The notes beneath the pieces were generated by a model. It was not told the origin of the DNA. It made no database searches and saw nothing but the letters and a program-made list of their open reading frames with translations. DNA of 64,000 nt from Peribacillus simplex (GTDB taxonomy: Bacteria; Bacillota; Bacilli; Bacillales; DSM-1321). Position numbers and translations under genes: made by a program. The stretch spans positions 1,330,001 to 1,394,000 of the forward strand of contig NZ_CP011008.1 of assembly GCF_001578185.1 (NCBI RefSeq), given 5' to 3'. Of this stretch, positions 1 to 64,000 are shown piece after piece (positions within the stretch are counted from its first letter, which is position 1; every line of letters starts with the position of its first letter).

Positions 1-781
1 ATAGTGATTCTGCTCCATCGATATAAACTTCCGTGCCCGTAATATGGGAGGACATGTCTGATGCTAGAAACAATACGAGATCACCAGCTTGTTCGGTAGT
101 CCCTGCTTTCTTCGCCAGGGGCTGAGAACCTTGCGGATATTCTATTGGAATCCTGATTTTTTTTAAGTTTTCATCTTCCGGGAAAGTGTTATCGTGAATG
201 TTCGTATCGATGGAGCCGGGACAAATGGTGTTCACCCTGATTTTATATTTTGCCAATTCGAGTGCAGCCATTTTACCAAAAGCGACTTGACCAGCTTTGG
301 ATGAGCTATAGGCGGAAAATCCAAAATTCTTGAAATATCGGTTTCCGTTGATGGAGCTATTAATTACGATGCTGCCACCCGTTTCCTTCATATAGGGAAT
401 GGCGTATTTGATGGTGAGAAAGGTTCCTTTGAGGTTGATGGTATGTGTCTGATCCCAATCTTCTGGCTTTATATCTTCAATAGGGGCTATCACTCCGTTT
501 ATGCCTGCGTTTGCAAATACAAAATCAATTTTGCCAAAATGGTCATAGGCGGCCTTGAAGGCATGTTCAACTTGCTCAGCCTTGGAAACATCCGTTTTAA
601 TGATTAAAGCCTCACTGCCCAGGTTTTCCACTTCTTCCTTCACCTTTTCGGCATTTTCGACTGTACGGTCAAAAAAGATGATGTTCGCGCCGTTTTCAGC
701 AAGTTTAAGTGCTGCACCGCGGCCAATTCCAGATCCTCCACCGGTAATGATGGCAACTTTGTTTCTCATTAAATCTGTCAT
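1..781 (-). CDS. SDR family NAD(P)-dependent oxidoreductase (3' end cut by window edge)
   Basis: Short-chain dehydrogenase/reductase of the classical type. It starts at the ATG complementary to 779-781, behind an AAAGGAGCG ribosome site, and is open to base 1, so only the last few residues are missing. Visible motifs are the Rossmann TGGGSGIG near residue 14, the FANAG strand and the active-site YSSSK. The visible C-terminus (HITGTEVYIDGAES) is the usual end of the family. Substrate cannot be told from sequence. It is divergent from the IolU-like gene and has no visible operon partner in the window. The oxidoreductase call is firm; the physiological role is open. Confidence 0.9.
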   Translation of the reverse strand, partial: MTDLMRNKVAIITGGGSGIGRGAALKLAENGANIIFFDRTVENAEKVKEEVENLGSEALIIKTDVSKAEQVEHAFKAAYDHFGKIDFVFANAGINGVIAPIEDIKPEDWDQTHTINLKGTFLTIKYAIPYMKETGGSIVINSSINGNRYFKNFGFSAYSSSKAGQVAFGKMAALELAKYKIRVNTICPGSIDTNIHDNTFPEDENLKKIRIPIEYPQGSQPLAKKAGTTEQAGDLVLFLASDMSSHITGTEVYIDGAESL

Positions 782-986
782 AAACTTCACACGCTCCTTT
801 TAAGTTTTCTTTCCCGTTTAGGGAGTATGTAGAAACATCATGGCAGTGGTTATATAGGAAAATTATAAACGAATATTGCCTGAAAAATCCAATTTAAACG
901 GTTGCCAGTGTTCATTATTCTTTGTTTTTTAAGGAAATGTCTGTATATTGAGGACATGATAAGTTAGCTTGAAAGGGGATAGGCTG

Positions 987-1973
987 TTGATACGAATAGG
1001 GGTAATAGGTACAAATTGGATCACGGAACGATTTTTGGAGGCTGTAAAGCATGTAGCGGATTTATCTTTAACCGCCGTGTATTCACGTACAGAAGCGAAA
1101 GCCAAGGAATTTGCCAATAAATACGATGTACATACGATTTTTACAAATTTAGAAGAAATGGCGGCCAGCGATGAGATCGATGCTGTATATATTGCCAGCC
1201 CTAACTCTCATCATTGCAGGCAAGCCGTGTTGTTTTTACAAAATAAAAAACATGTATTATGTGAAAAACCAATGGCCTCAAATGCGGCAGAAGTAATGGA
1301 AATGTTTGAAGCTGCAAAACAAAATGAAGTGCTATTGATGGAAGCGATGAAGTCGACCATCATGCCGAATTTCGAAAGTATAAAGGGGAATCTGGATAAA
1401 ATCGGGAAGATACGACGCTTTTCGGGAAGCTTTTGTCAATATTCATCTCGCTATGATTCGTATAAACAAGGCACTGTGCTGAATGCATTCAATCCTGAAT
1501 TCTCTAATGGTTCTTTAATGGATCTAGGTATTTATGTCCTCTATCCACTTGTTGTACTATTCGGTAAACCAAATAAGGTGCAGGCGTCAGGAACGATGCT
1601 TGAATCAGGAGTTGATGGACAGGGTACGATCTTGCTTTCCTATGATGAAATGGAGGCGGTCGTCATGTTTTCGAAGATTACCGAATCCAATTTGCCATCG
1701 GAAATTCAAGGTGAACTTGGAAGCATCCTCATTCAGAAAATTTCAGGACCGCAAGCGGTGGAAATCCAGTATCGGGATGGAACAACTGAAAGCATTTCGG
1801 CTAAACAGGATATGCCTACCATGTATTATGAAGCGAAAGAATTTGTTGAATTGATACAGCAGGGGAAAATGGAGTCCGATATAAATTCATATTCTAATTC
1901 ACTGTTGACTATGGAAATCATGGATGAAGCAAGAAAGCAAATTGGCGTCGTCTTTCCTTCAGACCGATTATAA
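987..1973 (+). CDS. iolU: Gfo/Idh/MocA oxidoreductase, IolU/YulF-like (scyllo-inositol dehydrogenase type)
   Basis: NAD(P)-dependent sugar/polyol dehydrogenase. The N-terminal Rossmann fold begins IRIGVIGTNWITERF and is followed by the family's EKP signature (HVLCEKPMAS, about residue 90). The remainder is the C-terminal substrate domain. The protein resembles B. subtilis YulF/IolU, an NADP-dependent scyllo-inositol 2-dehydrogenase, along its whole length of about 328 aa. I chose the TTG at 987 because AAAGGGGAT ends about 8 bases before it; a TTG at 969 would sit upstream of this ribosome site. No inositol catabolic genes are nearby, so the substrate is inferred from family resemblance only. 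Confidence 0.8.
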   Translation: MIRIGVIGTNWITERFLEAVKHVADLSLTAVYSRTEAKAKEFANKYDVHTIFTNLEEMAASDEIDAVYIASPNSHHCRQAVLFLQNKKHVLCEKPMASNAAEVMEMFEAAKQNEVLLMEAMKSTIMPNFESIKGNLDKIGKIRRFSGSFCQYSSRYDSYKQGTVLNAFNPEFSNGSLMDLGIYVLYPLVVLFGKPNKVQASGTMLESGVDGQGTILLSYDEMEAVVMFSKITESNLPSEIQGELGSILIQKISGPQAVEIQYRDGTTESISAKQDMPTMYYEAKEFVELIQQGKMESDINSYSNSLLTMEIMDEARKQIGVVFPSDRL

Positions 1974-2081
1974 GCACTTAATTGGACATGGCCAAGCATG
2001 AAGGCTATAAATGGATGTTACTGTTGCCCCTTAATTGGGTAGAATTTAGTCATGGAAATTTTTATTGTTGGAGGAATGGAC

Positions 2082-2390
2082 ATGAATTGCAAAATTAATC
2101 GTAATGCAGCAAAGGTCTTACAAAAAATGCTGGGCACTGATGAAGCCGAAGGGAAAATGATTCGTGTATATATCACGCATATGCATGGCGATCATGCCCA
2201 TTATGAGATGAAACTAGATACACCGGCAGAGCATGATGAAATCGTCAAAACAGATAAAGATATCGATATCTTGCTTGATTCACGTGAGGAATTTCTGGAT
2301 GGCGTCTGGATTAAATATTTTTATGTACCTGAAGAAGGCTTTGAAATCACGAACCCTTCTAAAGAGCCGCACGGACATCATCACAATTAA
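2082..2390 (+). CDS. HesB/IscA-fold (Fe-S biosynthesis-like) small protein
   Basis: A 102-aa protein from the ATG at 2082, which follows GGAGGA with 6-base spacing. The pattern (short N-terminal helix, strand IRVYITHMHGDHAHYEMKL, then DILLDSREEFLDGVWIKYFY) resembles the HesB-like domain seen in several small Bacillus proteins. It lacks the C-terminal CxC cysteines of true IscA/SufA scaffolds and ends in a His-rich tail (HGHHHN), which might bind metal. It probably shares a transcript with the flavin oxidoreductase 21 bases downstream. Family placement is moderate and no function is assigned. Confidence 0.6.
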   Translation: MNCKINRNAAKVLQKMLGTDEAEGKMIRVYITHMHGDHAHYEMKLDTPAEHDEIVKTDKDIDILLDSREEFLDGVWIKYFYVPEEGFEITNPSKEPHGHHHN

Positions 2391-2411
2391 GACTAAGGGG
2401 GAGGATTTGGC

Positions 2412-3533
2412 ATGAATCAAAAATACGAAAAGATCTTTCAACCATATAAATTTCCATCAGGGGTAGAAGTGAAAAATCGTATCATGATGGCTCCTATGAC
2501 CACTTATTCTTCGGATGATCAAGGTGTTGTAACCGATGATGAACTGGCCTATTACGCTGAACGCTCGGCTGGTGTAGGTGCGGTGGTCACGGCATGTGCC
2601 TATGTATCTGCTGGAGGAAAGGGATTCCCAGGTCAATTTAGTGCAGATGACGATTCATTTATCCCATCTTTGAGAAAATTAGCGGAAACGATTCAGTCTA
2701 ATGGGTCAAAAGCGATATTGCAAATATATCATGGAGGCCGACAAAGTCCTCCGGAATTATTGCCAGATAGCCAACCTGTTTCTGCAAGTGCCATTGCTTC
2801 CAACGATGAAGCACCGGTACCGCGGGAAATGGGTGAAGATGAAATACAAGACGTAATTAAGGCATTTGGAGGAGCAACAAGAAGAGCCATCGAAGCAGGA
2901 TTTGATGGTGTGGAAATCCATGGAGCCAATACGTACCTGCTTCAACAATTCTTCTCGCCGCACTCGAACCGCCGTACGGATAACTGGGGTGGAACACTGG
3001 GAAAACGATTGATTTTCCCGCTTACCATTGTGAATGAAGTAGAGAAAACGGTTGCTGACCATGCGGAAAAACCATTTATCATCGGCTACCGCATTTCTCC
3101 CGAAGAAGGCAGCAATCCTGGAATCACTTTGGATGATACGCTCCAGTTTGTTGATAGATTAGCGAATCAAAACCTGGATTATCTACATATATCGGTAGGT
3201 CACTTCTGGAATGGGTCTTTCCGTGAGAGTGATAGGACAAAGTCTCGCATCGTTAAGATCTACGACAAAGTTGGGAATCGTATCCCGGTTGTCGGTGTAG
3301 GGTCCCTGCATACCCCCGATGAAGTTGCAGAAGCTATGGAAACGGGTGTCCCATTTATCGCCCTTGGCCGTGAGCTTCTAATGGAACCGCATTGGATTGA
3401 AAAAATCAGGTCTGGAAAAGAAGTGGAAATACGGACAACCCTTTCGAAAAAAGATCAGGATGAACTTGTCATTCCAGATCCGCTTTGGGAAAAGTTGATT
3501 CAGATAAAAGGTTGGCTCCCGGTTGTGGAATAA
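2412..3533 (+). CDS. NADH-dependent flavin oxidoreductase, old yellow enzyme family (YqiG-like)
   Basis: A 373-aa FMN-dependent TIM-barrel ene-reductase. The typical opening (pairing an N-terminal KIFQPYKFPSGVEVKNRI with MAPMTTY) is present, as are the HGANTYLLQQFFSPHSNRR active-site/FMN region and the barrel-closing GVGSLHTPDEV and FIALGRELLMEP segments. Length and sequence resemble B. subtilis YqiG. The ribosome site AAGGGGGAGG precedes the ATG, and the gene follows the HesB-like gene closely, suggesting one transcript ended by the terminator at 3561. These enzymes reduce activated C=C bonds or nitro groups; the natural substrate is unknown. Confidence 0.88.
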   Translation: MNQKYEKIFQPYKFPSGVEVKNRIMMAPMTTYSSDDQGVVTDDELAYYAERSAGVGAVVTACAYVSAGGKGFPGQFSADDDSFIPSLRKLAETIQSNGSKAILQIYHGGRQSPPELLPDSQPVSASAIASNDEAPVPREMGEDEIQDVIKAFGGATRRAIEAGFDGVEIHGANTYLLQQFFSPHSNRRTDNWGGTLGKRLIFPLTIVNEVEKTVADHAEKPFIIGYRISPEEGSNPGITLDDTLQFVDRLANQNLDYLHISVGHFWNGSFRESDRTKSRIVKIYDKVGNRIPVVGVGSLHTPDEVAEAMETGVPFIALGRELLMEPHWIEKIRSGKEVEIRTTLSKKDQDELVIPDPLWEKLIQIKGWLPVVE

Positions 3534-3560
3534 TGATGAAACACCATGAATAGATGAGTT

Positions 3561-3590
3561 ACCCGTCCTCTTTAGGTGGACGGGTTTTTG
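3561..3590 (+). terminator. Rho-independent terminator
   Basis: ACCCGTCC pairs perfectly with GGACGGGT around a 9-base loop and is followed by TTTTT. It ends the HesB-like/flavin oxidoreductase transcript. Confidence 0.85.
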
Positions 3591-4009
3591 TTGAATTCAC
3601 ACAATAAACCGAGATTGAGAAACGGGCAAACCGATAAAATATCTGATGTGGAATTCAATTAAAATGTAACTGTCATACGTATATTACGCACATTCGAAAC
3701 CGAGTATATTTAATTGCCGAAAAGCTTGTTTCTAAGGCAAATTGTTTTATTATTCTATTAGTTCAAAAAAGAATATCAACTTCGGCCAAAGTAGAAGCAT
3801 TGAATCAGCAGAACGAACGACGTTTATTTTAGTATTGGCACTCGATTTAACCATTTCATTACAGTGAATACTATCTATAACACATATGTTTTTACGAAGA
3901 TTCTGTAGTCATATACTGAAAAAAATTATATAATTGCATTAATATTTGTACCAATAAATAAAATGTATTATTATCAATTTAATAAGATGGTATAAAAAGG
4001 GGTGTTACA
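3591..4009. other. AT-rich intergenic region upstream of the GH1 gene
   Basis: About 420 bases with no convincing ORF. It carries stop codons in all frames and is AT-rich near the GH1 start. I looked for a LicT-type antiterminator followed by a hairpin terminator and for a clear catabolite-repression palindrome, and saw neither. A weak promoter may lie around 3936-3965, but no good -35/-10 pair could be fixed. Confidence 0.4.
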
Positions 4010-5419
4010 ATGAAGTTTCCGCACGATTTTTTATTAGGAGCAGCCTCTGCCTCTTTTCAAATAGAAGGTGCATGGGATGAGGATGGAAAAGGTGTAACGA
4101 ATTGGGATGTCTTTTCAAAGATTCCGGGGAAAACTTTTGAAGGTACAAACGGGGATGTAGCCATAGACCATTATCATCGTTACAAAGAGGATATTAAATT
4201 AATGGCAGAGATGGGACTTGAATCGTACCGGTTTTCCATTTCATGGGCACGTATTTTGCCCACAGGGGATGGAGAAGTCAATGAAAAAGGCTTGGAATTT
4301 TATAATAATGTTATTAATGAATGCTTAAAGTATGGGATTGTTCCATTTGTTACGCTGTATCATTGGGATTTGCCTTTGACGCTTGAACAAGATGGGGGAT
4401 GGACGAATAAGCGAACAGCTGAAGCATTCGTCAAGTATGCGAAAATTTGTTTTCGCGCATTCGGAGACCGCATCAAACATTGGATCACGTTTAATGAAAC
4501 GGTTATGTTTTGCGGTTTGGGCTATTTAAAAGGAGCGCACCCGCCTGGAATCCAAAACGATGAAAATAAATACTTTCAAGCGATACATTATGTTTTTTAT
4601 GCACATGCAAAAGCGGTAGAGGTATACAAGGCACTGAATCATTACGGAGAAATTGGGATTACCCATGTTTTCCTGCCAGCTTACAGTATAGATGATAAAC
4701 ATGAGAATGTATTAGCTGCTCGGCATGCCAATGAATATGAAACTTTTTGGTATTATGACCCAATTTTAAAAGGTGAATATCCATCTTATGTGGTTGAGCA
4801 ATTAAAGGAGAAAGGCTGGACGCCAAGTTGGACTGAAGAAGAACTGGATACGTTAAAAAGAAATGCGGAGAACAATGATTTTATTGGGCTTAATTATTAC
4901 CAGCCCATTCGGGTGGAAAAAAATCGCGACGCTGTTTCAAACGTGGAGCATTCAAGAGAAACATCTACCCTCGCTCCAGGGAACCCGTCTTTTGATGGCT
5001 TTTATCGGACCGTAAAAATGGAAGATAAAACATATACAAAATGGGGCTGGGAAATCTCACCTCAAGGATTTTTAGATGGGCTGCATATGTTAAAAGAGCG
5101 TTATGGTGATATTAAAATGTATGTTACAGAAAACGGACTTGGTGATGAGGATCCGATTATCGATGGTGAAATAGTGGATGTTCCCCGTATTAAATATATT
5201 GAGGAACACTTAAAAGTGATTAAGCGTGCAATCAAAGAAGGCATCCATATAAAAGGGTATTATGCATGGTCTGTCATTGATCTATTAAGTTGGTTAAACG
5301 GGTATAAGAAGCAATACGGATTTATTTACGTGGATCATCATGATCAGTTAAAACGAAAAAAGAAGCTGTCGTTTCATTGGTATAAGCATATTATCGAGAC
5401 GAGAGGGGAAGAGCTGTAA
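4010..5419 (+). CDS. Glycoside hydrolase family 1, 6-phospho-beta-glucosidase type (BglC/YckE-like)
   Basis: Cytoplasmic retaining beta-glycosidase, 469 aa, the normal family length. The N-terminal LLGAASASFQIEGAW is the GH1 signature. The acid/base glutamate is E163 in TFNE, followed by Thr where Pro is usual, and the nucleophile is about E374 in YVTENGLG. S427, K434 and Y436 (SWLNGYKKQYG) match the Ser-x6-Lys-x-Tyr pattern that binds the sugar 6-phosphate in GH1 phospho-glycosidases, so phosphorylated beta-glucosides are the likely substrates. No PTS permease lies nearby, which is unusual for such an enzyme. The start ATG follows AAAAGGGGTG. A strong terminator comes right after the stop. 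Confidence 0.9.
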   Translation: MKFPHDFLLGAASASFQIEGAWDEDGKGVTNWDVFSKIPGKTFEGTNGDVAIDHYHRYKEDIKLMAEMGLESYRFSISWARILPTGDGEVNEKGLEFYNNVINECLKYGIVPFVTLYHWDLPLTLEQDGGWTNKRTAEAFVKYAKICFRAFGDRIKHWITFNETVMFCGLGYLKGAHPPGIQNDENKYFQAIHYVFYAHAKAVEVYKALNHYGEIGITHVFLPAYSIDDKHENVLAARHANEYETFWYYDPILKGEYPSYVVEQLKEKGWTPSWTEEELDTLKRNAENNDFIGLNYYQPIRVEKNRDAVSNVEHSRETSTLAPGNPSFDGFYRTVKMEDKTYTKWGWEISPQGFLDGLHMLKERYGDIKMYVTENGLGDEDPIIDGEIVDVPRIKYIEEHLKVIKRAIKEGIHIKGYYAWSVIDLLSWLNGYKKQYGFIYVDHHDQLKRKKKLSFHWYKHIIETRGEEL

Positions 5420-5424
5420 ATAAA

Positions 5425-5460
5425 AAGAAAACCTCTTGATTTCAATCAAGAGGTTTTCTT
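5425..5460 (+). terminator. Rho-independent terminator after GH1 gene
   Basis: A near-perfect hairpin: AAGAAAACCTCTTGATT pairs with AATCAAGAGGTTTTCTT, giving about 17 base pairs with almost no loop and a T-rich tail. The A-rich left arm makes it work on either strand. Confidence 0.85.
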
Positions 5461-6036
5461 ATTTATAAGGTAATGATTGAATGCATCATTTAGTCGGACT
5501 AAGGTAAGAGCGTGTTTGAGCAACCTTTTCAAACATGCTCTTTCTATTGTTCATTAATCAAGGTTCCTGGTCTTAATTTGATCCAAATTAGTTTCAAAAC
5601 TACACCATGAGCTGAATGGGGAATTAGTCGAAAGGTCAAACCTCCTGATTCCTAGTCTAAATCTCCGGCTTCAAATTTACCGGACTGGAAGTATGGTCCC
5701 GGATTGTAATGTAAATGTAAAAAGGTGTAAAAGTTTGTAAACAAATGTTAACGTTACTAACAATGTACAGTTTTACGTTTTACTGTATAATGTTGAAGCG
5801 TGGTCAAGAACCATGTCAAATAACCTTACAAAAGGAGAGTGCATATGACGATTATTCCTTAGTTTTGGAAAGGCCCCCCGCATGTTTGTAGTGAACGAAT
5901 CAGTCCCGTTGAAAGGATAGTATCCTCTACAATAGTTAATTTATTTTCGATCGTGTAACTCCCTCTAAAATGAAAGAATGTCATTTTTCCTGATGATGGT
6001 AGATTCCAATCTTAAAAAACGAATAAGGATGTGAGT
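5461..6036. other. Intergenic region with micro-ORF behind a strong ribosome site
   Basis: About 575 bases without a normal gene. A weak second hairpin (GAGCGTGTTTGA/TCAAACATGCTC) lies at 5508-5541. Further on are the box array and -10 described separately. At 5831-5837 a good AAAGGAG site precedes ATG 5845, but the frame closes after only five codons (MTIIP, stop at 5860-5862). No longer frame in the following 170 bases looks like a protein. It may be the long leader of the SulP gene, a regulatory micro-ORF, or the head of a lost gene. Confidence 0.45.
5705..5791 (+). promoter_or_regulatory. Phased TGTAAA box array (WalR/PhoP-like) and TATAAT -10
   Basis: TGTAAT at 5705 and TGTAAA at 5716 are 11 bases apart, matching the WalR pattern TGTWAH-N5-TGTWAH. 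TGTAAA then recurs at 5726 and 5736 and TGTTAA at 5746, each 10 bases from the last; another TGTAAA overlaps at 5710. Read on the other strand these are TTTACA/TTAACA repeats like a PhoP box. A perfect TATAAT lies at 5786-5791 without a good -35, as expected of an activated promoter. Which regulator binds is inference. Confidence 0.55.
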
Positions 6037-7686
6037 TTGAAAAAGATGATAAAAGATTCTAGATTTCAAGGATATAACATGAAGGGTTTTCAAAAAGACG
6101 TAACGGCAGGATTGGTTGTAGGTGTTATAGCCATTCCGTTAGGATTGGCTTTTTCAATTGCTTCAGGCGTCGAACCGATATACGGGTTATATACGACCAT
6201 CATAGCTGGAATTCTCATATCGATTTTGGGTGGCTCCAAGTATCAAATTGGAGGACCAACCGGGGCGTTTGTTCCTTTATTATTTGGAATCGTTATGCAA
6301 TATGGGTATGAAAGTCTGCTAATTGCCGGAATTTTAGCGGGAATGATATTAGTCTTGATGGGTCTTCTTAAGTTAGGCAATTTGATGAAGTTCATTCCCC
6401 GTCCAGTAATCATTGGATTTACAACAGGAATTGCGATAATAATCTTCTCGGGGCAAATTGCCAACTTCTTTGGTATGAAAGTGGAAAAACATGAAGCATT
6501 CATGGATAACATGAAGGAACTGGTGATTAAAGCAGACACGATCAATATATATAGTGTGTTTGTTGCGATCATATGTTTTGTCGTCATACTGCTGGCACCT
6601 AGACTCCTGCCACGAGTGCCAGGACCGCTCCTGGGTCTGCTAATATCCACAATGGCAGCTTACTTTTTATTTCCCGATAAGGTGGCTACAATTGGTTCCA
6701 CGTATGGAGCGATTCCGAAAGGTTTTCCTGAATTCCAAGTGCCGGAGCTTTCAGTGGAAATCATTATCACCCTCCTTCCCGTTGCTTTTACCATTGCCTT
6801 GTTGGGCGGTGTCGAGTCATTGTTATCAGCTACAGTGGCCGATAATATGGGGGGAACCAAGCATGATAGTAATAAGGAATTGGTTGCCCAAGGGATTGCG
6901 AACATCACGGCTCCATTCTTCGGTGGGATACCGGCAACAGGTGCTATTGCCAGGACAGCTACCAATATAAAAAGCGGGGCAGCCTCCCCGATGTCCGGAG
7001 TCATTCACGGAATTGTCGTTTTACTGGTTTTGCTAGTACTTTCTCCATATGCAGCGCATATACCTTTGGCTAGCATGGCGCCCATATTGATGTTTGTTGC
7101 CTGGAATATGAGTGAAAGAAAGGAATTCGCTCATGTATTGAAAACGAAGACGGCGGATTCGACGGTTTTGCTAGTCACCTTCCTCATCACTGTCTTCACT
7201 GATTTAATCATGGGAGTGGGAATCGGCTTATCGATTGCATTCATCACCTTCATTGCAAAAATGAGCCAAACGTTAAAGGTTAGGGAAAGAAGTCATGAGA
7301 TCACTGAGATTGTTCCAATTGATAATTCGGATTCAAAGATCAACGTGTATAACTTGGAAGGTCCCCTCTTCTTTGGTTCGATAGACGTCCTGGAGTCATC
7401 GATATTGGCGAACCTGGATAATAAGACGAAAGTGTTGGTATTAAGCATGCGCCGGGTAACATATATGGACACTTCAGCAGAGGCTGCACTATTGGCGATT
7501 GTTAATCGAATCGGAAAATATAAGGGGAAATTAATCATTTCCGGAATCCAGCAGCAACCAAAGGAATTGTTACTCAGCACTGGTTTGTATCATAAGATAG
7601 AAAAACAGCACTTTTTTAAATCGAAAGAAGATGCCCTGTATTTTGCCGAGAAGCAGTTGAAGGGCAATTCTGATAAAGTAGTCTAA
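6037..7686 (+). CDS. SulP family anion transporter with C-terminal STAS domain
   Basis: Integral membrane anion permease (SLC26/SulP family; sulfate, bicarbonate or other small anions), about 549 aa. The N-terminal GFQKDVTAGLVVGVIAIPLGLAFSI segment is the family hallmark and is followed by 10 or more hydrophobic segments up to about residue 400. A STAS domain occupies roughly residues 435-540 (VLVLSMRRVTYMDTSAEAAL). I prefer the TTG at 6037, since AAGGAT ends about 7 bases before it; the GTG at 6031 lies too close. A MerR regulator follows 84 bases later on the same strand. The substrate is not determined. Confidence 0.88.
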   Translation: MKKMIKDSRFQGYNMKGFQKDVTAGLVVGVIAIPLGLAFSIASGVEPIYGLYTTIIAGILISILGGSKYQIGGPTGAFVPLLFGIVMQYGYESLLIAGILAGMILVLMGLLKLGNLMKFIPRPVIIGFTTGIAIIIFSGQIANFFGMKVEKHEAFMDNMKELVIKADTINIYSVFVAIICFVVILLAPRLLPRVPGPLLGLLISTMAAYFLFPDKVATIGSTYGAIPKGFPEFQVPELSVEIIITLLPVAFTIALLGGVESLLSATVADNMGGTKHDSNKELVAQGIANITAPFFGGIPATGAIARTATNIKSGAASPMSGVIHGIVVLLVLLVLSPYAAHIPLASMAPILMFVAWNMSERKEFAHVLKTKTADSTVLLVTFLITVFTDLIMGVGIGLSIAFITFIAKMSQTLKVRERSHEITEIVPIDNSDSKINVYNLEGPLFFGSIDVLESSILANLDNKTKVLVLSMRRVTYMDTSAEAALLAIVNRIGKYKGKLIISGIQQQPKELLLSTGLYHKIEKQHFFKSKEDALYFAEKQLKGNSDKVV

Positions 7687-7770
7687 TAGATTCATCCTCG
7701 AGGTCACCTTATAGGATAGTTATGTTATAGTATCGTTAACAGTAGATTTTAAAAGAAGGTGACTATCTGG

Positions 7771-8184
7771 GTGAATGTATATCGGATTGGCCAGCTTGCT
7801 GAACTTGCGAATGTTTCGAGGAGAACCATTGACTATTACACACAATTAGGAATGCTGAGCTATGAAAAAACTGGGTCAAGATATCGGTATTATACAGAAG
7901 ATGCTCTAAATCGTCTTCAAATGATTAATCGGTATAAAGAACAGAATATGCCCTTGACTGAAATCAAGGAACGGTTACTTGTTTGGTCTGAATCCACTGT
8001 TGATTCTGAGCAAGTGCTCTTGATGGTGGACAAGATATCTACAGACCTTAAAGGACTGGAGAACGAATTGCTTGAATTAAAGCCTTTACTGGAACAGCTC
8101 GATGAACGGCAGTTAACATATGCTGCAAAACAGCTTTCCGTTCGGGGCAGCTCTTTATTGAGCATCATTGCCATGTTCTCTTAA
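7771..8184 (+). CDS. MerR family transcriptional regulator
   Basis: A 137-aa one-domain regulator. The winged helix-turn-helix occupies about residues 3-70 (YRIGQLAELANVSRRTIDYYTQLGML ... YRYYTEDALNRLQMI), followed by a coiled-coil dimer helix (residues 80-115). No cysteine cluster for metal sensing is seen. The start is GTG 7771, 8 bases after AAGGTGA; an upstream in-frame GTG at 7759 lies inside that ribosome site. Its target is unknown; the adjacent SulP gene or itself are the natural guesses. A short terminator follows. Confidence 0.88.
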   Translation: MNVYRIGQLAELANVSRRTIDYYTQLGMLSYEKTGSRYRYYTEDALNRLQMINRYKEQNMPLTEIKERLLVWSESTVDSEQVLLMVDKISTDLKGLENELLELKPLLEQLDERQLTYAAKQLSVRGSSLLSIIAMFS

Positions 8185-8198
8185 GATTTTGCCAAAAT

Positions 8199-8222
8199 AA
8201 GACCTGATTGGGTCTTTTTTTG
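8199..8222 (+). terminator. Rho-independent terminator
   Basis: AAGACC pairs with GGTCTT around a 6-base loop, followed by TTTTTT. It ends the MerR gene. Confidence 0.75.
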
Positions 8223-8412
8223 TCCTTTTATTTACATGGGGTAATATCCTCAATAACGTTTTCAAATCACAGGCATGACTTTAACTTTTATATAAGATAG
8301 TGGTACTTTGTTGGAATGGCCAAATAATCTTTTTTCGATAAAGATGAAGGATACTGGGGAATGGAAAAAGAAGAACATAAGTATCTACGACTATATGAAG
8401 AGGTGAGAGTGA

Positions 8413-9927
8413 ATGATTGGATCAATAGTAACGACGGCTAAAGGTCATCTTCAAGGCACTTTGGAAAACGATATTTGCGTGTGGCGTGGAGTCAGGTATG
8501 CGAAAGCGCCGGTTGATTCTCTGCGTTTCCGCTCACCGGAGCCCGTTGAGAATTGGAGCGGTGTCATGGATGCAGTGGATTTTGGTCCCATTCCCCCCCA
8601 GCTGATGGATCGGGCTGTAAGAACAGGAATGGCAGGAAATGAAAAAATGGATGAGGATTGCTTGTTCCTGAATATTTGGTCACCTAGAGCTGATGATAAA
8701 AAACGTCCGGTAATGGTGTGGATCCCTGGTGGAGCATATATAACGGGAGCCGGATCTCTTGATATGTACAATGGACATTTATTGGCTAAGAATGGAGACG
8801 TAGTCGTTGTAAGCATAAACTACAGGCTGGGTGCACTGGGTTATTTGGATTTTACCGAGTTATCAGTTGATGGTGAAATATTCGAAACCAATTTAGGTTT
8901 ACGAGATCAAGTGGCGTCTCTGAAATGGGTTAAAGAGAATATAGAAGCCTTTGGCGGCGACCCTGAAAATGTTACGATATTTGGAGAATCAGCGGGAGGG
9001 AATGCCGTAACGACCTTACTTACTGTCCCTTCTGCAAGGGGTCTTTTTAAACAGGCTATTGCAGAAAGTCCCGCTCCGACATCTGTTTACGGAAAAGGAT
9101 TTGCACGCCAATTCAGTGAAAGGTTTCTTGAAATCTTGGGCATTGGAATGAAAGAAATCCATCGATTAAAAACACTTCCAGTTCAAGAAATTGTCGCGGC
9201 GTCCTACCAACTCTTACTGCAGAACTCACAAGCCTTGCCAGGTTCCCTATCATTTGGACCTGTCGTGGATGGTGACTTCCTGCCTGATTATCCACTAGAT
9301 TCGATTCGATCAGGAAAAGCAAAGGGAATACCCTTGCTTATAGGAACAAATAGGGACGAAGCTACATTATTCGACCAGATGGATCACCCGTTAATCCCGA
9401 CTAATCCAGAGATGATTCATAAAATGTTCGAAAATACTGATCCTGAGGCAAAAGAGCGAATTACGAATGCTTATTTGAACTACCCGGAAAAGGAGGCTTT
9501 GCTAGGCATTGGCCGTGATGCGACTTTCCATATTCCCTCGGTTTGGTATGCGGAGGCAAACAGTCGCTTTGAAAAAACATGGATGTACCGTTTTGATTAT
9601 AAAACGGCGGCAATGCGCATAAGTAAATTAGGGGCGACACATGGTATGGAAATTCCTTTTGCCTTCCAGACTTTCGACTCGTCATTGGGCAAACAGATTA
9701 CTTCATATGGTTCCAGGCCAGCGGCTTTAAAGGTATCCAATAGAATCCAGGGCCATTGGGTCAACTTTGCTAAGCGTGGAAACCCAAATCCCCCGGAAGG
9801 TGAAATATGGCCAAAATATGATGAAACCAATCACTACACAATGATTTTTGATAAAAAGGATTATATTGAAAAAGATCCTAACAGAATGATAAGGTTGGCA
9901 TGGGAAGGAGTAGGGATTTACAAGTGA
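8413..9927 (+). CDS. Type B carboxylesterase (PnbA-like)
   Basis: Alpha/beta-hydrolase esterase of the carboxylesterase/para-nitrobenzyl esterase family, 504 aa, cytoplasmic (no signal peptide). The nucleophile serine sits in FGESAGG, preceded by the typical oxyanion region IPGGAYITGAG. The acid is likely in TNRDEATLF and the histidine in GATHGMEIPF. The ATG follows AGAGGTGAGAG. A 26-codon frame starting at 8361 overlaps its start; it looks incidental. The kyn pseudogene begins 32 bases downstream. Natural ester substrate unknown. Confidence 0.9.
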   Translation: MIGSIVTTAKGHLQGTLENDICVWRGVRYAKAPVDSLRFRSPEPVENWSGVMDAVDFGPIPPQLMDRAVRTGMAGNEKMDEDCLFLNIWSPRADDKKRPVMVWIPGGAYITGAGSLDMYNGHLLAKNGDVVVVSINYRLGALGYLDFTELSVDGEIFETNLGLRDQVASLKWVKENIEAFGGDPENVTIFGESAGGNAVTTLLTVPSARGLFKQAIAESPAPTSVYGKGFARQFSERFLEILGIGMKEIHRLKTLPVQEIVAASYQLLLQNSQALPGSLSFGPVVDGDFLPDYPLDSIRSGKAKGIPLLIGTNRDEATLFDQMDHPLIPTNPEMIHKMFENTDPEAKERITNAYLNYPEKEALLGIGRDATFHIPSVWYAEANSRFEKTWMYRFDYKTAAMRISKLGATHGMEIPFAFQTFDSSLGKQITSYGSRPAALKVSNRIQGHWVNFAKRGNPNPPEGEIWPKYDETNHYTMIFDKKDYIEKDPNRMIRLAWEGVGIYK

Positions 9928-9959
9928 AATGTAGTGGATCGGAAGAAAGCGAGGAGAAC

Positions 9960-10937
9960 ATGGGCATCAATAAATATGTCAACGAAGTCATTGGCCCTTT
10001 TCTCGAAGCGGGCTTTATAAAAGTTTAATGAAGTCATTGGTGGATTGGAAAAGGCATGGAATCGATGTGTGGACGGACGGTGCCGAGCCCTGGATTTACT
10101 TTTTTGAGAGATTGGGTGAATTGAGCGCCCAATTGGTAGGGGCTGCAGGTGATGAAGTGATAATGGCAGTGTTAACTACAGCTAATCTGCATCAGCTTGC
10201 GGCCACCTTTTTTGAACTAAGAGCTGGCAGGAATAAGATTTTGGCGGAATGATTTCATCTTCTTCATGGAATTTACCACCCCGGCTTTTCACCTGGGTTA
10301 AATGTGTCGAAGGATTCAGTCCATGTAATTGAAGCGGCTTTGTAGTGCATAGATATCACTGGGAAAGGGTAGATCTGCAGAGATGAACGAGAAAAAGCGT
10401 TCATTGTACTTCCGACGATCTTATATCGTAGCGGTCAGAGGTTAACAAAGGAAGCCCATGCGCGTATAATCGAGATTGGATTCGATGCCTGTCATTCCGT
10501 GGGTGCCATTCCGCATCGGCTTTACAAGTGGGAAGTGCCCCCCCATATATTAAGCATAGGCCTTTTGGGCTCGCTAGAGATGATTACGGAAGTAGGAATA
10601 AAACAAGTCCGGAAAAAATCTTTGAGGTTGACTCAATATCTTATGGATTTAATCGATTCGGAATGATCGGGATACGGATTTGAAATTGGCACAAGAGATG
10701 AATCAAAAAGGGGAGGTCATATCATCCTTGAACATCAAGAAGGTTGCAAGAATATGTAAAACATTGAAACAAGACGCTATCATACCCGATTATCGTGAAC
10801 CGAATATGATTCGTCTAGCACCTGTTGCTCTTTATACCTCTTTTCAGGAAGCTTATGAAACGGTACAGGTCCTTAAAAAGATCATGGATGGCAGGTTATA
10901 TGAAAACTATGAAAATAAAAGGGGAATCATTGCCTAG
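9960..10937 (+). pseudogene. kynU: Kynureninase (kynU) pseudogene, multiply frameshifted
   Basis: Pieces of a pyridoxal-phosphate kynureninase can be read in order but in different frames. They are DWKRHGIDVWTDGAEPWIYF (10028 on), the IVLP/LYRSGQRL and GFDACHSVGAIPHRLYKW segments near 10415-10535 (corresponding to the FDxxHSxGAxPH region), HILSIGLLGSLEMITEVG near 10547-10590, and a C-terminal piece ending at 10937. Stops and shifts separate them, and the central stretch with the PLP lysine is missing or unreadable. The frame at 9960-10030 (MGINKYVNEVIGPFLEAG) is not clearly part of it. It once headed the kyn operon and cannot encode a working enzyme. Confidence 0.85.
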
Positions 10938-10950
10938 AATGGAGCACCAT

Positions 10951-12300
10951 ATGGAGAAAAGTAAACTGCAACGTGAATTATCATCGAATCAAATCACAAT
11001 GATTGCCATGGGATGTGCAATAGGCACCGGATTATTTTTGGGAAGTGGCCTTGCGATTTCGACGGCAGGTCCAAGTGTACTGATCAGCTATGCAATAGGT
11101 GCATTCATTGTCCTTCTATTGATGGGCTGTTTGGCGGAAATGACTGTAGCTTATCCAACATCGGGATCGTTTGGAACCATTGCTGAAAAATATATAAGTC
11201 CATTTGCGGGTTTTGTTGTGAGGTATTCATATTGGATAGCGAATGTCCTGGCCATTGGTGTCGAAGTGAGTGCCATCGCTGTATATATGAAATATTGGTT
11301 CCCGGATGTACCAGGAAGCATTTGGATTTTCCTTTTTGCTGCCTTGCTCATCTATGTAAATGCAACGAGTGTCAATACATTCGGGAATTTTGAGTATATT
11401 TTTTCAATGATCAAAATTAGCGCCATTGTCATTTTCATTCTACTGGGCGCCTACGTGGTGATTGGCGCCGAACCTTCAAGCGGGATCGGTATAGAGAACT
11501 ATGCCAATGATGGAGGTTTTATGCCTTTCGGGTTTTGGGGGCTTTGGGTCGCTATATTTATTTCTCTCTTCAGCTTCTTAGGAACGGAGTTGATTGCGGT
11601 TACGGCGGGAGAAGCAAAGGACCCTGATATTGCCGTCCCTAAAGCTTTGAAGGCAACTGTATTAAGGCTTACCACTTTTTATGTACTGACAATCGGGCTC
11701 ATGTTACTAATTGTACCCTGGCAATCCGCTGGTATTGATAAAAGCCCATTTGTTAGGGTGATGGAAATCCTGAATATTCCTGGAGCATCGGGCATAATGA
11801 ATTTCATTATTTTAACGGCGGCTTTATCTGCAATGAATAGTCAATTATATGCCTCCACGAGAATGATATTTTCATTATCCGAGCAAAAGCAGGCTCCAGC
11901 CCTATTTCAAAAAGTAAGCCGGAAAGGAGTCCCGATAAGGGCCCTTCTCATATCCACTTTGGGCATATTTCTTGCTGCAGGAGTAAAGGTTCTTCTCCCG
12001 GATACTTCATATGCATTCATGATGGGGGTATCGATGTTCGGTGCCATTTTAACCTGGTTCATGGTGTTCATCTCCCATTTATTTTTCAGAAAGAGGTGGG
12101 AGAAATCAGGGGGGCGTAAATTACCGGTTAAAATGTATGGCTTTCCGTATTTAACGATTCTTGGTGCATTACTTTTGTTTGCTTTGACGGTATCTACTTG
12201 GTTCACTGGCCCGTTTAAAATCGTTCTCCAGTTCGGTGTACCTTGGCTGGTCTTTCTTTGCATCGTCTATTTATTAATGTCGAAAATCAAAAGAAGGTAA
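10951..12300 (+). CDS. APC-family amino acid permease in kyn operon
   Basis: About 449 aa with 12 predicted hydrophobic segments. The opening [20 protein letters not shown] is the signature of the amino acid/GABA permease branch of the APC superfamily. ATG 10951 follows GGAG at a 6-base distance; ATG 10939 is an alternative. The stop is 17 bases before kynA, and the gene sits between kynU and kynA remnants, so tryptophan or kynurenine is the likely cargo. This is inferred from context only. The frame is intact although the catabolic genes on both sides are damaged. Confidence 0.85.
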
Positions 12301-12317
12301 AGGGAAAGAGGGATGGT

Positions 12318-13163
12318 ATGGATAAGGGACCAATGGATAAAGATGGTTTGGAAGAAGGTATAGTAACTGATTTTGATAAGGATATGTCCTATGGGGACTA
12401 CCTGCAATTAAATCAAATATTATCAAGTCAGCATCGGCTTTCCGGTCATCACGATGAAATGTTGTTCATCGTTATTCACCAAACAAGTGAATTATGGATG
12501 AAATTGATCCTCCATGAATTGACTGCAGCAAAGGACCATATTGAGGCAGGACGTTTGGAGCCATCCTTTAAGATGCTATCCAGAGTGGCTAGGATCCAAC
12601 AGCAACTTATTCAATCCTGGAATGTGCTTTCGACCTTAACGCCATCTGATTATATGGAGTTCCGGGAGAAACTAGGAAACTCTTCAGGGTTTCAATCATT
12701 TCAGAACAGGTTGATAGAATTTGCGATGGGTCAAAAGAATTCGCAAATATTGGCCGTTTTCCGTCATCAGCCTGAGCTTTATGAGTCGATGAAAGCAACT
12801 TTGAATAAACCTAGTATTTATGATGCGGCTATAGGGGCATTGGCTGCAAGAGGGCTTCCTGTTGATGAATCGGTCTTGAACAGGGATTGGCCTGAAACCT
12901 ATCGGGAAAATGCCAGTGTTGAAAGCGCGTGGCTGACAGTTTACCGTGACGTGCATAAATATTGGGATTTGTATGAGTTGGCCGAAAAACTCGTTGATAT
13001 TGGAAGTCAGCAACAATTCTGGAGATTCAATCATATGAGCACTGTAGAGCGTATCATCGGTAATAAGACGGGAACGGGCGGATCATCCGGGGTAAGTTAC
13101 CTGAAGAAAGTGGTCGAACAGCCATTTTTTCCTGAGCTTTGGACATTAAGGACCAAGCTGTAA
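12318..13163 (+). CDS. kynA: Tryptophan 2,3-dioxygenase
   Basis: Heme enzyme opening the indole ring of L-tryptophan to N-formylkynurenine, the first step of the kynurenine pathway. It is 281 aa, the usual bacterial length. Visible motifs are [15 protein letters not shown], the substrate/heme region [20 protein letters not shown] and the C-terminal heme-ligand block [22 protein letters not shown] 12318 follows AAAGGGAAAGAGGG. The frame is complete, in contrast to kynU and kynB around it, so its product formylkynurenine would have no dedicated local enzyme to continue the pathway. Confidence 0.95.
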
Positions 13164-13186
13164 GATTTGACTGGAGGGGAATATGC

Positions 13187-13620
13187 ATGAGTCAATGGTT
13201 AGATATTTCCAGCACCTTAATGAAAGTTCGCGATATTGGCCTGGAGAAACGCAATATTCATTTTGGTTGAATTCATTAACGGAAGGGTCATCCGTCAACG
13301 TAGGGAAATTCGGATGAGTACGCATTTAGGAATCCATATTGGATGCTCCCTTTCATTTTGATGGATAGGGAAAAAACATTACCGAACTTGATCTTGATTT
13401 ATACTATGACCTTAGCCGTTTTCCTGAATGGATTCCACCGGATGAAGTAAATCCAGCCAAAGCAACCTGACCCCTTTTTTTAGGCTGAGGGATTCCTATC
13501 CTGGAAGGGCTTGTTCTTGACGAGGTGGAGTCTGGGTTGTACGATTTGGCTGCTTTGCCGCTTGTAATAGAAAGAGAGGATGGCAGTCCAGTCAAGGCCG
13601 TGGAGAAAAAGATAGGCTGA
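13187..13620 (+). pseudogene. kynB: Kynurenine formamidase (kynB) pseudogene
   Basis: The reading MSQWLDISSTL at 13187 is the start of a cyclase-type formamidase. It shifts frame into RYWPGETQYSF and EGSSVNVGKFG, and again into MSTHLGIHI and DAPFHFDG, the metal-binding core. A stop, ITELDLDLYYDL and RFPEWIPPDEVNPAKAT follow, then a deletion. It resumes as GIPILEGLVLDEVESGLYDLAALPL and ends at 13618-13620. At least three shifts or stops and a loss of some tens of residues make it non-functional. Position directly after kynA confirms its identity. Confidence 0.85.
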
Positions 13621-13636
13621 TAAGGGGGATATGGGA

Positions 13637-14290
13637 ATGGGCAAAATTGGAGTTTATGGATCTTCCTTCGATCCAGTCACCAATGTGCATTTATGGACAG
13701 CATCCACCATTGCGCATCGTGCTAAGCTAGACAAGGTGATTTTTTTGCCTTGTGCAAATGGACGTATCGATAAACAGATGAAAACGAGCAATGAACACCG
13801 TTGGGAGATGCTGGGGCTCGCAATAGGGGGCAACCCATTATTCGAAGTTAGTGATTATGAAATTAATGAATGCGCTGGAATGAGTAAACAATATACTTGG
13901 TATACGATGGAATATTTTAAATCACGATATCCAAAGGATGAAGTTTATTTCATTATGGGTGCAGATTTACTTGAGGATATTGACAATCAGGAGTTACCGG
14001 TACACTTACGATGGAAATTCAGGGAAAAATTGATTGCCAATCATAAATTCATCGTCATGGCACGGGATGGGATCGATATGTTAAAAATCATATCGAAAAG
14101 TCCGTTACTTAGGAATTATGATGATGGCAATACATTCCACCTTATAGATAAAGGCCTTTCAATGGAAATTAGTTCTACATATATAAGGGATGAACTTGCA
14201 ATGGGAGGGGAACCAAGATATTTACTGCCTGATCAGTGTTATCAGTATATTGTGGACAATAAGCTATATCAAAAAGAATCAAATCCTTAA
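13637..14290 (+). CDS. NadD-like nicotinate-nucleotide adenylyltransferase family protein (divergent)
   Basis: A 217-aa protein with the nucleotidyltransferase fold of NadD. GVYGSSFDPVTNVHL resembles the NadD opening, but the (H/T)xGH motif reads TNVH, so the glycine is replaced. FIMGADLLEDI and the C-terminal ISSTYIRDEL match the family. The main housekeeping NadD usually lies with yqeK/rsfS, so this is probably a paralogue. It starts 16 bases after the kynB remnant with its own ribosome site (AAGGGGG, ATG 13637; ATG 13631 also possible). Location in a kyn operon suggests a link to NAD or a related nucleotide, but this is inference. Confidence 0.75.
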   Translation: MGKIGVYGSSFDPVTNVHLWTASTIAHRAKLDKVIFLPCANGRIDKQMKTSNEHRWEMLGLAIGGNPLFEVSDYEINECAGMSKQYTWYTMEYFKSRYPKDEVYFIMGADLLEDIDNQELPVHLRWKFREKLIANHKFIVMARDGIDMLKIISKSPLLRNYDDGNTFHLIDKGLSMEISSTYIRDELAMGGEPRYLLPDQCYQYIVDNKLYQKESNP

Positions 14291-14308
14291 GTGTTAGCTG
14301 GGGATGAA

Positions 14309-14348
14309 TGGGCTCGATCTCTCCGTTGGATCGAGCTCCTTTCGTTTG
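14309..14348 (+). terminator. Probable terminator of the kyn operon
   Basis: GGCTCGATC pairs with GATCGAGCTC around a short loop, followed by a weak T-rich stretch (CCTTTCGTTT). Confidence 0.6.
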
Positions 14349-14415
14349 GAAAATGAATTAACCTTATATACGTGAATAAGTTTAAATAAAGGACTGGTGA
14401 AAAACAAAAACATAG

Positions 14416-14445
14416 TTGACAACTTGGTATACTTTGTTTTATGGT
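14416..14445 (+). promoter_or_regulatory. Sigma-A promoter of the sulfate transporter leader
   Basis: A perfect TTGACA at 14416-14421 with TATGGT at 14440-14445 (18-base spacing). Transcription should begin near 14452, giving a leader of about 90 bases up to the terminator hairpin and about 120 to the first gene. Confidence 0.6.
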
Positions 14446-14486
14446 AATGATACATAAAATCAGAATATTCGCTGATCAGAGAACTG

Positions 14487-14540
14487 AAGGCATACTATCT
14501 CCTTGAATAAAATTAAGAAGGGAATAGTATGCCTTTTTTG
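14487..14540 (+). terminator. Leader terminator upstream of the sulfate ABC operon
   Basis: AAGGCATACTAT (14487-14498) pairs perfectly with ATAGTATGCCTT (14524-14535), and TTTTTTG follows. Inner bases can extend the stem. The terminator lies between a good promoter and the first gene, whose ATG is only 31 bases later, so it probably acts as an attenuator. A smaller hairpin (ATCAG/CTGAT) precedes it. I see no SAM-I or T-box core here. Confidence 0.8.
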
Positions 14541-14570
14541 TTGCAAAAAGTGAAAAACAGGAGGAAGTTC

Positions 14571-15602
14571 ATGAAAAAATTGATGATATTGACAAGTTTG
14601 ATATTGGCTTTCGGTGTACTCGCAGGATGCAACTCGGAAAAAACGGAAGGGGACGGGACATCAAAGCCAGTCGAGCTATTGAATGTGTCATATGATCCGA
14701 CACGTGAATTGTACCAGGAATTCAATGAAGCGTTTGTGAAGCATTGGAAAGAAGAATCGGGTCAGGATGTATCGATTCAACAATCCCATGGCGGGTCTGG
14801 TAAACAGGGCAGGGCCGTTATTGATGGATTGGAAGCGGATGTCGTTACATTGGCATTGGCCTATGATATTGATGCCATTTATGAAGCTAGTAACCTATTA
14901 GCGGAGGATTGGCAGAAACGTTTACCGGAAAACTCGACACCTTACACATCAACCATTGTATTTTTGGTGAAAAAAGATAACCCTAAAGACATTAAAGATT
15001 GGGATGATCTAATCAAAAAGGATGTATCCGTCATTACACCAAATCCAAAGACAAGCGGAGGGGCAAGGTGGAATTACCTGGCTGCATGGGCATATGCAGA
15101 GAAAAAATTCGATAGTGACGAAACAAAGGTTAAGGATTTCATGAAAAAGCTTTATCAGAATGTTGAGGTTCTGGATTCAGGGGCACGGGGTGCAACCACC
15201 ACTTTTGTAGAAAGGGGAATTGGTGACGTACTTATCGCTTGGGAGAATGAAGCCTATTTAACACTTGAAGAATTCGGTGATGACAAATATGAAATCGTCA
15301 ATCCCTCCATCAGTATATTAGCAGAGCCACCGGTAGCTGTTGTTGACAAGGTGGCCGAGAAAAAAGGAACAAAGGAAGTGGCTGAAGCCTACCTGGAATA
15401 CTTATATTCGGATGCCGGTCAGGAAATTGCCGCGAAAAACTTCTATCGTCCAAGGGATGAGAAGATACTCGCTAAATATGAAGACCAATTTGCAAATATC
15501 GATATGGTGACCGTTGATGATACGTTTGGCGGGTGGAAAAAAGCCCAAGAAACACATTTCAATGACGGTGGTACATTTGACGAAATTTATCAACCGCAAT
15601 AA
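14571..15602 (+). CDS. sbp: Sulfate ABC transporter substrate-binding lipoprotein
   Basis: A 343-aa extracytoplasmic binding protein of the sulfate/thiosulfate (Sbp/CysP) family. The signal peptide ends with the lipobox LAGC, so it is lipid-anchored. Family motifs include [20 protein letters not shown] near the N-terminus and [10 protein letters not shown], the conserved sulfate-site loop, about residue 160. ATG 14571 follows AGGAGGAAG; an upstream frame from 14529 would lie inside the leader terminator. It is the first gene of a complete sulfate importer with cysT, cysW and cysA. Confidence 0.95.
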
Positions 15603-15668
15603 GCAGGGGGAGAAGATGGATAGACACATCTTCTCCTTCATAATAAGAAGAAGAGCTGGGGCGAAGCG

Positions 15669-16508
15669 ATGAATATAATGACAGAAGGTAAACAGAAGAA
15701 AAAGAGGACTATACCCGGTTTTGGTTTGACGATGGGTTTTACGTTGCTGTATCTCTCCATCATCGTTTTGATTCCATTATCCATGGTTTTTCTAAACACA
15801 TTTTCAATGGGATTTCAGGATTTTTGGGCGACAATAACTGAACCAAGGGTTGTCGCTTCGTATAAATTGAGTTTTTTATCAGCGTTAACTGCGGCCTTCG
15901 TGAACGCAGTTTTTGGCGTTTTAATTGCCTGGGTGCTTACTCGTTATGAGTTTCCCGGCAAACGGATCATCGATGGGCTGGTGGATTTGCCTTTTGCCCT
16001 GCCGACTGCTGTGGCAGGGATTACTTTGACCACTTTGTACTCACCGAACGGGTGGATTGGGCAATTTTTCAACTTTAAAATCGCTTTCACCCCTACCGGG
16101 ATCATCATCGCCCTTATATTTATAGGCCTCCCATTCGTGGTGCGGATGGTTCAGCCGGTACTTGAAAATATAGAAAAAGGGATGGAAGAAGCATCTGCTT
16201 CTTTAGGGGCGAATCGAATGCAGACATTCATTAAAATTATCTTCCCGGAATTGATTCCAGCGATATTGACGGGTTTTGCACTTTCTTTTGCGAGAGCACT
16301 TGGAGAGTATGGATCCGTTGTCTTCATTGCAGGAAATATGCCGTTTAAAACGGAGATTTCCCCGCTGATCATCATGACAAAGCTTGAACAGTATGATTAT
16401 GAAGGTGCAACAGCGGTAGCAGCCGTCATGCTCATTATTACATTTATAATTTTGTTCACGATCAATATTTTACAATGGTGGACTGGCAAAAGATATTCAG
16501 GGAAGTAG
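15669..16508 (+). CDS. cysT: Sulfate ABC transporter permease CysT
   Basis: A 279-aa inner permease with about six membrane helices. The EAA loop (EEASASLGANRMQTFIKIIFP) contacts the ATPase, and the C-terminal GEYGSVVFIAGN is typical of CysT/CysU. It lies 66 bases after the binding protein; an in-frame ATG at 15678 is an alternative start. It forms a heterodimeric channel with CysW, whose gene starts 8 bases after this stop. Confidence 0.95.
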   Translation: MNIMTEGKQKKKRTIPGFGLTMGFTLLYLSIIVLIPLSMVFLNTFSMGFQDFWATITEPRVVASYKLSFLSALTAAFVNAVFGVLIAWVLTRYEFPGKRIIDGLVDLPFALPTAVAGITLTTLYSPNGWIGQFFNFKIAFTPTGIIIALIFIGLPFVVRMVQPVLENIEKGMEEASASLGANRMQTFIKIIFPELIPAILTGFALSFARALGEYGSVVFIAGNMPFKTEISPLIIMTKLEQYDYEGATAVAAVMLIITFIILFTINILQWWTGKRYSGK

Positions 16509-16516
16509 GAGGGGAC

Positions 16517-17416
16517 ATGTTGGAACATGATAATTCAGTGGTTTTAAATACGAATGATCCAGTCATTATAACGAGAAACATAACAAAAGAGCCTAAATCC
16601 ATACAGTGGGTCCTTATTTCCATTGTATTGCTATTTCTGACTTTGTTTTTAGTTGTCCCATTAATCGCAATCTTTGTAAAGGCCTTTGAAAAAGGTGCTG
16701 AAGCTTATTTTGCGGCCATTGCACACCCTGATACATTGGCTGCAATTAAATTAACATTGATAGTTGTTCTCATCACCTTGCCACTAAATGCCATATTTGG
16801 GATAGTGGCTGCGTGGACAATTACAAAATATGATTTTAAGGGAAAAAACTTCTTAATAACGTTGATTGATTTGCCTTTTTCCGTTTCACCCGTCATTGCA
16901 GGGTTGATATTTGTCCTTCTGTTCGGCCTACATGGAACACTTGGTCCATTGCTGCAAACCTTTGACATTAAAGTGATCTTTTCAATACCAGGGATTGTCA
17001 TCGCATCCATTTTCATTACCTTCCCATTCATTGCGCGTGAATTGATCCCGCTCATGCAAAGTCAGGGGACGTCTGAAGAAGAGGCATCACTCACGCTGGG
17101 GGCGGGAGGGTTTAAGACATTTTGGTATGTGACGCTTCCCAATATAAAATGGGGACTTTTATATGGAGTCATCCTTTGCAACGCAAGGACAATCGGGGAG
17201 TTTGGAGCCGTATCGGTCGTATCGGGCCATATACGGGGGATGACAAATACGATGCCGCTTCATATTGAAATCTTATACAATGAATATCAATTTTCAGCCG
17301 CTTTTGCCGTTGCATCCCTGATGTCCATTTTTGCAATCATAACCTTGATCATTAAAAGTTTCATAGAATGGAAAACCGACTTTAAATCAACCAAAGCGTT
17401 AGGAGGAAGGAAATGA
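16517..17416 (+). CDS. cysW: Sulfate ABC transporter permease CysW
   Basis: A 299-aa permease partner of CysT. The short cytoplasmic N-terminus is followed by about six membrane helices. The EAA motif ([22 protein letters not shown]) and [18 protein letters not shown] are characteristic of CysW. ATG 16517 follows GTAGGAGGGGAC; the longer frame upstream overlaps cysT without a ribosome site. Its end overlaps cysA by 4 bases (ATGA), implying coupled translation. Confidence 0.95.
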
Positions 17417-18477
17417 GTATCATCATTGAAAATGTTACAAAATATTACGGGTCCTATCAAGCACTCCAGAACATCGATTTGGAAATAAAGAGCGGGGAAC
17501 TCGTAGCCCTTCTTGGACCTTCCGGATCTGGAAAAACGTCATTACTGCGTATCATCGCGGGTCTTGAACAGGCAGAGAACGGAAAAATCCTCTTCAATGA
17601 AGAGAATTACACGCATAAGCATGTAAAAGATCGGAATGTGGGTTTTGTCTTTCAGCATTATGCCCTTTTTCGTAATATGACCATTTTTGATAATATTGCC
17701 TATGGATTAAAGGTCCGCCCTAGAAAAATAAGGCCCAGTAAAAAAGTGATTGAACAAAAGGTTACCGAATTGCTTCAGCTCGTCAAGCTGGAAGGCTATA
17801 AAGATCGTTACCCATCCCAATTATCAGGGGGGCAGCGCCAGCGTGTAGCATTGGCAAGGGCACTTGCGGTTGAACCGAATATTCTTTTGCTTGATGAACC
17901 ATTCGGGGCATTGGATGCTAAAGTTCGAAAAGAACTTCGGCGTTGGCTAAGAAGGCTTCATGATGAATTCAATGTTACGAGTGTGTTCGTGACGCATGAT
18001 CAAGAAGAGGCGATGGATGTTGCTGATCGGGTCGTTATCATGAATGAAGGGAAAATTGAACAGATTGGAACTCCGGAAGAAGTGTATGATCATCCGAAAA
18101 ATCCATTTGTTTATGATTTTCTCGGCAGTGTCAATCTTTTTAAGGGCAACGTTCACCAAGGGAAATTGGTAACTGGGAACGTGGAAATGAATGCTCCGGA
18201 CAGTGAAGAAGGAGTGAGTACGGGTTATGTAAGGGCTCATAACTTTATAATAGATAGAGAATCATCAGGAAAGGATTCGATTGCATCCATTATTGATCAC
18301 ATTCATACAATTGGCCCCATTGTCCGGATAGAAGTGATTCGCCAGGATACAAACGAACCGCTAGAAATCGAACTGACAAAAGAGCATTATATGAATCTGG
18401 AAATAAGGAAAGGTGAAAGGGTGTTTGTCCGACCAAAAGAATTGAAAGTCTTTGTCGACTATATGGCTGGAATTTAG
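17413..18477 (+). CDS. cysA: Sulfate ABC transporter ATP-binding protein CysA
   Basis: A 354-aa ATPase of the importer. Walker A is GPSGSGKTS (residues 35-43), the signature LSGGQRQR is near residue 136, Walker B LLLDEP near 157, and the H-loop VFVTHDQEE near 190. The C-terminal region after residue 240 is the TOBE-like regulatory domain. It starts within the cysW stop (ATGA overlap) and is the last gene of the operon, ended by the terminator at 18497. Confidence 0.95.
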
Positions 18478-18496
18478 CGTGGGTCGAATATTGACG

Positions 18497-18528
18497 AAAA
18501 AACCGCTGAGAGCGGTTTTTTAGTTTTT
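18497..18528 (+). terminator. Rho-independent terminator of the sulfate operon
   Basis: AAAAAACCGCT pairs with AGCGGTTTTTT around a GAG loop, followed by further T residues. Confidence 0.85.
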
Positions 18529-18991
18529 AATGAGGATATTAGTGACTTCCCTATGTGAAAGGTTATAAGCTGCCATCAGCTACAGAGTTGATATGCGGTT
18601 TGGATTTTGGTGAGTTTTTACCGCCAATAGTCTATGGTCCCTTGGTTCTAAACACTAGATAGAAAGTCTTGCATCAAAAAATGAAGATGTTTATGTAAAA
18701 TATTGGTTGGTTTATCACAGGAAAAAGTCGAATTTTTATATATTATGTTAAAAATGAAATGTAAATGTAACATTGTTATTACGTATTTGACAAAATCTGA
18801 TGATATACTACGACTTAGGTAAAAACATAGAAGAGTTTTAGCAATGTATTTAATAGTATTACAACCTTAGAAGATTACATAATGAGTAAAAAAAATAGAG
18901 AAGAGTTCCCAGCAATTTATTTTGACTAATTATTTTTCATAGAGAAAAAGATGTGGGTCGATGGAAATGCAAGGGGAGGAAAGCAGGGGAA
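18529..18991 (+). promoter_or_regulatory. cwlO upstream region with WalR-like box and extended -10
   Basis: About 460 bases without a gene. TGAAAT at 18755 and TGTAAC at 18766 are 11 bases apart, one mismatch from the WalR pattern TGTWAH-N5-TGTWAH; further TGTTAA and TGTAAA copies lie at 18746 and 18760. An extended -10 TGATATACT occurs at 18801-18809. B. subtilis cwlO belongs to the WalRK regulon, which fits. The leader would then be about 175 bases. I found no c-di-AMP riboswitch core. Confidence 0.45.
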
Positions 18992-20371
18992 ATGAGTTTG
19001 AAGAAAAAACTTATCGTTTTGAACACGACAATTATGCTAGGATTAGGAAGCGCTTTTGCCATCCCGTCGGTTAAAGCTGAATCTATCTCGGATATTCAAT
19101 CGCAACGCACAGGAGTACAATCAGATATTTCAGAGGCAGAACAGGTTATTAAGGAATTGAAAAATGAACAATCGAAAATGAATTCCCAAATTGCCCAGAT
19201 AGAAACGGCAATGAAAGAAAATGACCAAAAAATTAAAGACACTAAACAAGAAGTTAATGACACCGAAAAAGACATAGATTCTTTAAAGAAGGAAATTAAA
19301 GCTTTGGAAGAAAGAATCGCAAAACGTGAGGAAGTCTTGAAAGAGCGTGCCCTTTCATTCCAAGAGAGCGGTGGAGACGTTGACTACCTAGAAGTTGTTT
19401 TAGGTTCTAAAAGCTTTGGTGAATTCGTTAATCGTGTTGGAGCGGTAGCTACCATTGTGGAAGCTGACCAACAGATTCTTAAGGAGCAGGAAGCGGATAA
19501 AGCTGACTTAGAAAAAAAACAAGCGACTGTTGAGAAAAAATTGCAGAGCCTGAAGGATATGGAAGTGGAGCTTAAAGGCATGCAATCCCAGATTGCAGAT
19601 CAAAAAGCAGAAACTGTGAAGATGAAGGCAAAGAGTGAAAAGAAGGAATCGGAAACAGCTGCCCTTAAACAATCTTTAGAGAATAAAGATGCAGGTTTGG
19701 AAGCGCAAATAGCATCCATTCGTGAAGATATCAAAAAAGAGGAAGAACGTAAAGCATCAGAGAAAGCAGAACTTGACCGTGCTGCTAAAGAAGTGAGTTC
19801 TTCAAATTCTTCTAGCGAAGAATCATCAAATTCTTCTAGTGAAGAATCATCAAGTTCGCCTAAAGGTGAAGCATCTGCATCAGGTTCGTCTAAAGGTGAA
19901 TCATCATCTTCCAATTCATCTAATAACAGTTCTGCAAATAAACCTGCAGCGAGTATAACTGAAACATCAAGTAAGCCAAGCAGTGCAAATACTGGCTCTG
20001 CAATTACAGCAGGCTATAAATATATCGGTAACTCCACATATAAATTTGGTGGCGGAAGAACGGCTTCCGATATTGCTAACGGCCGATTCGATTGTTCAGC
20101 GTTCGTTGCATGGGCTTATAGACAGGCTGGTGTGAACCTTCCACCAAGTACGGATGCATTGAAAAGTGCAGGACGTCAAGTATCTAAAAGCCAAATGCAA
20201 CCTGGAGATCTAGTATTTTTCAATACCTATAAAACTGATGGGCATGTCGGTATTTATGTCGGCGGCGGCAAGTTTATCGGTTCTCAAAGTTCAACAGGTG
20301 TTGCTATCGCTAATATGGATAGTGGATATTGGGCAGGGGTATTCAATGGCCGTGTCGTTCGCGTAAATTAA
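18992..20371 (+). CDS. cwlO: Secreted peptidoglycan D,L-endopeptidase, CwlO-like
   Basis: About 459 aa. A signal peptide ends near VKAES, then a long coiled coil (roughly residues 30-270) with the QESGGDVDYLEVVLGSKSFGEFV block conserved in CwlO, then a Ser/Glu-rich linker. A C-terminal NlpC/P60 domain follows, with the catalytic Cys in GRFDCSAFVAWAY and His in DGHVGIYVGGG. It cleaves D-Glu-to-DAP bonds in lateral wall growth and is probably activated by FtsEX as in B. subtilis. The start may be ATG 18992 or TTG 18998, which sits 7 bases after AGGGGA. Monocistronic. Confidence 0.9.
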   Translation: MSLKKKLIVLNTTIMLGLGSAFAIPSVKAESISDIQSQRTGVQSDISEAEQVIKELKNEQSKMNSQIAQIETAMKENDQKIKDTKQEVNDTEKDIDSLKKEIKALEERIAKREEVLKERALSFQESGGDVDYLEVVLGSKSFGEFVNRVGAVATIVEADQQILKEQEADKADLEKKQATVEKKLQSLKDMEVELKGMQSQIADQKAETVKMKAKSEKKESETAALKQSLENKDAGLEAQIASIREDIKKEEERKASEKAELDRAAKEVSSSNSSSEESSNSSSEESSSSPKGEASASGSSKGESSSSNSSNNSSANKPAASITETSSKPSSANTGSAITAGYKYIGNSTYKFGGGRTASDIANGRFDCSAFVAWAYRQAGVNLPPSTDALKSAGRQVSKSQMQPGDLVFFNTYKTDGHVGIYVGGGKFIGSQSSTGVAIANMDSGYWAGVFNGRVVRVN

Positions 20372-20383
20372 TAGTTCTTAATA

Positions 20384-20414
20384 AGCAGGGGAGTAAACGC
20401 TCCTGCTTTTTTTT
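20384..20414 (+). terminator. Rho-independent terminator after cwlO
   Basis: AGCAGGGGAG pairs with CTCCTGCT around TAAACG, followed by eight T residues. Confidence 0.88.
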
Positions 20415-20573
20415 ATATTTTTTTTGAAAAATATCGAGAAAAGTGAAACTTATTTTGATATTAAACGTAAATACTATAAGATAAAACAAGGGATAGGTGA
20501 TGTGGACCTTCAGTAAATCTGGGAAGACATATAATGAAACGACATTCCATACTATTAAACGGAGGCAAAAAAA

Positions 20574-21023
20574 ATGATGAAAAAATTTATGGCAGCATTA
20601 CTTACAATTACACTAGCATTCTCGCCAGTCGGCACTTATGTTTTCAAGGATCATTCGGAGTCAGTCGATGCAAGGGGTTACAAGTCTGGGAAAAGAAGCT
20701 TTAATAGCAACAACAATAATAAATCGATTTTCCAAAACAAAGAAACGAAGAAATCCGATGTCACTACCACTAATAAAGCAAAGACTGATACAAAAAGTGG
20801 GAAATCATTCTCTAAAGGCGGCTTAATGAAAGGAATTATGCTAGGTGGACTAGCAGGTTTACTTTTTGGTGGCCTATTCGCCAATATGGGAGCCCTTGGT
20901 TCTATACTTGGACTAATGATCAACGTGTTAGCGGTAGTTGCATTAATCGTTGTAATCCGTAAAATATTCACATATTTCAAAGATAAGAAGAAGAAAGAGG
21001 ATCCAAACCCATGGAGAGGCTAA
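20574..21023 (+). CDS. Predicted membrane protein with N-terminal signal segment
   Basis: A 149-aa protein not assigned to a function. A hydrophobic signal-like segment (residues 4-25) is followed by a polar Lys/Asn/Ser-rich region (30-85). A Gly-rich hydrophobic region (GIMLGGLAGLLFGGLF and ILGLMINVLAVVALIVVI, residues 90-135) comes next, with a Lys-rich tail. The layout resembles the N-terminal part of Tim44-like proteins annotated in Bacillus, but the Tim44 domain itself is absent. ATG 20574 follows GGAGGC. It overlaps yxcD by 13 bases, so the two are cotranscribed. Confidence 0.75.
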   Translation: MMKKFMAALLTITLAFSPVGTYVFKDHSESVDARGYKSGKRSFNSNNNNKSIFQNKETKKSDVTTTNKAKTDTKSGKSFSKGGLMKGIMLGGLAGLLFGGLFANMGALGSILGLMINVLAVVALIVVIRKIFTYFKDKKKKEDPNPWRG

Positions 21024-21310
21024 AGATTTCCGAACAAGATATCATCAATGCGGTTTGTGTTTACATTGCCCGTAAAAAGCAGGTAGAACCTAATGAGGTA
21101 GAAGTGGAGTTAATGTATGATGATGATTATGGCTTTTCGGCTGAAACGTTTGTAGATGGCCGGAAACAAGTGTTAATTACCATCAACTTGATAGAAGCGC
21201 TTCGCTTATGGCTCGATGAATATTTGAATATAGATCCATATTCAGGTATTGAACTTGTTTTGGATGATGAAGAGGGCATAGTGGCATTAGTAAGTGAAAG
21301 TAATCGATAA
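21011..21310 (+). CDS. yxcD: YxcD family protein (DUF2653)
   Basis: A 99-aa acidic cytoplasmic protein. The pattern KISEQDIINAVCVYIA, VEVELMYDDDYGFSAE and GIELVLDDEEGIVALV fits the small conserved Bacillus YxcD family, of unknown function. It begins inside the end of the upstream membrane-protein gene. Its natural terminator, just after the stop, is split by the IS1182 insertion. Confidence 0.75.
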   Translation: MERLKISEQDIINAVCVYIARKKQVEPNEVEVELMYDDDYGFSAETFVDGRKQVLITINLIEALRLWLDEYLNIDPYSGIELVLDDEEGIVALVSESNR

Positions 21311-21314
21311 TATG

Positions 21315-21334
21315 AAAAAGGATGCCGTGAAGGG
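21315..21334 (+). repeat. Left half of split yxcD terminator and left target duplication
   Basis: AAAAAGGATGCC is the left arm of a terminator whose right arm GGCATCCTTTTTTA now lies at 23030-23043. CCGTGAAGGG (21325-21334) recurs at 23022-23031, flanking the IS. Joining the halves restores a perfect hairpin with a GTGAAG loop. Confidence 0.85.
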
Positions 21335-21383
21335 AGGCTGCTGAAAAACTCACGTTTTTCTAACTAGTACGGTAAATCAAACT

Positions 21384-21436
21384 AAAAAAAAGACAATTCT
21401 CATTCGACACTTGAATGGAAATCGTCTTTTTTTGCT
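21384..21436 (-). terminator. Terminator downstream of the transposase, inside the IS
   Basis: AAAAAAGAC and GTCTTTTTT arms enclose a second pairing, CATTC/GAATG. It ends the transposase transcript and, being A-rich on the left, could also stop readthrough from yxcD. Confidence 0.75.
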
Positions 21437-21452
21437 TCTGTGTGTCACTTTT

Positions 21453-22919
21453 TTAGGCCATTAATTTCAATATTCTTTTCAAGTTAACGGTGAAAATAGC
21501 CATTGCTCCTTGTAATTCCATGCCAAGTAGACCCGAGGATTTTGCAACATCATACCCGTGTCTGTGTTTCAATTCACTGTTTTTCGCTTCTATTTTATAA
21601 CGTTCTTTTGATTTTTCTTTAAAATACTCACTTTCCTGGAATGTAGCCTGTTCTGTATGTTCATTGGATTTAATACTGACAGAATAGGTCTTGCTTTTCG
21701 CTCCTTCTTTATAACAGCCCTCTTTTAAGGGACAAATCTTACACTTTTCTATATCGAAGTAATAGGTATCTGTTTGATTCGTCGCTACATCTTTTTTGCC
21801 CTGGCGAGCTTTCCTGATAGCCAAATGCCCAGCCTTACAAACGTACATTCCTGCATCCTTATTAAATTGAAATTCCTCTTCCTTCTTCCGGAATCCCTGT
21901 GTAACAGAAGGATTCAATTTTGCGACTAGTTTAATGTTATTTTCTTCACTGTATTCAATATTTCCCTTCTCTGAGTAAGCTGTATCGCCAATCACGGTCT
22001 CAATCACCATACCGGCAGCCGTGCTCTTTTCAATTAATGCCTTTAATTCTTTACCGTCCGTTTTTTCACCTGTAGTGATAGTCGCAGCTGTAATGATTCG
22101 TTCCTCACTCATCGCAATATGTGTTTTGTATCCAAAGAAAGAAGAGTCAGCACTCTTGTGGCCAATCTTGGCATCTTGGTCTTTGGAGATCCTTAACTGT
22201 TCGATATCATCGGATACCGTTTCCTTTAATAGATTTAACTGCTCTTTTACCTTTGGATATTGGGTGATACGCTCTTCTGTTTCCACTACCTCGATGAGCT
22301 TCTGGCAATAAGTAATTTCATCCTGCAATACATCAGTAGTGGTTTTGGATGGGAATTTATTTTTCATCTCTTCATCTATCGAATAGATTACTTTTCTTAA
22401 TCCTTTAGATTGGTCCATCAATATTTCTTTTGGAGTCTTATGATTGTATCTGGCTTTCGTGTGGGTGGCATCCACAATAATCGTTTTGTTTTTAATGATT
22501 TCCTTTTCAATCGCAATCTCAACGGTTTTATGAATGAGCATATCCAAAAGGTTTATGTCTTTTAAACGGAGCTTTCGAAATTTCGTTAAGGAGCTAGGGT
22601 CAATAACTGGATCTTCTGGAGCAATGCCGAGGAAATATTTAAAGGACATGTCATACCTGGAACGCTCAACTATATCCACATCTGATAGGTCATGAATGGT
22701 CTTGAGCAGCAAATATTTAAACATACGTATTGGATCGACAGCATTCCTACCGTTATGAAGACAGTAGTTGTCCCTCAATTCTTCCAACACAAAAGAAAAG
22801 TCAATAAGTTCATTGATCTTGCGTAACATGTTATCCTTTGGAACCACTACATCATAAATGGCCATATATGGACTAAAAACCATAGACGTTTGTTTTTGAA
22901 TCATCGTAATCACCCACAT
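21453..22919 (-). CDS. IS1182 family DDE transposase
   Basis: A 488-aa transposase. The N-terminal domain (YDVVVPKDNMLRKINELIDF ... GRNAVDPIRMFKYLLLK) is the IS5/IS1182-type DUF772 region. The DDE residues are likely in IIVDATHTKARYNH, VIGDTAYSEKGN and the C-terminal RYKIEAKNSELKHRHGYDVAKS. Cysteines around KICPLKEGCYKEGAK form a small probable metal-binding insert. Full-length and uninterrupted, so probably active. Confidence 0.93.
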   Translation of the reverse strand: MWVITMIQKQTSMVFSPYMAIYDVVVPKDNMLRKINELIDFSFVLEELRDNYCLHNGRNAVDPIRMFKYLLLKTIHDLSDVDIVERSRYDMSFKYFLGIAPEDPVIDPSSLTKFRKLRLKDINLLDMLIHKTVEIAIEKEIIKNKTIIVDATHTKARYNHKTPKEILMDQSKGLRKVIYSIDEEMKNKFPSKTTTDVLQDEITYCQKLIEVVETEERITQYPKVKEQLNLLKETVSDDIEQLRISKDQDAKIGHKSADSSFFGYKTHIAMSEERIITAATITTGEKTDGKELKALIEKSTAAGMVIETVIGDTAYSEKGNIEYSEENNIKLVAKLNPSVTQGFRKKEEEFQFNKDAGMYVCKAGHLAIRKARQGKKDVATNQTDTYYFDIEKCKICPLKEGCYKEGAKSKTYSVSIKSNEHTEQATFQESEYFKEKSKERYKIEAKNSELKHRHGYDVAKSSGLLGMELQGAMAIFTVNLKRILKLMA

Positions 22920-22945
22920 AAATTTATTACCTTTGATTATAAAAC

Positions 22946-22990
22946 AAAAAAAGGTAGATTTCCTCAGAATAAACTGAGAAAATCTACCTC
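22946..22990 (-). terminator. Terminator upstream of the transposase, inside the IS
   Basis: On the minus strand AGGTAGATTTTCTCAG pairs with CTGAGGAAATCTACCT and is followed by a run of T. It faces transcription entering the IS from outside toward the transposase, so it should block read-in. Confidence 0.75.
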
Positions 22991-23021
22991 TATTGGCCCG
23001 AAGGGACTTTTTCAGTGCCCT

Positions 23022-23046
23022 CCGTGAAGGGCATCCTTTTTTATTT
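23022..23046 (+). repeat. Right target duplication and right half of the split yxcD terminator
   Basis: CCGTGAAGGG (23022-23031) is identical to 21325-21334. It is followed by GCATCCTTTTTTA, the right arm and T-tail of the terminator. TTATTT at 23041-23046 is the left copy of the direct repeat flanking the MITE. Confidence 0.85.
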
Positions 23047-23267
23047 AGGCTCTTTTCGTAAAGATTGTTGTTTTTAAAACGAAACTATTTAAGGTTGATT
23101 GGAGCGGAAGTGCGAGACTCCTGCGGGAGCAGCGGGACAGGTGAGACCCCACAGGCGTTTACGCCGAGGAGGCTCACCGCCCGCACCAAGGAAAGCGAGC
23201 ATCTGGAGGGGAAATCAACCACAACTCACTACCTGGTAAATAGCAACAAAGTAAGTGAAAACAGCCT
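23047..23267. mobile_element. MITE-like element, 221 bp, with 6-bp target duplication
   Basis: The ends form imperfect inverted repeats of about 24 bases: the left end begins AGGCTCTTTTCG and ends TTGTTG (23070), and the right end starts CAACAAAG (23244) and ends GAAAACAGCCT. TTATTT lies directly outside both ends (23041-23046 and 23268-23273). Inside is a 128-bp palindromic core. No protein is encoded; a 76-codon frame crossing it is incidental. Confidence 0.7.
23093..23220. repeat. Palindromic Bacillaceae intergenic repeat core
   Basis: GGTTGATT at 23093 pairs with AATCAACC at 23213. Between them are GC-rich self-complementary blocks (GACTCCTGCGGGAG; GGTGAG...CTCACC; TTTACGCCGAGGAGG). This kind of block (GGAGCGGAAG ... 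GGGACAGGTGAGACCCC) is one I recognise as common between genes in Bacillus relatives. GC content is far above its surroundings. Confidence 0.75.
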
Positions 23268-23491
23268 TTATTTAATAAGGTATCTAGTAAAGTAACGGTA
23301 GTGGAGCAGTGCACAGTAAAAAGTATAAAAGAGAAACAGAAAAATAGGAAAGCAAACTAAGCAAAATCCTAGATTACCAACACTTAATTCAAACAGGGAA
23401 ATATTAAGAATGAAATATATTTTCCATTTGTTGCAAAAAATGGTCATTGGAAGTAGGATGGATATATGTTCAAGCCAAAGGGGGAGAATAA

Positions 23492-24469
23492 GTGACAGGG
23501 TATATAGAGGATATCATTTTTTTAAATGAAAAGGCCATAAAGTTCGGCAATGCAAATGTGGAAGCGATGCTTGCACCATCTTTAGGTAGCAATCTGCTTT
23601 CTTTGAAATACAAGCGAAAGGATATTGAGGTGCTGCGAACTCCGGATAGTTTGGAAGAGTATAAAAAGGACCCCATTTTATACGGTATGCCAATCTTGTT
23701 TCCTCCCAATCGAATTGAAGATGGTCAATTTACATATAAGGAGAATACGTATAAGTTTCCAATCAATGAAATGGGAAAATTCAATCATATTCATGGTCTT
23801 TTGCATGACAAGCCGTGGCGAGTCTGCAAAAAGGAAGTGAACGGGAATGAAATCGTCATTAATACTGAATTTTCAAGCAGTGATTTTACTAATCTAAAAG
23901 GTAGCTTCCCACAAGATATCACTGTGAATATGTCTTTGTCTTTAATGGATGATACATTGGATATCCAATTGGAAATCACCAACAAGGGCATTGAACCCTT
24001 TCCGTGGGGAGCAGGTTATCACACTGTATTCAATTTTCCATTTGGACCAGGGAGCAAAATGGAGGATTGCAGAATATCACTTCCCGTCAATAAACAATGG
24101 GAGTTGAATGAAAGGTCATTGCCCACTGGTGAAATTCATGAAACGGCCAATACGTTGGAAATCCAAAATGGATTTAGCTTGGAAGGTCGGCGGTTTGATG
24201 ATCTTTTTGGCTATGATGAGGAAAGTGCTCTGGAAAACGAGTGTGTTCTCACTGATCAAGATGCTGGCATACAAGTCATTTATCAAGGCGATCAACGTTT
24301 TAAGTTTTGGGTATTGTTCAATCAGGAGGGGTTCGTCTGTCCGGAACCATATACATGGGTAACGAATGCTCCTAATCTGGATTTGTCGGCGGATTTGACT
24401 GGATTGCGGGAGCTAAGCTCAGGGGAAACGGTTCAGCTGAGGACTAGACTGATAATGAAAGAGATATAA
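23492..24469 (+). CDS. Aldose 1-epimerase family protein
   Basis: A 325-aa galactose-mutarotase-like beta-sandwich protein. Visible features are the N-terminal VEAMLAPSLGSNLLSLKYK, the catalytic-type histidine regions HIHGLLHDKPWRV and WGAGYHTVFNFP, and the C-terminal PEPYTWVTNAPN with the likely general base glutamate. The start is GTG 23492 after AAAGGGGGAGA. It stands alone, 220 bases after the MITE, and has its own terminator. It interconverts sugar anomers; the exact sugar is not known. Confidence 0.88.
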   Translation: MTGYIEDIIFLNEKAIKFGNANVEAMLAPSLGSNLLSLKYKRKDIEVLRTPDSLEEYKKDPILYGMPILFPPNRIEDGQFTYKENTYKFPINEMGKFNHIHGLLHDKPWRVCKKEVNGNEIVINTEFSSSDFTNLKGSFPQDITVNMSLSLMDDTLDIQLEITNKGIEPFPWGAGYHTVFNFPFGPGSKMEDCRISLPVNKQWELNERSLPTGEIHETANTLEIQNGFSLEGRRFDDLFGYDEESALENECVLTDQDAGIQVIYQGDQRFKFWVLFNQEGFVCPEPYTWVTNAPNLDLSADLTGLRELSSGETVQLRTRLIMKEI

Positions 24470-24472
24470 ATA

Positions 24473-24510
24473 AAACACCTTGGCACTTTTGAATGCCAAG
24501 GTGTTTAAGT
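24473..24510 (+). terminator. Bidirectional terminator between epimerase and antiporter genes
   Basis: AAACACCTTGGCA pairs with TGCCAAGGTGTTT around about 8 bases. It serves the two convergent genes. Confidence 0.85.
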
Positions 24511-25899
24511 TTATGCTTTCTTTCTCATCCAGAGTGGGTATAGAACGATTCCAAATACATATAAGGCAATGCCTAGTATGAATGTATTCATATCGGCTGT
24601 ACCGGTCTTGATGACCCAGATCGAGTAGACTAACGCTAGGATGGTGATGATGCCATCACGTACCCTTGAGCCTTTCATGATGTCATATGTTTCACCAGTC
24701 ATGACTAACTTTAACTGGTACAGAACTGATGCAAGATAAGGAATCAAGTAAGCGAGTGTTGCGACAATCATTGAGAATTTATAAGCTTCCAGGATCGTTC
24801 CCGAAATAGTGGAGAATAAGAATATCTGTGTCATGATATTTGTTATTGTCATAGAACGGACGGGTGTGCCATTTTTGTTTGCCTTTGCAAAGTAGGCCGG
24901 AAACAGATCTGATTTCGCTGCCTGGTAAGGAACTTCAGACGCAACGACAATCCATCCGATTGTTGATCCCAATAAGGAAATGACGGCAAGAGCGGCCATT
25001 AAATACGTGCCGCTTGAACCAACTATAGCTTGTAGTGCGTCAACAAGTGGCTTTTGGGATATTTTCAAATCATCTTGAGATATGGCACCCATCGTCAATA
25101 AGGTAATGCCGATATAAATGGAAACAGCGATAAGTAAACCAAGAATCGTCGCTTTCTTTACATCATTTTGTGACTTAGCACGGTTTGAAAGCATGACGGC
25201 AGCTTCAATACCGATGAAGGCCCATAATGTTGAAATTGCAGCAGCATTCACTTGAGCACCTAAAGAGATGGCTGAACCTGCTTTATCATAAAATTCAGCA
25301 CCGTTCCCCAGATTGGAAGAATCGAAGATGAATATCGTGATAATGATGAAAAATAAGAATCCAAGCACTTTGGTAACCGTAGCAAAAAGATTCAGTTTTC
25401 CAGCACTGTTAAAATTTCTTACCAAGATTGCCTGGATCCCCCAAAGTGCAATGGAGCATACCGCAAATGTTAGTGCTTTACCAACTTCGAGATCAAATGA
25501 ACCAGCAGTATAAATCACTTTGGTACTATGCATGACCGGGAAAAATGTTGATAGGTAACCAGCAAATGAAATGATGACAGAAGCTGTTGCAGCCCAATTT
25601 GCAGCCCAATAACCCCAAGCCATGCTATATCCTGAAACCCTTCCTTTAGCCGGAGATTTAAATAATGCTTGAGCATAACTTTGAGGTCCAGCCTTCAAAT
25701 CCGGTTTCCGGACTGCCAAGTTACCAAACACCAGAGCTATTAGAAAAACTCCCAGTCCAGTAACCACCCACGCCAATGTGGCCCCTAATGGGCTGGATAC
25801 TTGTGCTAATTGAGCAGGGAGCATGAAAATTCCGCCGCCGACCATATTCCCGATTACGAATGTGGTCAAAATCAATAAACCCCATTTTTTATTTACCAT
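24511..25899 (-). CDS. APC-family basic amino acid antiporter (arginine/ornithine type)
   Basis: A 462-aa membrane protein with 12 or more helices. GLLILTTFVIGNMVGGGIFMLP is the helix-1 substrate motif of the basic amino acid/polyamine antiporter group, and the body (AWGYWAANWAATASVIISFAGY; TLWAFIGIEAAVMLSNRAKS) matches the ArcD/YvsH-like branch. It starts behind AGAAAGG. There is no arginine deiminase or decarboxylase gene nearby, so the exchange pair is not known. Convergent with the epimerase. Confidence 0.85.
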   Translation of the reverse strand: MVNKKWGLLILTTFVIGNMVGGGIFMLPAQLAQVSSPLGATLAWVVTGLGVFLIALVFGNLAVRKPDLKAGPQSYAQALFKSPAKGRVSGYSMAWGYWAANWAATASVIISFAGYLSTFFPVMHSTKVIYTAGSFDLEVGKALTFAVCSIALWGIQAILVRNFNSAGKLNLFATVTKVLGFLFFIIITIFIFDSSNLGNGAEFYDKAGSAISLGAQVNAAAISTLWAFIGIEAAVMLSNRAKSQNDVKKATILGLLIAVSIYIGITLLTMGAISQDDLKISQKPLVDALQAIVGSSGTYLMAALAVISLLGSTIGWIVVASEVPYQAAKSDLFPAYFAKANKNGTPVRSMTITNIMTQIFLFSTISGTILEAYKFSMIVATLAYLIPYLASVLYQLKLVMTGETYDIMKGSRVRDGIITILALVYSIWVIKTGTADMNTFILGIALYVFGIVLYPLWMRKKA

Positions 25900-26044
25900 T
25901 TATAATCGAACCTTTCTTAAATACAAAGTGTGTGTTAATACCGACAACTTATACTAAAATAGTATATCTTAAATAGTTTAGTTTGGTAAAGTGGTAAATA
26001 AGTAAAATGTAAAACACATACTAATCAGAAAATTCTAATTCATA

Positions 26045-26073
26045 TTGACAAAACGAAGGAATTGGATTATATT
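26045..26073 (+). promoter_or_regulatory. Near-consensus sigma-A promoter
   Basis: TTGACA at 26045-26050, 17-base spacer, TATATT at 26068-26073. No gene starts in the next 150 bases; a terminator follows at 26173-26224. Confidence 0.75.
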
Positions 26074-26079
26074 AGTAAA

Positions 26080-26225
26080 TACCAAGTTAGTTGGTAAGAA
26101 TAATGCGGTTTTCGCTTTAAATCGTATTTTTCTATAACATATGCAACTCTCAAATATTGCCGATTAGTCAACTAAAGGCACCCTTACATCTACTTCTGTT
26201 AGATGGCGGGTGCCTTTTATTTTTT
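26080..26225 (+). ncRNA. Candidate small RNA or attenuated leader of yezD
   Basis: About 145 bases between a strong promoter and a strong terminator. Near the 5' end TACCAA and TTGGTA form a small hairpin. The 3' end is a long stem: AAAGGCACCC with GGGTGCCTTT outside, CATCTA with TAGATG inside, then TTTTATTTTTT. No ORF with a ribosome site is present. It fits no riboswitch class I can recognise. If the terminator leaks or is regulated, the transcript would continue to yezD at 26427. Confidence 0.55.
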
Positions 26226-26426
26226 ATAGTGGGGGGAGGGGAATGTGGAGTTCCTATTAACTGGTTATTCTTATACGCAAAGTATGATGAGGATATGATA
26301 GGTAAACCAAGTTCCTCAAGAAAACATGGAAAGCGGGGGGAGAGAGTACGTGTGATGTTCGTACGAGCTCTTTTTAACATTAGGTATGAAACGAATCTTT
26401 ATTACCAGTAGTGAAGGGGAGAGATC

Positions 26427-26591
26427 ATGGAAAAGAAAGAAGAATTCAAATTTAGGCATATCATTTCAAGCTTGGAAGATCTACAATATGGATCCGTCAT
26501 AATAACCGTACATGATGGTGAAATCACTCAGGTGGATACAACTGAGAAGAAACGATTCCCAGTTAAGGGCCGGGCTGTTAAAACAAGATAA
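26427..26591 (+). CDS. yezD: YezD family small protein (DUF2292)
   Basis: A 54-aa protein. LQYGSVIITVHDGEITQVDTTEKKRF is the whole diagnostic domain of this small bacterial family. ATG 26427 follows GAAGGGGAGAG. Function is unknown in the family. It lies 200 bases after the candidate RNA terminator and is followed by its own terminator. Confidence 0.8.
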   Translation: MEKKEEFKFRHIISSLEDLQYGSVIITVHDGEITQVDTTEKKRFPVKGRAVKTR

Positions 26592-26605
26592 ATACCACTT
26601 TTTAA

Positions 26606-26637
26606 GGGGGCTTTCAAGACGAAGGCTCTTTTATTTT
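26606..26637 (+). terminator. Rho-independent terminator after yezD
   Basis: GGGGGCTTTC pairs with GAAGGCTC (one G-U pair) around AAGAC, followed by TTTTATTTT. Confidence 0.7.
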
Positions 26638-26770
26638 GCTTTTTATACATATTAAATCGATTTGGAATTTCGTAGAAGATTGTACTGCTTTTAACATGGT
26701 AGAATAAGTTAAGGTATAAGGGAGTTTTTAAAGGGACTTAAATGAAACAATAAGGAGGAACAGGGAATTT

Positions 26771-27556
26771 ATGACCTTACAAACCATAGAACATGATATC
26801 TTGGCATTAGTTGAATCATTTAATGGGAAAATTGCATATAAAATTGAAAATGGTCTAGGAGAGACTATTGGATATCACGTGAATGAATCCTTTCAATCAG
26901 CTAGTTTAATCAAAATACCAATGATCATTGAAGGTTATCGTCAAAGTGAACAAAAGAAAATCTATTTGAATCAACCAGTGACCATCCCCCCTAATGAAGT
27001 GACCGGCGGATCTGGGGTCCTGCATGCCTTATCAAATAAGGTATTTTTAACGGTTGAGGACTTATTGACATTGATGATAACCGTTTCTGACAATACATCC
27101 ACGAATATGATGATGAGCCTGTTAGGCATTGATGAAATTAATCGATGCATCAAGGAACTTGGTTTGAAAAATACCATCCTTGAACGGAAAATGCAGGATT
27201 TTAAGGCATTAAAGGAAGGACGGGACAATACCATTTCGGCGGAAGATACGATTACCTGCTTAAAAGCCATACATACAGGCGACTTTTTAACGAAAGAAAG
27301 CCAGGAAAGAATAATGCGTGTATTTGATAATCAGCAAATACGGGATAAACTTCCATCACTGATGGGCAGAGGAGTTAAGGTCGCAAGCAAAACGGGCGGA
27401 ATTCGGGGAGTTGCCCATGATTGTGCAATCATTCGGTCAGAAACACAAACAGTTTATGCTGCAGTTCTAACTGAAGATATGAAATCAGAGGAAGAAAGCC
27501 GTCAAGTAATAAGTAAAATTGGAAAGTTGATATATGATGATATGGTCTCAGAATAG
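26771..27556 (+). CDS. Beta-lactamase-fold serine hydrolase (class A-like), cytoplasmic
   Basis: A 261-aa protein with the three class A landmarks: S45-L-I-K48 (SxxK), S106-D107-N108 and K207-T208-G209. There is no signal peptide or lipobox, so it should stay in the cytoplasm. Where class A enzymes carry Glu166 in ExxLN, the corresponding stretch reads KALKEGRDNTISAEDT, without a clear equivalent. It is therefore more likely a beta-lactamase-related esterase or peptidase than a resistance enzyme. The ATG follows AAGGAGGAACAGGG. Monocistronic. Confidence 0.85.
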   Translation: MTLQTIEHDILALVESFNGKIAYKIENGLGETIGYHVNESFQSASLIKIPMIIEGYRQSEQKKIYLNQPVTIPPNEVTGGSGVLHALSNKVFLTVEDLLTLMITVSDNTSTNMMMSLLGIDEINRCIKELGLKNTILERKMQDFKALKEGRDNTISAEDTITCLKAIHTGDFLTKESQERIMRVFDNQQIRDKLPSLMGRGVKVASKTGGIRGVAHDCAIIRSETQTVYAAVLTEDMKSEEESRQVISKIGKLIYDDMVSE

Positions 27557-27592
27557 ATTATCCGATTTGGAATGGTCATCACTATAATAAGA

Positions 27593-27633
27593 AGAAGAGC
27601 GGGAAGTCAATCATGATTCCCGCTCTTCCATAT
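27593..27633 (+). terminator. Rho-independent terminator
   Basis: AAGAGCGGGAA pairs perfectly with TTCCCGCTCTT around a 13-base loop; the tail is only moderately T-rich (CCATATTATTAG). Confidence 0.7.
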
Positions 27634-27662
27634 TATTAGTTGTGAGGGGAAATGAGGGGAAA

Positions 27663-28280
27663 ATGGTATATAATGGAAGTGGAACGAAACGGGGAAAAAC
27701 ATTGAAGAGGACGATGAAATTTGGCATAATTGGATTTGTTGTGTTACTGGGTTATTTTGGTTTTTTACATATGAAAATTCAACAAAGCATTCACCAGCCA
27801 ATTCCTGAAAATGCCAATTACCTCATAATTCTTGGAGCAAGGGTCAAAGGTTCGGTTCCATCATTATCTTTACAATACCGGATTGATAAAGTTGCAGAAT
27901 ATTTATCGGCGAATGAACATACTGTGGTCATTGTATCTGGCGGCAAAGGTCCGGGGGAAGATATTTCGGAAGCAAAGGCAATGCAACAGGGGCTAATCGC
28001 GCATGGAATAGAAGCAGCGCGAATCATGATGGAAGACAAATCTACAACAACTCACGAAAATATTGTTTTCTCAAAAGAACTCATTCCTGATAAAGCTGCT
28101 TCCGGATTGATTGTCAGTAATGATTTTCATATCTACCGGGCAGTTGAAATAGCAAAAAAAGAAGGCTTGGACATAAAGGGAATACCAGCAAAGACACCAA
28201 AAGTGGTATTGTTGAAATCGTATACCCGTGAATATCTTGCTATTACCAAATATTATTTGACTGAATTAATTGGGAGATAA
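27663..28280 (+). CDS. YdcF/SanA-like DUF218 membrane protein
   Basis: About 205 aa. One N-terminal membrane helix (FGIIGFVVLLGYFGFLHM) is followed by the DUF218 domain. NYLIILGARVKGSVPSLSLQYRID and VVIVSGGKGPGEDISEA are its typical nucleotide-like core, and STTTHENIVFSK and LIVSNDFHIYRAVEIAKK complete it. Members act at the envelope (ElyC, SanA), with unknown chemistry. ATG 27663 follows GAGGGGAAA. Confidence 0.82.
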   Translation: MVYNGSGTKRGKTLKRTMKFGIIGFVVLLGYFGFLHMKIQQSIHQPIPENANYLIILGARVKGSVPSLSLQYRIDKVAEYLSANEHTVVIVSGGKGPGEDISEAKAMQQGLIAHGIEAARIMMEDKSTTTHENIVFSKELIPDKAASGLIVSNDFHIYRAVEIAKKEGLDIKGIPAKTPKVVLLKSYTREYLAITKYYLTELIGR

Positions 28281-28299
28281 CCATCCCAGGGGCATAATC

Positions 28300-28337
28300 C
28301 GAATTCCCTTTCCTTATAGACGGGGGATTCTTTTATT
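28300..28337 (+). terminator. Probable bidirectional terminator
   Basis: GAATTCCC pairs with GGGGGATTC with small bulges, followed by TTTTATTATT, between convergent genes. Confidence 0.5.
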
Positions 28338-28596
28338 ATTCGACTTCCACGACAACATTGGGAATTTCCCAAAAATCGTTCTCTTGATATATTTCCTTAA
28401 GTGTCTTATAGACGGGATACCCGGTGTAGGAAATCTCGACTCGTTCATCAGGATCTACTTCTTCCACATCTATATCATCAACAAAACCAAGTTGATCATT
28501 GATTTCCATTAAATAGAATCCAAGTGCCTCATACTCGCTATAGGCTACAATAACCTTACTTTCAAAACCGCTATTGGAAACTTTGTAATATTTCAT
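28336..28596 (-). CDS. Hypothetical small acidic protein
   Basis: 86 aa from the ATG complementary to 28594-28596, which follows AAGGAGGT with good spacing; a longer frame to 28680 has no ribosome site. The sequence (KYYKVSNSGFESKVIVAYSEYEALGFYLMEI ... VEEVDPDERVEISYTGYPVYKTLKEIY) looks like a folded alpha/beta domain, rich in Glu and Asp. I do not recognise the family. It is transcribed away from cspC. Confidence 0.7.
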   Translation of the reverse strand: MKYYKVSNSGFESKVIVAYSEYEALGFYLMEINDQLGFVDDIDVEEVDPDERVEISYTGYPVYKTLKEIYQENDFWEIPNVVVEVE

Positions 28597-28926
28597 TGAT
28601 TGACCTCCTTGCTGTTTACTCTTTAAGTGAAATGGTACTGTTTCATATTTGATATACCCTTTCATCATTATCTGAATCATTCTATTGGATAAATAAAGTA
28701 AATAAAGGAAAGAGGGAAATGGGCAATTGAAAAAATCTATCCAATAGAAAGGCGAAGAAGATGTAATCCTTGTATTTTTAAAATATCTCTAGATAATTTG
28801 CTATATTAATCATTTCATGTTAATCTAATAAAGAATTGTTTTTGATTGTGAAAGAGGATACTAGTTATTTTCCAAATGGTTAAAAATAGTAATAACATGT
28901 GTGTTATGCACTAGGAGGCAACAAAA
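28597..28926. other. Divergent intergenic region upstream of cspC
   Basis: 330 bases holding the promoters of the small acidic gene (minus) and cspC (plus). It is AT-rich without an ORF. A strong AGGAGG site lies at 28913-28918. A long 5' leader would be normal for a cold-shock gene but no promoter could be fixed with confidence. Confidence 0.4.
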
Positions 28927-29127
28927 ATGGAACAAGGTACAGTTAAATGGTTTAATGCAGAAAAAGGTTTTGGATTTATCGAACGTGAAAACGGAGACGA
29001 CGTATTCGTACATTTCTCAGCTATCCAAAGCGAAGGCTTCAAATCTTTAGACGAAGGTCAAAAAGTAACTTTCGACGTTGAGCAAGGTGCTCGTGGAGCT
29101 CAAGCTGCTAACGTTCAAAAAGCTTAA
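28927..29127 (+). CDS. cspC: Cold shock protein CspC
   Basis: A 66-aa single cold-shock domain, nearly identical to what I know as B. subtilis CspC ([20 protein letters not shown]). The nucleic-acid-binding motifs KGFGFIE (RNP1) and VFVHF (RNP2) are intact. It binds single-stranded RNA/DNA and acts as an RNA chaperone. Preceded by CTAGGAGGCAAC and followed by a strong terminator; monocistronic. Confidence 0.95.
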
Positions 29128-29153
29128 TTTTAAAATTAAATCGTAACCTATAT

Positions 29154-29187
29154 GAACAGACTCCTCTACTGGAGTCTGTTTTTTATT
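29154..29187 (+). terminator. Rho-independent terminator after cspC
   Basis: ACAGACTCC pairs with GGAGTCTGT around TCTACT, then TTTTTATTG. Confidence 0.88.
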
Positions 29188-29207
29188 GTTTTAAAAAATG
29201 AAGGCAT

Positions 29208-29241
29208 AAAAAAACCCACTCTGAGCGGAGTAGGGTTTTAG
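29208..29241 (-). terminator. Terminator of the small minus-strand gene
   Basis: Read on the minus strand, AAAACCC-ACTC pairs with GAGT-GGGTTTT (one bulge), followed by T residues. Confidence 0.65.
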
Positions 29242-29251
29242 GGACGTGTTA

Positions 29252-29419
29252 TTAAGCTTTTTTTAATTCTTCTTCAAAGAAAAAAGTAGTTGGATGTTCT
29301 TTTACAGTATAAGAATATCTTTTCATGTTCTTTACGTATGCCCATTTATTAATGGTTACTAATTCATTAGTATCCTGAATAGTTACTGTTTCGCCAGTAT
29401 TATACTTATTGCTTTTCAA
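29252..29419 (-). CDS. Hypothetical small protein
   Basis: 55 aa from the TTG complementary to 29417-29419, behind AAAGAGGGTGCA. The sequence includes NTGETVTIQDTNELVTINKWAYVKNMKRYSYTV and reads like a small beta-barrel domain. A longer frame to 29578 lacks a ribosome site. I do not recognise the family. The terminator at 29208 follows immediately, supporting a real gene. Confidence 0.6.
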   Translation of the reverse strand: MKSNKYNTGETVTIQDTNELVTINKWAYVKNMKRYSYTVKEHPTTFFFEEELKKA

Positions 29420-29559
29420 TTTATGCACCCTCTTTATTAATAGTATAACATATTTGGGAATAAAAAATGTGTTCAAGATATTCCAATGATATATTATGTA
29501 GCTTCCTAAACGTGATAAGTGGACGTATTGTGAGATCTTTTGCCTTGAACAGAGCATAT

Positions 29560-29670
29560 TTAAAAAGGTTCTGCACATTCGGATATTATAAATGGAATGA
29601 GGATGCCTAAAACTAATTTTAGGATCGGGAAAATTAATATCAATCCATTGCCCACTAAATGCTTCTTCAT
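29560..29670 (-). CDS. Possible 36-aa membrane peptide
   Basis: ATG complementary to 29668-29670, preceded by GGGAGAG. The product begins MKKHLVGNGL and is then almost wholly hydrophobic (ILIFPILKLVLGILIPFII), ending ECAEPF. This is one membrane helix with a basic N-terminus. It could be real or chance; no family is recognised. Confidence 0.3.
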   Translation of the reverse strand: MKKHLVGNGLILIFPILKLVLGILIPFIISECAEPF

Positions 29671-29804
29671 ATTCTCTCCCATACCTTTTTTGACTGGCTA
29701 ATTGTCTGTAAACACTTGTGAATTTTTAATATAGGCAAATGTCTATTCCTTTTTGAATATGGACACATACACTATTTTTGAAGCAATTTGAGGAGGAGAT
29801 ATAA

Positions 29805-30083
29805 ATGGAAAGACAATTCTTTGGCGGTTATCCTGGTTATGGCATGGGTTATGGTGGTTATGGCATGGGTTATGGCGGTTTAGGCGGTTATGGCATGGGT
29901 TATGGCGGTCAACCTGGATACGGTATGGGCTATGGTGGTTATCATGGTTATGGTATGGGCTATGGCGGTCATCCTGGATATGGTATGGGCTATGGCGGTC
30001 ATTCTGGTTATGGTATGGGCTATGGCGGTCATTCTGGATACGGTATGGGTTATGGCGGTCATCATGGACATGGTTGTTACTAG
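29805..30083 (+). CDS. Gly/Tyr-rich repeat protein (GYGMGYGG repeats), possible spore coat protein
   Basis: 92 aa made almost wholly of a 10-residue repeat GYGMGYGGHx, with the variable pair being HS, HP, YH, QP or HH, and ending HHGHGCY. The DNA shows the matching 30-bp tandem repeat. ATG 29805 follows GAGGAGGAGAT. Upstream, CATACACTA at 29766-29774 fits the sigma-K -10 pattern CATAnnnTA. Gly/Tyr-rich proteins of this kind occur in Bacillus spore coats (YeeK type). Coat function is inference. Frames on other strands here are by-products of the repeat. Confidence 0.75.
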   Translation: MERQFFGGYPGYGMGYGGYGMGYGGLGGYGMGYGGQPGYGMGYGGYHGYGMGYGGHPGYGMGYGGHSGYGMGYGGHSGYGMGYGGHHGHGCY

Positions 30084-30301
30084 CCTCATTAAGTAATATT
30101 AGTTAATTTTGCACATGACGTTATTTTAAATGGACATTTGCCTTATTAAACGCTGGTTTGAGTTCAATAACACAAATATTTAATAAGCTGTTTATATACA
30201 AAATTTTATTCATAACCTGTATATAAATGGCTTGTTTTCCATGAGTATTTTATATAGGTAAAGCAGCAGGAAAGTAGTAAGGAAGGAAAGAAAGAAGTAT
30301 T

Positions 30302-30433
30302 GATTCCAGACTTCGACAAGCAATATATACCATTCGAGAACTATCGAATTCTCAGCTTGCAAAGGAATTAGGTGGATCATCAAGACCAACACTAGACAAA
30401 TTAATTAAAGAGCATCAACAGGTGACTATTTAA
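30302..30433 (+). pseudogene. Helix-turn-helix fragment, possibly a resolvase tail
   Basis: A reading frame without a start gives RLRQAIYTIREL, SQLAKELGGSSRPTLDKLIKEHQQ and a stop. This looks like the C-terminal helix-turn-helix of a recombinase or transposon regulator. Just upstream, KAAGK and several stops suggest the rest has decayed. Low certainty. Confidence 0.35.
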
Positions 30434-30455
30434 AGGGACTTCCAAAATAAACTGT

Positions 30456-30539
30456 ACACTTTATAGCCACGTGCTTCCTAGTATGCAGAAACACGTGGCC
30501 AATGAGATAGATAATTTGTTTAAATCTAATGAAATGTGA
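30456..30539 (+). pseudogene. Tyrosine integrase C-terminal remnant
   Basis: The in-frame reading TLYSHVLPSMQK then HVANEIDNLFKSNEM and a stop matches the end of phage-type integrases, where T-Y-S-H-V-L-P contains the catalytic tyrosine region. No upstream part of the enzyme remains. The stop is followed by TGTGACCA...GTGACCAC, a typical post-integrase stretch. It marks an old, now lost, integrated element. Confidence 0.55.
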
Positions 30540-30604
30540 TGTGACCATTTTTGTGACCACTTAAGGCTATAGACCTTAAAAACCCCTCTATATCAACCCT
30601 TTAA

Positions 30605-31840
30605 TTAAAACGCCCAATCCCCATTACGGAAAACAGGTTCTGAAGTGCCATCCTGTTTGATGCCGTCGATGTTCATTTTCACGGATCCAATCATGAAATC
30701 GACATGTGCAAGGCTTTCATTCAGCCCATTTTCTGCAAGCTCTTCTGGACTCATATTTTTTCCGCCTTCAATACAGAAAGCATAGGAGCTGCCGATAGCG
30801 AGATGGTTTGACGCGTTTTCATCGAATAATGTATTGAAGAATAAAACATTCGATTGGGAAATCGGTGAGTTGAATGGAACGAGTGCCACTTCCCCAAGAT
30901 AGTGTGAACCTTCATCCGTTTCAACCAATTGTTTTAGGATTTCTTCCCCTTCTTCAGCTTTTACTTCAATGATCCGTCCTTCCTTAAAGGTTACGGAAAA
31001 ATTATTAATGATGTTGCCGCCATAACTAAGGGGTTTCGTACTGGAAACCGTACCGTTAACACCTGTTTTCAATGGAACCGTAAACACTTCTTCGGTTGGC
31101 ATGTTAGCCATGAATTCATGACCCTGTACGTTAACGCTTCCTGCTCCGACCCAAAGGTGTTTGTCAGGCAACTCGATTGTCAGGTCGGTTCCAGGAGCCG
31201 TGTAATGCAATTTTTGGTAATGCTTATCATTTAAATAATCAACCTTTTCATGCAGGGTATCATCGTGTTTTTTCCAAGCCTCTACAGGATCCTTCACATC
31301 AACACGAACTGCCTTGAAAATGGCTTCCCATAGCATATCAACGCGTTTTCCTTCTGCTTCTTCAGGAAATACTTTATCAGCCCAAGCCTTTGAAGGGACG
31401 GCGACTATGGACCAGCTTACTTTATCCGATTGCATATACTGACGCCACTTCTTCAGAGCAGTCCCGGATGCCTTTTGGAAGTTGGCAATCCTTTCAGGTT
31501 GTACACTTTTCAATAAGTCAGGGCTTGAGGAGATGACGGACAGATACGCAGCTCCGTTTTCCGCAAGTTCGATCGTTTCTTCTGCCCGCCACTTTGGATA
31601 CTCGTGGAACACCTCATCCGGAGCCAGTTCATATTTGGTACGTGCAACGATATCATCATTCCAATTAACGATGACATTCCGCGCACCGTTCTCATATGCT
31701 TTTTTTACGATGAGACGTACAAGGTCAGCTCCCTCTAATGTAGTGTTTACAACCAGGGTTTGATCTTTTTGGATATTAACGCCGACCTTAACGGCCAGCT
31801 CTGCATATTTTTCTAAATTCGTTTGAAAATCACTCATCAT
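30605..31840 (-). CDS. ampS: M29 family metalloaminopeptidase (AmpS type)
   Basis: A 411-aa cytoplasmic aminopeptidase. The N-terminal DFQTNLEKYAELAVKVGVNIQ and NVIVNWND match the family. Metal ligands are likely in DEGSHYLGEVALVP (Glu), NHLAIGSSYAF (His) and LAHVDFMIGS (His and Asp). It removes N-terminal residues from peptides. The start follows AAAAGGAG. Downstream lies the integrase remnant. Confidence 0.93.
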   Translation of the reverse strand: MMSDFQTNLEKYAELAVKVGVNIQKDQTLVVNTTLEGADLVRLIVKKAYENGARNVIVNWNDDIVARTKYELAPDEVFHEYPKWRAEETIELAENGAAYLSVISSSPDLLKSVQPERIANFQKASGTALKKWRQYMQSDKVSWSIVAVPSKAWADKVFPEEAEGKRVDMLWEAIFKAVRVDVKDPVEAWKKHDDTLHEKVDYLNDKHYQKLHYTAPGTDLTIELPDKHLWVGAGSVNVQGHEFMANMPTEEVFTVPLKTGVNGTVSSTKPLSYGGNIINNFSVTFKEGRIIEVKAEEGEEILKQLVETDEGSHYLGEVALVPFNSPISQSNVLFFNTLFDENASNHLAIGSSYAFCIEGGKNMSPEELAENGLNESLAHVDFMIGSVKMNIDGIKQDGTSEPVFRNGDWAF

Positions 31841-32207
31841 TTAAAAACTCCTTTTCCATTTTCTACATCTATAATTGTACTTATTGTCATATAAAAAAGA
31901 AACTTTTTACATCGTTGTATGGAAAAACTTTATAGTTCTATGAAAGATTATAAGATCAAAAACAACTTTTCAGTAAATCATGGTCCACATAACATTCCCA
32001 ATTGATTTCACTTAGGTGATTAATGGCCGCCTCAACACCATCACCGGCGTTTGGACACGTACACCTGCGCTAGCTCCAGCAGTAAAGGTGCCTTCAACAT
32101 TCTTTTTGTCCATGTTTCAACCTACCAAAACTAAAGAAGGAAAGACTATCGGAAAGGTTTGAGCAGTCGCAATAATTTTGTTGTTTCTCAGTTCATCACG
32201 GACTGAA
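31841..32207. other. Intergenic region with a frameshifted ORF remnant (minus strand 31956-32113)
   Basis: From the ATG complementary to 32111-32113, a frame reads MDKKNVEGTFTAGASAGVRV; after one frameshift it continues GDGVEAAINHLSEINWECYVDHDLL to a stop near 31956. It looks like a small gene of about 50 codons with a single shift, family not recognised. The remaining bases show nothing beyond the ampS promoter zone. Confidence 0.3.
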
Positions 32208-32240
32208 AGAAAGGGGGTCTCTTTGAGACCCCCTTTCTAA
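32207..32240 (-). terminator. Rho-independent terminator after dhaS
   Basis: A 14-base-pair perfect stem: AGAAAGGGGGTCTC with GAGACCCCCTTTCT and a 3-base loop, with T residues on the minus-strand side. Confidence 0.85.
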
Positions 32241-32251
32241 TATTCAAAAAA

Positions 32252-33739
32252 TCACTTACCCAAATTGATCCAGACGCTTTTCACTTCCGAATAGTTATCA
32301 AGTGCATAAGATCCCATTTCACGTCCGATTCCTGATTGTTTGTAACCGCCGAACGGGGAAGCCGCGTCGAAAGCGTTATAACAGTTCACCCACACTGTAC
32401 CAGCACGGAGTTTTCCTGCAACATAATGGGCATTGGCTAAATCGCTTGTCCATAAGCCAGCAGCCAATCCATATTCACTGGCATTTGCGCGGTTAATGAC
32501 ATCGTCTAAATCCTCGTATGGCATTGCGGCAATGACCGGCCCGAAAATCTCTTCTTTAGCGATCGTCATTTCCTCTTCAACACCAGCGAATATGGTAGGA
32601 GAAACAAAGTAGCCTTGTTCACCCGGTTTGTTACCGCCGACAAGAACTTCCGCGCCCTCGTTTTTCCCTTTTTCAATATAGCCCATTACCCGATTTTGCT
32701 GCTCCTGGGAAACAAGCGGTCCAATTTGTGTGCTTGGATCTAAACCTGCCCCTTGTTTGATATTTTTTGCATGGCTGGCCATATCGGCAACAACGTTGTC
32801 ATAATGTTTCTTTTGAATATAAACCCTGGATCCGGCACAGCATACCTGCCCTTGGTTAAACATGACCCCATTCAAAGCTCCAGGTATGGCTTTTGAGAAA
32901 TCCGCATCGGGTAGGATGATGTTTGGGGATTTCCCACCAAGTTCCAATGTGACCCGTTTCAATGAATATGAAGCGGAACGCATGATCAATTTTCCAACTT
33001 CAGTCGAACCGGTAAATGCAATTTTATTTACTTGCGGATGGTCGACAAGTGCTTGTCCCGCGGTTTCACCAAAGCCGGGAACGATATTGACCACCCCATC
33101 AGGGAAACCGGCTTCAGCGAACAATTCAGCCAAATAAAGTGCGGAAAGCGGTGTTTGCTCAGCAGGCTTTAATATGACCGTACAGCCTGTAGCAAGTGCC
33201 GCTCCAAGTTTCCACATCGCCATAAGAAGCGGAAAGTTCCATGGGATGATTTGTCCCACAACACCAACAGCCTCGTGTTTTGTGTAGTTAAAGTAATTTC
33301 CGCTTACCGGAATGGTTTGTCCAACAATCTTGGTGGACCAGCCAGCAAAATATCTCATATGTTCTATAGCTAAAGGGATGTCAGCATTGGTAGTTTCACT
33401 GATTGGTTTCCCATTATCCAGCGTTTCCAATTGAGCAAGTTCAGTTTTGTTTTCTTCCATTAAATCTGCCAGCTTATACATAAGCCTGCTGCGGGTAGCG
33501 GCGCTCATCCTTGACCAAGGACCTTCATCGAATGCTTTGCGTGCAGCTTTGACGGCTAAGTCGATATCTTCTTTATCTGCTTCATATACTTCGGCAAGTT
33601 TTTGTCCTGTAGCAGGATTAGGAGTGGAGAAGGTTTTTTTTGAAGCACTTTCTACAAACTGTCCATTAATATAAAGCTTTTTTGGTCCTGTTAAAAATTT
33701 TTGCAGCTTTCCACTTACTTCTAACGTTAGATTTGTCAT
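32252..33739 (-). CDS. dhaS: NAD(P)-dependent aldehyde dehydrogenase DhaS
   Basis: 495 aa, matching B. subtilis DhaS along its length. The cofactor segment IPWNFPLLMAMWK and the FTGSTEVGK loop are present, as are the general base Glu in LELGGKSPN, the catalytic Cys in GQVCCAGSR and the C-terminal EIFGPV and PFGGYKQSG. It oxidises aldehydes to acids. I chose the ATG complementary to 33737-33739 because AGGAGGGTACTT precedes it; the longer frame to 33775 has none. Confidence 0.93.
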   Translation of the reverse strand: MTNLTLEVSGKLQKFLTGPKKLYINGQFVESASKKTFSTPNPATGQKLAEVYEADKEDIDLAVKAARKAFDEGPWSRMSAATRSRLMYKLADLMEENKTELAQLETLDNGKPISETTNADIPLAIEHMRYFAGWSTKIVGQTIPVSGNYFNYTKHEAVGVVGQIIPWNFPLLMAMWKLGAALATGCTVILKPAEQTPLSALYLAELFAEAGFPDGVVNIVPGFGETAGQALVDHPQVNKIAFTGSTEVGKLIMRSASYSLKRVTLELGGKSPNIILPDADFSKAIPGALNGVMFNQGQVCCAGSRVYIQKKHYDNVVADMASHAKNIKQGAGLDPSTQIGPLVSQEQQNRVMGYIEKGKNEGAEVLVGGNKPGEQGYFVSPTIFAGVEEEMTIAKEEIFGPVIAAMPYEDLDDVINRANASEYGLAAGLWTSDLANAHYVAGKLRAGTVWVNCYNAFDAASPFGGYKQSGIGREMGSYALDNYSEVKSVWINLGK

Positions 33740-34016
33740 AAGTACCCTCCTGAATAAAATGAATATCTTGGGCAAAACATGATGACTTATTTGATAACGC
33801 TATGATCTATGCCAATTTTTATAATAAATGAAAAAAAAGGAATATTCAATCTTTATCATTCGACATAATACCCCAATCAAGAGTCATTCTTCATTTATAA
33901 ACGATGAAGTTTTTTTGTCATGACATGTGTAAATACTATAGCGGAAATTAAAGTTAATAGTTAAAATGAATAGGGATAAAATAACTAGAAGGTCTAAAGT
34001 TCTTCAGGAGGAATAT

Positions 34017-35222
34017 ATGGGAAATGATGTTAAAACGATATCGCAGCGTAAATTATTAGTTGTTGCGGGTCTTGGGTGGATGTTCGATGCACTTGATATC
34101 GGTATGCTTTCTTTCATTATAGTTGCTTTGAAACAGGAATGGAACTTAACCAGTGAACAGGTTGGCTGGATAGGGAGCATAAACTCTATAGGGATGGCTG
34201 TAGGAGCTGTTTTCTTTGGTGCGATGGCTGACAGGGTCGGACGCAAGAATGTCTTTATCATTACATTATTATTGTTTTCAATCGCAAGTGGCCTGTCTGC
34301 AGCAGTCGGTACACTCAGCTTGTTCTTGATATTGCGATTTTTGATTGGAATGGGACTTGGAGGCGAACTTCCGGTTGCATCGACATTGGTTTCTGAAAGT
34401 GTTGATGCTAGTAAAAGGGGAAGGGTTGTCGTCCTCCTTGAAAGTTTTTGGGCGGTTGGCTGGATATTGGCAGCACTCATCTCCTATTTCATCATTCCGG
34501 CTTATGGTTGGAGGGTTGCGTTGATATTAAGTGCAGTTCCCGCTTTATATGCACTGTATCTGCGCTTGAAGCTACCAGATTCACCGAAATTTACGGAACT
34601 TGAAAAGAAGCAGAGACCAACAGTAATAAGCAACATGAGAAGTGTCTGGAAAAAGGAATATTCTCGCCAGACCCTTGTTTTGTGGATTCTTTGGTTTTGC
34701 GTGGTCTTTTCTTATTATGGGATGTTTTTATGGCTGCCAAGTGTGATGGTCTTAAAAGGATTCAGTATGATTCAAAGCTTTGAATATGTTTTGATCATGA
34801 CGCTTGCACAGCTTCCGGGCTATTTTTCAGCTGCATGGCTGATAGAGAAGATGGGTCGTAAATTCGTTTTGATCACATACTTAATTGGAACAGCCATCAG
34901 TGCCTTTTTCTTTGGATCGGCAGAGGGGTTGGCACTGCTGATAGTTTCTGGAATGTTCCTATCTTTCTTCAACTTAGGGGCATGGGGTGCGCTTTATGCG
35001 TATACACCTGAGCAGTATCCAACTGCAGTTCGTGGTACCGGTACAGGGCTAGCTGCTGGTATTGGCAGGATTGGCGGTGTCCTGGGGCCATTGCTTGTAG
35101 GGTATTTAGTTGCTGCCGGTACCCCGATTTCAACGATTTTCACCATATTTACAATTGCTATTCTAGTGGGAGCCGCTGCTGTGGCTTTTGGGAAGGAAAC
35201 AAAGAATACCGTTTTGACATAA
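34017..35222 (+). CDS. niaP: MFS niacin transporter NiaP
   Basis: A 401-aa 12-helix major facilitator transporter. GLGWMFDALDIGMLSFIIVAL, the loop 2-3 signature GAMADRVGRK and GMGLGGELPVASTLVSE match B. subtilis NiaP/YceI closely, as do WLPSVMVLKGFSMIQSFEYVL and the rest of the C-terminal half. It imports nicotinate/nicotinamide for NAD synthesis. ATG 34017 follows CAGGAGGAATAT. No NiaR operator could be identified. Convergent with the thi operon. Confidence 0.88.
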   Translation: MGNDVKTISQRKLLVVAGLGWMFDALDIGMLSFIIVALKQEWNLTSEQVGWIGSINSIGMAVGAVFFGAMADRVGRKNVFIITLLLFSIASGLSAAVGTLSLFLILRFLIGMGLGGELPVASTLVSESVDASKRGRVVVLLESFWAVGWILAALISYFIIPAYGWRVALILSAVPALYALYLRLKLPDSPKFTELEKKQRPTVISNMRSVWKKEYSRQTLVLWILWFCVVFSYYGMFLWLPSVMVLKGFSMIQSFEYVLIMTLAQLPGYFSAAWLIEKMGRKFVLITYLIGTAISAFFFGSAEGLALLIVSGMFLSFFNLGAWGALYAYTPEQYPTAVRGTGTGLAAGIGRIGGVLGPLLVGYLVAAGTPISTIFTIFTIAILVGAAAVAFGKETKNTVLT

Positions 35223-35228
35223 ACGAAG

Positions 35229-35258
35229 GAAGGGGACCAATCAGTCCCCTCTTTTCTT
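35229..35258. terminator. Bidirectional terminator between niaP and thiE
   Basis: AGGGGAC pairs with GTCCCCT around CAATCA, followed by CTTTTCTTT; the A/G-rich left flank suits both strands. Confidence 0.7.
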
Positions 35259-35890
35259 TACTTAAAGTCTTTTATTATTTTTAAAAGGAGTTCGGAGGCA
35301 ATCTTTGGACTATCTGCATTCATGATTGCTGAAACGACTGCGGTACCGGATAGCCCGCTATCTGAAAGTGAGGAAATGTTATCGGCTGTGATACCCCCGA
35401 TTGCTACGGCAGGAATCGATACGCTGCGGCAAATTTCCTCCAAATCTTCAATGGCCATTAGCGTTGCATCTTGTTTGGTCTTCGTAGGGAAAACGGAACC
35501 GACTCCGATATAGTCTGCTCCATTTTGTTCGGCTTCGAGAGCTTCTTCAAGTGTGGAGACTGAAACACCGACAATCATATCGTCAGGAACCATTTGTTTG
35601 ATGACAGGCAGTGGAAGATCATCTTGCCCAATATGAATTCCGTCCGCTTCAACAGCGAGTGCTATATCTACCCGGTCATTAATGATAAGGGGAATGGACA
35701 GCTCGCTCAATAACTGTTTTAATGCAGAAGCCTTTTTATAAAAGGAGAGGGAGGAATTGTTTTTCTCTCTAAGTTGTACGATCGAAACTCCTCCTGAAAC
35801 CGATTCTGCAATGATTTTGGTCAATTCTTCTATTGCTATCGACTCTTCCGTAACTAAATATAGACTTAAATCAATTTGGGACTTCTTCAT
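35258..35890 (-). CDS. thiE: Thiamine-phosphate synthase
   Basis: A 210-aa TIM-barrel enzyme joining hydroxymethylpyrimidine diphosphate and thiazole phosphate to thiamine phosphate. Motifs are VQLREKN, LIINDRVDIALAVEADGIHIGQDD, VGVSVSTLEEA, ADYIGVGSVFPTKTK and AIGGITADN. Last gene of the TPP-controlled operon; its start overlaps the end of thiM by 20 bases. Confidence 0.95.
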   Translation of the reverse strand: MKKSQIDLSLYLVTEESIAIEELTKIIAESVSGGVSIVQLREKNNSSLSFYKKASALKQLLSELSIPLIINDRVDIALAVEADGIHIGQDDLPLPVIKQMVPDDMIVGVSVSTLEEALEAEQNGADYIGVGSVFPTKTKQDATLMAIEDLEEICRSVSIPAVAIGGITADNISSLSDSGLSGTAVVSAIMNADSPKIASELLLKIIKDFK

Positions 35891-36686
35891 TTATTTTCAC
35901 CTCATGCATCCATATTTCCTTATCCATTCTTGATATTGCATCCATTAATCGCACTCGAAACGTTCCTGTCCCTTCATCTTCTTGAAGTTTTGCAGCTGCC
36001 AGGTCCCCTGAAATGCTCATGGTCGAGATACCGGCAATTGCCGCAGAATAGAAATCGTCCGTGACTCCGGAAAAGGTGCCGATAAGAGCAGTGGCCATGC
36101 ATCCGGTACCAGTAACATTAGTTAAAAGGAGATTCCCGTTGTCGATAATTGACGTATGTTTTCCGTCGCTGACCGCATCCTTAGCCCCGCTGACCACGAT
36201 GATACTATTCAATTTATTTGCTGCTTGTGCAGCCAGCTCTGCATTGCTAATCGCTAGTTCCCCTGAATCCACTCCGCGTGTAACGATATCCCCCCCCATC
36301 AATCGAAGGATCTCACTCGCATTTCCGCGAATGATTTGGAAAGTAACCTTACTTAGGAGCTCTGTGACTTTCTCTGTCCGATAGGAGGTGGCACCCACTC
36401 CCACCGGGTCCAAAATGACTGGGATATTCAGGGCATTTGCCGTCTTGCCGGCAATCTCCATTGCTTCTAAGGCTTTATCATCAATCGTACCGAAATTCAG
36501 GACCAATGCATTCGCTAATTTGACCATATCCGCCACTTCACTGGGGCTCGATGTCATTACAGGTGAGCCACCGATGGCAAGGGTGACATTGGCACAGTCG
36601 TTGACCGTAACAAAGTTGGTGATTTGGTGAACGAGAGGTTTTCTTTCTCGTACTTTCACGAATAAATCGGCTGCAGCTACATTCAT
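35871..36686 (-). CDS. thiM: Hydroxyethylthiazole kinase
   Basis: A 271-aa ribokinase-like enzyme that phosphorylates the thiazole alcohol for thiamine salvage. VHQITNFVTVNDCANVTLAIGGSPVM is the family opening, ILDPVGVGATSYR the central block, and NVTGTGCMATALIG holds the catalytic Cys/anion hole. It overlaps thiD by 4 bases upstream and thiE downstream, so translation is coupled. Confidence 0.95.
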   Translation of the reverse strand: MNVAAADLFVKVRERKPLVHQITNFVTVNDCANVTLAIGGSPVMTSSPSEVADMVKLANALVLNFGTIDDKALEAMEIAGKTANALNIPVILDPVGVGATSYRTEKVTELLSKVTFQIIRGNASEILRLMGGDIVTRGVDSGELAISNAELAAQAANKLNSIIVVSGAKDAVSDGKHTSIIDNGNLLLTNVTGTGCMATALIGTFSGVTDDFYSAAIAGISTMSISGDLAAAKLQEDEGTGTFRVRLMDAISRMDKEIWMHEVKINEEVPN

Positions 36687-37489
36687 ATTAAGTCACTCCG
36701 TTCTTTTTTTGAAAATGAATGAAAATGATGGACAGGTCCATGCCCCCTACCGATTGAAAAGCTATTCCGTATCGCTTCGGAAATATAGGTCTTGGCCAGT
36801 TCAATCGACTCTTTCAATGGCAGTCCATTTGCCAGGTTGGATGTAATGGCGGATGATAGGGTACAGCCTGTACCATGTGTGTTTTGTGTATGAATGCGTT
36901 CTCCCTTGATCCATTGGAAGTCAGTTCCATCATAAAAAAGATCGTTTGGATTTCCTGCTGCATGGCCCCCTTTAAGTAAAACGGCTTTAGAACCTAGTTC
37001 ATGTATGGATATGCATGCCCTATAAAAATCTTGTTTCGTTCGAATCGACAAGCCAGTAAGGACTTCCGCTTCTGGTACATTCGGGGTTGCAAGTGTTGCA
37101 AGCGGAAGCAATTCCATTTTTAAGGCAGTGACAGCTTTTTCGTCTAGCAAATGGTGGCCGCTTTTTGAAATCATGACTGGGTCAAGGATAACGATGGAAG
37201 GTAAGTAGGTTTTAATGGAAGCAGCGACTGTTTTCACTATTTCTTTTGATCCAAGCATTCCTATTTTTACTGCATCGACATGAATATCCTCAAAGATGGC
37301 AGCAATTTGATCCGAGATGATAGCTGTTTCGATGGCCTGAACTGAACGCACTTCCATTGTGTTTTGTGCAGTTACGGCTGTAATGGCAGACATTCCAAAG
37401 ACACCATGTGCAGAAAATGTTTTTAAATCTGCTTGTATTCCAGCACCGCCCCCTGAATCAGAGCCTGCGATGGTTAATGCTGTTTTCAT
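36683..37489 (-). CDS. thiD: Hydroxymethylpyrimidine/phosphomethylpyrimidine kinase
   Basis: A 268-aa ribokinase-fold enzyme phosphorylating HMP to HMP diphosphate. [36 protein letters not shown] and [17 protein letters not shown] are the substrate, metal and catalytic motifs. The start overlaps the end of thiW by 32 bases. Third step of the salvage operon. Confidence 0.95.
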
Positions 37490-37985
37490 AAAAAATCCCC
37501 TTCATATAATTATTTTTTAGAAGTATTTTAAGTAATATGAAAGCTAAAAGCGCACCTGCGAATGAACTAAGCATAAAAGCTGGTAAAAAACCAAAAAGAG
37601 CAGCTTTTTCCCCCAAGAGGAGGAGTGCAAGTGGATAACAGGATAGGGATCCGAGAATGCCGGTCCCAATCACTTCCCCTAGACAGGCGAATTTCAAGCT
37701 TTGTGTTTTTCGATAAAGGACGGCAGCCAATAGTGCACCTATCATGCTGCCAGGAAAGGCGAAAATTGAACCGGTACCAGACATGTTTCTAATGATGGAA
37801 ACTAATAAAGCTTGTGTTACCGAATAGGCAGGTCCCAATAAAACGGCTGTCAGGACATTTGCCAGATGCTGTATAGGGAAGATTTTAGCAAATCCGACAG
37901 GGATGAAAATAAATGAACTGGTCAGAGTCGTTATACCCGTGAACATGGCAGTCAACGTCATTTTCTTGATTGGATTCATTATCAT
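37458..37985 (-). CDS. thiW: ECF transporter S component ThiW (thiazole uptake)
   Basis: About 175 aa with five to six membrane helices. [33 protein letters not shown] and the [23 protein letters not shown] region are characteristic of ThiW, the substrate-binding subunit for the thiazole precursor. It would use shared energizing subunits encoded elsewhere. I prefer the ATG at 37985 (AGGT upstream), 8 bases after tenA. Position with thiM supports thiazole as cargo. Confidence 0.88.
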
Positions 37986-37993
37986 GTCAATAC

Positions 37994-38683
37994 CTACAGT
38001 GGCCAATCCTGTTCATTTTGAACCATATCCCAGAATAAATATTCATATCGGGAAGTCACCAAAAAGTGCTTTTCTAATCTCAGAAGTTCCTTTTCAGGCA
38101 TGCCTCTTGTTAATTCCTCCAATAAAGCAATCAGCCACTTGTGTGCCTCACCGAATTCAGGAGATGAATAGGACCTTATCCAATCTGCGTAGCGGTTGTT
38201 TTCCAATGCTTCACCATTTTGTTTTTTTAATATCAAACCGATTTCATAATAATCCCAAGCACATGGTAGGAGACAAGCGATGAGGTCTGCCAAAGTCCCA
38301 TGCTGAGCTGCATTTAGCATGTAACCCGTGTAGGCTAAAGTGGTAGGCGTAGGTTCTGTTTCTTCCAATTCCTTGGTACTGATTCCGAATTCCGAAGCAT
38401 ATTGCCGATGGATATCCATTTCCACTTGAAGAGTTTCGTTTAAAATACTGGAAAATTTTGCCATAGTTTCGATATTATGAGCTTTGATGACACCTAGAGC
38501 AAAAAGCTTGGAATATTCCATGAGATAGATATAGTCCTGCTTCAAATAATAAGAAAATTTCTTTTCAGGAAGCGTGCCGTTTCCAATTGCCTGGACAAAG
38601 GGATGTGAATGGTTCCTTTTCCAAATTTCTTTTGCCCGTCCATGAAGTCTTTCACTGAAGGTTTCTAATTTAGTGTTCTCCAT
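37994..38683 (-). CDS. tenA: Thiaminase II / aminopyrimidine aminohydrolase TenA
   Basis: A 229-aa all-helical enzyme that hydrolyses aminopyrimidine breakdown products of thiamine to HMP. Visible family blocks are the N-terminal HPFVQAIGNGTLPEKKFSYYLKQDYIYL, LPCAWDYYEIG (catalytic Cys) and EFGEAHKWLIAL. It begins after AAAGGAGGAT and is the first gene after the TPP riboswitch, so the operon recycles damaged thiamine. Confidence 0.93.
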   Translation of the reverse strand: MENTKLETFSERLHGRAKEIWKRNHSHPFVQAIGNGTLPEKKFSYYLKQDYIYLMEYSKLFALGVIKAHNIETMAKFSSILNETLQVEMDIHRQYASEFGISTKELEETEPTPTTLAYTGYMLNAAQHGTLADLIACLLPCAWDYYEIGLILKKQNGEALENNRYADWIRSYSSPEFGEAHKWLIALLEELTRGMPEKELLRLEKHFLVTSRYEYLFWDMVQNEQDWPL

Positions 38684-38725
38684 TGTTCATCCTCCTTTAG
38701 AATAGATCCCCTATTTACATCCATA

Positions 38726-38755
38726 AAAAAAACCGCTCCTGAATACGGAACGGGG
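38726..38755 (-). terminator. Expression-platform terminator of the TPP riboswitch
   Basis: On the minus strand CCGTTCC pairs with GGAGCGG around GTATTCA, followed by TTTTTTTT. It lies between the aptamer and tenA. Confidence 0.8.
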
Positions 38756-38788
38756 TAGATGGATAAAGTCTGCAAATGGACGATATCA

Positions 38789-38879
38789 TCCACTTCCCTC
38801 CGCCGGTATGAGCCGGTTCAGGTTCAAAGGGTCCGGAACTAATTCCATCTCAGTCTAAAAAAAGACTCCCCTAGTGGTG
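38789..38879 (-). ncRNA. TPP (THI-element) riboswitch
   Basis: Read on the minus strand, the element shows ACTAGGGGAGTC, CTGAGATGG, ACCCTTTGAACCTGA and the closing ACCGGCG-AGGGAAGTGG, the universal TPP aptamer core. High TPP should favour the terminator at 38726 and shut off tenA-thiW-thiD-thiM-thiE. Confidence 0.97.
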
Positions 38880-39041
38880 TGAATTGTATGTAATTACTGA
38901 CATCATATCAGAAAGACAAGAAAATGCAACCCACATTTGAAAGGGGAAATCCATTTATGGCAAGTGGAAAAGGAAGAACCAGGTAATTGACTTTTGATGT
39001 TTATTGGGATAAAATCATTTCTACATCATTTATATATTGAA

Positions 39042-39147
39042 TTCTTATCCAGAGAGGTGGAGGGACTTGGCCCAAAGAAACCTCGGCAGCAGACCCATTT
39101 TGGGAACTGTGCTAAATCCAACAAGCATTTGCTTGGAAGATAAGAAG
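39042..39147 (+). ncRNA. SAM-I (S-box) riboswitch
   Basis: The P1 arms are TTCTTATC (39042) and GATAAGAA (39139). The conserved AGAGAGGTGGAGGGA, the GGCCCAAAGAAACCTCGGCAGC kink-turn region (in part), the GGAACTGTGCTAAATCC core and the final hairpin are all present. It has its own terminator at 39165-39200. No methionine, cysteine or SAM gene follows; the next gene is a 62-aa FbpA-like protein 176 bases on. Confidence 0.97.
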
Positions 39148-39164
39148 AGCCGTACGGACACTGT

Positions 39165-39200
39165 AAGCCTCTTCTTGAATTAGAAGAGGCTTTTATTTTT
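39165..39200 (+). terminator. Expression-platform terminator of the SAM riboswitch
   Basis: AAGCCTCTTCT pairs perfectly with AGAAGAGGCTT around TGAATT, followed by TTATTTTT. Confidence 0.88.
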
Positions 39201-39323
39201 GCGGAATAACGTTTAGTGGCATACTAGAAAAGGTATATATAATTTGGTGAAATCAAACCGGTTAATACAGTTTAGCTCAACTAGAAGCGGGCTCTATGAT
39301 GACTAGGAAAGGAGCCATTTACA

Positions 39324-39511
39324 TGGCAGAATTATTTAAGAGGATTGAACAGAGGAAGGCAATGCTTATTGAAGAGTTATTGGCCAATGGAGTATACAAA
39401 ACCTCTGATGAAAGGCACCTTTATGATGCCCCGTTAAAAGTACTTGAAAATGAATATAAGATTGTAATAAATAGACCAAATAACGAGTCTCCTTCGGAAT
39501 GGATGACATAG
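39324..39511 (+). CDS. FbpA-like small protein (Fur-regulated basic protein family)
   Basis: 62 aa from ATG 39324 after AAAGGAGCC. FKRIEQRKAMLIEELLANGVYKTSD then LYDAPLKVLENEYKIV matches the small FbpA domain, whose B. subtilis member helps the iron-sparing sRNA FsrA. Upstream TATAAT near 39235 may be its own promoter. No clear Fur box was seen. It also stands just downstream of the SAM riboswitch terminator. Confidence 0.7.
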
Positions 39512-39550
39512 TATCCGATAGGCTATAATCTTGGGATAAGAGATATGATG

Positions 39551-39590
39551 TAAGCATTCGCAGTCTATACTTGTGGATGCTTTTTTTATT
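39551..39590 (+). terminator. Rho-independent terminator
   Basis: AAGCATTC pairs with GGATGCTT (one G-U pair), followed by TTTTTATTTG. Confidence 0.75.
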
Positions 39591-39762
39591 TGTGTTTATA
39601 TAGGGGATGACACAATATATACATATTCAGAAAATGAAATAGGCTTTTTATCACATTTAAATAGTAAAATTACACATTTAATTTCAAATAAATAGTTGAT
39701 TTTAACTATAAGTTTCATTATGATGAAGGTGTAAAAAAATTGAATAAATGGGAGGTGGCTTG

Positions 39763-39936
39763 ATGATTTGCCAGAAGGTAACTGTAGAAAAAGTAGAAGA
39801 GAAGAGACAAGAAATGATTAAATTGGCGGCAATTTATGGTTTAACAAGTCTTCTAACTGTTCAAGCAAGCCAAGAATTGGATACGCTGTTGAATGCATTA
39901 ACAAATAAAAGAGATTCTGAATATTTTTCCCTTTAA
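39763..39936 (+). CDS. Spo0E family sporulation aspartyl phosphatase
   Basis: 57 aa. KVEEKRQEMIKLAAIYGLTS followed by SQELDTLLNAL is the full Spo0E signature; SQELD carries the acidic residue needed to dephosphorylate Spo0A~P. It would delay sporulation. ATG 39763 follows GGGAGGTGG. Stands alone between terminators. Confidence 0.88.
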   Translation: MICQKVTVEKVEEKRQEMIKLAAIYGLTSLLTVQASQELDTLLNALTNKRDSEYFSL

Positions 39937-39984
39937 GAAAGTATATAGATATTTCTAAATTCTCCATTTCGGCCTCGTTTAATC

Positions 39985-40020
39985 TGAAAAAGGCTACTGC
40001 TCAAGGCAATAGCTTTTAAA
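39985..40020. terminator. Bidirectional terminator
   Basis: AAAAGGCTACTGC pairs with GCAATAGCTTTT (small mismatch) between the convergent spo0E-like and ywnH genes. Confidence 0.7.
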
Positions 40021-40028
40021 TGAATATT

Positions 40029-40538
40029 TTAATTATCGACACGTTTCCCAAGTATAATCAAATCTCTTTCAATGCCATCGAGCTCTGCAACTCGAGGCAA
40101 ATTTGCCCATTTTTCAAACCCGAATTTTGAAAAAAGCTTCAGGCTAGGTATATTGTGGGCAAAAATGAAACCTAATAAAGTCTTCACCCCTAATTTAGGG
40201 CTCACTTCAATTGCCTTTTGAATCGAAATTTGTCCGATTCCTTTTCCCCGGAAATAATCATCGATATAAATGCTGATTTCGGCCGTAGAATCATAAGCTG
40301 GCCGGCCATAGAAAGATTGAAAGCTCATCCATCCGGCAGTTTGCCCTTCTATAGTAATGATATATAGCGGTCGACTTTCTGAATGATGTTCCTCAAACCA
40401 TTTAACCCTCGATTGTACGGATACAGGTTCCGTATCTGCCGTGACCATTCTTGAAGCAATTGTCGAATTATATATTTCAACGATTCTGGGTAAATCCGAA
40501 AGTGCTGCCTCCCTAAACTCTATGTGCTCTGCCATCAT
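40029..40538 (-). CDS. ywnH: GNAT N-acetyltransferase, YwnH/phosphinothricin acetyltransferase type
   Basis: 169 aa. IVEIYNSTIASRMVTADTEPVSVQSR and FYGRPAYDSTAEISIYIDDYFRGKGIG (the acetyl-CoA loop) match B. subtilis YwnH closely. Such enzymes acetylate glutamate analogues such as methionine sulfoximine or phosphinothricin. The ATG at 40538 or 40535 follows AGGAGTTTAA. Monocistronic. Confidence 0.9.
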   Translation of the reverse strand: MMAEHIEFREAALSDLPRIVEIYNSTIASRMVTADTEPVSVQSRVKWFEEHHSESRPLYIITIEGQTAGWMSFQSFYGRPAYDSTAEISIYIDDYFRGKGIGQISIQKAIEVSPKLGVKTLLGFIFAHNIPSLKLFSKFGFEKWANLPRVAELDGIERDLIILGKRVDN

Positions 40539-40758
40539 TTAAACTCCTATCTATCATTTATATTCAATCTCCAGAATAAAGGGTATCATCCCGCTTACAT
40601 AAAGGCCGGTGAATGAAGCCCAATCCATTGAAAGTTTTATATTATCATACACTCTTTACTATTTATCTGACAATTCATTTTTGTATGTTAAAACTACAGA
40701 TTTTTGGGTATTTAAAATGATGAAATACTTCATAGTAAATAGACAAAAGGAGAACCCA

Positions 40759-41460
40759 ATGAAAAAAGTAGCAGGTTTGTTAATTATTGTACTAGTTATT
40801 TGTTTTGCTGCATATAAATTTCAGGCCTCGGAGTCGAAAGATGTGCAAAGGGTAATGGCTTTTGGAGATTCGTTAACCTATGGAAAAGGGGATAAGGACG
40901 GGGAGGGATATGTAGAAGGTCTGGAGGATGAATTGAATAATCCGGAATCGGAACAAAAAGTGAGTTTTTGGAATTACGGTATAAAAGGTCAGGAAACGGA
41001 TGGGGTCATGAATCAGCTTGATGATTACCGCCTTAAATCGAAACTTGATAAAGCCGATACTTTCATCGTTTATATTGGAACCAATGACTTGATCAATAGT
41101 AACGGCGGTGACTTGAAGAAAATAAGTGATCGAAAAATCGATGAGGGTAAACGGGAGTATATCAACCATCTTGATAAGATTACTTCGACACTGATAAAGG
41201 CAAACGATAAAGCGGATATACTTGTAGTGGGACTGTATAATCCGATTAAAGATAATCAAAAACTTGAAAAGCACATCCAAGATTATAACCAATCAATAAT
41301 GGGAATAGCGAAAAAGGATAAAAGGATGGTATTCATTCCTACAAATGATCTTTTTGAGAATAAAAAGAAAACCGAGTATTTCAGTGATAAGATTCATCCC
41401 AATGAAAAGGGATATCAGCTCATTACGAATCGGATTTTGGAAAGTTATCATTTCAAATGA
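40759..41460 (+). CDS. SGNH/GDSL-family hydrolase, membrane-anchored or secreted
   Basis: 233 aa from ATG 40759, after AAAAGGAGAACC; the longer frame upstream lacks a ribosome site. The N-terminal helix KVAGLLIIVLVICFAAYKF anchors or exports it. Block I is MAFGDSLTYGKG (Ser nucleophile), block III GTNDL, and block V SDKIHPNEKGY (Asp-x-x-His). An esterase or lipase acting outside the cell; substrate unknown. Confidence 0.88.
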   Translation: MKKVAGLLIIVLVICFAAYKFQASESKDVQRVMAFGDSLTYGKGDKDGEGYVEGLEDELNNPESEQKVSFWNYGIKGQETDGVMNQLDDYRLKSKLDKADTFIVYIGTNDLINSNGGDLKKISDRKIDEGKREYINHLDKITSTLIKANDKADILVVGLYNPIKDNQKLEKHIQDYNQSIMGIAKKDKRMVFIPTNDLFENKKKTEYFSDKIHPNEKGYQLITNRILESYHFK

Positions 41461-41487
41461 AAGTAAAAATGCACAGAAGGCTGAATT

Positions 41488-41541
41488 ATACCCTGGATAA
41501 CGGACATACATAAAAAAGTGTCCCTTATCCGGGTTTTTTTG
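41488..41541 (+). terminator. Rho-independent terminator
   Basis: CCTGGATAACGGACA pairs imperfectly with TGTCCCTTATCCGG, followed by GTTTTTTT. Confidence 0.75.
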
Positions 41542-41549
41542 AGATTGAG

Positions 41550-42100
41550 ACTGTTCCCGTTGATTTAATGGCTGCTGTTCTTACTTTTGCGGGCGTATTT
41601 TACTTTTATCCCTATTTATGCTGAGGCATTAGGTATGACATCTATTACAAGTTATTTCTTTGTAATCTTCGCACTCTTTATAATACTGTCACGTCCATTT
41701 GTTGGAAAACTATTTGATCGTAAAGGAGCAAATCATATAGTCTATCCATTCGTATTAATTTTTATCATAGGTATGATCATTTTGAGTCAAGCACATACCA
41801 TGAATGCATTTTTAAGTGCAGGAGCAATCATAGGAGAAGAGTTTGGTGTTCTTCAACCTGCTATGCAAACTCTTCTGTTCAGTCAGTAAAAACTGAGCGA
41901 AAAGGGTTAGCAACTTCAACGTTTTTTTTATTCAATGATTTAGGTGTGGCATTAGGTTCCTTCACTATAGGTATTGTCTCCTCACATACTACCTATAGTT
42001 TTGTATATATAGTATGTGAGCTGTAATGATTTTTCTTTATGTTCTTTATTATTGCTTACAACATCGCAAAGTCATTGCTATTTGGAGCTATTTCGGAAGT
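41550..42100 (+). pseudogene. MFS transporter pseudogene (C-terminal half)
   Basis: Starting near 41560 the readable protein is LMAAVLTFAGVL, then FIPIYAEALGMTSITSYFFVIFALFIILSRPFVGKLFDRKG, a typical major facilitator helix pair with the DRKG loop. It goes on to AGAIIGEEFGVLQPAMQTLLF, a frameshift and stop at 41888, KTERKGLATSTFFLFNDLGVALGSF, and a last helix split by another shift near 42020. The N-terminal half is missing. It resembles multidrug or metallophore exporters but cannot function. Confidence 0.75.
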
Positions 42101-42269
42101 CATTTGTATTAGGTGAATTTTACCTTTATGACTATAATAGAGCTTTTCGAAAAATAGACAACTATAAATCGGTTCGTTTCTGTCAAAAAGCATTATTATT
42201 TTACACATTCATATAGAAAATGGAATAATTAAAGAAGATTAGCTAGGCCATAAGAGGAGATGCTATAAA

Positions 42270-42740
42270 ATGAAAATATCAGTGAAGAACTTTTAATTGC
42301 GGTCAAAGGACTTTCGGATGAACAACTAGACGCCCATCCTGAAAAAGGACGTTGGAGCATCATTCAGGTATTGGATCATTTATATTTAATGGAGAAGGCC
42401 ATAACAAGAATATTGCCGATAAATTGAAAAGCGATGAAAGCATTCCAGCTGTGGATAAACCAATCGAGCTTACTTTAAATCGAGAATTGAAGGTTCAGGC
42501 CCCGCCATTTGTCATTCCGTCAGAATCATTCCAAACTTTGAGCAAGGTTAAGGATAAGTTGTCCGAATCCCGCAAAGCCTTTATACAAGAGTTGATCATG
42601 CAAAACGAAATGATCTCGAACAAAAGTCTTTTCCTCACCCTTTGTTTAAAGAATTAAGCTTGAAGCAATGGATTACTTTCGTGGGACTTCATGAAAAACG
42701 GCAATTAATGCAAATAGAAGAATTGAAATCAAAGTTATAA
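42270..42740 (+). pseudogene. DinB-superfamily protein pseudogene
   Basis: From ATG 42270 a shift leads into SEELLIAVKGLSDEQLDAHPEKGRWSIIQVLDHLYLMEKA, the first DinB four-helix block with a putative metal His. A second shift then leads into DKLKSDESIPAVDKPIELTLNRELKVQAPP and SKVKDKLSESRKAFIQEL. A third shift leads into the end PLFKELSLKQWITFVGLHEKRQ to the stop at 42738. All parts of the family are there in order, so decay is recent. Confidence 0.8.
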
Positions 42741-42745
42741 TAGAA

Positions 42746-42782
42746 GAAAAACTCATCCGTCTTTGGTTGAGTTTTTCACTTT
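42746..42782 (+). terminator. Rho-independent terminator
   Basis: GAAAAACTCA pairs with TGAGTTTTTC around about 11 bases. Confidence 0.7.
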
Positions 42783-42815
42783 CTGACAGTTATTCGTAAA
42801 GGAAGGATTTTTTTA

Positions 42816-43355
42816 GTGAAAGCTACTTGGGTAAGGACATGTTTGGTATTGGGCTTTTTCGGATTATTGTTGGGGCTCTTGTTCAAGTATATGGTTCCGC
42901 CTGATCTAGATGAAATCAAACTGACTGACGAGCTTAATCCGATCGTTGCCGAAAAAAAAGATGAGCTCATTCAACAGGCTAATGACAAAGGCATCCCGGT
43001 AATCATTACAGCGGGGTTCCGGTCATTAGCCGAGCAAAATGAACTCTATGAAAAAGGCCGATTAACCAAGGGCAAAGTCGTAACGAATGCAAAAGGAGGG
43101 GAGTCGCTTCATAATTTCGGTTTGGCGATAGATTTTGCCCTCCTTAACAAACAAGGCGAGGCCATTTGGGATATGGGTTATGATGGCAATCATAATGGGA
43201 AGTCGGATTGGATGGAAGTCGTAACCATCGCTAAAGGGTTAGGTTTTGATTGGGGCGGGGATTGGGCAGGGTTTAAGGATTATCCTCATTTACAAATGAC
43301 ATTTGGCTTGAGCCTGCGTGAGCTGCAACAAGGCAAGCAACCAAATGGGCAGTGA
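42816..43355 (+). CDS. cwlK: L-alanyl-D-glutamate endopeptidase CwlK-like (M15)
   Basis: 179 aa. One N-terminal membrane/signal helix is followed by the VanY/M15 domain. GFRSLAEQNELYEKGR, the zinc-site GGESLHNFGLAIDFAL (His and Asp) and YPHLQM (His) are intact, and WDMGYDGNHNGKSDWMEVV matches B. subtilis CwlK. It cuts L-Ala-D-Glu bonds in wall peptides. The start is GTG 42816 after AAGGAAGG. Confidence 0.88.
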   Translation: MKATWVRTCLVLGFFGLLLGLLFKYMVPPDLDEIKLTDELNPIVAEKKDELIQQANDKGIPVIITAGFRSLAEQNELYEKGRLTKGKVVTNAKGGESLHNFGLAIDFALLNKQGEAIWDMGYDGNHNGKSDWMEVVTIAKGLGFDWGGDWAGFKDYPHLQMTFGLSLRELQQGKQPNGQ

Positions 43356-43487
43356 AAGTGTGGCGCTTTATTTTAAGGCCGAATAATTTTGACTAATAGC
43401 AGGAAAATAAGCATGTATATTGCTTTACAGGTAAGAATTCGATAAAGTGGACTAGTGAGAAATCAGACAAAAAGGAGTGCAGTCACC

Positions 43488-44030
43488 ATGGAAGAAATAA
43501 AACATTGCCGGGATTCTTTGGTCATAAAAACAAGCCTTGTCCTCCCACCGGATACAAATAATATTGGTACGATGTTCGGAGGCAAATTAATGGCATACAT
43601 TGATGATGTAGCGGCTATATCCGCCATGCGGCATGCGAGAAGCAACGTCGTGACGGCATCAACTGATTCTGTCGATTTTCTGCACCCTATTCACGAAGGA
43701 AATGCAGTTTGCCTTGAAAGCTTCGTGACGTATACGGGCAGAACATCAATGGAAATCATCGTAAAGGTGATTGCGGAGGATTTAGTTACAGGAGATCGGA
43801 ATTTATGCGTCATTTCCTTTTTGACCTTTGTTGCCATTAATGAAGTAGGTAAACCAATTCCGGTTCCGCGTTTGGTTCCCGAAACAGAGATGGAAATGAA
43901 TTTAAATGAATCGGCAAAACAACGGGCCCAAATAAGGAAAAAAAGAAGAGAAGATACACAGTTCATTGCAAGTACCTTCGGTGTGAAACTGCCATGGACC
44001 GATCAATCAAATCCAGGATTATATAAATAA
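43488..44030 (+). CDS. ykhA: Acyl-CoA thioesterase, hotdog fold (YkhA-like)
   Basis: 180 aa from ATG 43488, after AAAAAGGAGTGCAG. NNIGTMFGGKLMAYIDDVAAISAMRHARSNVVTASTD is the hotdog catalytic region (Asp in the central helix), and VDFLHPIHEGNAVCLESFVTYTGRTSMEI completes it. Such enzymes hydrolyse acyl-CoA thioesters; chain preference is unknown. Followed by a clear terminator. Confidence 0.9.
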   Translation: MEEIKHCRDSLVIKTSLVLPPDTNNIGTMFGGKLMAYIDDVAAISAMRHARSNVVTASTDSVDFLHPIHEGNAVCLESFVTYTGRTSMEIIVKVIAEDLVTGDRNLCVISFLTFVAINEVGKPIPVPRLVPETEMEMNLNESAKQRAQIRKKRREDTQFIASTFGVKLPWTDQSNPGLYK

Positions 44031-44160
44031 GATACGGTACCTTCAGCAGTTCATTGCCAGGGGTTCAAAATTTTTGGGGAACTCTCATGAATTGGTTTTA
44101 TACAGTGATTTATATAAAATACCTGATAGATGCTTTTTTACCCAAATGGGGCACATACGT

Positions 44161-44195
44161 GAAAAGACGCTTGGACAGCCAAGCGTCTTTTTCTG
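44161..44195 (+). terminator. Bidirectional terminator between ykhA and yetJ
   Basis: AAAAGACGCTTGG pairs perfectly with CCAAGCGTCTTTT around ACAG, with T-rich tail. Confidence 0.88.
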
Positions 44196-44223
44196 TTACC
44201 ATGTAGGATTGGATACCATCCTT

Positions 44224-44859
44224 TTAGTCATCACTTGCTAAAATACCAAAGAAACGTAAGATGTTAATGAAAAGGTTAATGAAATCAAGATATAGATTCA
44301 GGGCCATGAGCGGTACTTCTTCGGCTGTTACCCCGTAATGCTTCATTCGATTGAAATCATATAAAATATAACCACTGAAAACTAAAATACCAATAAATGA
44401 AAAGACCAGCATGGCTGTAGAGCTTAATGGAAAGAAAATGTTGAAAAGGCTAATGACCACTAAAGCCAGCAAGGCTGCAAATAACATGCCTCCCAAGAAA
44501 GAAAGATCCCTTTTGGTGGTTGTCGCATAAACCGCCAGTCCTCCAAATACAACTGTCGTCGTAACACCGGCTAAGATTACCACATTTGCCCCTGCAGCTG
44601 CTAAGTAGTGTGCAATGATCGGATAGGTGGTTATTCCTGAAATTAACGTAAAACTATACAAGAATGTGTACCCGATAGATTTTTTCCTCCGCATGATGAT
44701 TGCTCCAATCAACATGGCGATCTCGAGGATCGCTAAGGGAAGAAACAAGGATGGCGGAATAAAAGTGCCGAGAGCCATCCCTAAAACGGAAACTGCTAGA
44801 GATAACGCGAACGTCCTCATGACGGAAGGCATATATGTTTGTACAGTTTGTGAATACAT
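44224..44859 (-). CDS. yetJ: Bax inhibitor-1/YetJ family membrane protein
   Basis: 211 aa with seven hydrophobic helices. The family signature region GYILYDFNRMKHYG and the C-terminal ALNLYLDFINLFINILRFFGIL carry the paired aspartates that form the pH-sensitive calcium latch in B. subtilis YetJ. Probably a calcium leak channel. The ATG follows GAGGTGATTG. Confidence 0.9.
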   Translation of the reverse strand: MYSQTVQTYMPSVMRTFALSLAVSVLGMALGTFIPPSLFLPLAILEIAMLIGAIIMRRKKSIGYTFLYSFTLISGITTYPIIAHYLAAAGANVVILAGVTTTVVFGGLAVYATTTKRDLSFLGGMLFAALLALVVISLFNIFFPLSSTAMLVFSFIGILVFSGYILYDFNRMKHYGVTAEEVPLMALNLYLDFINLFINILRFFGILASDD

Positions 44860-45352
44860 TCAATCACCTCATCATTTATTTGCTACCGATTTCTACGGAT
44901 CTGTTTTAAAAAGGTTTCATTACATTTAATAAATTAAGTTGTTTTTTCGAAAGTATCGAAATATATATGAAATAATTACCTATTTTATGATATCCTTACA
45001 ATTAAACTAACTTTTCTGAAATATTAAAATATTTTTATTCTAAATCATATTAAGGTATGTAAATCGATATGTTCAATAAATAAATATAAACTTATTGATA
45101 GTTATTTAAAGATAATAAATTTTTAAATAATCGTTCTGCACAAATAACCGGGCTTCATAACTTTACTGTATAACAGTCATAAAGAAAATGATTTTTTATT
45201 GCAGAAAAATATTCCTGTAGTTATAAAATATGAAAAAAATGTGATTATTTTGGATGAAAACTATTGTATAAATGTAAAAAATTGATTAAAATTTTAAATA
45301 ATTATCAGAAGATTAGTTATTTTCTCGATAAAATAGTTTAGGGGGATCAAGG
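44860..45352. other. Very AT-rich intergenic region upstream of the peptide ABC operon
   Basis: About 490 bases with many A/T tracts and no ORF. It must hold the yetJ and opp promoters; the tracts resemble UP-element or global-regulator (CodY/AbrB-type) targets, but no specific box can be named. GGGGG at 45340-45345 is the ribosome site of the first opp gene. Confidence 0.4.
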
Positions 45353-46378
45353 ATGAAGAAAGCTATTTTGCAAATAGAGAACCTAACTACCTCATTTCGA
45401 ATCCGTAACAAATATCATGCAGCGGTGGATGATGTTTCATTTACGGTGAATGAAAATGAAATTGTTGCAGTTGTTGGTGAATCAGGTTGTGGAAAGAGTG
45501 CATTGGCCTTATCTATCATGCAATTACATAATAAGCAGAGAACGAAATCCGAAGGAACCATAAATTATAAAGGCCAAAATCTACTAAAGTTGAATGATAT
45601 GCAAATGAATAAAGTCCGTGGTAAGGAAATGGGCATGATATTCCAGGAACCTTTAACGGCTTTGAACCCGCTCATGACCATTGGAAAACAGATCGAGGAG
45701 AATCTTGATTACCATACTGCCCTCTCCAGGGATGAAAAAATGAACAGGACAATAGAGCTTTTGACACAAGTCGGAATTCCTTATCCTGAACGGACGTACA
45801 AGCAATATCCGCATGAGCTCTCGGGTGGAATGCGGCAAAGGGCGATGATTTCGATTGCCATTGCTTGCAACCCTGCACTGGTCATTGCCGATGAACCCAC
45901 GACGGCACTGGATGTTACGATTCAAGCGCAAATACTTGATTTGCTGAAAGATATCCAAAGCAGGACAAAAATGGGGATCATCTTAATTACACATGATCTG
46001 AGCGTCGTTGCAGAGGTCGCTGACAGGATCGTTGTCATGTATGCCGGACAGGTAGTGGAAACGGGATTTGTTAAAGAGATATTCAATAATCCGCTGCATC
46101 CATATACGAGGTCGTTATTAAATTCGATTCCTTCGGCTACAAATGAGAAAAACCGTTTGCACGTTATTGAGGGAATCGTCCCATCGATAGCGAAAATGGA
46201 TAGGATAGGTTGCCGTTTCCAGGATAGGATCCCTTGGATACCAAAACATGCACATGAAGAGGCGCCCCGACTTCACGATGTGGGCAACGATCATTTTGTA
46301 CGATGTACCTGCTATAAAGAATTTTATTTTCAAGCTGAAGGAGATGCATCGACACATGACATTACTCAAAGTAGATAA
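45353..46378 (+). CDS. oppD: Oligopeptide ABC transporter ATP-binding protein (OppD/AppD)
   Basis: 341 aa. Walker A is GESGCGKSA (about residue 42), signature LSGGMRQR, Walker B VIADEPTTALD, and H-loop ITHDLSVVAEVADRIVVMYAG. The C-terminal oligopeptide-type extension has the conserved CRFQDRIPW/CTCYKE cysteines, which bind an Fe-S cluster in some homologues. First gene of a five-gene operon in the order D-F-B-C-A, similar to the B. subtilis app arrangement. Confidence 0.93.
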   Translation: MKKAILQIENLTTSFRIRNKYHAAVDDVSFTVNENEIVAVVGESGCGKSALALSIMQLHNKQRTKSEGTINYKGQNLLKLNDMQMNKVRGKEMGMIFQEPLTALNPLMTIGKQIEENLDYHTALSRDEKMNRTIELLTQVGIPYPERTYKQYPHELSGGMRQRAMISIAIACNPALVIADEPTTALDVTIQAQILDLLKDIQSRTKMGIILITHDLSVVAEVADRIVVMYAGQVVETGFVKEIFNNPLHPYTRSLLNSIPSATNEKNRLHVIEGIVPSIAKMDRIGCRFQDRIPWIPKHAHEEAPRLHDVGNDHFVRCTCYKEFYFQAEGDASTHDITQSR

Positions 46379-47282
46379 TTTAAAAGTGCATTTTCCAATT
46401 AGGGGCGGTTTTTTCCGAAGGGTGGTCGATCACGTAAAGGCTGTGGACGGTGTTTCCTTTGAACTGCAGCAAGGGGAGACATATGGTTTGGTAGGAGAAT
46501 CCGGTAGCGGCAAGTCCACGACAGGCAAGGCAGTGGTTAAGCTGAATGATGTGACATCCGGACAAATCCTGTTTGAAGGCAGGGATTTAGCATCATTAAG
46601 TAGAAAAGAGATTAAACCATTTAGAAAAGATATCCAAATGATTTTCCAAGACCCGTATTCATCATTGAATCCCAAGAAGAGGGTGCTGGACATCATTGCC
46701 GAACCGCTAAGGAACTTCGAACGGTTATCACCAGCGGAGGAAAAGAAAATCGTCCAGGACTTCTTGGACAAAGTCGGGCTTAGTCCTGAATCGATTCACA
46801 AGTATCCTCATGAATTTTCAGGGGGCCAGCGCCAGCGGATTGGAATAGCCAGATCATTGACATTGAAGCCTAAGTTGATCATTGCTGATGAACCGGTATC
46901 AGCCCTGGATGTTTCCGTTCAGGCACAAGTTTTGAATTTCCTTCAGGATCTCCAACAGGAGTTCAATTTGACTTATTTATTTGTCGGGCATGATTTAGGC
47001 GTAATCCGGCATATGTGTGACCGGATGGGTGTTATGTACCGAGGTAGATTGGTAGAGGAAGGTAAAAGTGAGGAAATCTATGAAAATCCCCAACATATTT
47101 ATACGAAACGCCTGATTGCCGCCATTCCGGATTTAGAGCCAGAAGTTCGTGAGGATAAAGTGCGGCTTAGAAAAAAACTCACTTCAGAATATGAGTCAAC
47201 CTACTCGAAATATTTCGATGAGAATGGACGTGCTTACGATTTGAAGCCAATCTCGGCAACACATAGAGTCGCATTACAATAA
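46356..47282 (+). CDS. oppF: Oligopeptide ABC transporter ATP-binding protein (OppF/AppF)
   Basis: About 308 aa. LLKVDNLKVHFPIRGGFFRR is typical of OppF, Walker A GESGSGKST, Q-loop IFQDPYSSLNPKKRV, signature FSGGQRQRIGIAR, Walker B IIADEPVSALDVS. It overlaps the end of oppD by 23 bases. I prefer ATG 46356; AAGGAG lies 12 bases before it. ATG 46344 is too near the ribosome site. Confidence 0.93.
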   Translation: MTLLKVDNLKVHFPIRGGFFRRVVDHVKAVDGVSFELQQGETYGLVGESGSGKSTTGKAVVKLNDVTSGQILFEGRDLASLSRKEIKPFRKDIQMIFQDPYSSLNPKKRVLDIIAEPLRNFERLSPAEEKKIVQDFLDKVGLSPESIHKYPHEFSGGQRQRIGIARSLTLKPKLIIADEPVSALDVSVQAQVLNFLQDLQQEFNLTYLFVGHDLGVIRHMCDRMGVMYRGRLVEEGKSEEIYENPQHIYTKRLIAAIPDLEPEVREDKVRLRKKLTSEYESTYSKYFDENGRAYDLKPISATHRVALQ

Positions 47283-47297
47283 GGAGGTGGAAAGAAT

Positions 47298-48263
47298 ATG
47301 TGGAAGTTTATCCTCAGACGTTTATTAGGTATGATCCCGCAACTCTTTTTATTGAGCATCATCGTTTTCATGATGGCCAAAGCCATGCCGGGAGATGCCT
47401 TATCAGGCCAGGAAATCAACCCCAGGGCCAATCCAGCCGAGCTCGATAGGATCAGGGAAGAATTGGGTCTGAATGATCCTTGGTATCAACAATATTTAAG
47501 GTGGGCATCCAATGCGGTACAGGGGGATTTCGGTATTTCCTATACACATAAAACGCCCGTTATGGATGTTATCGAAGACAGGCTTTGGAACACGGTGTTC
47601 CTGGCGTTGGTCACTCTGATCTTTACATATATGCTTGCGATTCCATTAGGCATACTTAGCGGAAGGTATAACGATACGTGGGTGGATAAAACCGTTACGG
47701 GTTATAGTTATGCAGGGTTTGGCACACCGATATTCATCTTTGCGTTAATCATGTTATTCATTTTCGGATTCGCCTTGGATTGGTTCCCATCCGGCGGCAG
47801 TGTCGATTCAAAAGTGGATGAAGGCACATTCGCCTATGTTGTAAGTAAGATCAATCATTTGATATTACCGGCTTTAAGTACAGCATTAATTGCAACTACA
47901 AGTACGATCCAATATTTGCGAAATGAAATCATCGATAATAAAATCAAGGATTTCGTCAGGACTGCGCGTTCAAAGGGAGTGCCTGAATCAAAAGTATATT
48001 CACGTCATATCCTTAGAAATTCTTTTTTACCGATAGCAGCATTCTTAGGTTATGAAATTACTGGATTGATCGGCGGCGCGGTCATAATCGAGACCATTTT
48101 CAGTTATCCGGGACTTGGGCAGCTTTTCCTTAGCTCAGTCAGTCTGCGGGATTTCAGTGTAGTGACGGCCATCGTCATGATGACGGGATTTGCCACTCTG
48201 CTTGGCACCCTTCTATCGGACATCATACTTAGTGCGGTCGATCCGCGCATACGGATAGAATAG
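47298..48263 (+). CDS. oppB: Oligopeptide ABC transporter permease (OppB/AppB)
   Basis: 321 aa with six helices. The N-terminal FILRRLLGMIPQLFLLSIIVFMM, the EAA-type loop RTARSKGVPESKVYSRHILRNSFLP and the end GTLLSDIILSAVDPRIR are the standard marks of the B-type permease. ATG 47298 follows AAGGAGGTGG. Pairs with OppC to form the channel. Confidence 0.95.
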   Translation: MWKFILRRLLGMIPQLFLLSIIVFMMAKAMPGDALSGQEINPRANPAELDRIREELGLNDPWYQQYLRWASNAVQGDFGISYTHKTPVMDVIEDRLWNTVFLALVTLIFTYMLAIPLGILSGRYNDTWVDKTVTGYSYAGFGTPIFIFALIMLFIFGFALDWFPSGGSVDSKVDEGTFAYVVSKINHLILPALSTALIATTSTIQYLRNEIIDNKIKDFVRTARSKGVPESKVYSRHILRNSFLPIAAFLGYEITGLIGGAVIIETIFSYPGLGQLFLSSVSLRDFSVVTAIVMMTGFATLLGTLLSDIILSAVDPRIRIE

Positions 48264-48279
48264 GAGCGGGGTGAGTCGT

Positions 48280-49185
48280 ATGGAAATGAAAGTAGAAACC
48301 GGAAAGAACATACAAGTGAAAGATGTAAGCCCTTCAGGAATCAAAATCATCTGGCAGGAAATTAAAAAGGATAAACTTGCCATGGGCTCATTGATTATAT
48401 TAGCAGCTATATTGCTTTTTGTTTATGGTGCGGCTTTCTTCATGGATGCCAAGGAAATTGCCAAGGTCGATTTCCTCTCCATTTATCTGGAACCATCTTC
48501 AGACTATTGGCTTGGTACCGATTATGGTGGCCGGGATGTATTCGGACAACTGATCATCGGTACGAGAAACTCATTTACCATCAGTTTGTTCATTACCTTA
48601 TTCACGGCAATCATCGGTTTATCATTAGGGCTTCTTGCTGGTTACTTTGGCGGGGCAACCGATAATGTGATCATGCGTGTTATCGATTTCGTGATTGCCC
48701 TACCTCAATTGATGTTCATCATCGTTGTAGTCACGATTGTACCAGTATTCAATGTTTATGTTTTCATATTGATCATGACGATGTTTTTATGGACAGGAAA
48801 GGCACGGCTAATTCGTTCAAAAGCTTTGTCAGAGCGTGAGCTGGACTATATCCACGCCTCACAAACACTCGGGACGCCACATTGGAAAATCATCTTGTTT
48901 CAGCTTCTGCCTAATGTCAGTTCACTGATTATCGTAAATTTCATTTTGAATCTTGCAGGCAATATTGGCCTAGAATCCAGTTTGACTTTCTTAGGATTCG
49001 GTCTTCCGGAGAGCACACCGAGTCTCGGGACGCTTATCAGTTATGCTCAAAATCCAGATGTTCTGGAAAACAAGTGGTGGATATGGGTACCCGCATCACT
49101 CATGATTTTAGTGTTGATGCTGAGTATAAATTTCGTTGGTCAAGCGTTAAAACGCGCCGCCGATGCAAGACAAAGAAGAGGATAA
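48280..49185 (+). CDS. oppC: Oligopeptide ABC transporter permease (OppC/AppC)
   Basis: About 301 aa. A cytoplasmic N-terminus, then helix 1 (LAMGSLIILAAILLFVYGAAFF), the GTDYGGRDVFGQLIIGTRNSF block found in all C-type permeases, and the EAA loop YIHASQTLGTPHWKIILFQLLPN. The start is ATG 48280 (GGGGTGA upstream) or GTG 48271. It follows oppB by 7-16 bases. Confidence 0.93.
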   Translation: MEMKVETGKNIQVKDVSPSGIKIIWQEIKKDKLAMGSLIILAAILLFVYGAAFFMDAKEIAKVDFLSIYLEPSSDYWLGTDYGGRDVFGQLIIGTRNSFTISLFITLFTAIIGLSLGLLAGYFGGATDNVIMRVIDFVIALPQLMFIIVVVTIVPVFNVYVFILIMTMFLWTGKARLIRSKALSERELDYIHASQTLGTPHWKIILFQLLPNVSSLIIVNFILNLAGNIGLESSLTFLGFGLPESTPSLGTLISYAQNPDVLENKWWIWVPASLMILVLMLSINFVGQALKRAADARQRRG

Positions 49186-49203
49186 AAAAGGGGAGTGTAG
49201 GAT

Positions 49204-50967
49204 ATGAAAATCAAAAGCTACAGTAAGGTATTAAGTGCATTGGCCATTTCGTCTCTACTGCTTGCTGCATGCTCGGATGATACGGAGAAGTCATCAACGA
49301 AAGAGAAAAAAGGAAGAGATGTCGAACAGGTTGATACCTCTAAATTCCCGACAAAGACGACTAACCAAGGAGAGCCTATTGAAGGCGGTCATTTGACATA
49401 TGGATTGGTATCCAATACCCCGTTTGAAGGGATATTAAACAAAGTTTTCTATCAAGGCGAACCCGATAACCAAGTTATCACATTCTTTGATGAAGATTTA
49501 TTGGATACAGACGAAAACTATGTTTTCACGAATGAAGGTGCCGCTTCCTATGAGATTTCAGACGATCATAAAACGGTTACACTTACGATTAAGGATAATG
49601 TAAACTGGCAAGATGGGAAACCGGTGACTGGTGCCGATTTAGAATATGCGTATCTCGTCATGGGAAGCAAAGATTACAAAGGTGTACGCTATGATGAACA
49701 GATGGCTTTAATCGAGGGTATGGAAGAGTATCATGAAGGGAAAGCCGATAGCATTTCAGGCATTAAAGTGGACGGAAAGAAAATCACTTTCACTTTCAAG
49801 AAAGGGAATCCATCCGTCACGACTGGTTTATGGACATATCCGCTTCATAAAGAATACTTAAAAGATGTACCAATTGCGAAGTTGGAATCTTCTGATAAAA
49901 TCCGTAAAAACCCGATTGGTTTTGGACCATTTAAAGTGAAGAAGATCGTTCAAGGGGAAGCGGTTGAATTCGAAGCGAATAAGGATTACTGGCGCGGTGC
50001 TCCTAAATTGGACAGTGTGACATTGAAAGTCGTGAATCCGTCTGTTGTCGTTAAATCCCTTGAAAATGGTGACCTTGATGTAGCTGAGGTCCTGGCTGAG
50101 CATTATGAACAGGCCAAGGAATTAGATAATGTCGAATTATTGGGCAAAGTTGAATTGGCTTATTCCTATATTGGTTTCAATTTCGGTTATTATGATAAGG
50201 AAAAAGAAGAAAATGTTATGGATGAGAATCCAAAATTCAAAGACAAGCGCCTTCGTCAGGCAATGGCCTATGCCATTAATAATGAAGAAGTTGGCGAAAA
50301 GATGTTCAAGGGCCTTCGCTTCCCTGCCAACTCGGTCATTACACCGAACTTTAAATATAACAATAAAGATGTAAAAGCATATGAATATGATCCTGAAAAA
50401 GCGAAAAAACTTTTGGATGAAGCAGGATTTGTAGATACGAATAAGGATGGCATTCGTGAAGATGCGGATGGAAAAGAGTTCAAGATCAACTTTGCTTCCA
50501 TGAGTGGATCCGATGTTTCTGAGCCTCTAGCAAGGTATTATATCCAACAATGGGGACAAGTGGGATTGGACGTTGAATTGCAGGATGGAAGGCTTCATGA
50601 GTTCAATTCATTCTATGACCTTTTGAAAAAGGATAATGACAAAGTTGATATTTACCAAGCTGCATGGGGAGTAGCTTCCGATCCGGATCCATCAGGCTTA
50701 TGGTCTAGATCTGCAGAATTTAACTATACCCGCTGGGTGAATGATAAAAATGATGAGCTACTTGCTAAAGGGATTTCAGAGGAAGCTTTCGATGATCAAT
50801 ATCGGATCGACACATATAATGAGTGGCAAGAATTGATCCATGAAGAGGTTCCAGTCATTCCTACATTATTCCGTTATCAATTGGCGGGAGTGAATGAACG
50901 CGTTACGGGATATGATTACCTAGCGGAGCGACAATATAAATGGTTCAATGTCGGTGTCACTAAATAA
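49204..50967 (+). CDS. oppA: Oligopeptide-binding lipoprotein (OppA/AppA family)
   Basis: 587 aa, family 5 extracytoplasmic binding protein. The signal peptide ends in lipobox LAAC, so it is anchored to the membrane. Typical segments are VNWQDGKPVTGADLEYAYLVM, NPIGFGPFKVKKIVQGEAVEFEANKDYWRG and DKRLRQAMAYAINNEEVGEKMF. Placed last in the operon and followed by the terminator. Peptide length preference is not evident. Confidence 0.93.
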   Translation: MKIKSYSKVLSALAISSLLLAACSDDTEKSSTKEKKGRDVEQVDTSKFPTKTTNQGEPIEGGHLTYGLVSNTPFEGILNKVFYQGEPDNQVITFFDEDLLDTDENYVFTNEGAASYEISDDHKTVTLTIKDNVNWQDGKPVTGADLEYAYLVMGSKDYKGVRYDEQMALIEGMEEYHEGKADSISGIKVDGKKITFTFKKGNPSVTTGLWTYPLHKEYLKDVPIAKLESSDKIRKNPIGFGPFKVKKIVQGEAVEFEANKDYWRGAPKLDSVTLKVVNPSVVVKSLENGDLDVAEVLAEHYEQAKELDNVELLGKVELAYSYIGFNFGYYDKEKEENVMDENPKFKDKRLRQAMAYAINNEEVGEKMFKGLRFPANSVITPNFKYNNKDVKAYEYDPEKAKKLLDEAGFVDTNKDGIREDADGKEFKINFASMSGSDVSEPLARYYIQQWGQVGLDVELQDGRLHEFNSFYDLLKKDNDKVDIYQAAWGVASDPDPSGLWSRSAEFNYTRWVNDKNDELLAKGISEEAFDDQYRIDTYNEWQELIHEEVPVIPTLFRYQLAGVNERVTGYDYLAERQYKWFNVGVTK

Positions 50968-50982
50968 AAAATTGTATGTATC

Positions 50983-51018
50983 CAATCGGCTGCCTTTATG
51001 GGCGGCCGATTTTTTTGC
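50983..51018 (+). terminator. Rho-independent terminator of the opp operon
   Basis: AATCGGCTGCC pairs with GGCGGCCGATT around TTTAT, followed by TTTTTT. Confidence 0.88.
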
Positions 51019-51287
51019 GTTTCAAGGGTGTGGATTAAGGGTATATAGTAAGTAATTGGAAGTGTGGTATTTATGTTAGTGAGATATCCTAATGAACAAA
51101 GAGAGAGTTAGAAATATTGTTTACTGAATCGGTTGGCCGTTTACTGAAACCTCAGGAAATCATTGCAGACATTGTTGCCTTTCCTAGACGGAATGAGAAT
51201 TACCTTCTTGGAATTTATGAAAGAAAATGTCCGACAAGCAAAGAAAGTCGAAGTAAGTTGAACTTTCATTTTGGAGGAGGTTTTTTC

Positions 51288-51425
51288 ATGAGAAACGAAG
51301 ATATGAGCAGATATAAAGTATGGCGCGCTAAATGGAAAAGAAGAGTGAATATGGAGAATTTAGCGATATATGGAATTACAACATTAGTCATGGCCATCTT
51401 GCCTATTCTGGCCCACATGAGTTAA
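51288..51425 (+). CDS. Small membrane protein, 45 aa
   Basis: ATG 51288 follows a strong GGAGGAGG (51275-51282). The product starts MRNEDMSRYKVWRAKWKRRVN, a basic cytoplasmic head. One membrane helix follows (LAIYGITTLVMAILPILAHM). The ribosome site and a terminator-like hairpin (GGACCGCC/GGCGGTCC, 51437-51457) support a real gene. Family not recognised. The frame upstream (51117-51287) lacks a ribosome site. Confidence 0.6.
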   Translation: MRNEDMSRYKVWRAKWKRRVNMENLAIYGITTLVMAILPILAHMS

Positions 51426-51516
51426 ATCGATATAAAGGACCGCCATTTGGCGGTCCTTTATATGTTAAAAGTTGGCATAAAAAGATATAATAAAAAAAAG
51501 GAAAGGAGAGATATTT

Positions 51517-52563
51517 ATGAGCATTATCGAAGAAAAGAAAATCGTATCTTACATAAAAGAGTTAGTATCAATACCCAGTCCCTCCGGCTATACGGAGCAA
51601 GTCATTAAATATGCGGCCGAATTCATGGAACGGAGGCAGGTCCCTTACAAGATCACGAATAAAGGAGCATTACTTGCTTCATTAAAAGGCGAAGATGATG
51701 GCAAACATCGTTTGCTGACTGCCCATGTCGATACACTAGGGGCCATGGTAAAGGAAATTAAGTCAAATGGCCGCCTTAAATTGACGATGATCGGTGGTTT
51801 CCGCTGGAATTCAGTGGAAGGGGAGTATTGTAAAATCCATACGGCTGATGGGGCGATTATCACCGGTACCATTTTAATCAATCAGACCTCTGTCCATGTA
51901 TATAAAAATGCCGGGGATGCCAAGCGTGATGATGAGACAATTGAAGTCCGTATCGATGCAGTCGTGAAAACCAAGGCGGAAACGGAGGCCATTGGCATTT
52001 CAGTTGGAGATTTTGTCTCCTTTGAACCGAGAGTGGAAATGACAGATGCAGGCTTTTTGAAATCAAGGCATTTGGATGATAAAGCTAGCGTTGGCATCCT
52101 CCTTCATATCATTGACCTCATTTCCGCAGGAAAGATAAAATTGGCATATACGACCCATTTCCTGATTTCCAACAATGAAGAAATCGGCTATGGCGGTAAT
52201 TCCAATATCCCAGAGAAAACAGTCGAATATTTAGCCGTCGATATGGGTGCGATCGGTGATGGACAATCGACGGATGAATATAGCGTTTCCATTTGTGCTA
52301 AAGACTCCTCAGGCCCTTATCATTATAAATTGCGTCAGCATCTTGTCACACTTGCCCAAGCGAATGCTGTCGACTACCGTGTCGATATTTATCCGTATTA
52401 TGGATCGGACGCTTCCGCTGCGATCCGGGCAGGGTATGATGTCGTGCATGGTCTAATCGGACCGGGGATTGATGCTTCCCATGCCTTCGAGAGAACACAT
52501 ATCTCCTCATTAAAGCATACAGCCAATCTGATTTTGCATTATATACAATCAGAGTTGGTGTAA
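51517..52563 (+). CDS. yhfE: M42 family metallopeptidase (YhfE-like aminopeptidase)
   Basis: 348 aa, matching B. subtilis YhfE over its full length. AHVDTLGAMVKEI (metal His and Asp), SRHLDDKASV (bridging Asp), SNNEEIGYGGNSN (catalytic and metal Glu) and the terminal His in DASHAFERTHISSL are intact. Cytoplasmic dinuclear-zinc aminopeptidase forming large assemblies in this family. The ATG follows AAAGGAGAGAT. Confidence 0.93.
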   Translation: MSIIEEKKIVSYIKELVSIPSPSGYTEQVIKYAAEFMERRQVPYKITNKGALLASLKGEDDGKHRLLTAHVDTLGAMVKEIKSNGRLKLTMIGGFRWNSVEGEYCKIHTADGAIITGTILINQTSVHVYKNAGDAKRDDETIEVRIDAVVKTKAETEAIGISVGDFVSFEPRVEMTDAGFLKSRHLDDKASVGILLHIIDLISAGKIKLAYTTHFLISNNEEIGYGGNSNIPEKTVEYLAVDMGAIGDGQSTDEYSVSICAKDSSGPYHYKLRQHLVTLAQANAVDYRVDIYPYYGSDASAAIRAGYDVVHGLIGPGIDASHAFERTHISSLKHTANLILHYIQSELV

Positions 52564-52569
52564 TCGTGA

Positions 52570-52606
52570 AAAAAGCCCGCACTCAAGTCATATGAGTGCG
52601 GGTTTT
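52570..52606 (+). terminator. Rho-independent terminator after yhfE
   Basis: AGCCCGCACTCA pairs with TGAGTGCGGGTT around AGTCATA, followed by TT. Confidence 0.82.
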
Positions 52607-52639
52607 AAACTGGCTTTTATAGCGATAGTTTTATTTTAT

Positions 52640-52732
52640 GTGAGTTTCGCACATATACTCGTGAATTTCGCGCATTTACTCGTGAATTTCACGCATTTAC
52701 TCGTGAGTTTCGCACATTTACTCGTGAATGCC
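52640..52732. repeat. 21-bp tandem repeat, four and a half copies
   Basis: Units of 21 bases begin GTGAGTTTCGC or GTGAATTTCGC and end ATTTACTC or ATATACTC, at 52640, 52661, 52682 and 52703, with a partial unit GTGAATGCC. Only positions around CGC/ACG and A/G vary. It lies between a terminator and the convergent ydaG gene. Confidence 0.85.
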
Positions 52733-52745
52733 AAATAATAATTTT

Positions 52746-53168
52746 TTATAATGTTAACTCTTGTGGAGGTTGACCATTGTTGTTCATCAACCGGATGCTT
52801 TCAGGCTTAATTTGAAGGATTAAATAATTTGGATCGTTTGGACTGTCAAACCAATTTTCAAATGACTCATTCCATAATTTATCTTTTAATTCCTGTGAAT
52901 CGTTAATTTTCGAGGTACCTGAGATTTCTAAGTAAGAATCGCCTAATCCTTCATTTTCATAACCAATCAGGATATGAACATTTGGATTCTTTTCAATTTC
53001 ATCAATTTTTTCCGTATTTGCATTCGTTGGCGTATATAAAGTTAATTCTTCATTAAAAAATGTCATATAGCGTGAATGTGGTTTGTTATTTTCTACAGAT
53101 GATAAAACTCCTATTTTATGATCACGGATGATGTTCAATACTTTTTCTTTTAATTGGTTTTGGCTCAT
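52746..53168 (-). CDS. ydaG: Pyridoxamine 5'-phosphate oxidase-like general stress protein (YdaG-like)
   Basis: 140-aa flavin-binding split barrel. KPHSRYMTFFNEELTLYTPTN and NPNVHILIGYENEGLGDSYLEI match B. subtilis YdaG (general stress protein 26). In that species it belongs to the sigma-B general stress regulon; no sigma-B promoter was identified here. The ATG follows AAAGGAGTG. Confidence 0.9.
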   Translation of the reverse strand: MSQNQLKEKVLNIIRDHKIGVLSSVENNKPHSRYMTFFNEELTLYTPTNANTEKIDEIEKNPNVHILIGYENEGLGDSYLEISGTSKINDSQELKDKLWNESFENWFDSPNDPNYLILQIKPESIRLMNNNGQPPQELTL

Positions 53169-53352
53169 CTTTGCACACTCCTTTTATTTTTTACTCTATT
53201 ACTTTTCCTCTCTTTTCATTAAGTTAAACAAAATTCTGCTGTTTGCCATTTTTATGAATGAAGACTTAGACAAGTTGCCATACTAGTCATTATGTGTTCT
53301 GTATAGAGCAACTTAATGATTCTTAATCCATTTGTAAAGGTGAGTATGAGGA

Positions 53353-54165
53353 ATGAATTGTGGTGAATTACTTATCATTGGCGGGGCAGAGGATAAGTGC
53401 CTTGAAGGTGAAGTATTAAATAAATTTGTCGAGCTTGCAAACCGTTCAGATGGCGGAATAGGAATATTGCCTACAGCGAGTGAAATTCCTGAGGAAGTGA
53501 GTACCGGGTATATCAAGATTTTCAGGGATTTAGGCGTGGACAGGGTGGAAGTGATCAAGCTGGATTCAAGGCAGGATGCAGACGATCCGGAGATTTGTAA
53601 ACAGCTGATATCCTTTTCTGCCATCTTCATTACTGGAGGAAACCAAAGCCGGTTATCTGAGAGGATTGGAAAATCAAAATTCCATCATGCCCTTTCTAAT
53701 GCCTGGCATAAAGGAATGGTGATAGCAGGGACAAGTGCTGGCGCCTCCATTTTAGGTAAGCATATGATCGTTGCTGCTGACACGATGCTGAATGATAATA
53801 AGTTAAAGGTAGAGATTGGGATAGGTTTCGGCTTCCTTGACGACCTGATAATTGACCAACATTTTTCCCAGCGTGGCCGCTTTGACCGTCTGTTAAGTGC
53901 GATAGCAGGGAATAAAGAAATTATGGGTATTGGCATTGATGAAAATACAGCAATTTTAGTTAAAGAAGGATATTTTGAAGTATTTGGCCAACATCAAGTA
54001 TTAGTTCTTGATGGCAGAAACAGTGATTATATCAATATCACATCTTCCGATAATGGCAGTGAAGAGTTGACTCTCTCGGGATTTAATCTTCATGCACTTA
54101 CCAGGGGATACCGCTTTGACCTGCTTACCAGGAAATTGTTGATGAAAAAGGGGATCCAACCATGA
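53353..54165 (+). CDS. cphB: Cyanophycinase
   Basis: 270-aa serine exopeptidase (S51 family) degrading cyanophycin to beta-Asp-Arg dipeptides. ITGGNQSRLSER, the nucleophile Ser in GTSAGAS (about residue 127), and the end of the catalytic block DDLIIDQHFSQRGRFDRLL (His/Arg pocket) are conserved. No signal peptide, so intracellular. The stop overlaps the cphA start (ATGA), so storage polymer synthesis and breakdown genes are translated together. Confidence 0.93.
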   Translation: MNCGELLIIGGAEDKCLEGEVLNKFVELANRSDGGIGILPTASEIPEEVSTGYIKIFRDLGVDRVEVIKLDSRQDADDPEICKQLISFSAIFITGGNQSRLSERIGKSKFHHALSNAWHKGMVIAGTSAGASILGKHMIVAADTMLNDNKLKVEIGIGFGFLDDLIIDQHFSQRGRFDRLLSAIAGNKEIMGIGIDENTAILVKEGYFEVFGQHQVLVLDGRNSDYINITSSDNGSEELTLSGFNLHALTRGYRFDLLTRKLLMKKGIQP

Positions 54166-56783
54166 TTATCAATCGAGTCCGTTATTTAAAAGGGCCCAAT
54201 TATTTTGCTTATACACCAACGATTTGCATTGAATTGGATATAGGGGAATTGGAAGAGAAACCATCTGATTCGATTCCTGGATTCAATGAAAAATTATTGA
54301 GGACGCTCCCGAACTTGGGAAGCCATACATGTTCAAAAGGGTATCGAGGCGGTTTTGCTGAAAGGCTTAGAAAAGGTACATGGATGGGACATATTTTAGA
54401 GCATATGACGATTGAGCTTCAAAACTTAGCTGGAATTGATGCCATTCGGGGAAAAACGGTAATGATGGAAAAGAAGGGTCATTATTATGTAACCTTCGAC
54501 TATAAGGAGCCTCAGTCAGGTCTTCAAGCTTTTTTAGCAGCAAAAGATATCGTGGAAGCCATCCTGAATGGTGAAAACCTTATAAATGTACAATTTTATG
54601 TAAAACAAATAGAGCAGCTATATTATAAAAATAAACTGGGGCCTAGTACAGAAGCCATTTTTAAGGCTGCGCAGGCAAAAGATATCCCTGTCGAGCGAAT
54701 GGGTGATGAAAGTTTACTACGTATAGGAACAGGTTCAAGGCAAAAGTATGTCCAGGCGACAATTTCTAGCCAGACTTCGAATATTGCCGTGGAGAATTCA
54801 TGTGATAAATCATTGACCAAATCTATATTAAAAGGGTGTGGCCTTTCTGTACCTGAAGGGGATATTGCCCATTCCATTGAAGAAATCTTTACCACAGCGG
54901 ACAAGCTGGGTTTTCCACTGGTTATAAAACCGTATAACGGTAGACAGGGAGAGGGTGTCATCACCCATATTAAAAATAAGGATGAACTATTCAATGTAGT
55001 CAATTGTTTGGAGTCGCATGTGGAGAAGTACATTGTCGAACGACATATTGAAGGACATGATTACAGGATATTGATAGTAAATGGAGAACTTATAGCCGCT
55101 AGTTTAAGGCTTCCTCCCTATGTTATTGGAAACGGTAAGGAAACGATACGCAAGTTGATAGAAAAGGAAAATCGTAATGCATTGCGTGGAGAAGGTCATG
55201 AAAAACCGATGTCAAAAATCCCCCTTACACATACCGTTACGTGTTATTTGGAAAAATCGAACCGGACACTGGATACAATTCCGAATCAAGGAGAAGTGGT
55301 TCAAGTAGTCGGCAATGCAAATCTTTCGACTGGTGGAAAGGCAATAGATGTTACGGACCAGGTCCATCCAACCATTAAGAATATGGCACGTGCTGCCGCA
55401 AAAGCAATCGGTTTGGATATAGCCGGAATAGACTTGATCTGTGAGGATATCTCAAAATCAATCGAACATTCACGGACTGCGATAATCGAGGTGAACGCTG
55501 CACCGGGAATTCGAATGCATCACTATCCGAGTGAAGGGAAAAAAAGGGATGTAGGCAAAGCCATTATCGATTATTTATTTCCGACACGGGAAGAGGCGGC
55601 GATACCGATCATCGCGGTGACCGGAACAAATGGAAAAACGACAACGACCCGATTGGTTCATTATTTTCTTTCAAATGAAAATACGAAGGTAGGAATGACG
55701 AATTCCGATGGAGTATATATCGGCGATAAGGTATTGGATCAAGGTGATTGCAGTGGCCCGGTCAGTGCAAAAATGGTATTGGCACATCCTGAAGTTGATG
55801 TAGCTGTATTAGAAACGGCACGGGGCGGGATTCTGCGTGAAGGTCTGGCATTTCGTCAGTGTGATGTTGGCATCATTACAAATGTTAGTGAGGATCACCT
55901 CGGCCGTGATGGAATTGAAACATTGGATGATCTCATAAAATTAAAGAGGCTGGTAGCCGAAATCGTTCAAAAAACAGGCTATTGTGTGCTGAATGCAGAT
56001 GATCCGAATGTAGCTGCCATGGAAGCTTTTACAGATGGGGAAGTGATTTTTACTTCTACAGATGCCACCCAGCCTCAGGTGAAGGCCGCCATTAAGGGAG
56101 GATGTAAAGTTTGGTTTGTCAATGAACAAGGTATGATCTGCCATTCATCAGAAGGTGTCATTTCTCAGTTTATGGATTGCTCGATGATTCCAATAACGAT
56201 TTCCGGCAATGCACGTCATAATATCGCCAATTTACTTCAGGCGTTAGCCGCAGCCCAAACCCAAGGCATATCCATGGAAGAACTAAGAAGGAAGGCTGTC
56301 ACGTTTATGCCTGATACGAATTTGTCCAAAGGGCGTTTCAATTTAAAAAAGTTGAATGATCGAACGATCATCATTGACTATGCCCATAATGAAGCAGGAT
56401 TAAAGGCCATATTCGAAACGGTCAGTGCCTATAACAAAAATCGTCTTATCACTGTTTTGGCAGGGCCGGGGGACCGCATTGATGAAGAGCTCATCAGACT
56501 ATCCAAGGTGGCGGCAATGAATTCTGATCTGTTCATCATTAAAGAAGACGATGATTTGCGGGGAAGGGAGCCTCTCGAAGTAGCGCGGCTACTTAAGGAA
56601 GCTGCGGTAGAAGCAGGGTTACATAAAGATCAGGCATTTATCGTTCTTAATGAATTGGACGCATTCGTAAAAGCTTGGGAAACATCACAACCTGGTGATC
56701 TATTATTGTTCTTCTACACGGATTTTGAATATGTAGAACGGTTTTTCGAAAAAGTTGCGACAAATCCATTGCCAAAAAAATAA
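54162..56783 (+). CDS. cphA: Cyanophycin synthetase
   Basis: 873 aa, the usual length. An N-terminal domain (residues 1-160; LGSHTCSKGYRGGFAERLRKGTWMGH) precedes an ATP-grasp domain (about 200-470; PLVIKPYNGRQGEGV; IIEVNAAPGIRMH) that adds aspartate to the backbone. A Mur-ligase domain (from about 485; VTGTNGKTTT) then couples arginine to the side chain. It polymerises Asp and Arg into a nitrogen-storage granule. All active-site motifs are intact. Its partner cphB lies just upstream; a terminator follows. Confidence 0.95.
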   Translation: MIINRVRYLKGPNYFAYTPTICIELDIGELEEKPSDSIPGFNEKLLRTLPNLGSHTCSKGYRGGFAERLRKGTWMGHILEHMTIELQNLAGIDAIRGKTVMMEKKGHYYVTFDYKEPQSGLQAFLAAKDIVEAILNGENLINVQFYVKQIEQLYYKNKLGPSTEAIFKAAQAKDIPVERMGDESLLRIGTGSRQKYVQATISSQTSNIAVENSCDKSLTKSILKGCGLSVPEGDIAHSIEEIFTTADKLGFPLVIKPYNGRQGEGVITHIKNKDELFNVVNCLESHVEKYIVERHIEGHDYRILIVNGELIAASLRLPPYVIGNGKETIRKLIEKENRNALRGEGHEKPMSKIPLTHTVTCYLEKSNRTLDTIPNQGEVVQVVGNANLSTGGKAIDVTDQVHPTIKNMARAAAKAIGLDIAGIDLICEDISKSIEHSRTAIIEVNAAPGIRMHHYPSEGKKRDVGKAIIDYLFPTREEAAIPIIAVTGTNGKTTTTRLVHYFLSNENTKVGMTNSDGVYIGDKVLDQGDCSGPVSAKMVLAHPEVDVAVLETARGGILREGLAFRQCDVGIITNVSEDHLGRDGIETLDDLIKLKRLVAEIVQKTGYCVLNADDPNVAAMEAFTDGEVIFTSTDATQPQVKAAIKGGCKVWFVNEQGMICHSSEGVISQFMDCSMIPITISGNARHNIANLLQALAAAQTQGISMEELRRKAVTFMPDTNLSKGRFNLKKLNDRTIIIDYAHNEAGLKAIFETVSAYNKNRLITVLAGPGDRIDEELIRLSKVAAMNSDLFIIKEDDDLRGREPLEVARLLKEAAVEAGLHKDQAFIVLNELDAFVKAWETSQPGDLLLFFYTDFEYVERFFEKVATNPLPKK

Positions 56784-56862
56784 AAGAAAGTGCATTATCA
56801 GGGCGAAATAATCTGGAATCAAAATGATATCAAAAGCTAATTTTCAGTACCATTATAACATT

Positions 56863-56907
56863 TGAAAGCCATGCCTCCCATTTTCATGAAAGGGAAGCAT
56901 GGCCTTT
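56863..56907. terminator. Bidirectional terminator between cphA and bpr
   Basis: AAAGCCATGC pairs with GCATGGCCTTT around an inner partly paired loop (TCCC/GGGA). Confidence 0.75.
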
Positions 56908-56911
56908 GCAC

Positions 56912-59900
56912 TTATTTATTAGCGTTAATCCATAGGATGCCAGTCGCTTTTTGTGTTGTGATATTTCCATGACCATCTGCAGCTTTTACTTCCACAACGG
57001 CACCAGGTGCCTTTACATTCGCTGTTGCAGTATAGTAGCCAACATAATGTCCTGAAGATGTTTCTTTCATCGGCAATTCAGTTGCATTTGCGATGCTCCT
57101 TGCATTTGTCAAAGGCATCAGTATCGAGAAACTGGTTGTTAGTCCGGGTTCACTGTCAAATTCGATTTTGACCGATTCGCCGCTTTTCAAGATCTTATCC
57201 TCTTTCGGCAATAAATCAGTTATTTCCGGGGCGATATACTTTGCATCGATCGAGACGGATTTTGTGCTTTTATTGCCTACCTTGTCCAGTGCGACTACCT
57301 TAATGTTATTGATACCTTCATTCAACATAAGTCGATAGGAAAAGGTTTTGTCTCTCACAGTAGCTTTCTGACCATTTACTTTGACATTATTAAGATTTTC
57401 ATCCGAAATCGTACCTGTAACGATTACCGATTCACGGTTGGTTTTGGAACCGTCTGCAGGTGCAGTAATTGCAAGTTCCGGTTTAGCCGTATCCAATATC
57501 ACTTTTACAGATGGTGAGGCCTCAGTAGAACCTTGACTAGTTCGAGCTTTTGCTGTCAAAGTATTTTCACCATTCCTTAATGTGACTGGAACAGTGAAGG
57601 TTCCTGTTTCAGTTGAGTCAGTACTTGCTACTTTCTCACCTTTGTTAAAGATATCTACCTTTGTTGTAGGTGCGGATATACCTTCAACTGTTACTTCTTT
57701 TTGATTCGAATACGCATTGTCTTTAGGAGAGGTAATTACAGGTTCCTTCACTTCGTAATTGACAGTTGCACGAATCATGTAGTTTCCTTCCTCAGTTGGT
57801 GATTTCGACCATGAACCATCGACACCCTGCCAGCTTCGTCCTGCATTGGGTCCATCTTCATCTGTACCTAATCCTGGAGCATTCGGATTGGCCTTCGATT
57901 GGGTATAAACAATAAAGAAATCACCCTCAACCATGATTCCATGCTCGCTCAGATCAATATGTGTCCATTGACCGTCACGCAACGCAGTCTTATTGAAAGG
58001 ACCTGCGATTTTTTTACCTGGCGATCCTTCTGTTCCTGAAGCATCATATACAGAAACTTGGAATTCAGTCCCGCCCGGAACAGGCCATGTGGTATCCCAG
58101 AAGCGTAAGAGAGCGCCGGTTACATTTGCCGATTTATTTCCCGAAGCTAGCGACATCTTTACTGCCCAGCTGTTTCCTGCCGCATTATAGGCACGGGCAT
58201 TTTCTGCTGTTCCGTCGTCATATTTAATCTCATCTGGGTACCCGATGAACGGTTTCAGTTCAATATCTTTCGTGGAGTTATTACCGTCCGAAATTGTTAC
58301 TGATGCTTCATTGCCGTAATAAGAAGGAGCCATGACTTTCAAGGTGTATTTACCTTCATAAGCAGTTAAGGAGTATTCACCCTTTGAATTTGTGGTAACC
58401 GGTTTAATGGCAGCATCTTCAAGAAGGTAAACTGTAGCACCAGAAACTGGTTCACCAGAAATTTTGTTGGTAATTGTACCGTTGATTGTACCTTTGGGAA
58501 TTTCTTGAAGTATAAAGTTCGCAGTTGATATGTCATCCTGTTCTACGTTGACTCTTGCTGTTTGCGATAGATACCCATAAGTTTCTGCTTGCAAAGTGTA
58601 TGAACCTGATGCATGTGTTAGTTGGTAGGAACCATCTTGTGGGTTTGTATACACAGATCTTCCTGTTTCTAAAACACTGACCTGGGCCTGCAATGGAAGA
58701 AGTAATGGAGCAGGCTGTGCTTTTTTAGGGTCACTTTTCACTTTTTCCGCAATGGGCTTAATTTTATCAGGATCAACTTTCGGTTTGGCTGAAACGGAAG
58801 AGTCAGACTTGTTTATACCTAATCCTGTTTTAGCTTTTGCAGACGGTTGAAGGGCAGTATCAGCCAATTTAACATCATCAATATACCAGCCAGGTTTTTG
58901 GACTGAACCATCAGATGTTACATTAAAGGCAATATAGATTCGTTCTCCAGCATATTGGCTAAGGTTTACTTCACCATCAATCCAACTATTTGACTTATCG
59001 TTAAAACGAGCTGCTTGAACCCAGTTCGTTCCATCTTTAGAGATAAATAAATGGGCGAAATCATAATTCTTTTCAAGTTCGTACCAATGTTTAAATTGTA
59101 AATAGCTTGTCCCTTCTGGAACATCGATTGGAGGCATTTGCAGACTCATGTTGGCACCATTGGAATAGTTTCCAGCAAGATTTGTTGCATAAACCTTTTG
59201 ACCGGAAGATGCAGAACCTGGTCCGCTGGACGGAACGCCCCAATCCCAGTCATTATTCGTGCCAAATGAGCTCCATCCAGTTGTTGGTTTCTCTTCGAAA
59301 TCCTCTGTATAACCTAATCCAATTCCAGGCAAAAGATCGATGGTATAATCACCTGTAGCTGTCTCTGAACCACCGAAGTCTATAGCGGTCCATTTATAAA
59401 CGATGGTATCGTCCGTCAACTCCGAACCCGGAATAGTAGCCTCAAACGTTCCCGATTTATGGTCACCGTCAGATCTTTCACCTTTGATTTCAGCCCAAGT
59501 ACCATCGGCTTTTTGATAGCTAAGGGTAACGGAAGTGACACTTACATTATCAGACACTTCAGCCTGAAGCGATAGATTCATTTTTTTATACGACTTTTCT
59601 GGTGCTTGATGCGAAATGACAGCTGCTTCTGAGTCATCTCCAGACTTGGTTACTTTTCCTTCAATTTTCCCAAGTCCGCTTACAACTGATGAAACTGCAT
59701 CAAATGCATTTACAAGGCCATAGCCATAGGCATGGTTGGGCGTTACTGGATAATTATTGTCTGTCAATGGAGTAGCAGTTGTTAGTAAGATTTCCTCAAG
59801 TTGGTCAACTGTTAAGCTGGCATTTGTTTGTCTTAATAGAGCAGCGACCGCTGAAATGTGAGGACCTGCCATAGATGTCCCGTTCCATCCGCCTTCATAT

Positions 59901-61219
59901 GAACCGCCAGGAACGGCAGAACGAATGTTGACGCCTGGTGCAGAAATATCCGGTTTAATTTCTCCGTAGGGTGATGGTCCGCGTAAGGAAAAACTGCCGA
60001 CTTTATTGTTTAGGTCGGTTGCTCCAGTGGCAAATGCCTCTGGATAGTTCGCTGGATTCGCTACTGAACCAGCACCGCCTGGATTTGATAATGTAGTGTT
60101 TCCTGCAGAAAATTCCGGGAATATCTCTGCAGCTTTCCAGGCTTGTACCATTGGACGGTACCACTCATCGAGACCTGCTCCGCCCCCCCAAGAGTTATTG
60201 ACAACATCAGGTGCTTTCTCAGGATGGGGATTTCCAGAAGCATCTTTCGGAGCGATAACCCATTCTCCTGCCTCTAATAAATCTATGTCTGACCCGCCAT
60301 CTTCAGAAAACGCTTTAACGGAAATGAATGTGGCACCTGGGGCAACCCCGATTTGATTTGCACCATTTGGTTCAGAACCTACCATCGTACCGATTGTATG
60401 TGTTCCATGACCCAAGTCATCATAGGGAGCGGCTTGTCCGCTAACTGCATCAAACCAATTATATTCATTGTTTGGCACGTCTGGATTGGCAGGATTATAC
60501 CCGCGATACTTTGTTTTGAGTGCTGGATGGTTCCACTGAACTCCTGTATCGATAGAAGCGATAACCGTACCCGCACCATCAATGCCCATATTCCAGACAG
60601 CAGGTGCTCCGATTTTTTCGATATTCCATTCAATTCCTGCAGTACCGGCCCGTTTATTGCTGGCTTTTGAAGTTGCAGTTTTGCTTGCCGGCTGAATGAG
60701 CTGCCTCTTTTCATTTGGCATGATTCTTTCCACTTCGGGAAAGAGGGCGATTTGCTTCATGACATCTTTTGTAGCAGTCACAGCAATCGCATTAACAATG
60801 TAAAAGGATTGAAAATTGGTCGCCTTACCGGCTTTTTCTTGCTTATCTAAGTACTTTTTAATTGGTGTTTGAGTTTTAAGAGCTGTAGCACGAAGCTCAG
60901 AGACTACACTTGATCGTTTAAGTAACTTTGAATTATTTGCAGATAATTTTTGTGATTTTGCTGTTTTTGCAGCTTTTGAGGATATGTCCTTGGTGTCCAC
61001 TTGTTCTTTGAATTTAACGAGAAATGTCACCTTTTCGTTTTTTTCATATTGGGAAAGTACTTTTGCGGCGATTTTCTTTTGATTCTTTCCCGATAATTCA
61101 TCTTTAGCGGAAGTATGAAGTTTATTAGATGCTGCTGTGATGGAGCTTGTCGGCAGAATGATCGATCCAATAAGCATGATCGTGAATAATAAACCTAACC
61201 ATTTTCTTTTGTTTTGCAA
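56912..61219 (-). CDS. bpr: Bacillopeptidase F, secreted S8 serine protease
   Basis: 1435 aa from the TTG complementary to 61217-61219, behind AGGGGG. A signal peptide, an inhibitor-type prodomain (to about residue 190) and a subtilisin domain with D224 (ASIDTG), H271 (GHGTH) and S449 (GTSMAGPH) come first. Long C-terminal beta domains follow: an Ig-like/lectin jelly roll with TGWSSFGTNNDWDWG, carboxypeptidase-regulatory-like repeats, and three to four Ig-like units. Sequence and length follow B. subtilis Bpr. Extracellular protein degradation; the peptides could feed the opp importer. Confidence 0.95.
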   Translation of the reverse strand: MQNKRKWLGLLFTIMLIGSIILPTSSITAASNKLHTSAKDELSGKNQKKIAAKVLSQYEKNEKVTFLVKFKEQVDTKDISSKAAKTAKSQKLSANNSKLLKRSSVVSELRATALKTQTPIKKYLDKQEKAGKATNFQSFYIVNAIAVTATKDVMKQIALFPEVERIMPNEKRQLIQPASKTATSKASNKRAGTAGIEWNIEKIGAPAVWNMGIDGAGTVIASIDTGVQWNHPALKTKYRGYNPANPDVPNNEYNWFDAVSGQAAPYDDLGHGTHTIGTMVGSEPNGANQIGVAPGATFISVKAFSEDGGSDIDLLEAGEWVIAPKDASGNPHPEKAPDVVNNSWGGGAGLDEWYRPMVQAWKAAEIFPEFSAGNTTLSNPGGAGSVANPANYPEAFATGATDLNNKVGSFSLRGPSPYGEIKPDISAPGVNIRSAVPGGSYEGGWNGTSMAGPHISAVAALLRQTNASLTVDQLEEILLTTATPLTDNNYPVTPNHAYGYGLVNAFDAVSSVVSGLGKIEGKVTKSGDDSEAAVISHQAPEKSYKKMNLSLQAEVSDNVSVTSVTLSYQKADGTWAEIKGERSDGDHKSGTFEATIPGSELTDDTIVYKWTAIDFGGSETATGDYTIDLLPGIGLGYTEDFEEKPTTGWSSFGTNNDWDWGVPSSGPGSASSGQKVYATNLAGNYSNGANMSLQMPPIDVPEGTSYLQFKHWYELEKNYDFAHLFISKDGTNWVQAARFNDKSNSWIDGEVNLSQYAGERIYIAFNVTSDGSVQKPGWYIDDVKLADTALQPSAKAKTGLGINKSDSSVSAKPKVDPDKIKPIAEKVKSDPKKAQPAPLLLPLQAQVSVLETGRSVYTNPQDGSYQLTHASGSYTLQAETYGYLSQTARVNVEQDDISTANFILQEIPKGTINGTITNKISGEPVSGATVYLLEDAAIKPVTTNSKGEYSLTAYEGKYTLKVMAPSYYGNEASVTISDGNNSTKDIELKPFIGYPDEIKYDDGTAENARAYNAAGNSWAVKMSLASGNKSANVTGALLRFWDTTWPVPGGTEFQVSVYDASGTEGSPGKKIAGPFNKTALRDGQWTHIDLSEHGIMVEGDFFIVYTQSKANPNAPGLGTDEDGPNAGRSWQGVDGSWSKSPTEEGNYMIRATVNYEVKEPVITSPKDNAYSNQKEVTVEGISAPTTKVDIFNKGEKVASTDSTETGTFTVPVTLRNGENTLTAKARTSQGSTEASPSVKVILDTAKPELAITAPADGSKTNRESVIVTGTISDENLNNVKVNGQKATVRDKTFSYRLMLNEGINNIKVVALDKVGNKSTKSVSIDAKYIAPEITDLLPKEDKILKSGESVKIEFDSEPGLTTSFSILMPLTNARSIANATELPMKETSSGHYVGYYTATANVKAPGAVVEVKAADGHGNITTQKATGILWINANK

Positions 61220-61618
61220 GTTTTTTCCCCCTATTCCATTTTCAAAGAACAAAAAGCGACCAGCCTATACCCAATTTCCCCTCCTTTCTAAATAATTGGC
61301 CACTATGTAGAACCATGTTAATGATAACCAATAAACATATGAAAAAAATGTCATATTTTGGAATTAAAAATGCTATTTCGTGAAAATGAACATATTGTAG
61401 GAAGAGTGTGTGTGGAAAAATAAGGGAAAATACCTCTGATTTGAAAAGAGAACGGAAGGAATATAAAAAAAACATGCTATTCTACGGGTGTCGAAAGGAC
61501 TCTTTTTTATTTCAAAAATAAAAATGGTAATAAAGGTTCAAAATGCCTTGTTTATAATTTGTTATATAGACGGCAATCTTTACTCGAGACATGTCAGTGA
61601 ATGGAAAGTCCTTGAATG
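61220..61618. other. Intergenic region upstream of bpr
   Basis: About 400 bases, AT-rich, no ORF with a ribosome site on either strand. It should hold the bpr promoter and any DegU-type sites; none could be assigned with confidence. Confidence 0.4.
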
Positions 61619-61656
61619 AAAAAAAAGCTAATCCAATTTGGATTAGCTTTTTTTCA
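61619..61656 (-). terminator. Rho-independent terminator of yidC2
   Basis: AAAAAAGCTAATCCAA pairs with TTGGATTAGCTTTTTT. It overlaps the yidC2 stop codon (61643-61645). Confidence 0.88.
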
Positions 61657-62428
61657 TAACCGTTTCATTCTTCGTAGGCACATTGGCATGATCTTTTTTA
61701 TAAACTCGTTGCAGCACGATGGACTGAACAATCATGAATAAACCTCCGATTGACCAATACAGTGGCAATGCTGCAGGAGCGGAGAAAGAAATGAATAAAA
61801 TCATCACTGGTGAGAGCAGGCTCATCACCTTCATTTGTTTCTGCTGTTCTTCCGGCATTTGTCTCATGGAAAGGACTGATTGGAAATAATAGATGACACC
61901 AGCGATAATCGCCATGGCAATATTCGGCTGGCCAAGGCTGAACCAAAGGAAATTATGGGTCGCAATTTCATGGGAACCTTGAATCGCATAATAAAAGCCC
62001 ATTAGAATCGGCATTTGGATTAAAAGCGGCAGACAGCCCATATTTAGCGGATTGACTCCGTGCTTTTGGTATAGCTGCATCATTTCCTGTTGCAGGGCCT
62101 TTTGTTTAACTGGATCCTTAGTCTCTTTAATTTTCTGCTGGATTGCTGCCATTTCTGGTTTCAGCCCATTCATCTTCGTTTTCATGCTGAGCTGTGTTTT
62201 ATATTGCTTGGCAGTCAGTGGAAGCAAGACTAGACGGATGAGAAATGTCATCATAATGATACTTAAACCATAGTTACCATTAAATATATCAGCATTGAAT
62301 TCAAGCATTTTTGTCATGGGGTTAACCAATGCTGTATGAAATGGGCCGCTCGTTGCTGCAGAGCATCCTGTCAAAAGGGTCGTAGCTAAAAATAGGACGG
62401 TAATTAGTAACATGCTTTTCTTCTTCAA
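61643..62428 (-). CDS. yidC2: Membrane protein insertase YidC2 (YqjG/SpoIIIJ family)
   Basis: 261 aa. The signal peptide with lipobox LLTGC is followed by five helices. YGLSIIMMTFLIRLVLLPLTAKQYK carries the conserved cytoplasm-facing Arg of the hydrophilic groove; QEMMQLYQKHGVNPLNMGCLPLLIQMPILMGFYYAI is the family core. It inserts membrane proteins with or without Sec. The TTG start at 62428 is preceded by AGGAGG, which can be masked by a hairpin with the end of the upstream mifM-like gene. Confidence 0.93.
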   Translation of the reverse strand: MKKKSMLLITVLFLATTLLTGCSAATSGPFHTALVNPMTKMLEFNADIFNGNYGLSIIMMTFLIRLVLLPLTAKQYKTQLSMKTKMNGLKPEMAAIQQKIKETKDPVKQKALQQEMMQLYQKHGVNPLNMGCLPLLIQMPILMGFYYAIQGSHEIATHNFLWFSLGQPNIAMAIIAGVIYYFQSVLSMRQMPEEQQKQMKVMSLLSPVMILFISFSAPAALPLYWSIGGLFMIVQSIVLQRVYKKDHANVPTKNETVMKKS

Positions 62429-62435
62429 AATAATT

Positions 62436-62474
62436 CCTCCTCGAATTGTAAGTGGTTAAACAACAATAAGGAGG
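62436..62474 (-). promoter_or_regulatory. Hairpin masking the yidC2 ribosome site
   Basis: On the minus strand CCTCCTTATTG (inside the last mifM codons and complementary to the ribosome site) can pair with CAATTCGAGGAGG, so the AGGAGG of yidC2 would be hidden. A ribosome stalled near the end of the upstream ORF would open it, as known for B. subtilis mifM-yidC2. Confidence 0.7.
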
Positions 62475-62749
62475 CTTGGTTCATCTGAATCATCGAGTGA
62501 ATCCTTTTGCTTTTGCCGGATAAATGTGAAAAAGCGCTGTGCACCCCGCCAGTCAAAAATGCTGCATGCTTGAACAGGGGATTTACCTTTATCTGAGTGA
62601 ATCGAAGCTTGATATTTATCATTCAAAAGCGATTGCTTTTTATTTAAGAAGTAAAACGCAGCCAGTGGAAAGACAAAGGTCAATAAGTAACCTGCCCATA
62701 CCGCATGACGAACGGTCTGATAATCGAATTCTAATAATAATTCCCACAT
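62456..62749 (-). CDS. mifM: MifM-like membrane-insertion-monitoring arrest peptide
   Basis: 97 aa directly upstream of yidC2. An N-terminal helix (AVWAGYLLTFVFPLAAFYFL) would be inserted by YidC. The C-terminal part reads RFFTFIRQKQ then DSLDDSDEPSLL, which parallels the B. subtilis MifM arrest segment (Arg-x3-aromatic-Ile-Arg followed by an acidic run). Similarity elsewhere is low, as expected for leader peptides. Position, topology and the masking hairpin together support the call. The ATG follows GAGGGATTCC. Confidence 0.7.
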   Translation of the reverse strand: MWELLLEFDYQTVRHAVWAGYLLTFVFPLAAFYFLNKKQSLLNDKYQASIHSDKGKSPVQACSIFDWRGAQRFFTFIRQKQKDSLDDSDEPSLLIVV

Positions 62750-63196
62750 AGGAATCCCTCGTTTTTTCTAAGATAAAAAAATTTAGTTCCGCTGGCCTCC
62801 ACGTTGATTTAGGGGCCAGGAATGACTATCTTGATTTAATGAGTTTAAATCATTAAGAACACTATATCAAATTTTAGTGCATGAAAGCTAAAAAATATAG
62901 GGTTATTTTCAAAAAATACACAGGGAATATTTTCTGGAATATTAATTTGACATTAAACGTCTTGCAGAATCCAGATCGTGAATGTAATTCGAGCGAAGAT
63001 TGCACAAATGGCATTCGTCTACATATGGATAAAAGGAAGTTCAAATATGAGGTGAAGAAGTATAAAACCGACCGATACAATCGACCAAAATAACGGTACC
63101 GAAAACTCCGTGGCAGGTAAAAGATGGAGACGAAGCCACCAGCGATGGGCCTATTATGGAACGGACGCGCATGAAATATCATCATTTCAATGTTTT
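62750..63196. other. Intergenic region upstream of mifM-yidC2
   Basis: About 450 bases. A GC-rich hairpin (CTGGCC/GGCCAG, 62793-62819) lies in the likely mifM leader. A 70-codon frame at 62881 lacks a ribosome site and is not credible. Nothing else is seen. Confidence 0.4.
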
Positions 63197-63238
63197 AAAA
63201 AACCAATCCGCATGAGGGATTGGTTTTTTATTTTTTAA
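63196..63238. terminator. Rho-independent terminator
   Basis: AAAAAACCAATCC pairs with GGGATTGGTTTTTT around GCATGA, with long T tail; serves the glycerophosphodiesterase gene on the minus strand as well. Confidence 0.85.
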
Positions 63239-63251
63239 TTCATTCAAAGTT

Positions 63252-63977
63252 TCAATCCAAAAAATAATCAGGAAAATCGGAGATGATACCATCTAACTTC
63301 ATCTTTTTGAAAATGTGTATTTGTTTTTTATTGTTGACGGTCCATGTATACACTTTCATTCCGTGCTCCTGGATGCGCATTTGCAGCTTAGGACTCATAA
63401 TCGTTTGCTTTGGATTCAAAAATGATGCAAACTCTGCAATCTCTTTTAATTTTTGGTCATTAATTCGCCGTTTTATCAAAACGCCAACTTGTATGTCCGG
63501 CATTAGCTGATGAAACCTTTTCATGGATTCCAAATCGAACGAATGAACCATAACCCTATTATTCCCTGATGAATATTCTTGGATCTTTCCTAATTCTTCA
63601 GCAAGTTTCTTTTCAATGCCGGGATAAGAAGATGGATGTTTTATTTCGATTAAGATTCCAACTTCAGACCCGAAATTCTCCAATACCTCACTAAGTAAGG
63701 GGATCTTTTCGTTTTTATAACGAGTATGATACCAGCTCCCTGCATCCAATCCCTTTAATTCGGCCGCCGTATAATCACGGAGGTTTCCTTTGCCGCTTGT
63801 GGTTCGATCCAGTGTGGGATCATGATGAACCACAATTACACCATCTTTACTAAGATGAATATCCACTTCTAGGAAATCAGCTCCCAATTCAATTGCTTTA
63901 TTAAAAGATGCCATTGTATTCTCGGGGCAATATCCAGATGCACCGCGATGTCCTATCTTAAGGGGGGAATGCTGCAT
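63252..63977 (-). CDS. Glycerophosphodiester phosphodiesterase family protein
   Basis: 241-aa cytoplasmic TIM barrel. KIGHRGASGYCPENTMASF, DFLEVDIHLSKDGVIVVHHDPTLDRTTSGKG and ILIEIKHP contain the catalytic His pair and calcium-binding Glu/Asp. The C-terminal VYTWTVNNKKQ is typical. It splits glycerophosphodiesters to glycerol-3-phosphate and an alcohol. Similar in size to B. subtilis YqiK. No signal peptide, unlike secreted GlpQ. Confidence 0.9.
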   Translation of the reverse strand: MQHSPLKIGHRGASGYCPENTMASFNKAIELGADFLEVDIHLSKDGVIVVHHDPTLDRTTSGKGNLRDYTAAELKGLDAGSWYHTRYKNEKIPLLSEVLENFGSEVGILIEIKHPSSYPGIEKKLAEELGKIQEYSSGNNRVMVHSFDLESMKRFHQLMPDIQVGVLIKRRINDQKLKEIAEFASFLNPKQTIMSPKLQMRIQEHGMKVYTWTVNNKKQIHIFKKMKLDGIISDFPDYFLD

Positions 63978-64000
63978 AATGGAGTTCTCAGGGAATTCAC

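Follow-up and report, generated by a model that had tools for sequence, protein, structure and literature searches.

At this locus a SAM-I (S-box) riboswitch leader is followed on the same strand by a small gene of the PF13076 family. It lies in a 64,000-nucleotide stretch of the Peribacillus simplex genome, which was analysed as a whole and is referred to here as the window. The features are, by position in the window:

38987-39015, plus strand: probable sigma-A promoter for the leader, TTGACT-N17-TAAAAT (10/12 consensus matches)
39042-39146, plus strand: SAM-I (S-box) riboswitch aptamer (RF00162, 88.9 bits)
39142-39176, plus strand: predicted antiterminator, AAGAAGAG (from 39142) paired with CTCTTCTT of the terminator 5' arm (leader folding)
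39165-39192, plus strand: intrinsic terminator of 11 pairs, then TTATTTTT (terminator search and folding)
39211-39243, plus strand: promoter-like site, SigB-type GTTTAG-N14-AGGTAT (39211-39236) overlapped by sigma-A-like GTGGCA-N16-TATAAT (39216-39243) (motif scoring and conservation)
39323-39511, plus strand: gene for a 62-aa PF13076 (Fur_reg_FbpA) protein, most likely the riboswitch target (PF13076 match, pN/pS)
39552-39582, plus strand: terminator-like site after the PF13076 gene (terminator search)

The aptamer is intact and matches RF00162 over its full length (1-108), well above the gathering score of 44.4 (E 8.4e-20, Rfam). A T-rich tail directly follows the terminator, and the full S-box aptamer with terminator described in an earlier sequence-only reading of this DNA is thus confirmed. 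The terminator arms are mostly kept in the alignment of the genus loci, 28 of 30 of which carry TTGAC within the 72 bases before the S-box. Folding of the whole leader yielded P1 and the terminator; when the leader was cut before the terminator 3' arm, P1 was broken and the AAGAAGAG/CTCTTCTT pair formed. The antiterminator bases otherwise belong to P1 and to the terminator, so the predicted structures are mutually exclusive. By prediction, this expression platform is that of textbook S-box attenuation, and it shares with the S-box regulon of Bacillota the aptamer, the P1/antiterminator/terminator logic and an upstream promoter. The usual targets of that regulon are methionine, cysteine, SAM or transport genes, whereas the target here is a small PF13076 protein. 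Fifteen S-boxes are present in the genome, and the 14 outside the window mostly precede sulfur-linked or transport genes. The S-box of the window is unusual in gene type, not in build.

After the leader, the first ORF preceded by a ribosome-binding site is the 62-aa gene, whose product scores 42.3 bits against PF13076 (cut-off 22), in keeping with its first description as FbpA-like. Its pN/pS of 0.07-0.20 against eight relatives indicates coding constraint. The protein, with 9 K/R against 11 D/E, is not basic. A three-helix structure was predicted with modest confidence (pLDDT 74), no PDB match was found at E 0.001 or better, and NCBIfam gave two weak single-member matches only. Relatives of the protein were absent from phage and plasmid collections (tblastn, E 0.001); 27 plasmid records match DNA of the region, and in the one inspected the match precedes methionine synthase. 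The spacing of 95 bases first given for the region had to be revised, since the end of the terminator lies 45 bases from TATAAT and 130 bases from the ATG, and the end of the aptamer 176 bases from the ATG. The PF13076 unit looks monocistronic because the terminator-like site at 39552-39582 follows the gene. Further downstream come a Spo0E-like ORF and then a GNAT acetyltransferase on the other strand, which agrees with the earlier remark that no sulfur-pathway gene follows. The Spo0E-like ORF (39748-39936, plus strand) follows the PF13076 gene in most, not all, genus loci. Kinship between the two neighbouring proteins is not claimed, a profile comparison having returned 17.6% probability over 19 columns.

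The arrangement of S-box and PF13076 gene is conserved within the genus. A DNA search covered 61 genomes (the window's own and 60 others), 35 of which belong to the same genus. Besides the window, 29 same-genus loci were recovered, and in 29 of 29 a PF13076-like ORF stands after the S-box. With G023, which has the pair, and G027, which has it with another paralogue and whose best match to the window gene (L076) is without an S-box, the arrangement is found in 31 of 35 same-genus genomes. RF00162 exceeded its gathering score in all 12 loci run against Rfam (L017, L021, L031, L032, L037 and L039-L045), and PF13076 matched all 12 members of alignment A1, which comprises the window and 11 genus loci. 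Among the listed ORFs of at least 50 aa at 30 genus loci, the window included, none between the S-box and the PF13076 ORF was met-like by eye, which argues against the proposal that the gene of this riboswitch had been deleted. The window gene had no match in four genomes of the genus (G002, G003, G018 and G032); in the three of these that were inspected, the S-box that matched best stands before an ORF resembling methionine synthase by eye. In the other genus of the family (g2), the unit was absent from all three sampled genomes, G036 and G242 being without a gene match and G107 having a match (L163) without an S-box. Pieces of a group II intron lie upstream of the S-box unit in L039/L062.

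The pairing also extends far beyond the genus. With A1 as query, a search through 397 genomes sampled evenly across the order gave matches in at least 162. We sampled 94 distinct PF13076-type loci from outside the genus, taken from the best matches downwards with some close relatives skipped, together with L167 from within it. A strong S-box was defined as a match to the S-box model of at least 83 bits, upstream on the same strand and within 450 bases. Such an S-box precedes 24 of the 94 loci and L167, and Rfam agreed for 23 of the 23 that were run among these 25 (L101 and L102 were left out). The 24 loci belong to families f11, f15, f20, f21, f22, f23, f26, f28, f41, f43, f46 and f47, so that the pairing spans 13 families of the order, the window's own and 12 further ones. 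Chance would be expected to supply about 0.06 S-boxes per 94 loci (from 15 S-boxes in 5.5 Mb), and in control regions within the same 450-base limit, either downstream or on the opposite strand, a single S-box was found, before a metN-like ORF at L077. Together with the genus counts, these results leave no ground for calling the S-box an orphan. The remaining 70 of the 94 loci lack a strong S-box, and the PF13076 domain is therefore not tied to SAM alone.

At the 24 non-genus loci, 67-159 bases separate the end of the nearest S-box from the domain match. The PF13076 gene is preceded by two tandem S-boxes at L077 and L090; at L090 the nearest is the second one (64.8 bits), with a 109.3-bit S-box further up. 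L077 has four S-boxes within about 1 kb, and tandem S-boxes before ABC-transport-type genes were seen in other genomes too (L177, L178 and L179). PF13076 matched every one of the 28 proteins in alignment A3, of which 27 have a strong S-box and the remaining one, from L113, has a weak one. L113 was not counted as an S-box locus, since its match reaches 29.7 bits and identical proteins occur without an S-box in L100 and L103. On a tree of 103 rows, in which L113 was labelled as S-box, the label changes 12 times against 27 in shuffles, with 0 of 500 shuffles as low; this tree has few columns and most of its forks are open, and it does not fix the number of S-box origins. A C-terminal HPH...SIHW is found in 11 of the 32 rows labelled S-box, and HPH in 1 of the 71 other rows. 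By eye, no metabolic partner was evident downstream of the listed S-box-linked copies, the f21 loci excepted.

Elsewhere in the window's own genome (L046/L231; C1, about 4361700-4362150, minus strand), two PF13076-like ORFs stand in a row behind a leader that differs from that of the window and has a terminator-like hairpin. There was no Rfam match in L046, and we suspect a site of the cysteine-repressor type. The second ORF ends in HPH...SIHW.

Since the S-box/PF13076 pair is so widely conserved, an ordinary cis-acting, SAM-repressed leader is the most likely reading of the locus. We are confident that the S-box would control the PF13076 gene in cis, and very nearly as confident that it would act as a working SAM-I riboswitch that turns this gene off when SAM is plentiful. 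With SAM bound, P1 would hold and the terminator would form; with SAM scarce, the antiterminator would form and the 62-aa protein would be made.

A second input may enter between the terminator and the gene. SigB promoters have a consensus of the GTTTAA/GGGTAT type, for which, in the excerpted text of one study, a spacer of 14 appears optimal (PMC9847131). The pattern scored here was GTTTAA, a spacer of about 14 and GGGTAT, which the window site matches in 10 of 12 positions at N14, with p 0.07 for this site by itself. Sites matching 10 or 11 of the 12 positions at N14 occur in 27 of 30 genus loci (absent in L031, L037 and L038). In 26 of these 27 the site starts 77-123 bases upstream of the ATG, and in L044 this distance is 302 bases. 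The weight of this site lies in its conservation, because the single-locus p is only 0.00-0.15, among loci that are related to each other. The genome also has a sigB gene, by a match above the NCBIfam cut-off. The separate promoter proposed earlier from a TATAAT near 39235 holds in so far as TATAAT is found at 39238-39243, but the site is better read as SigB-like. A plain sigma-A reading was not retained, as TATAAT is confined to close relatives and GTTT-N14-GGTAT is wider; both may work. SigB input to the PF13076 gene is somewhat favoured on this evidence, and through a SigB-like promoter past the terminator, expression in this genus probably escapes the switch under general stress. Given this likely internal promoter, SAM control may be partial there.

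The main hint to a methionine role of the protein comes from family f21, in which the domain lies behind a switch of the same kind and is either joined to MsrA or placed directly before it. MsrA returns methionine sulfoxide to methionine. The fusion was identified in L171 (Pfam, run on this fusion only), and at L109 about 7 bases separate the PF13076 gene from the msrA start downstream of it. Counting open frames that align along the L171 fusion from query residue 1-7 onward at 68-100% identity, the PF13076-MsrA fusion is present in 14 of 15 f21 genomes, and in the remaining one the PF13076 gene adjoins msrA. An S-box precedes the PF13076 and MsrA unit in 15 of 15, and none was found at the 8 other MsrA loci of f21 searched. 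There is precedent for msrA in a methionine regulon, because in Shewanella it is controlled by MetJ, not via a riboswitch, according to the part of that study consulted (PMC4239095). The fusion was seen in a single family, distant from the window. It suggests that the protein acts in methionine supply or repair, and it offers a testable lead to PF13076 function. For the PF13076 protein of the window, we put a role in methionine metabolism or protection at even chances; it might help methionine or SAM supply or use in starvation.

FbpA of Bacillus subtilis is of similar size and shares the PF13076 domain, and the sequence-only reading had considered that SAM level is linked here to an iron-sparing protein. 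The SAM part of that proposal is supported by the conserved pairing, but its iron part is weak. In B. subtilis, FbpA-C support the small RNA FsrA and are postulated to be RNA chaperones, according to two papers (PMC8464778, PMC12871923), and the window product could likewise work with an FsrA-like small RNA. For FbpA-C themselves, RNA binding still lacks confirmation, and their chaperone role is a postulate without proof (PMC8464778). FbpA is moreover Fur-regulated and basic, whereas the window protein is acidic, led by an S-box and separate from the genome's Fur-box copy. Fur boxes were scored with a 19-mer that we take to be the consensus. The best site upstream of the window gene by this 19-mer reached 10/19, no better than shuffles, whereas another PF13076 gene of the same genome (L048) has a Fur-like box of 14/19 (p 0.025), with an ORF after it that by eye resembles FbpB. 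Scoring was extended to 94 loci, of which 25, counting L167, have an S-box and 69 have none, with L113 and L166 left out; Fur-like sites of at least 16/19 occurred in 9 of the 69 and in 0 of the 25, a trend that is not significant alone (Fisher p 0.11). Since the window gene lacks a Fur box and its product is not basic, 'FbpA' or 'iron sparing' is here a name by domain only, and we consider the wiring of SAM to an iron-sparing protein unlikely. On a broader reading, to which we give less than even odds, PF13076 proteins could be small starvation-response proteins whose input was swapped in evolution, iron through Fur in some and SAM through the S-box in others, with MsrA joined in f21. The S-box copies would then mount a methionine- or SAM-sparing response, a counterpart of the iron-sparing response.

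In Listeria, SreA and SreB are terminated SAM riboswitches that act in trans as small RNAs. Were the terminated leader itself the product here, it would likewise be made at high SAM, and the nearby gene would be read from its own promoter; the strong terminator, the probable internal promoter after it and the 130-base gap from terminator to ATG would all suit this. Yet in 13 families the S-box accompanies a PF13076 gene, the gap outside the genus is usually shorter, with little room for a second promoter, and in the three inspected gene-less genomes of the genus the best-matching S-boxes belong to other genes. SreA and SreB have targets in trans, whereas the window leader has a conserved gene in cis. 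We regard a trans-acting RNA as very improbable; the evidence does not need a trans role, and cis and trans roles are not exclusive. A relic that once served a lost methionine gene, with the PF13076 gene as chance neighbour, would fit the lack of a following sulfur-pathway gene and the company kept by the genome's other 14 S-boxes, but an intact aptamer, the recurrence of the pairing in 12 further families and the lack of an intervening met-like ORF at the 30 genus loci make it extremely improbable, and the conserved pair leads us to reject the orphan reading and to treat the relic as close to refuted.

The proposed cis-acting, SAM-repressed leader has partial parallels in published work. In Bacillus methanolicus, RNA-seq 5' ends and Rfam placed SAM riboswitch leaders before genes of 'unknown function', which resembles the S-box found here before an uncharacterised gene (PMC4342826). 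Various Bacillales genes under SAM riboswitches are described as probably acting in cysteine/methionine metabolism or transport, and a PF13076-type gene is not named in the seen portion of that account (PMC3766115). A literature search that left RegPrecise, supplements and most subscription papers outside its scope returned nothing linking a SAM riboswitch with FbpA, nothing linking a Fur-regulated basic protein with a riboswitch or naming PF13076, and nothing on a SAM riboswitch with methionine sulfoxide reductase in Bacillus. With this locus, the SAM riboswitch regulon would gain a widespread family of small proteins that is uncharacterised, and the occurrence of SAM-controlled PF13076 copies suggests that the family's part in nutrient stress is broader than iron.

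On the other side of the S-box, a TPP aptamer (38778-38882, minus strand; 83.6 bits, Rfam) lies 159 bases away, matching the back-to-back TPP riboswitch some 160 bases off that had been reported earlier. Of the 12 distinct genus loci scanned, six (L037, L039 and L041-L044) have the S-box/PF13076 unit but no TPP aptamer in the roughly 1.5 kb covered there, and the back-to-back layout is therefore incidental; longer copies of two of these loci (L061 and L062) are also without one. Two TPP aptamers in a row were observed on the tenA side in L031, L040 and L045.
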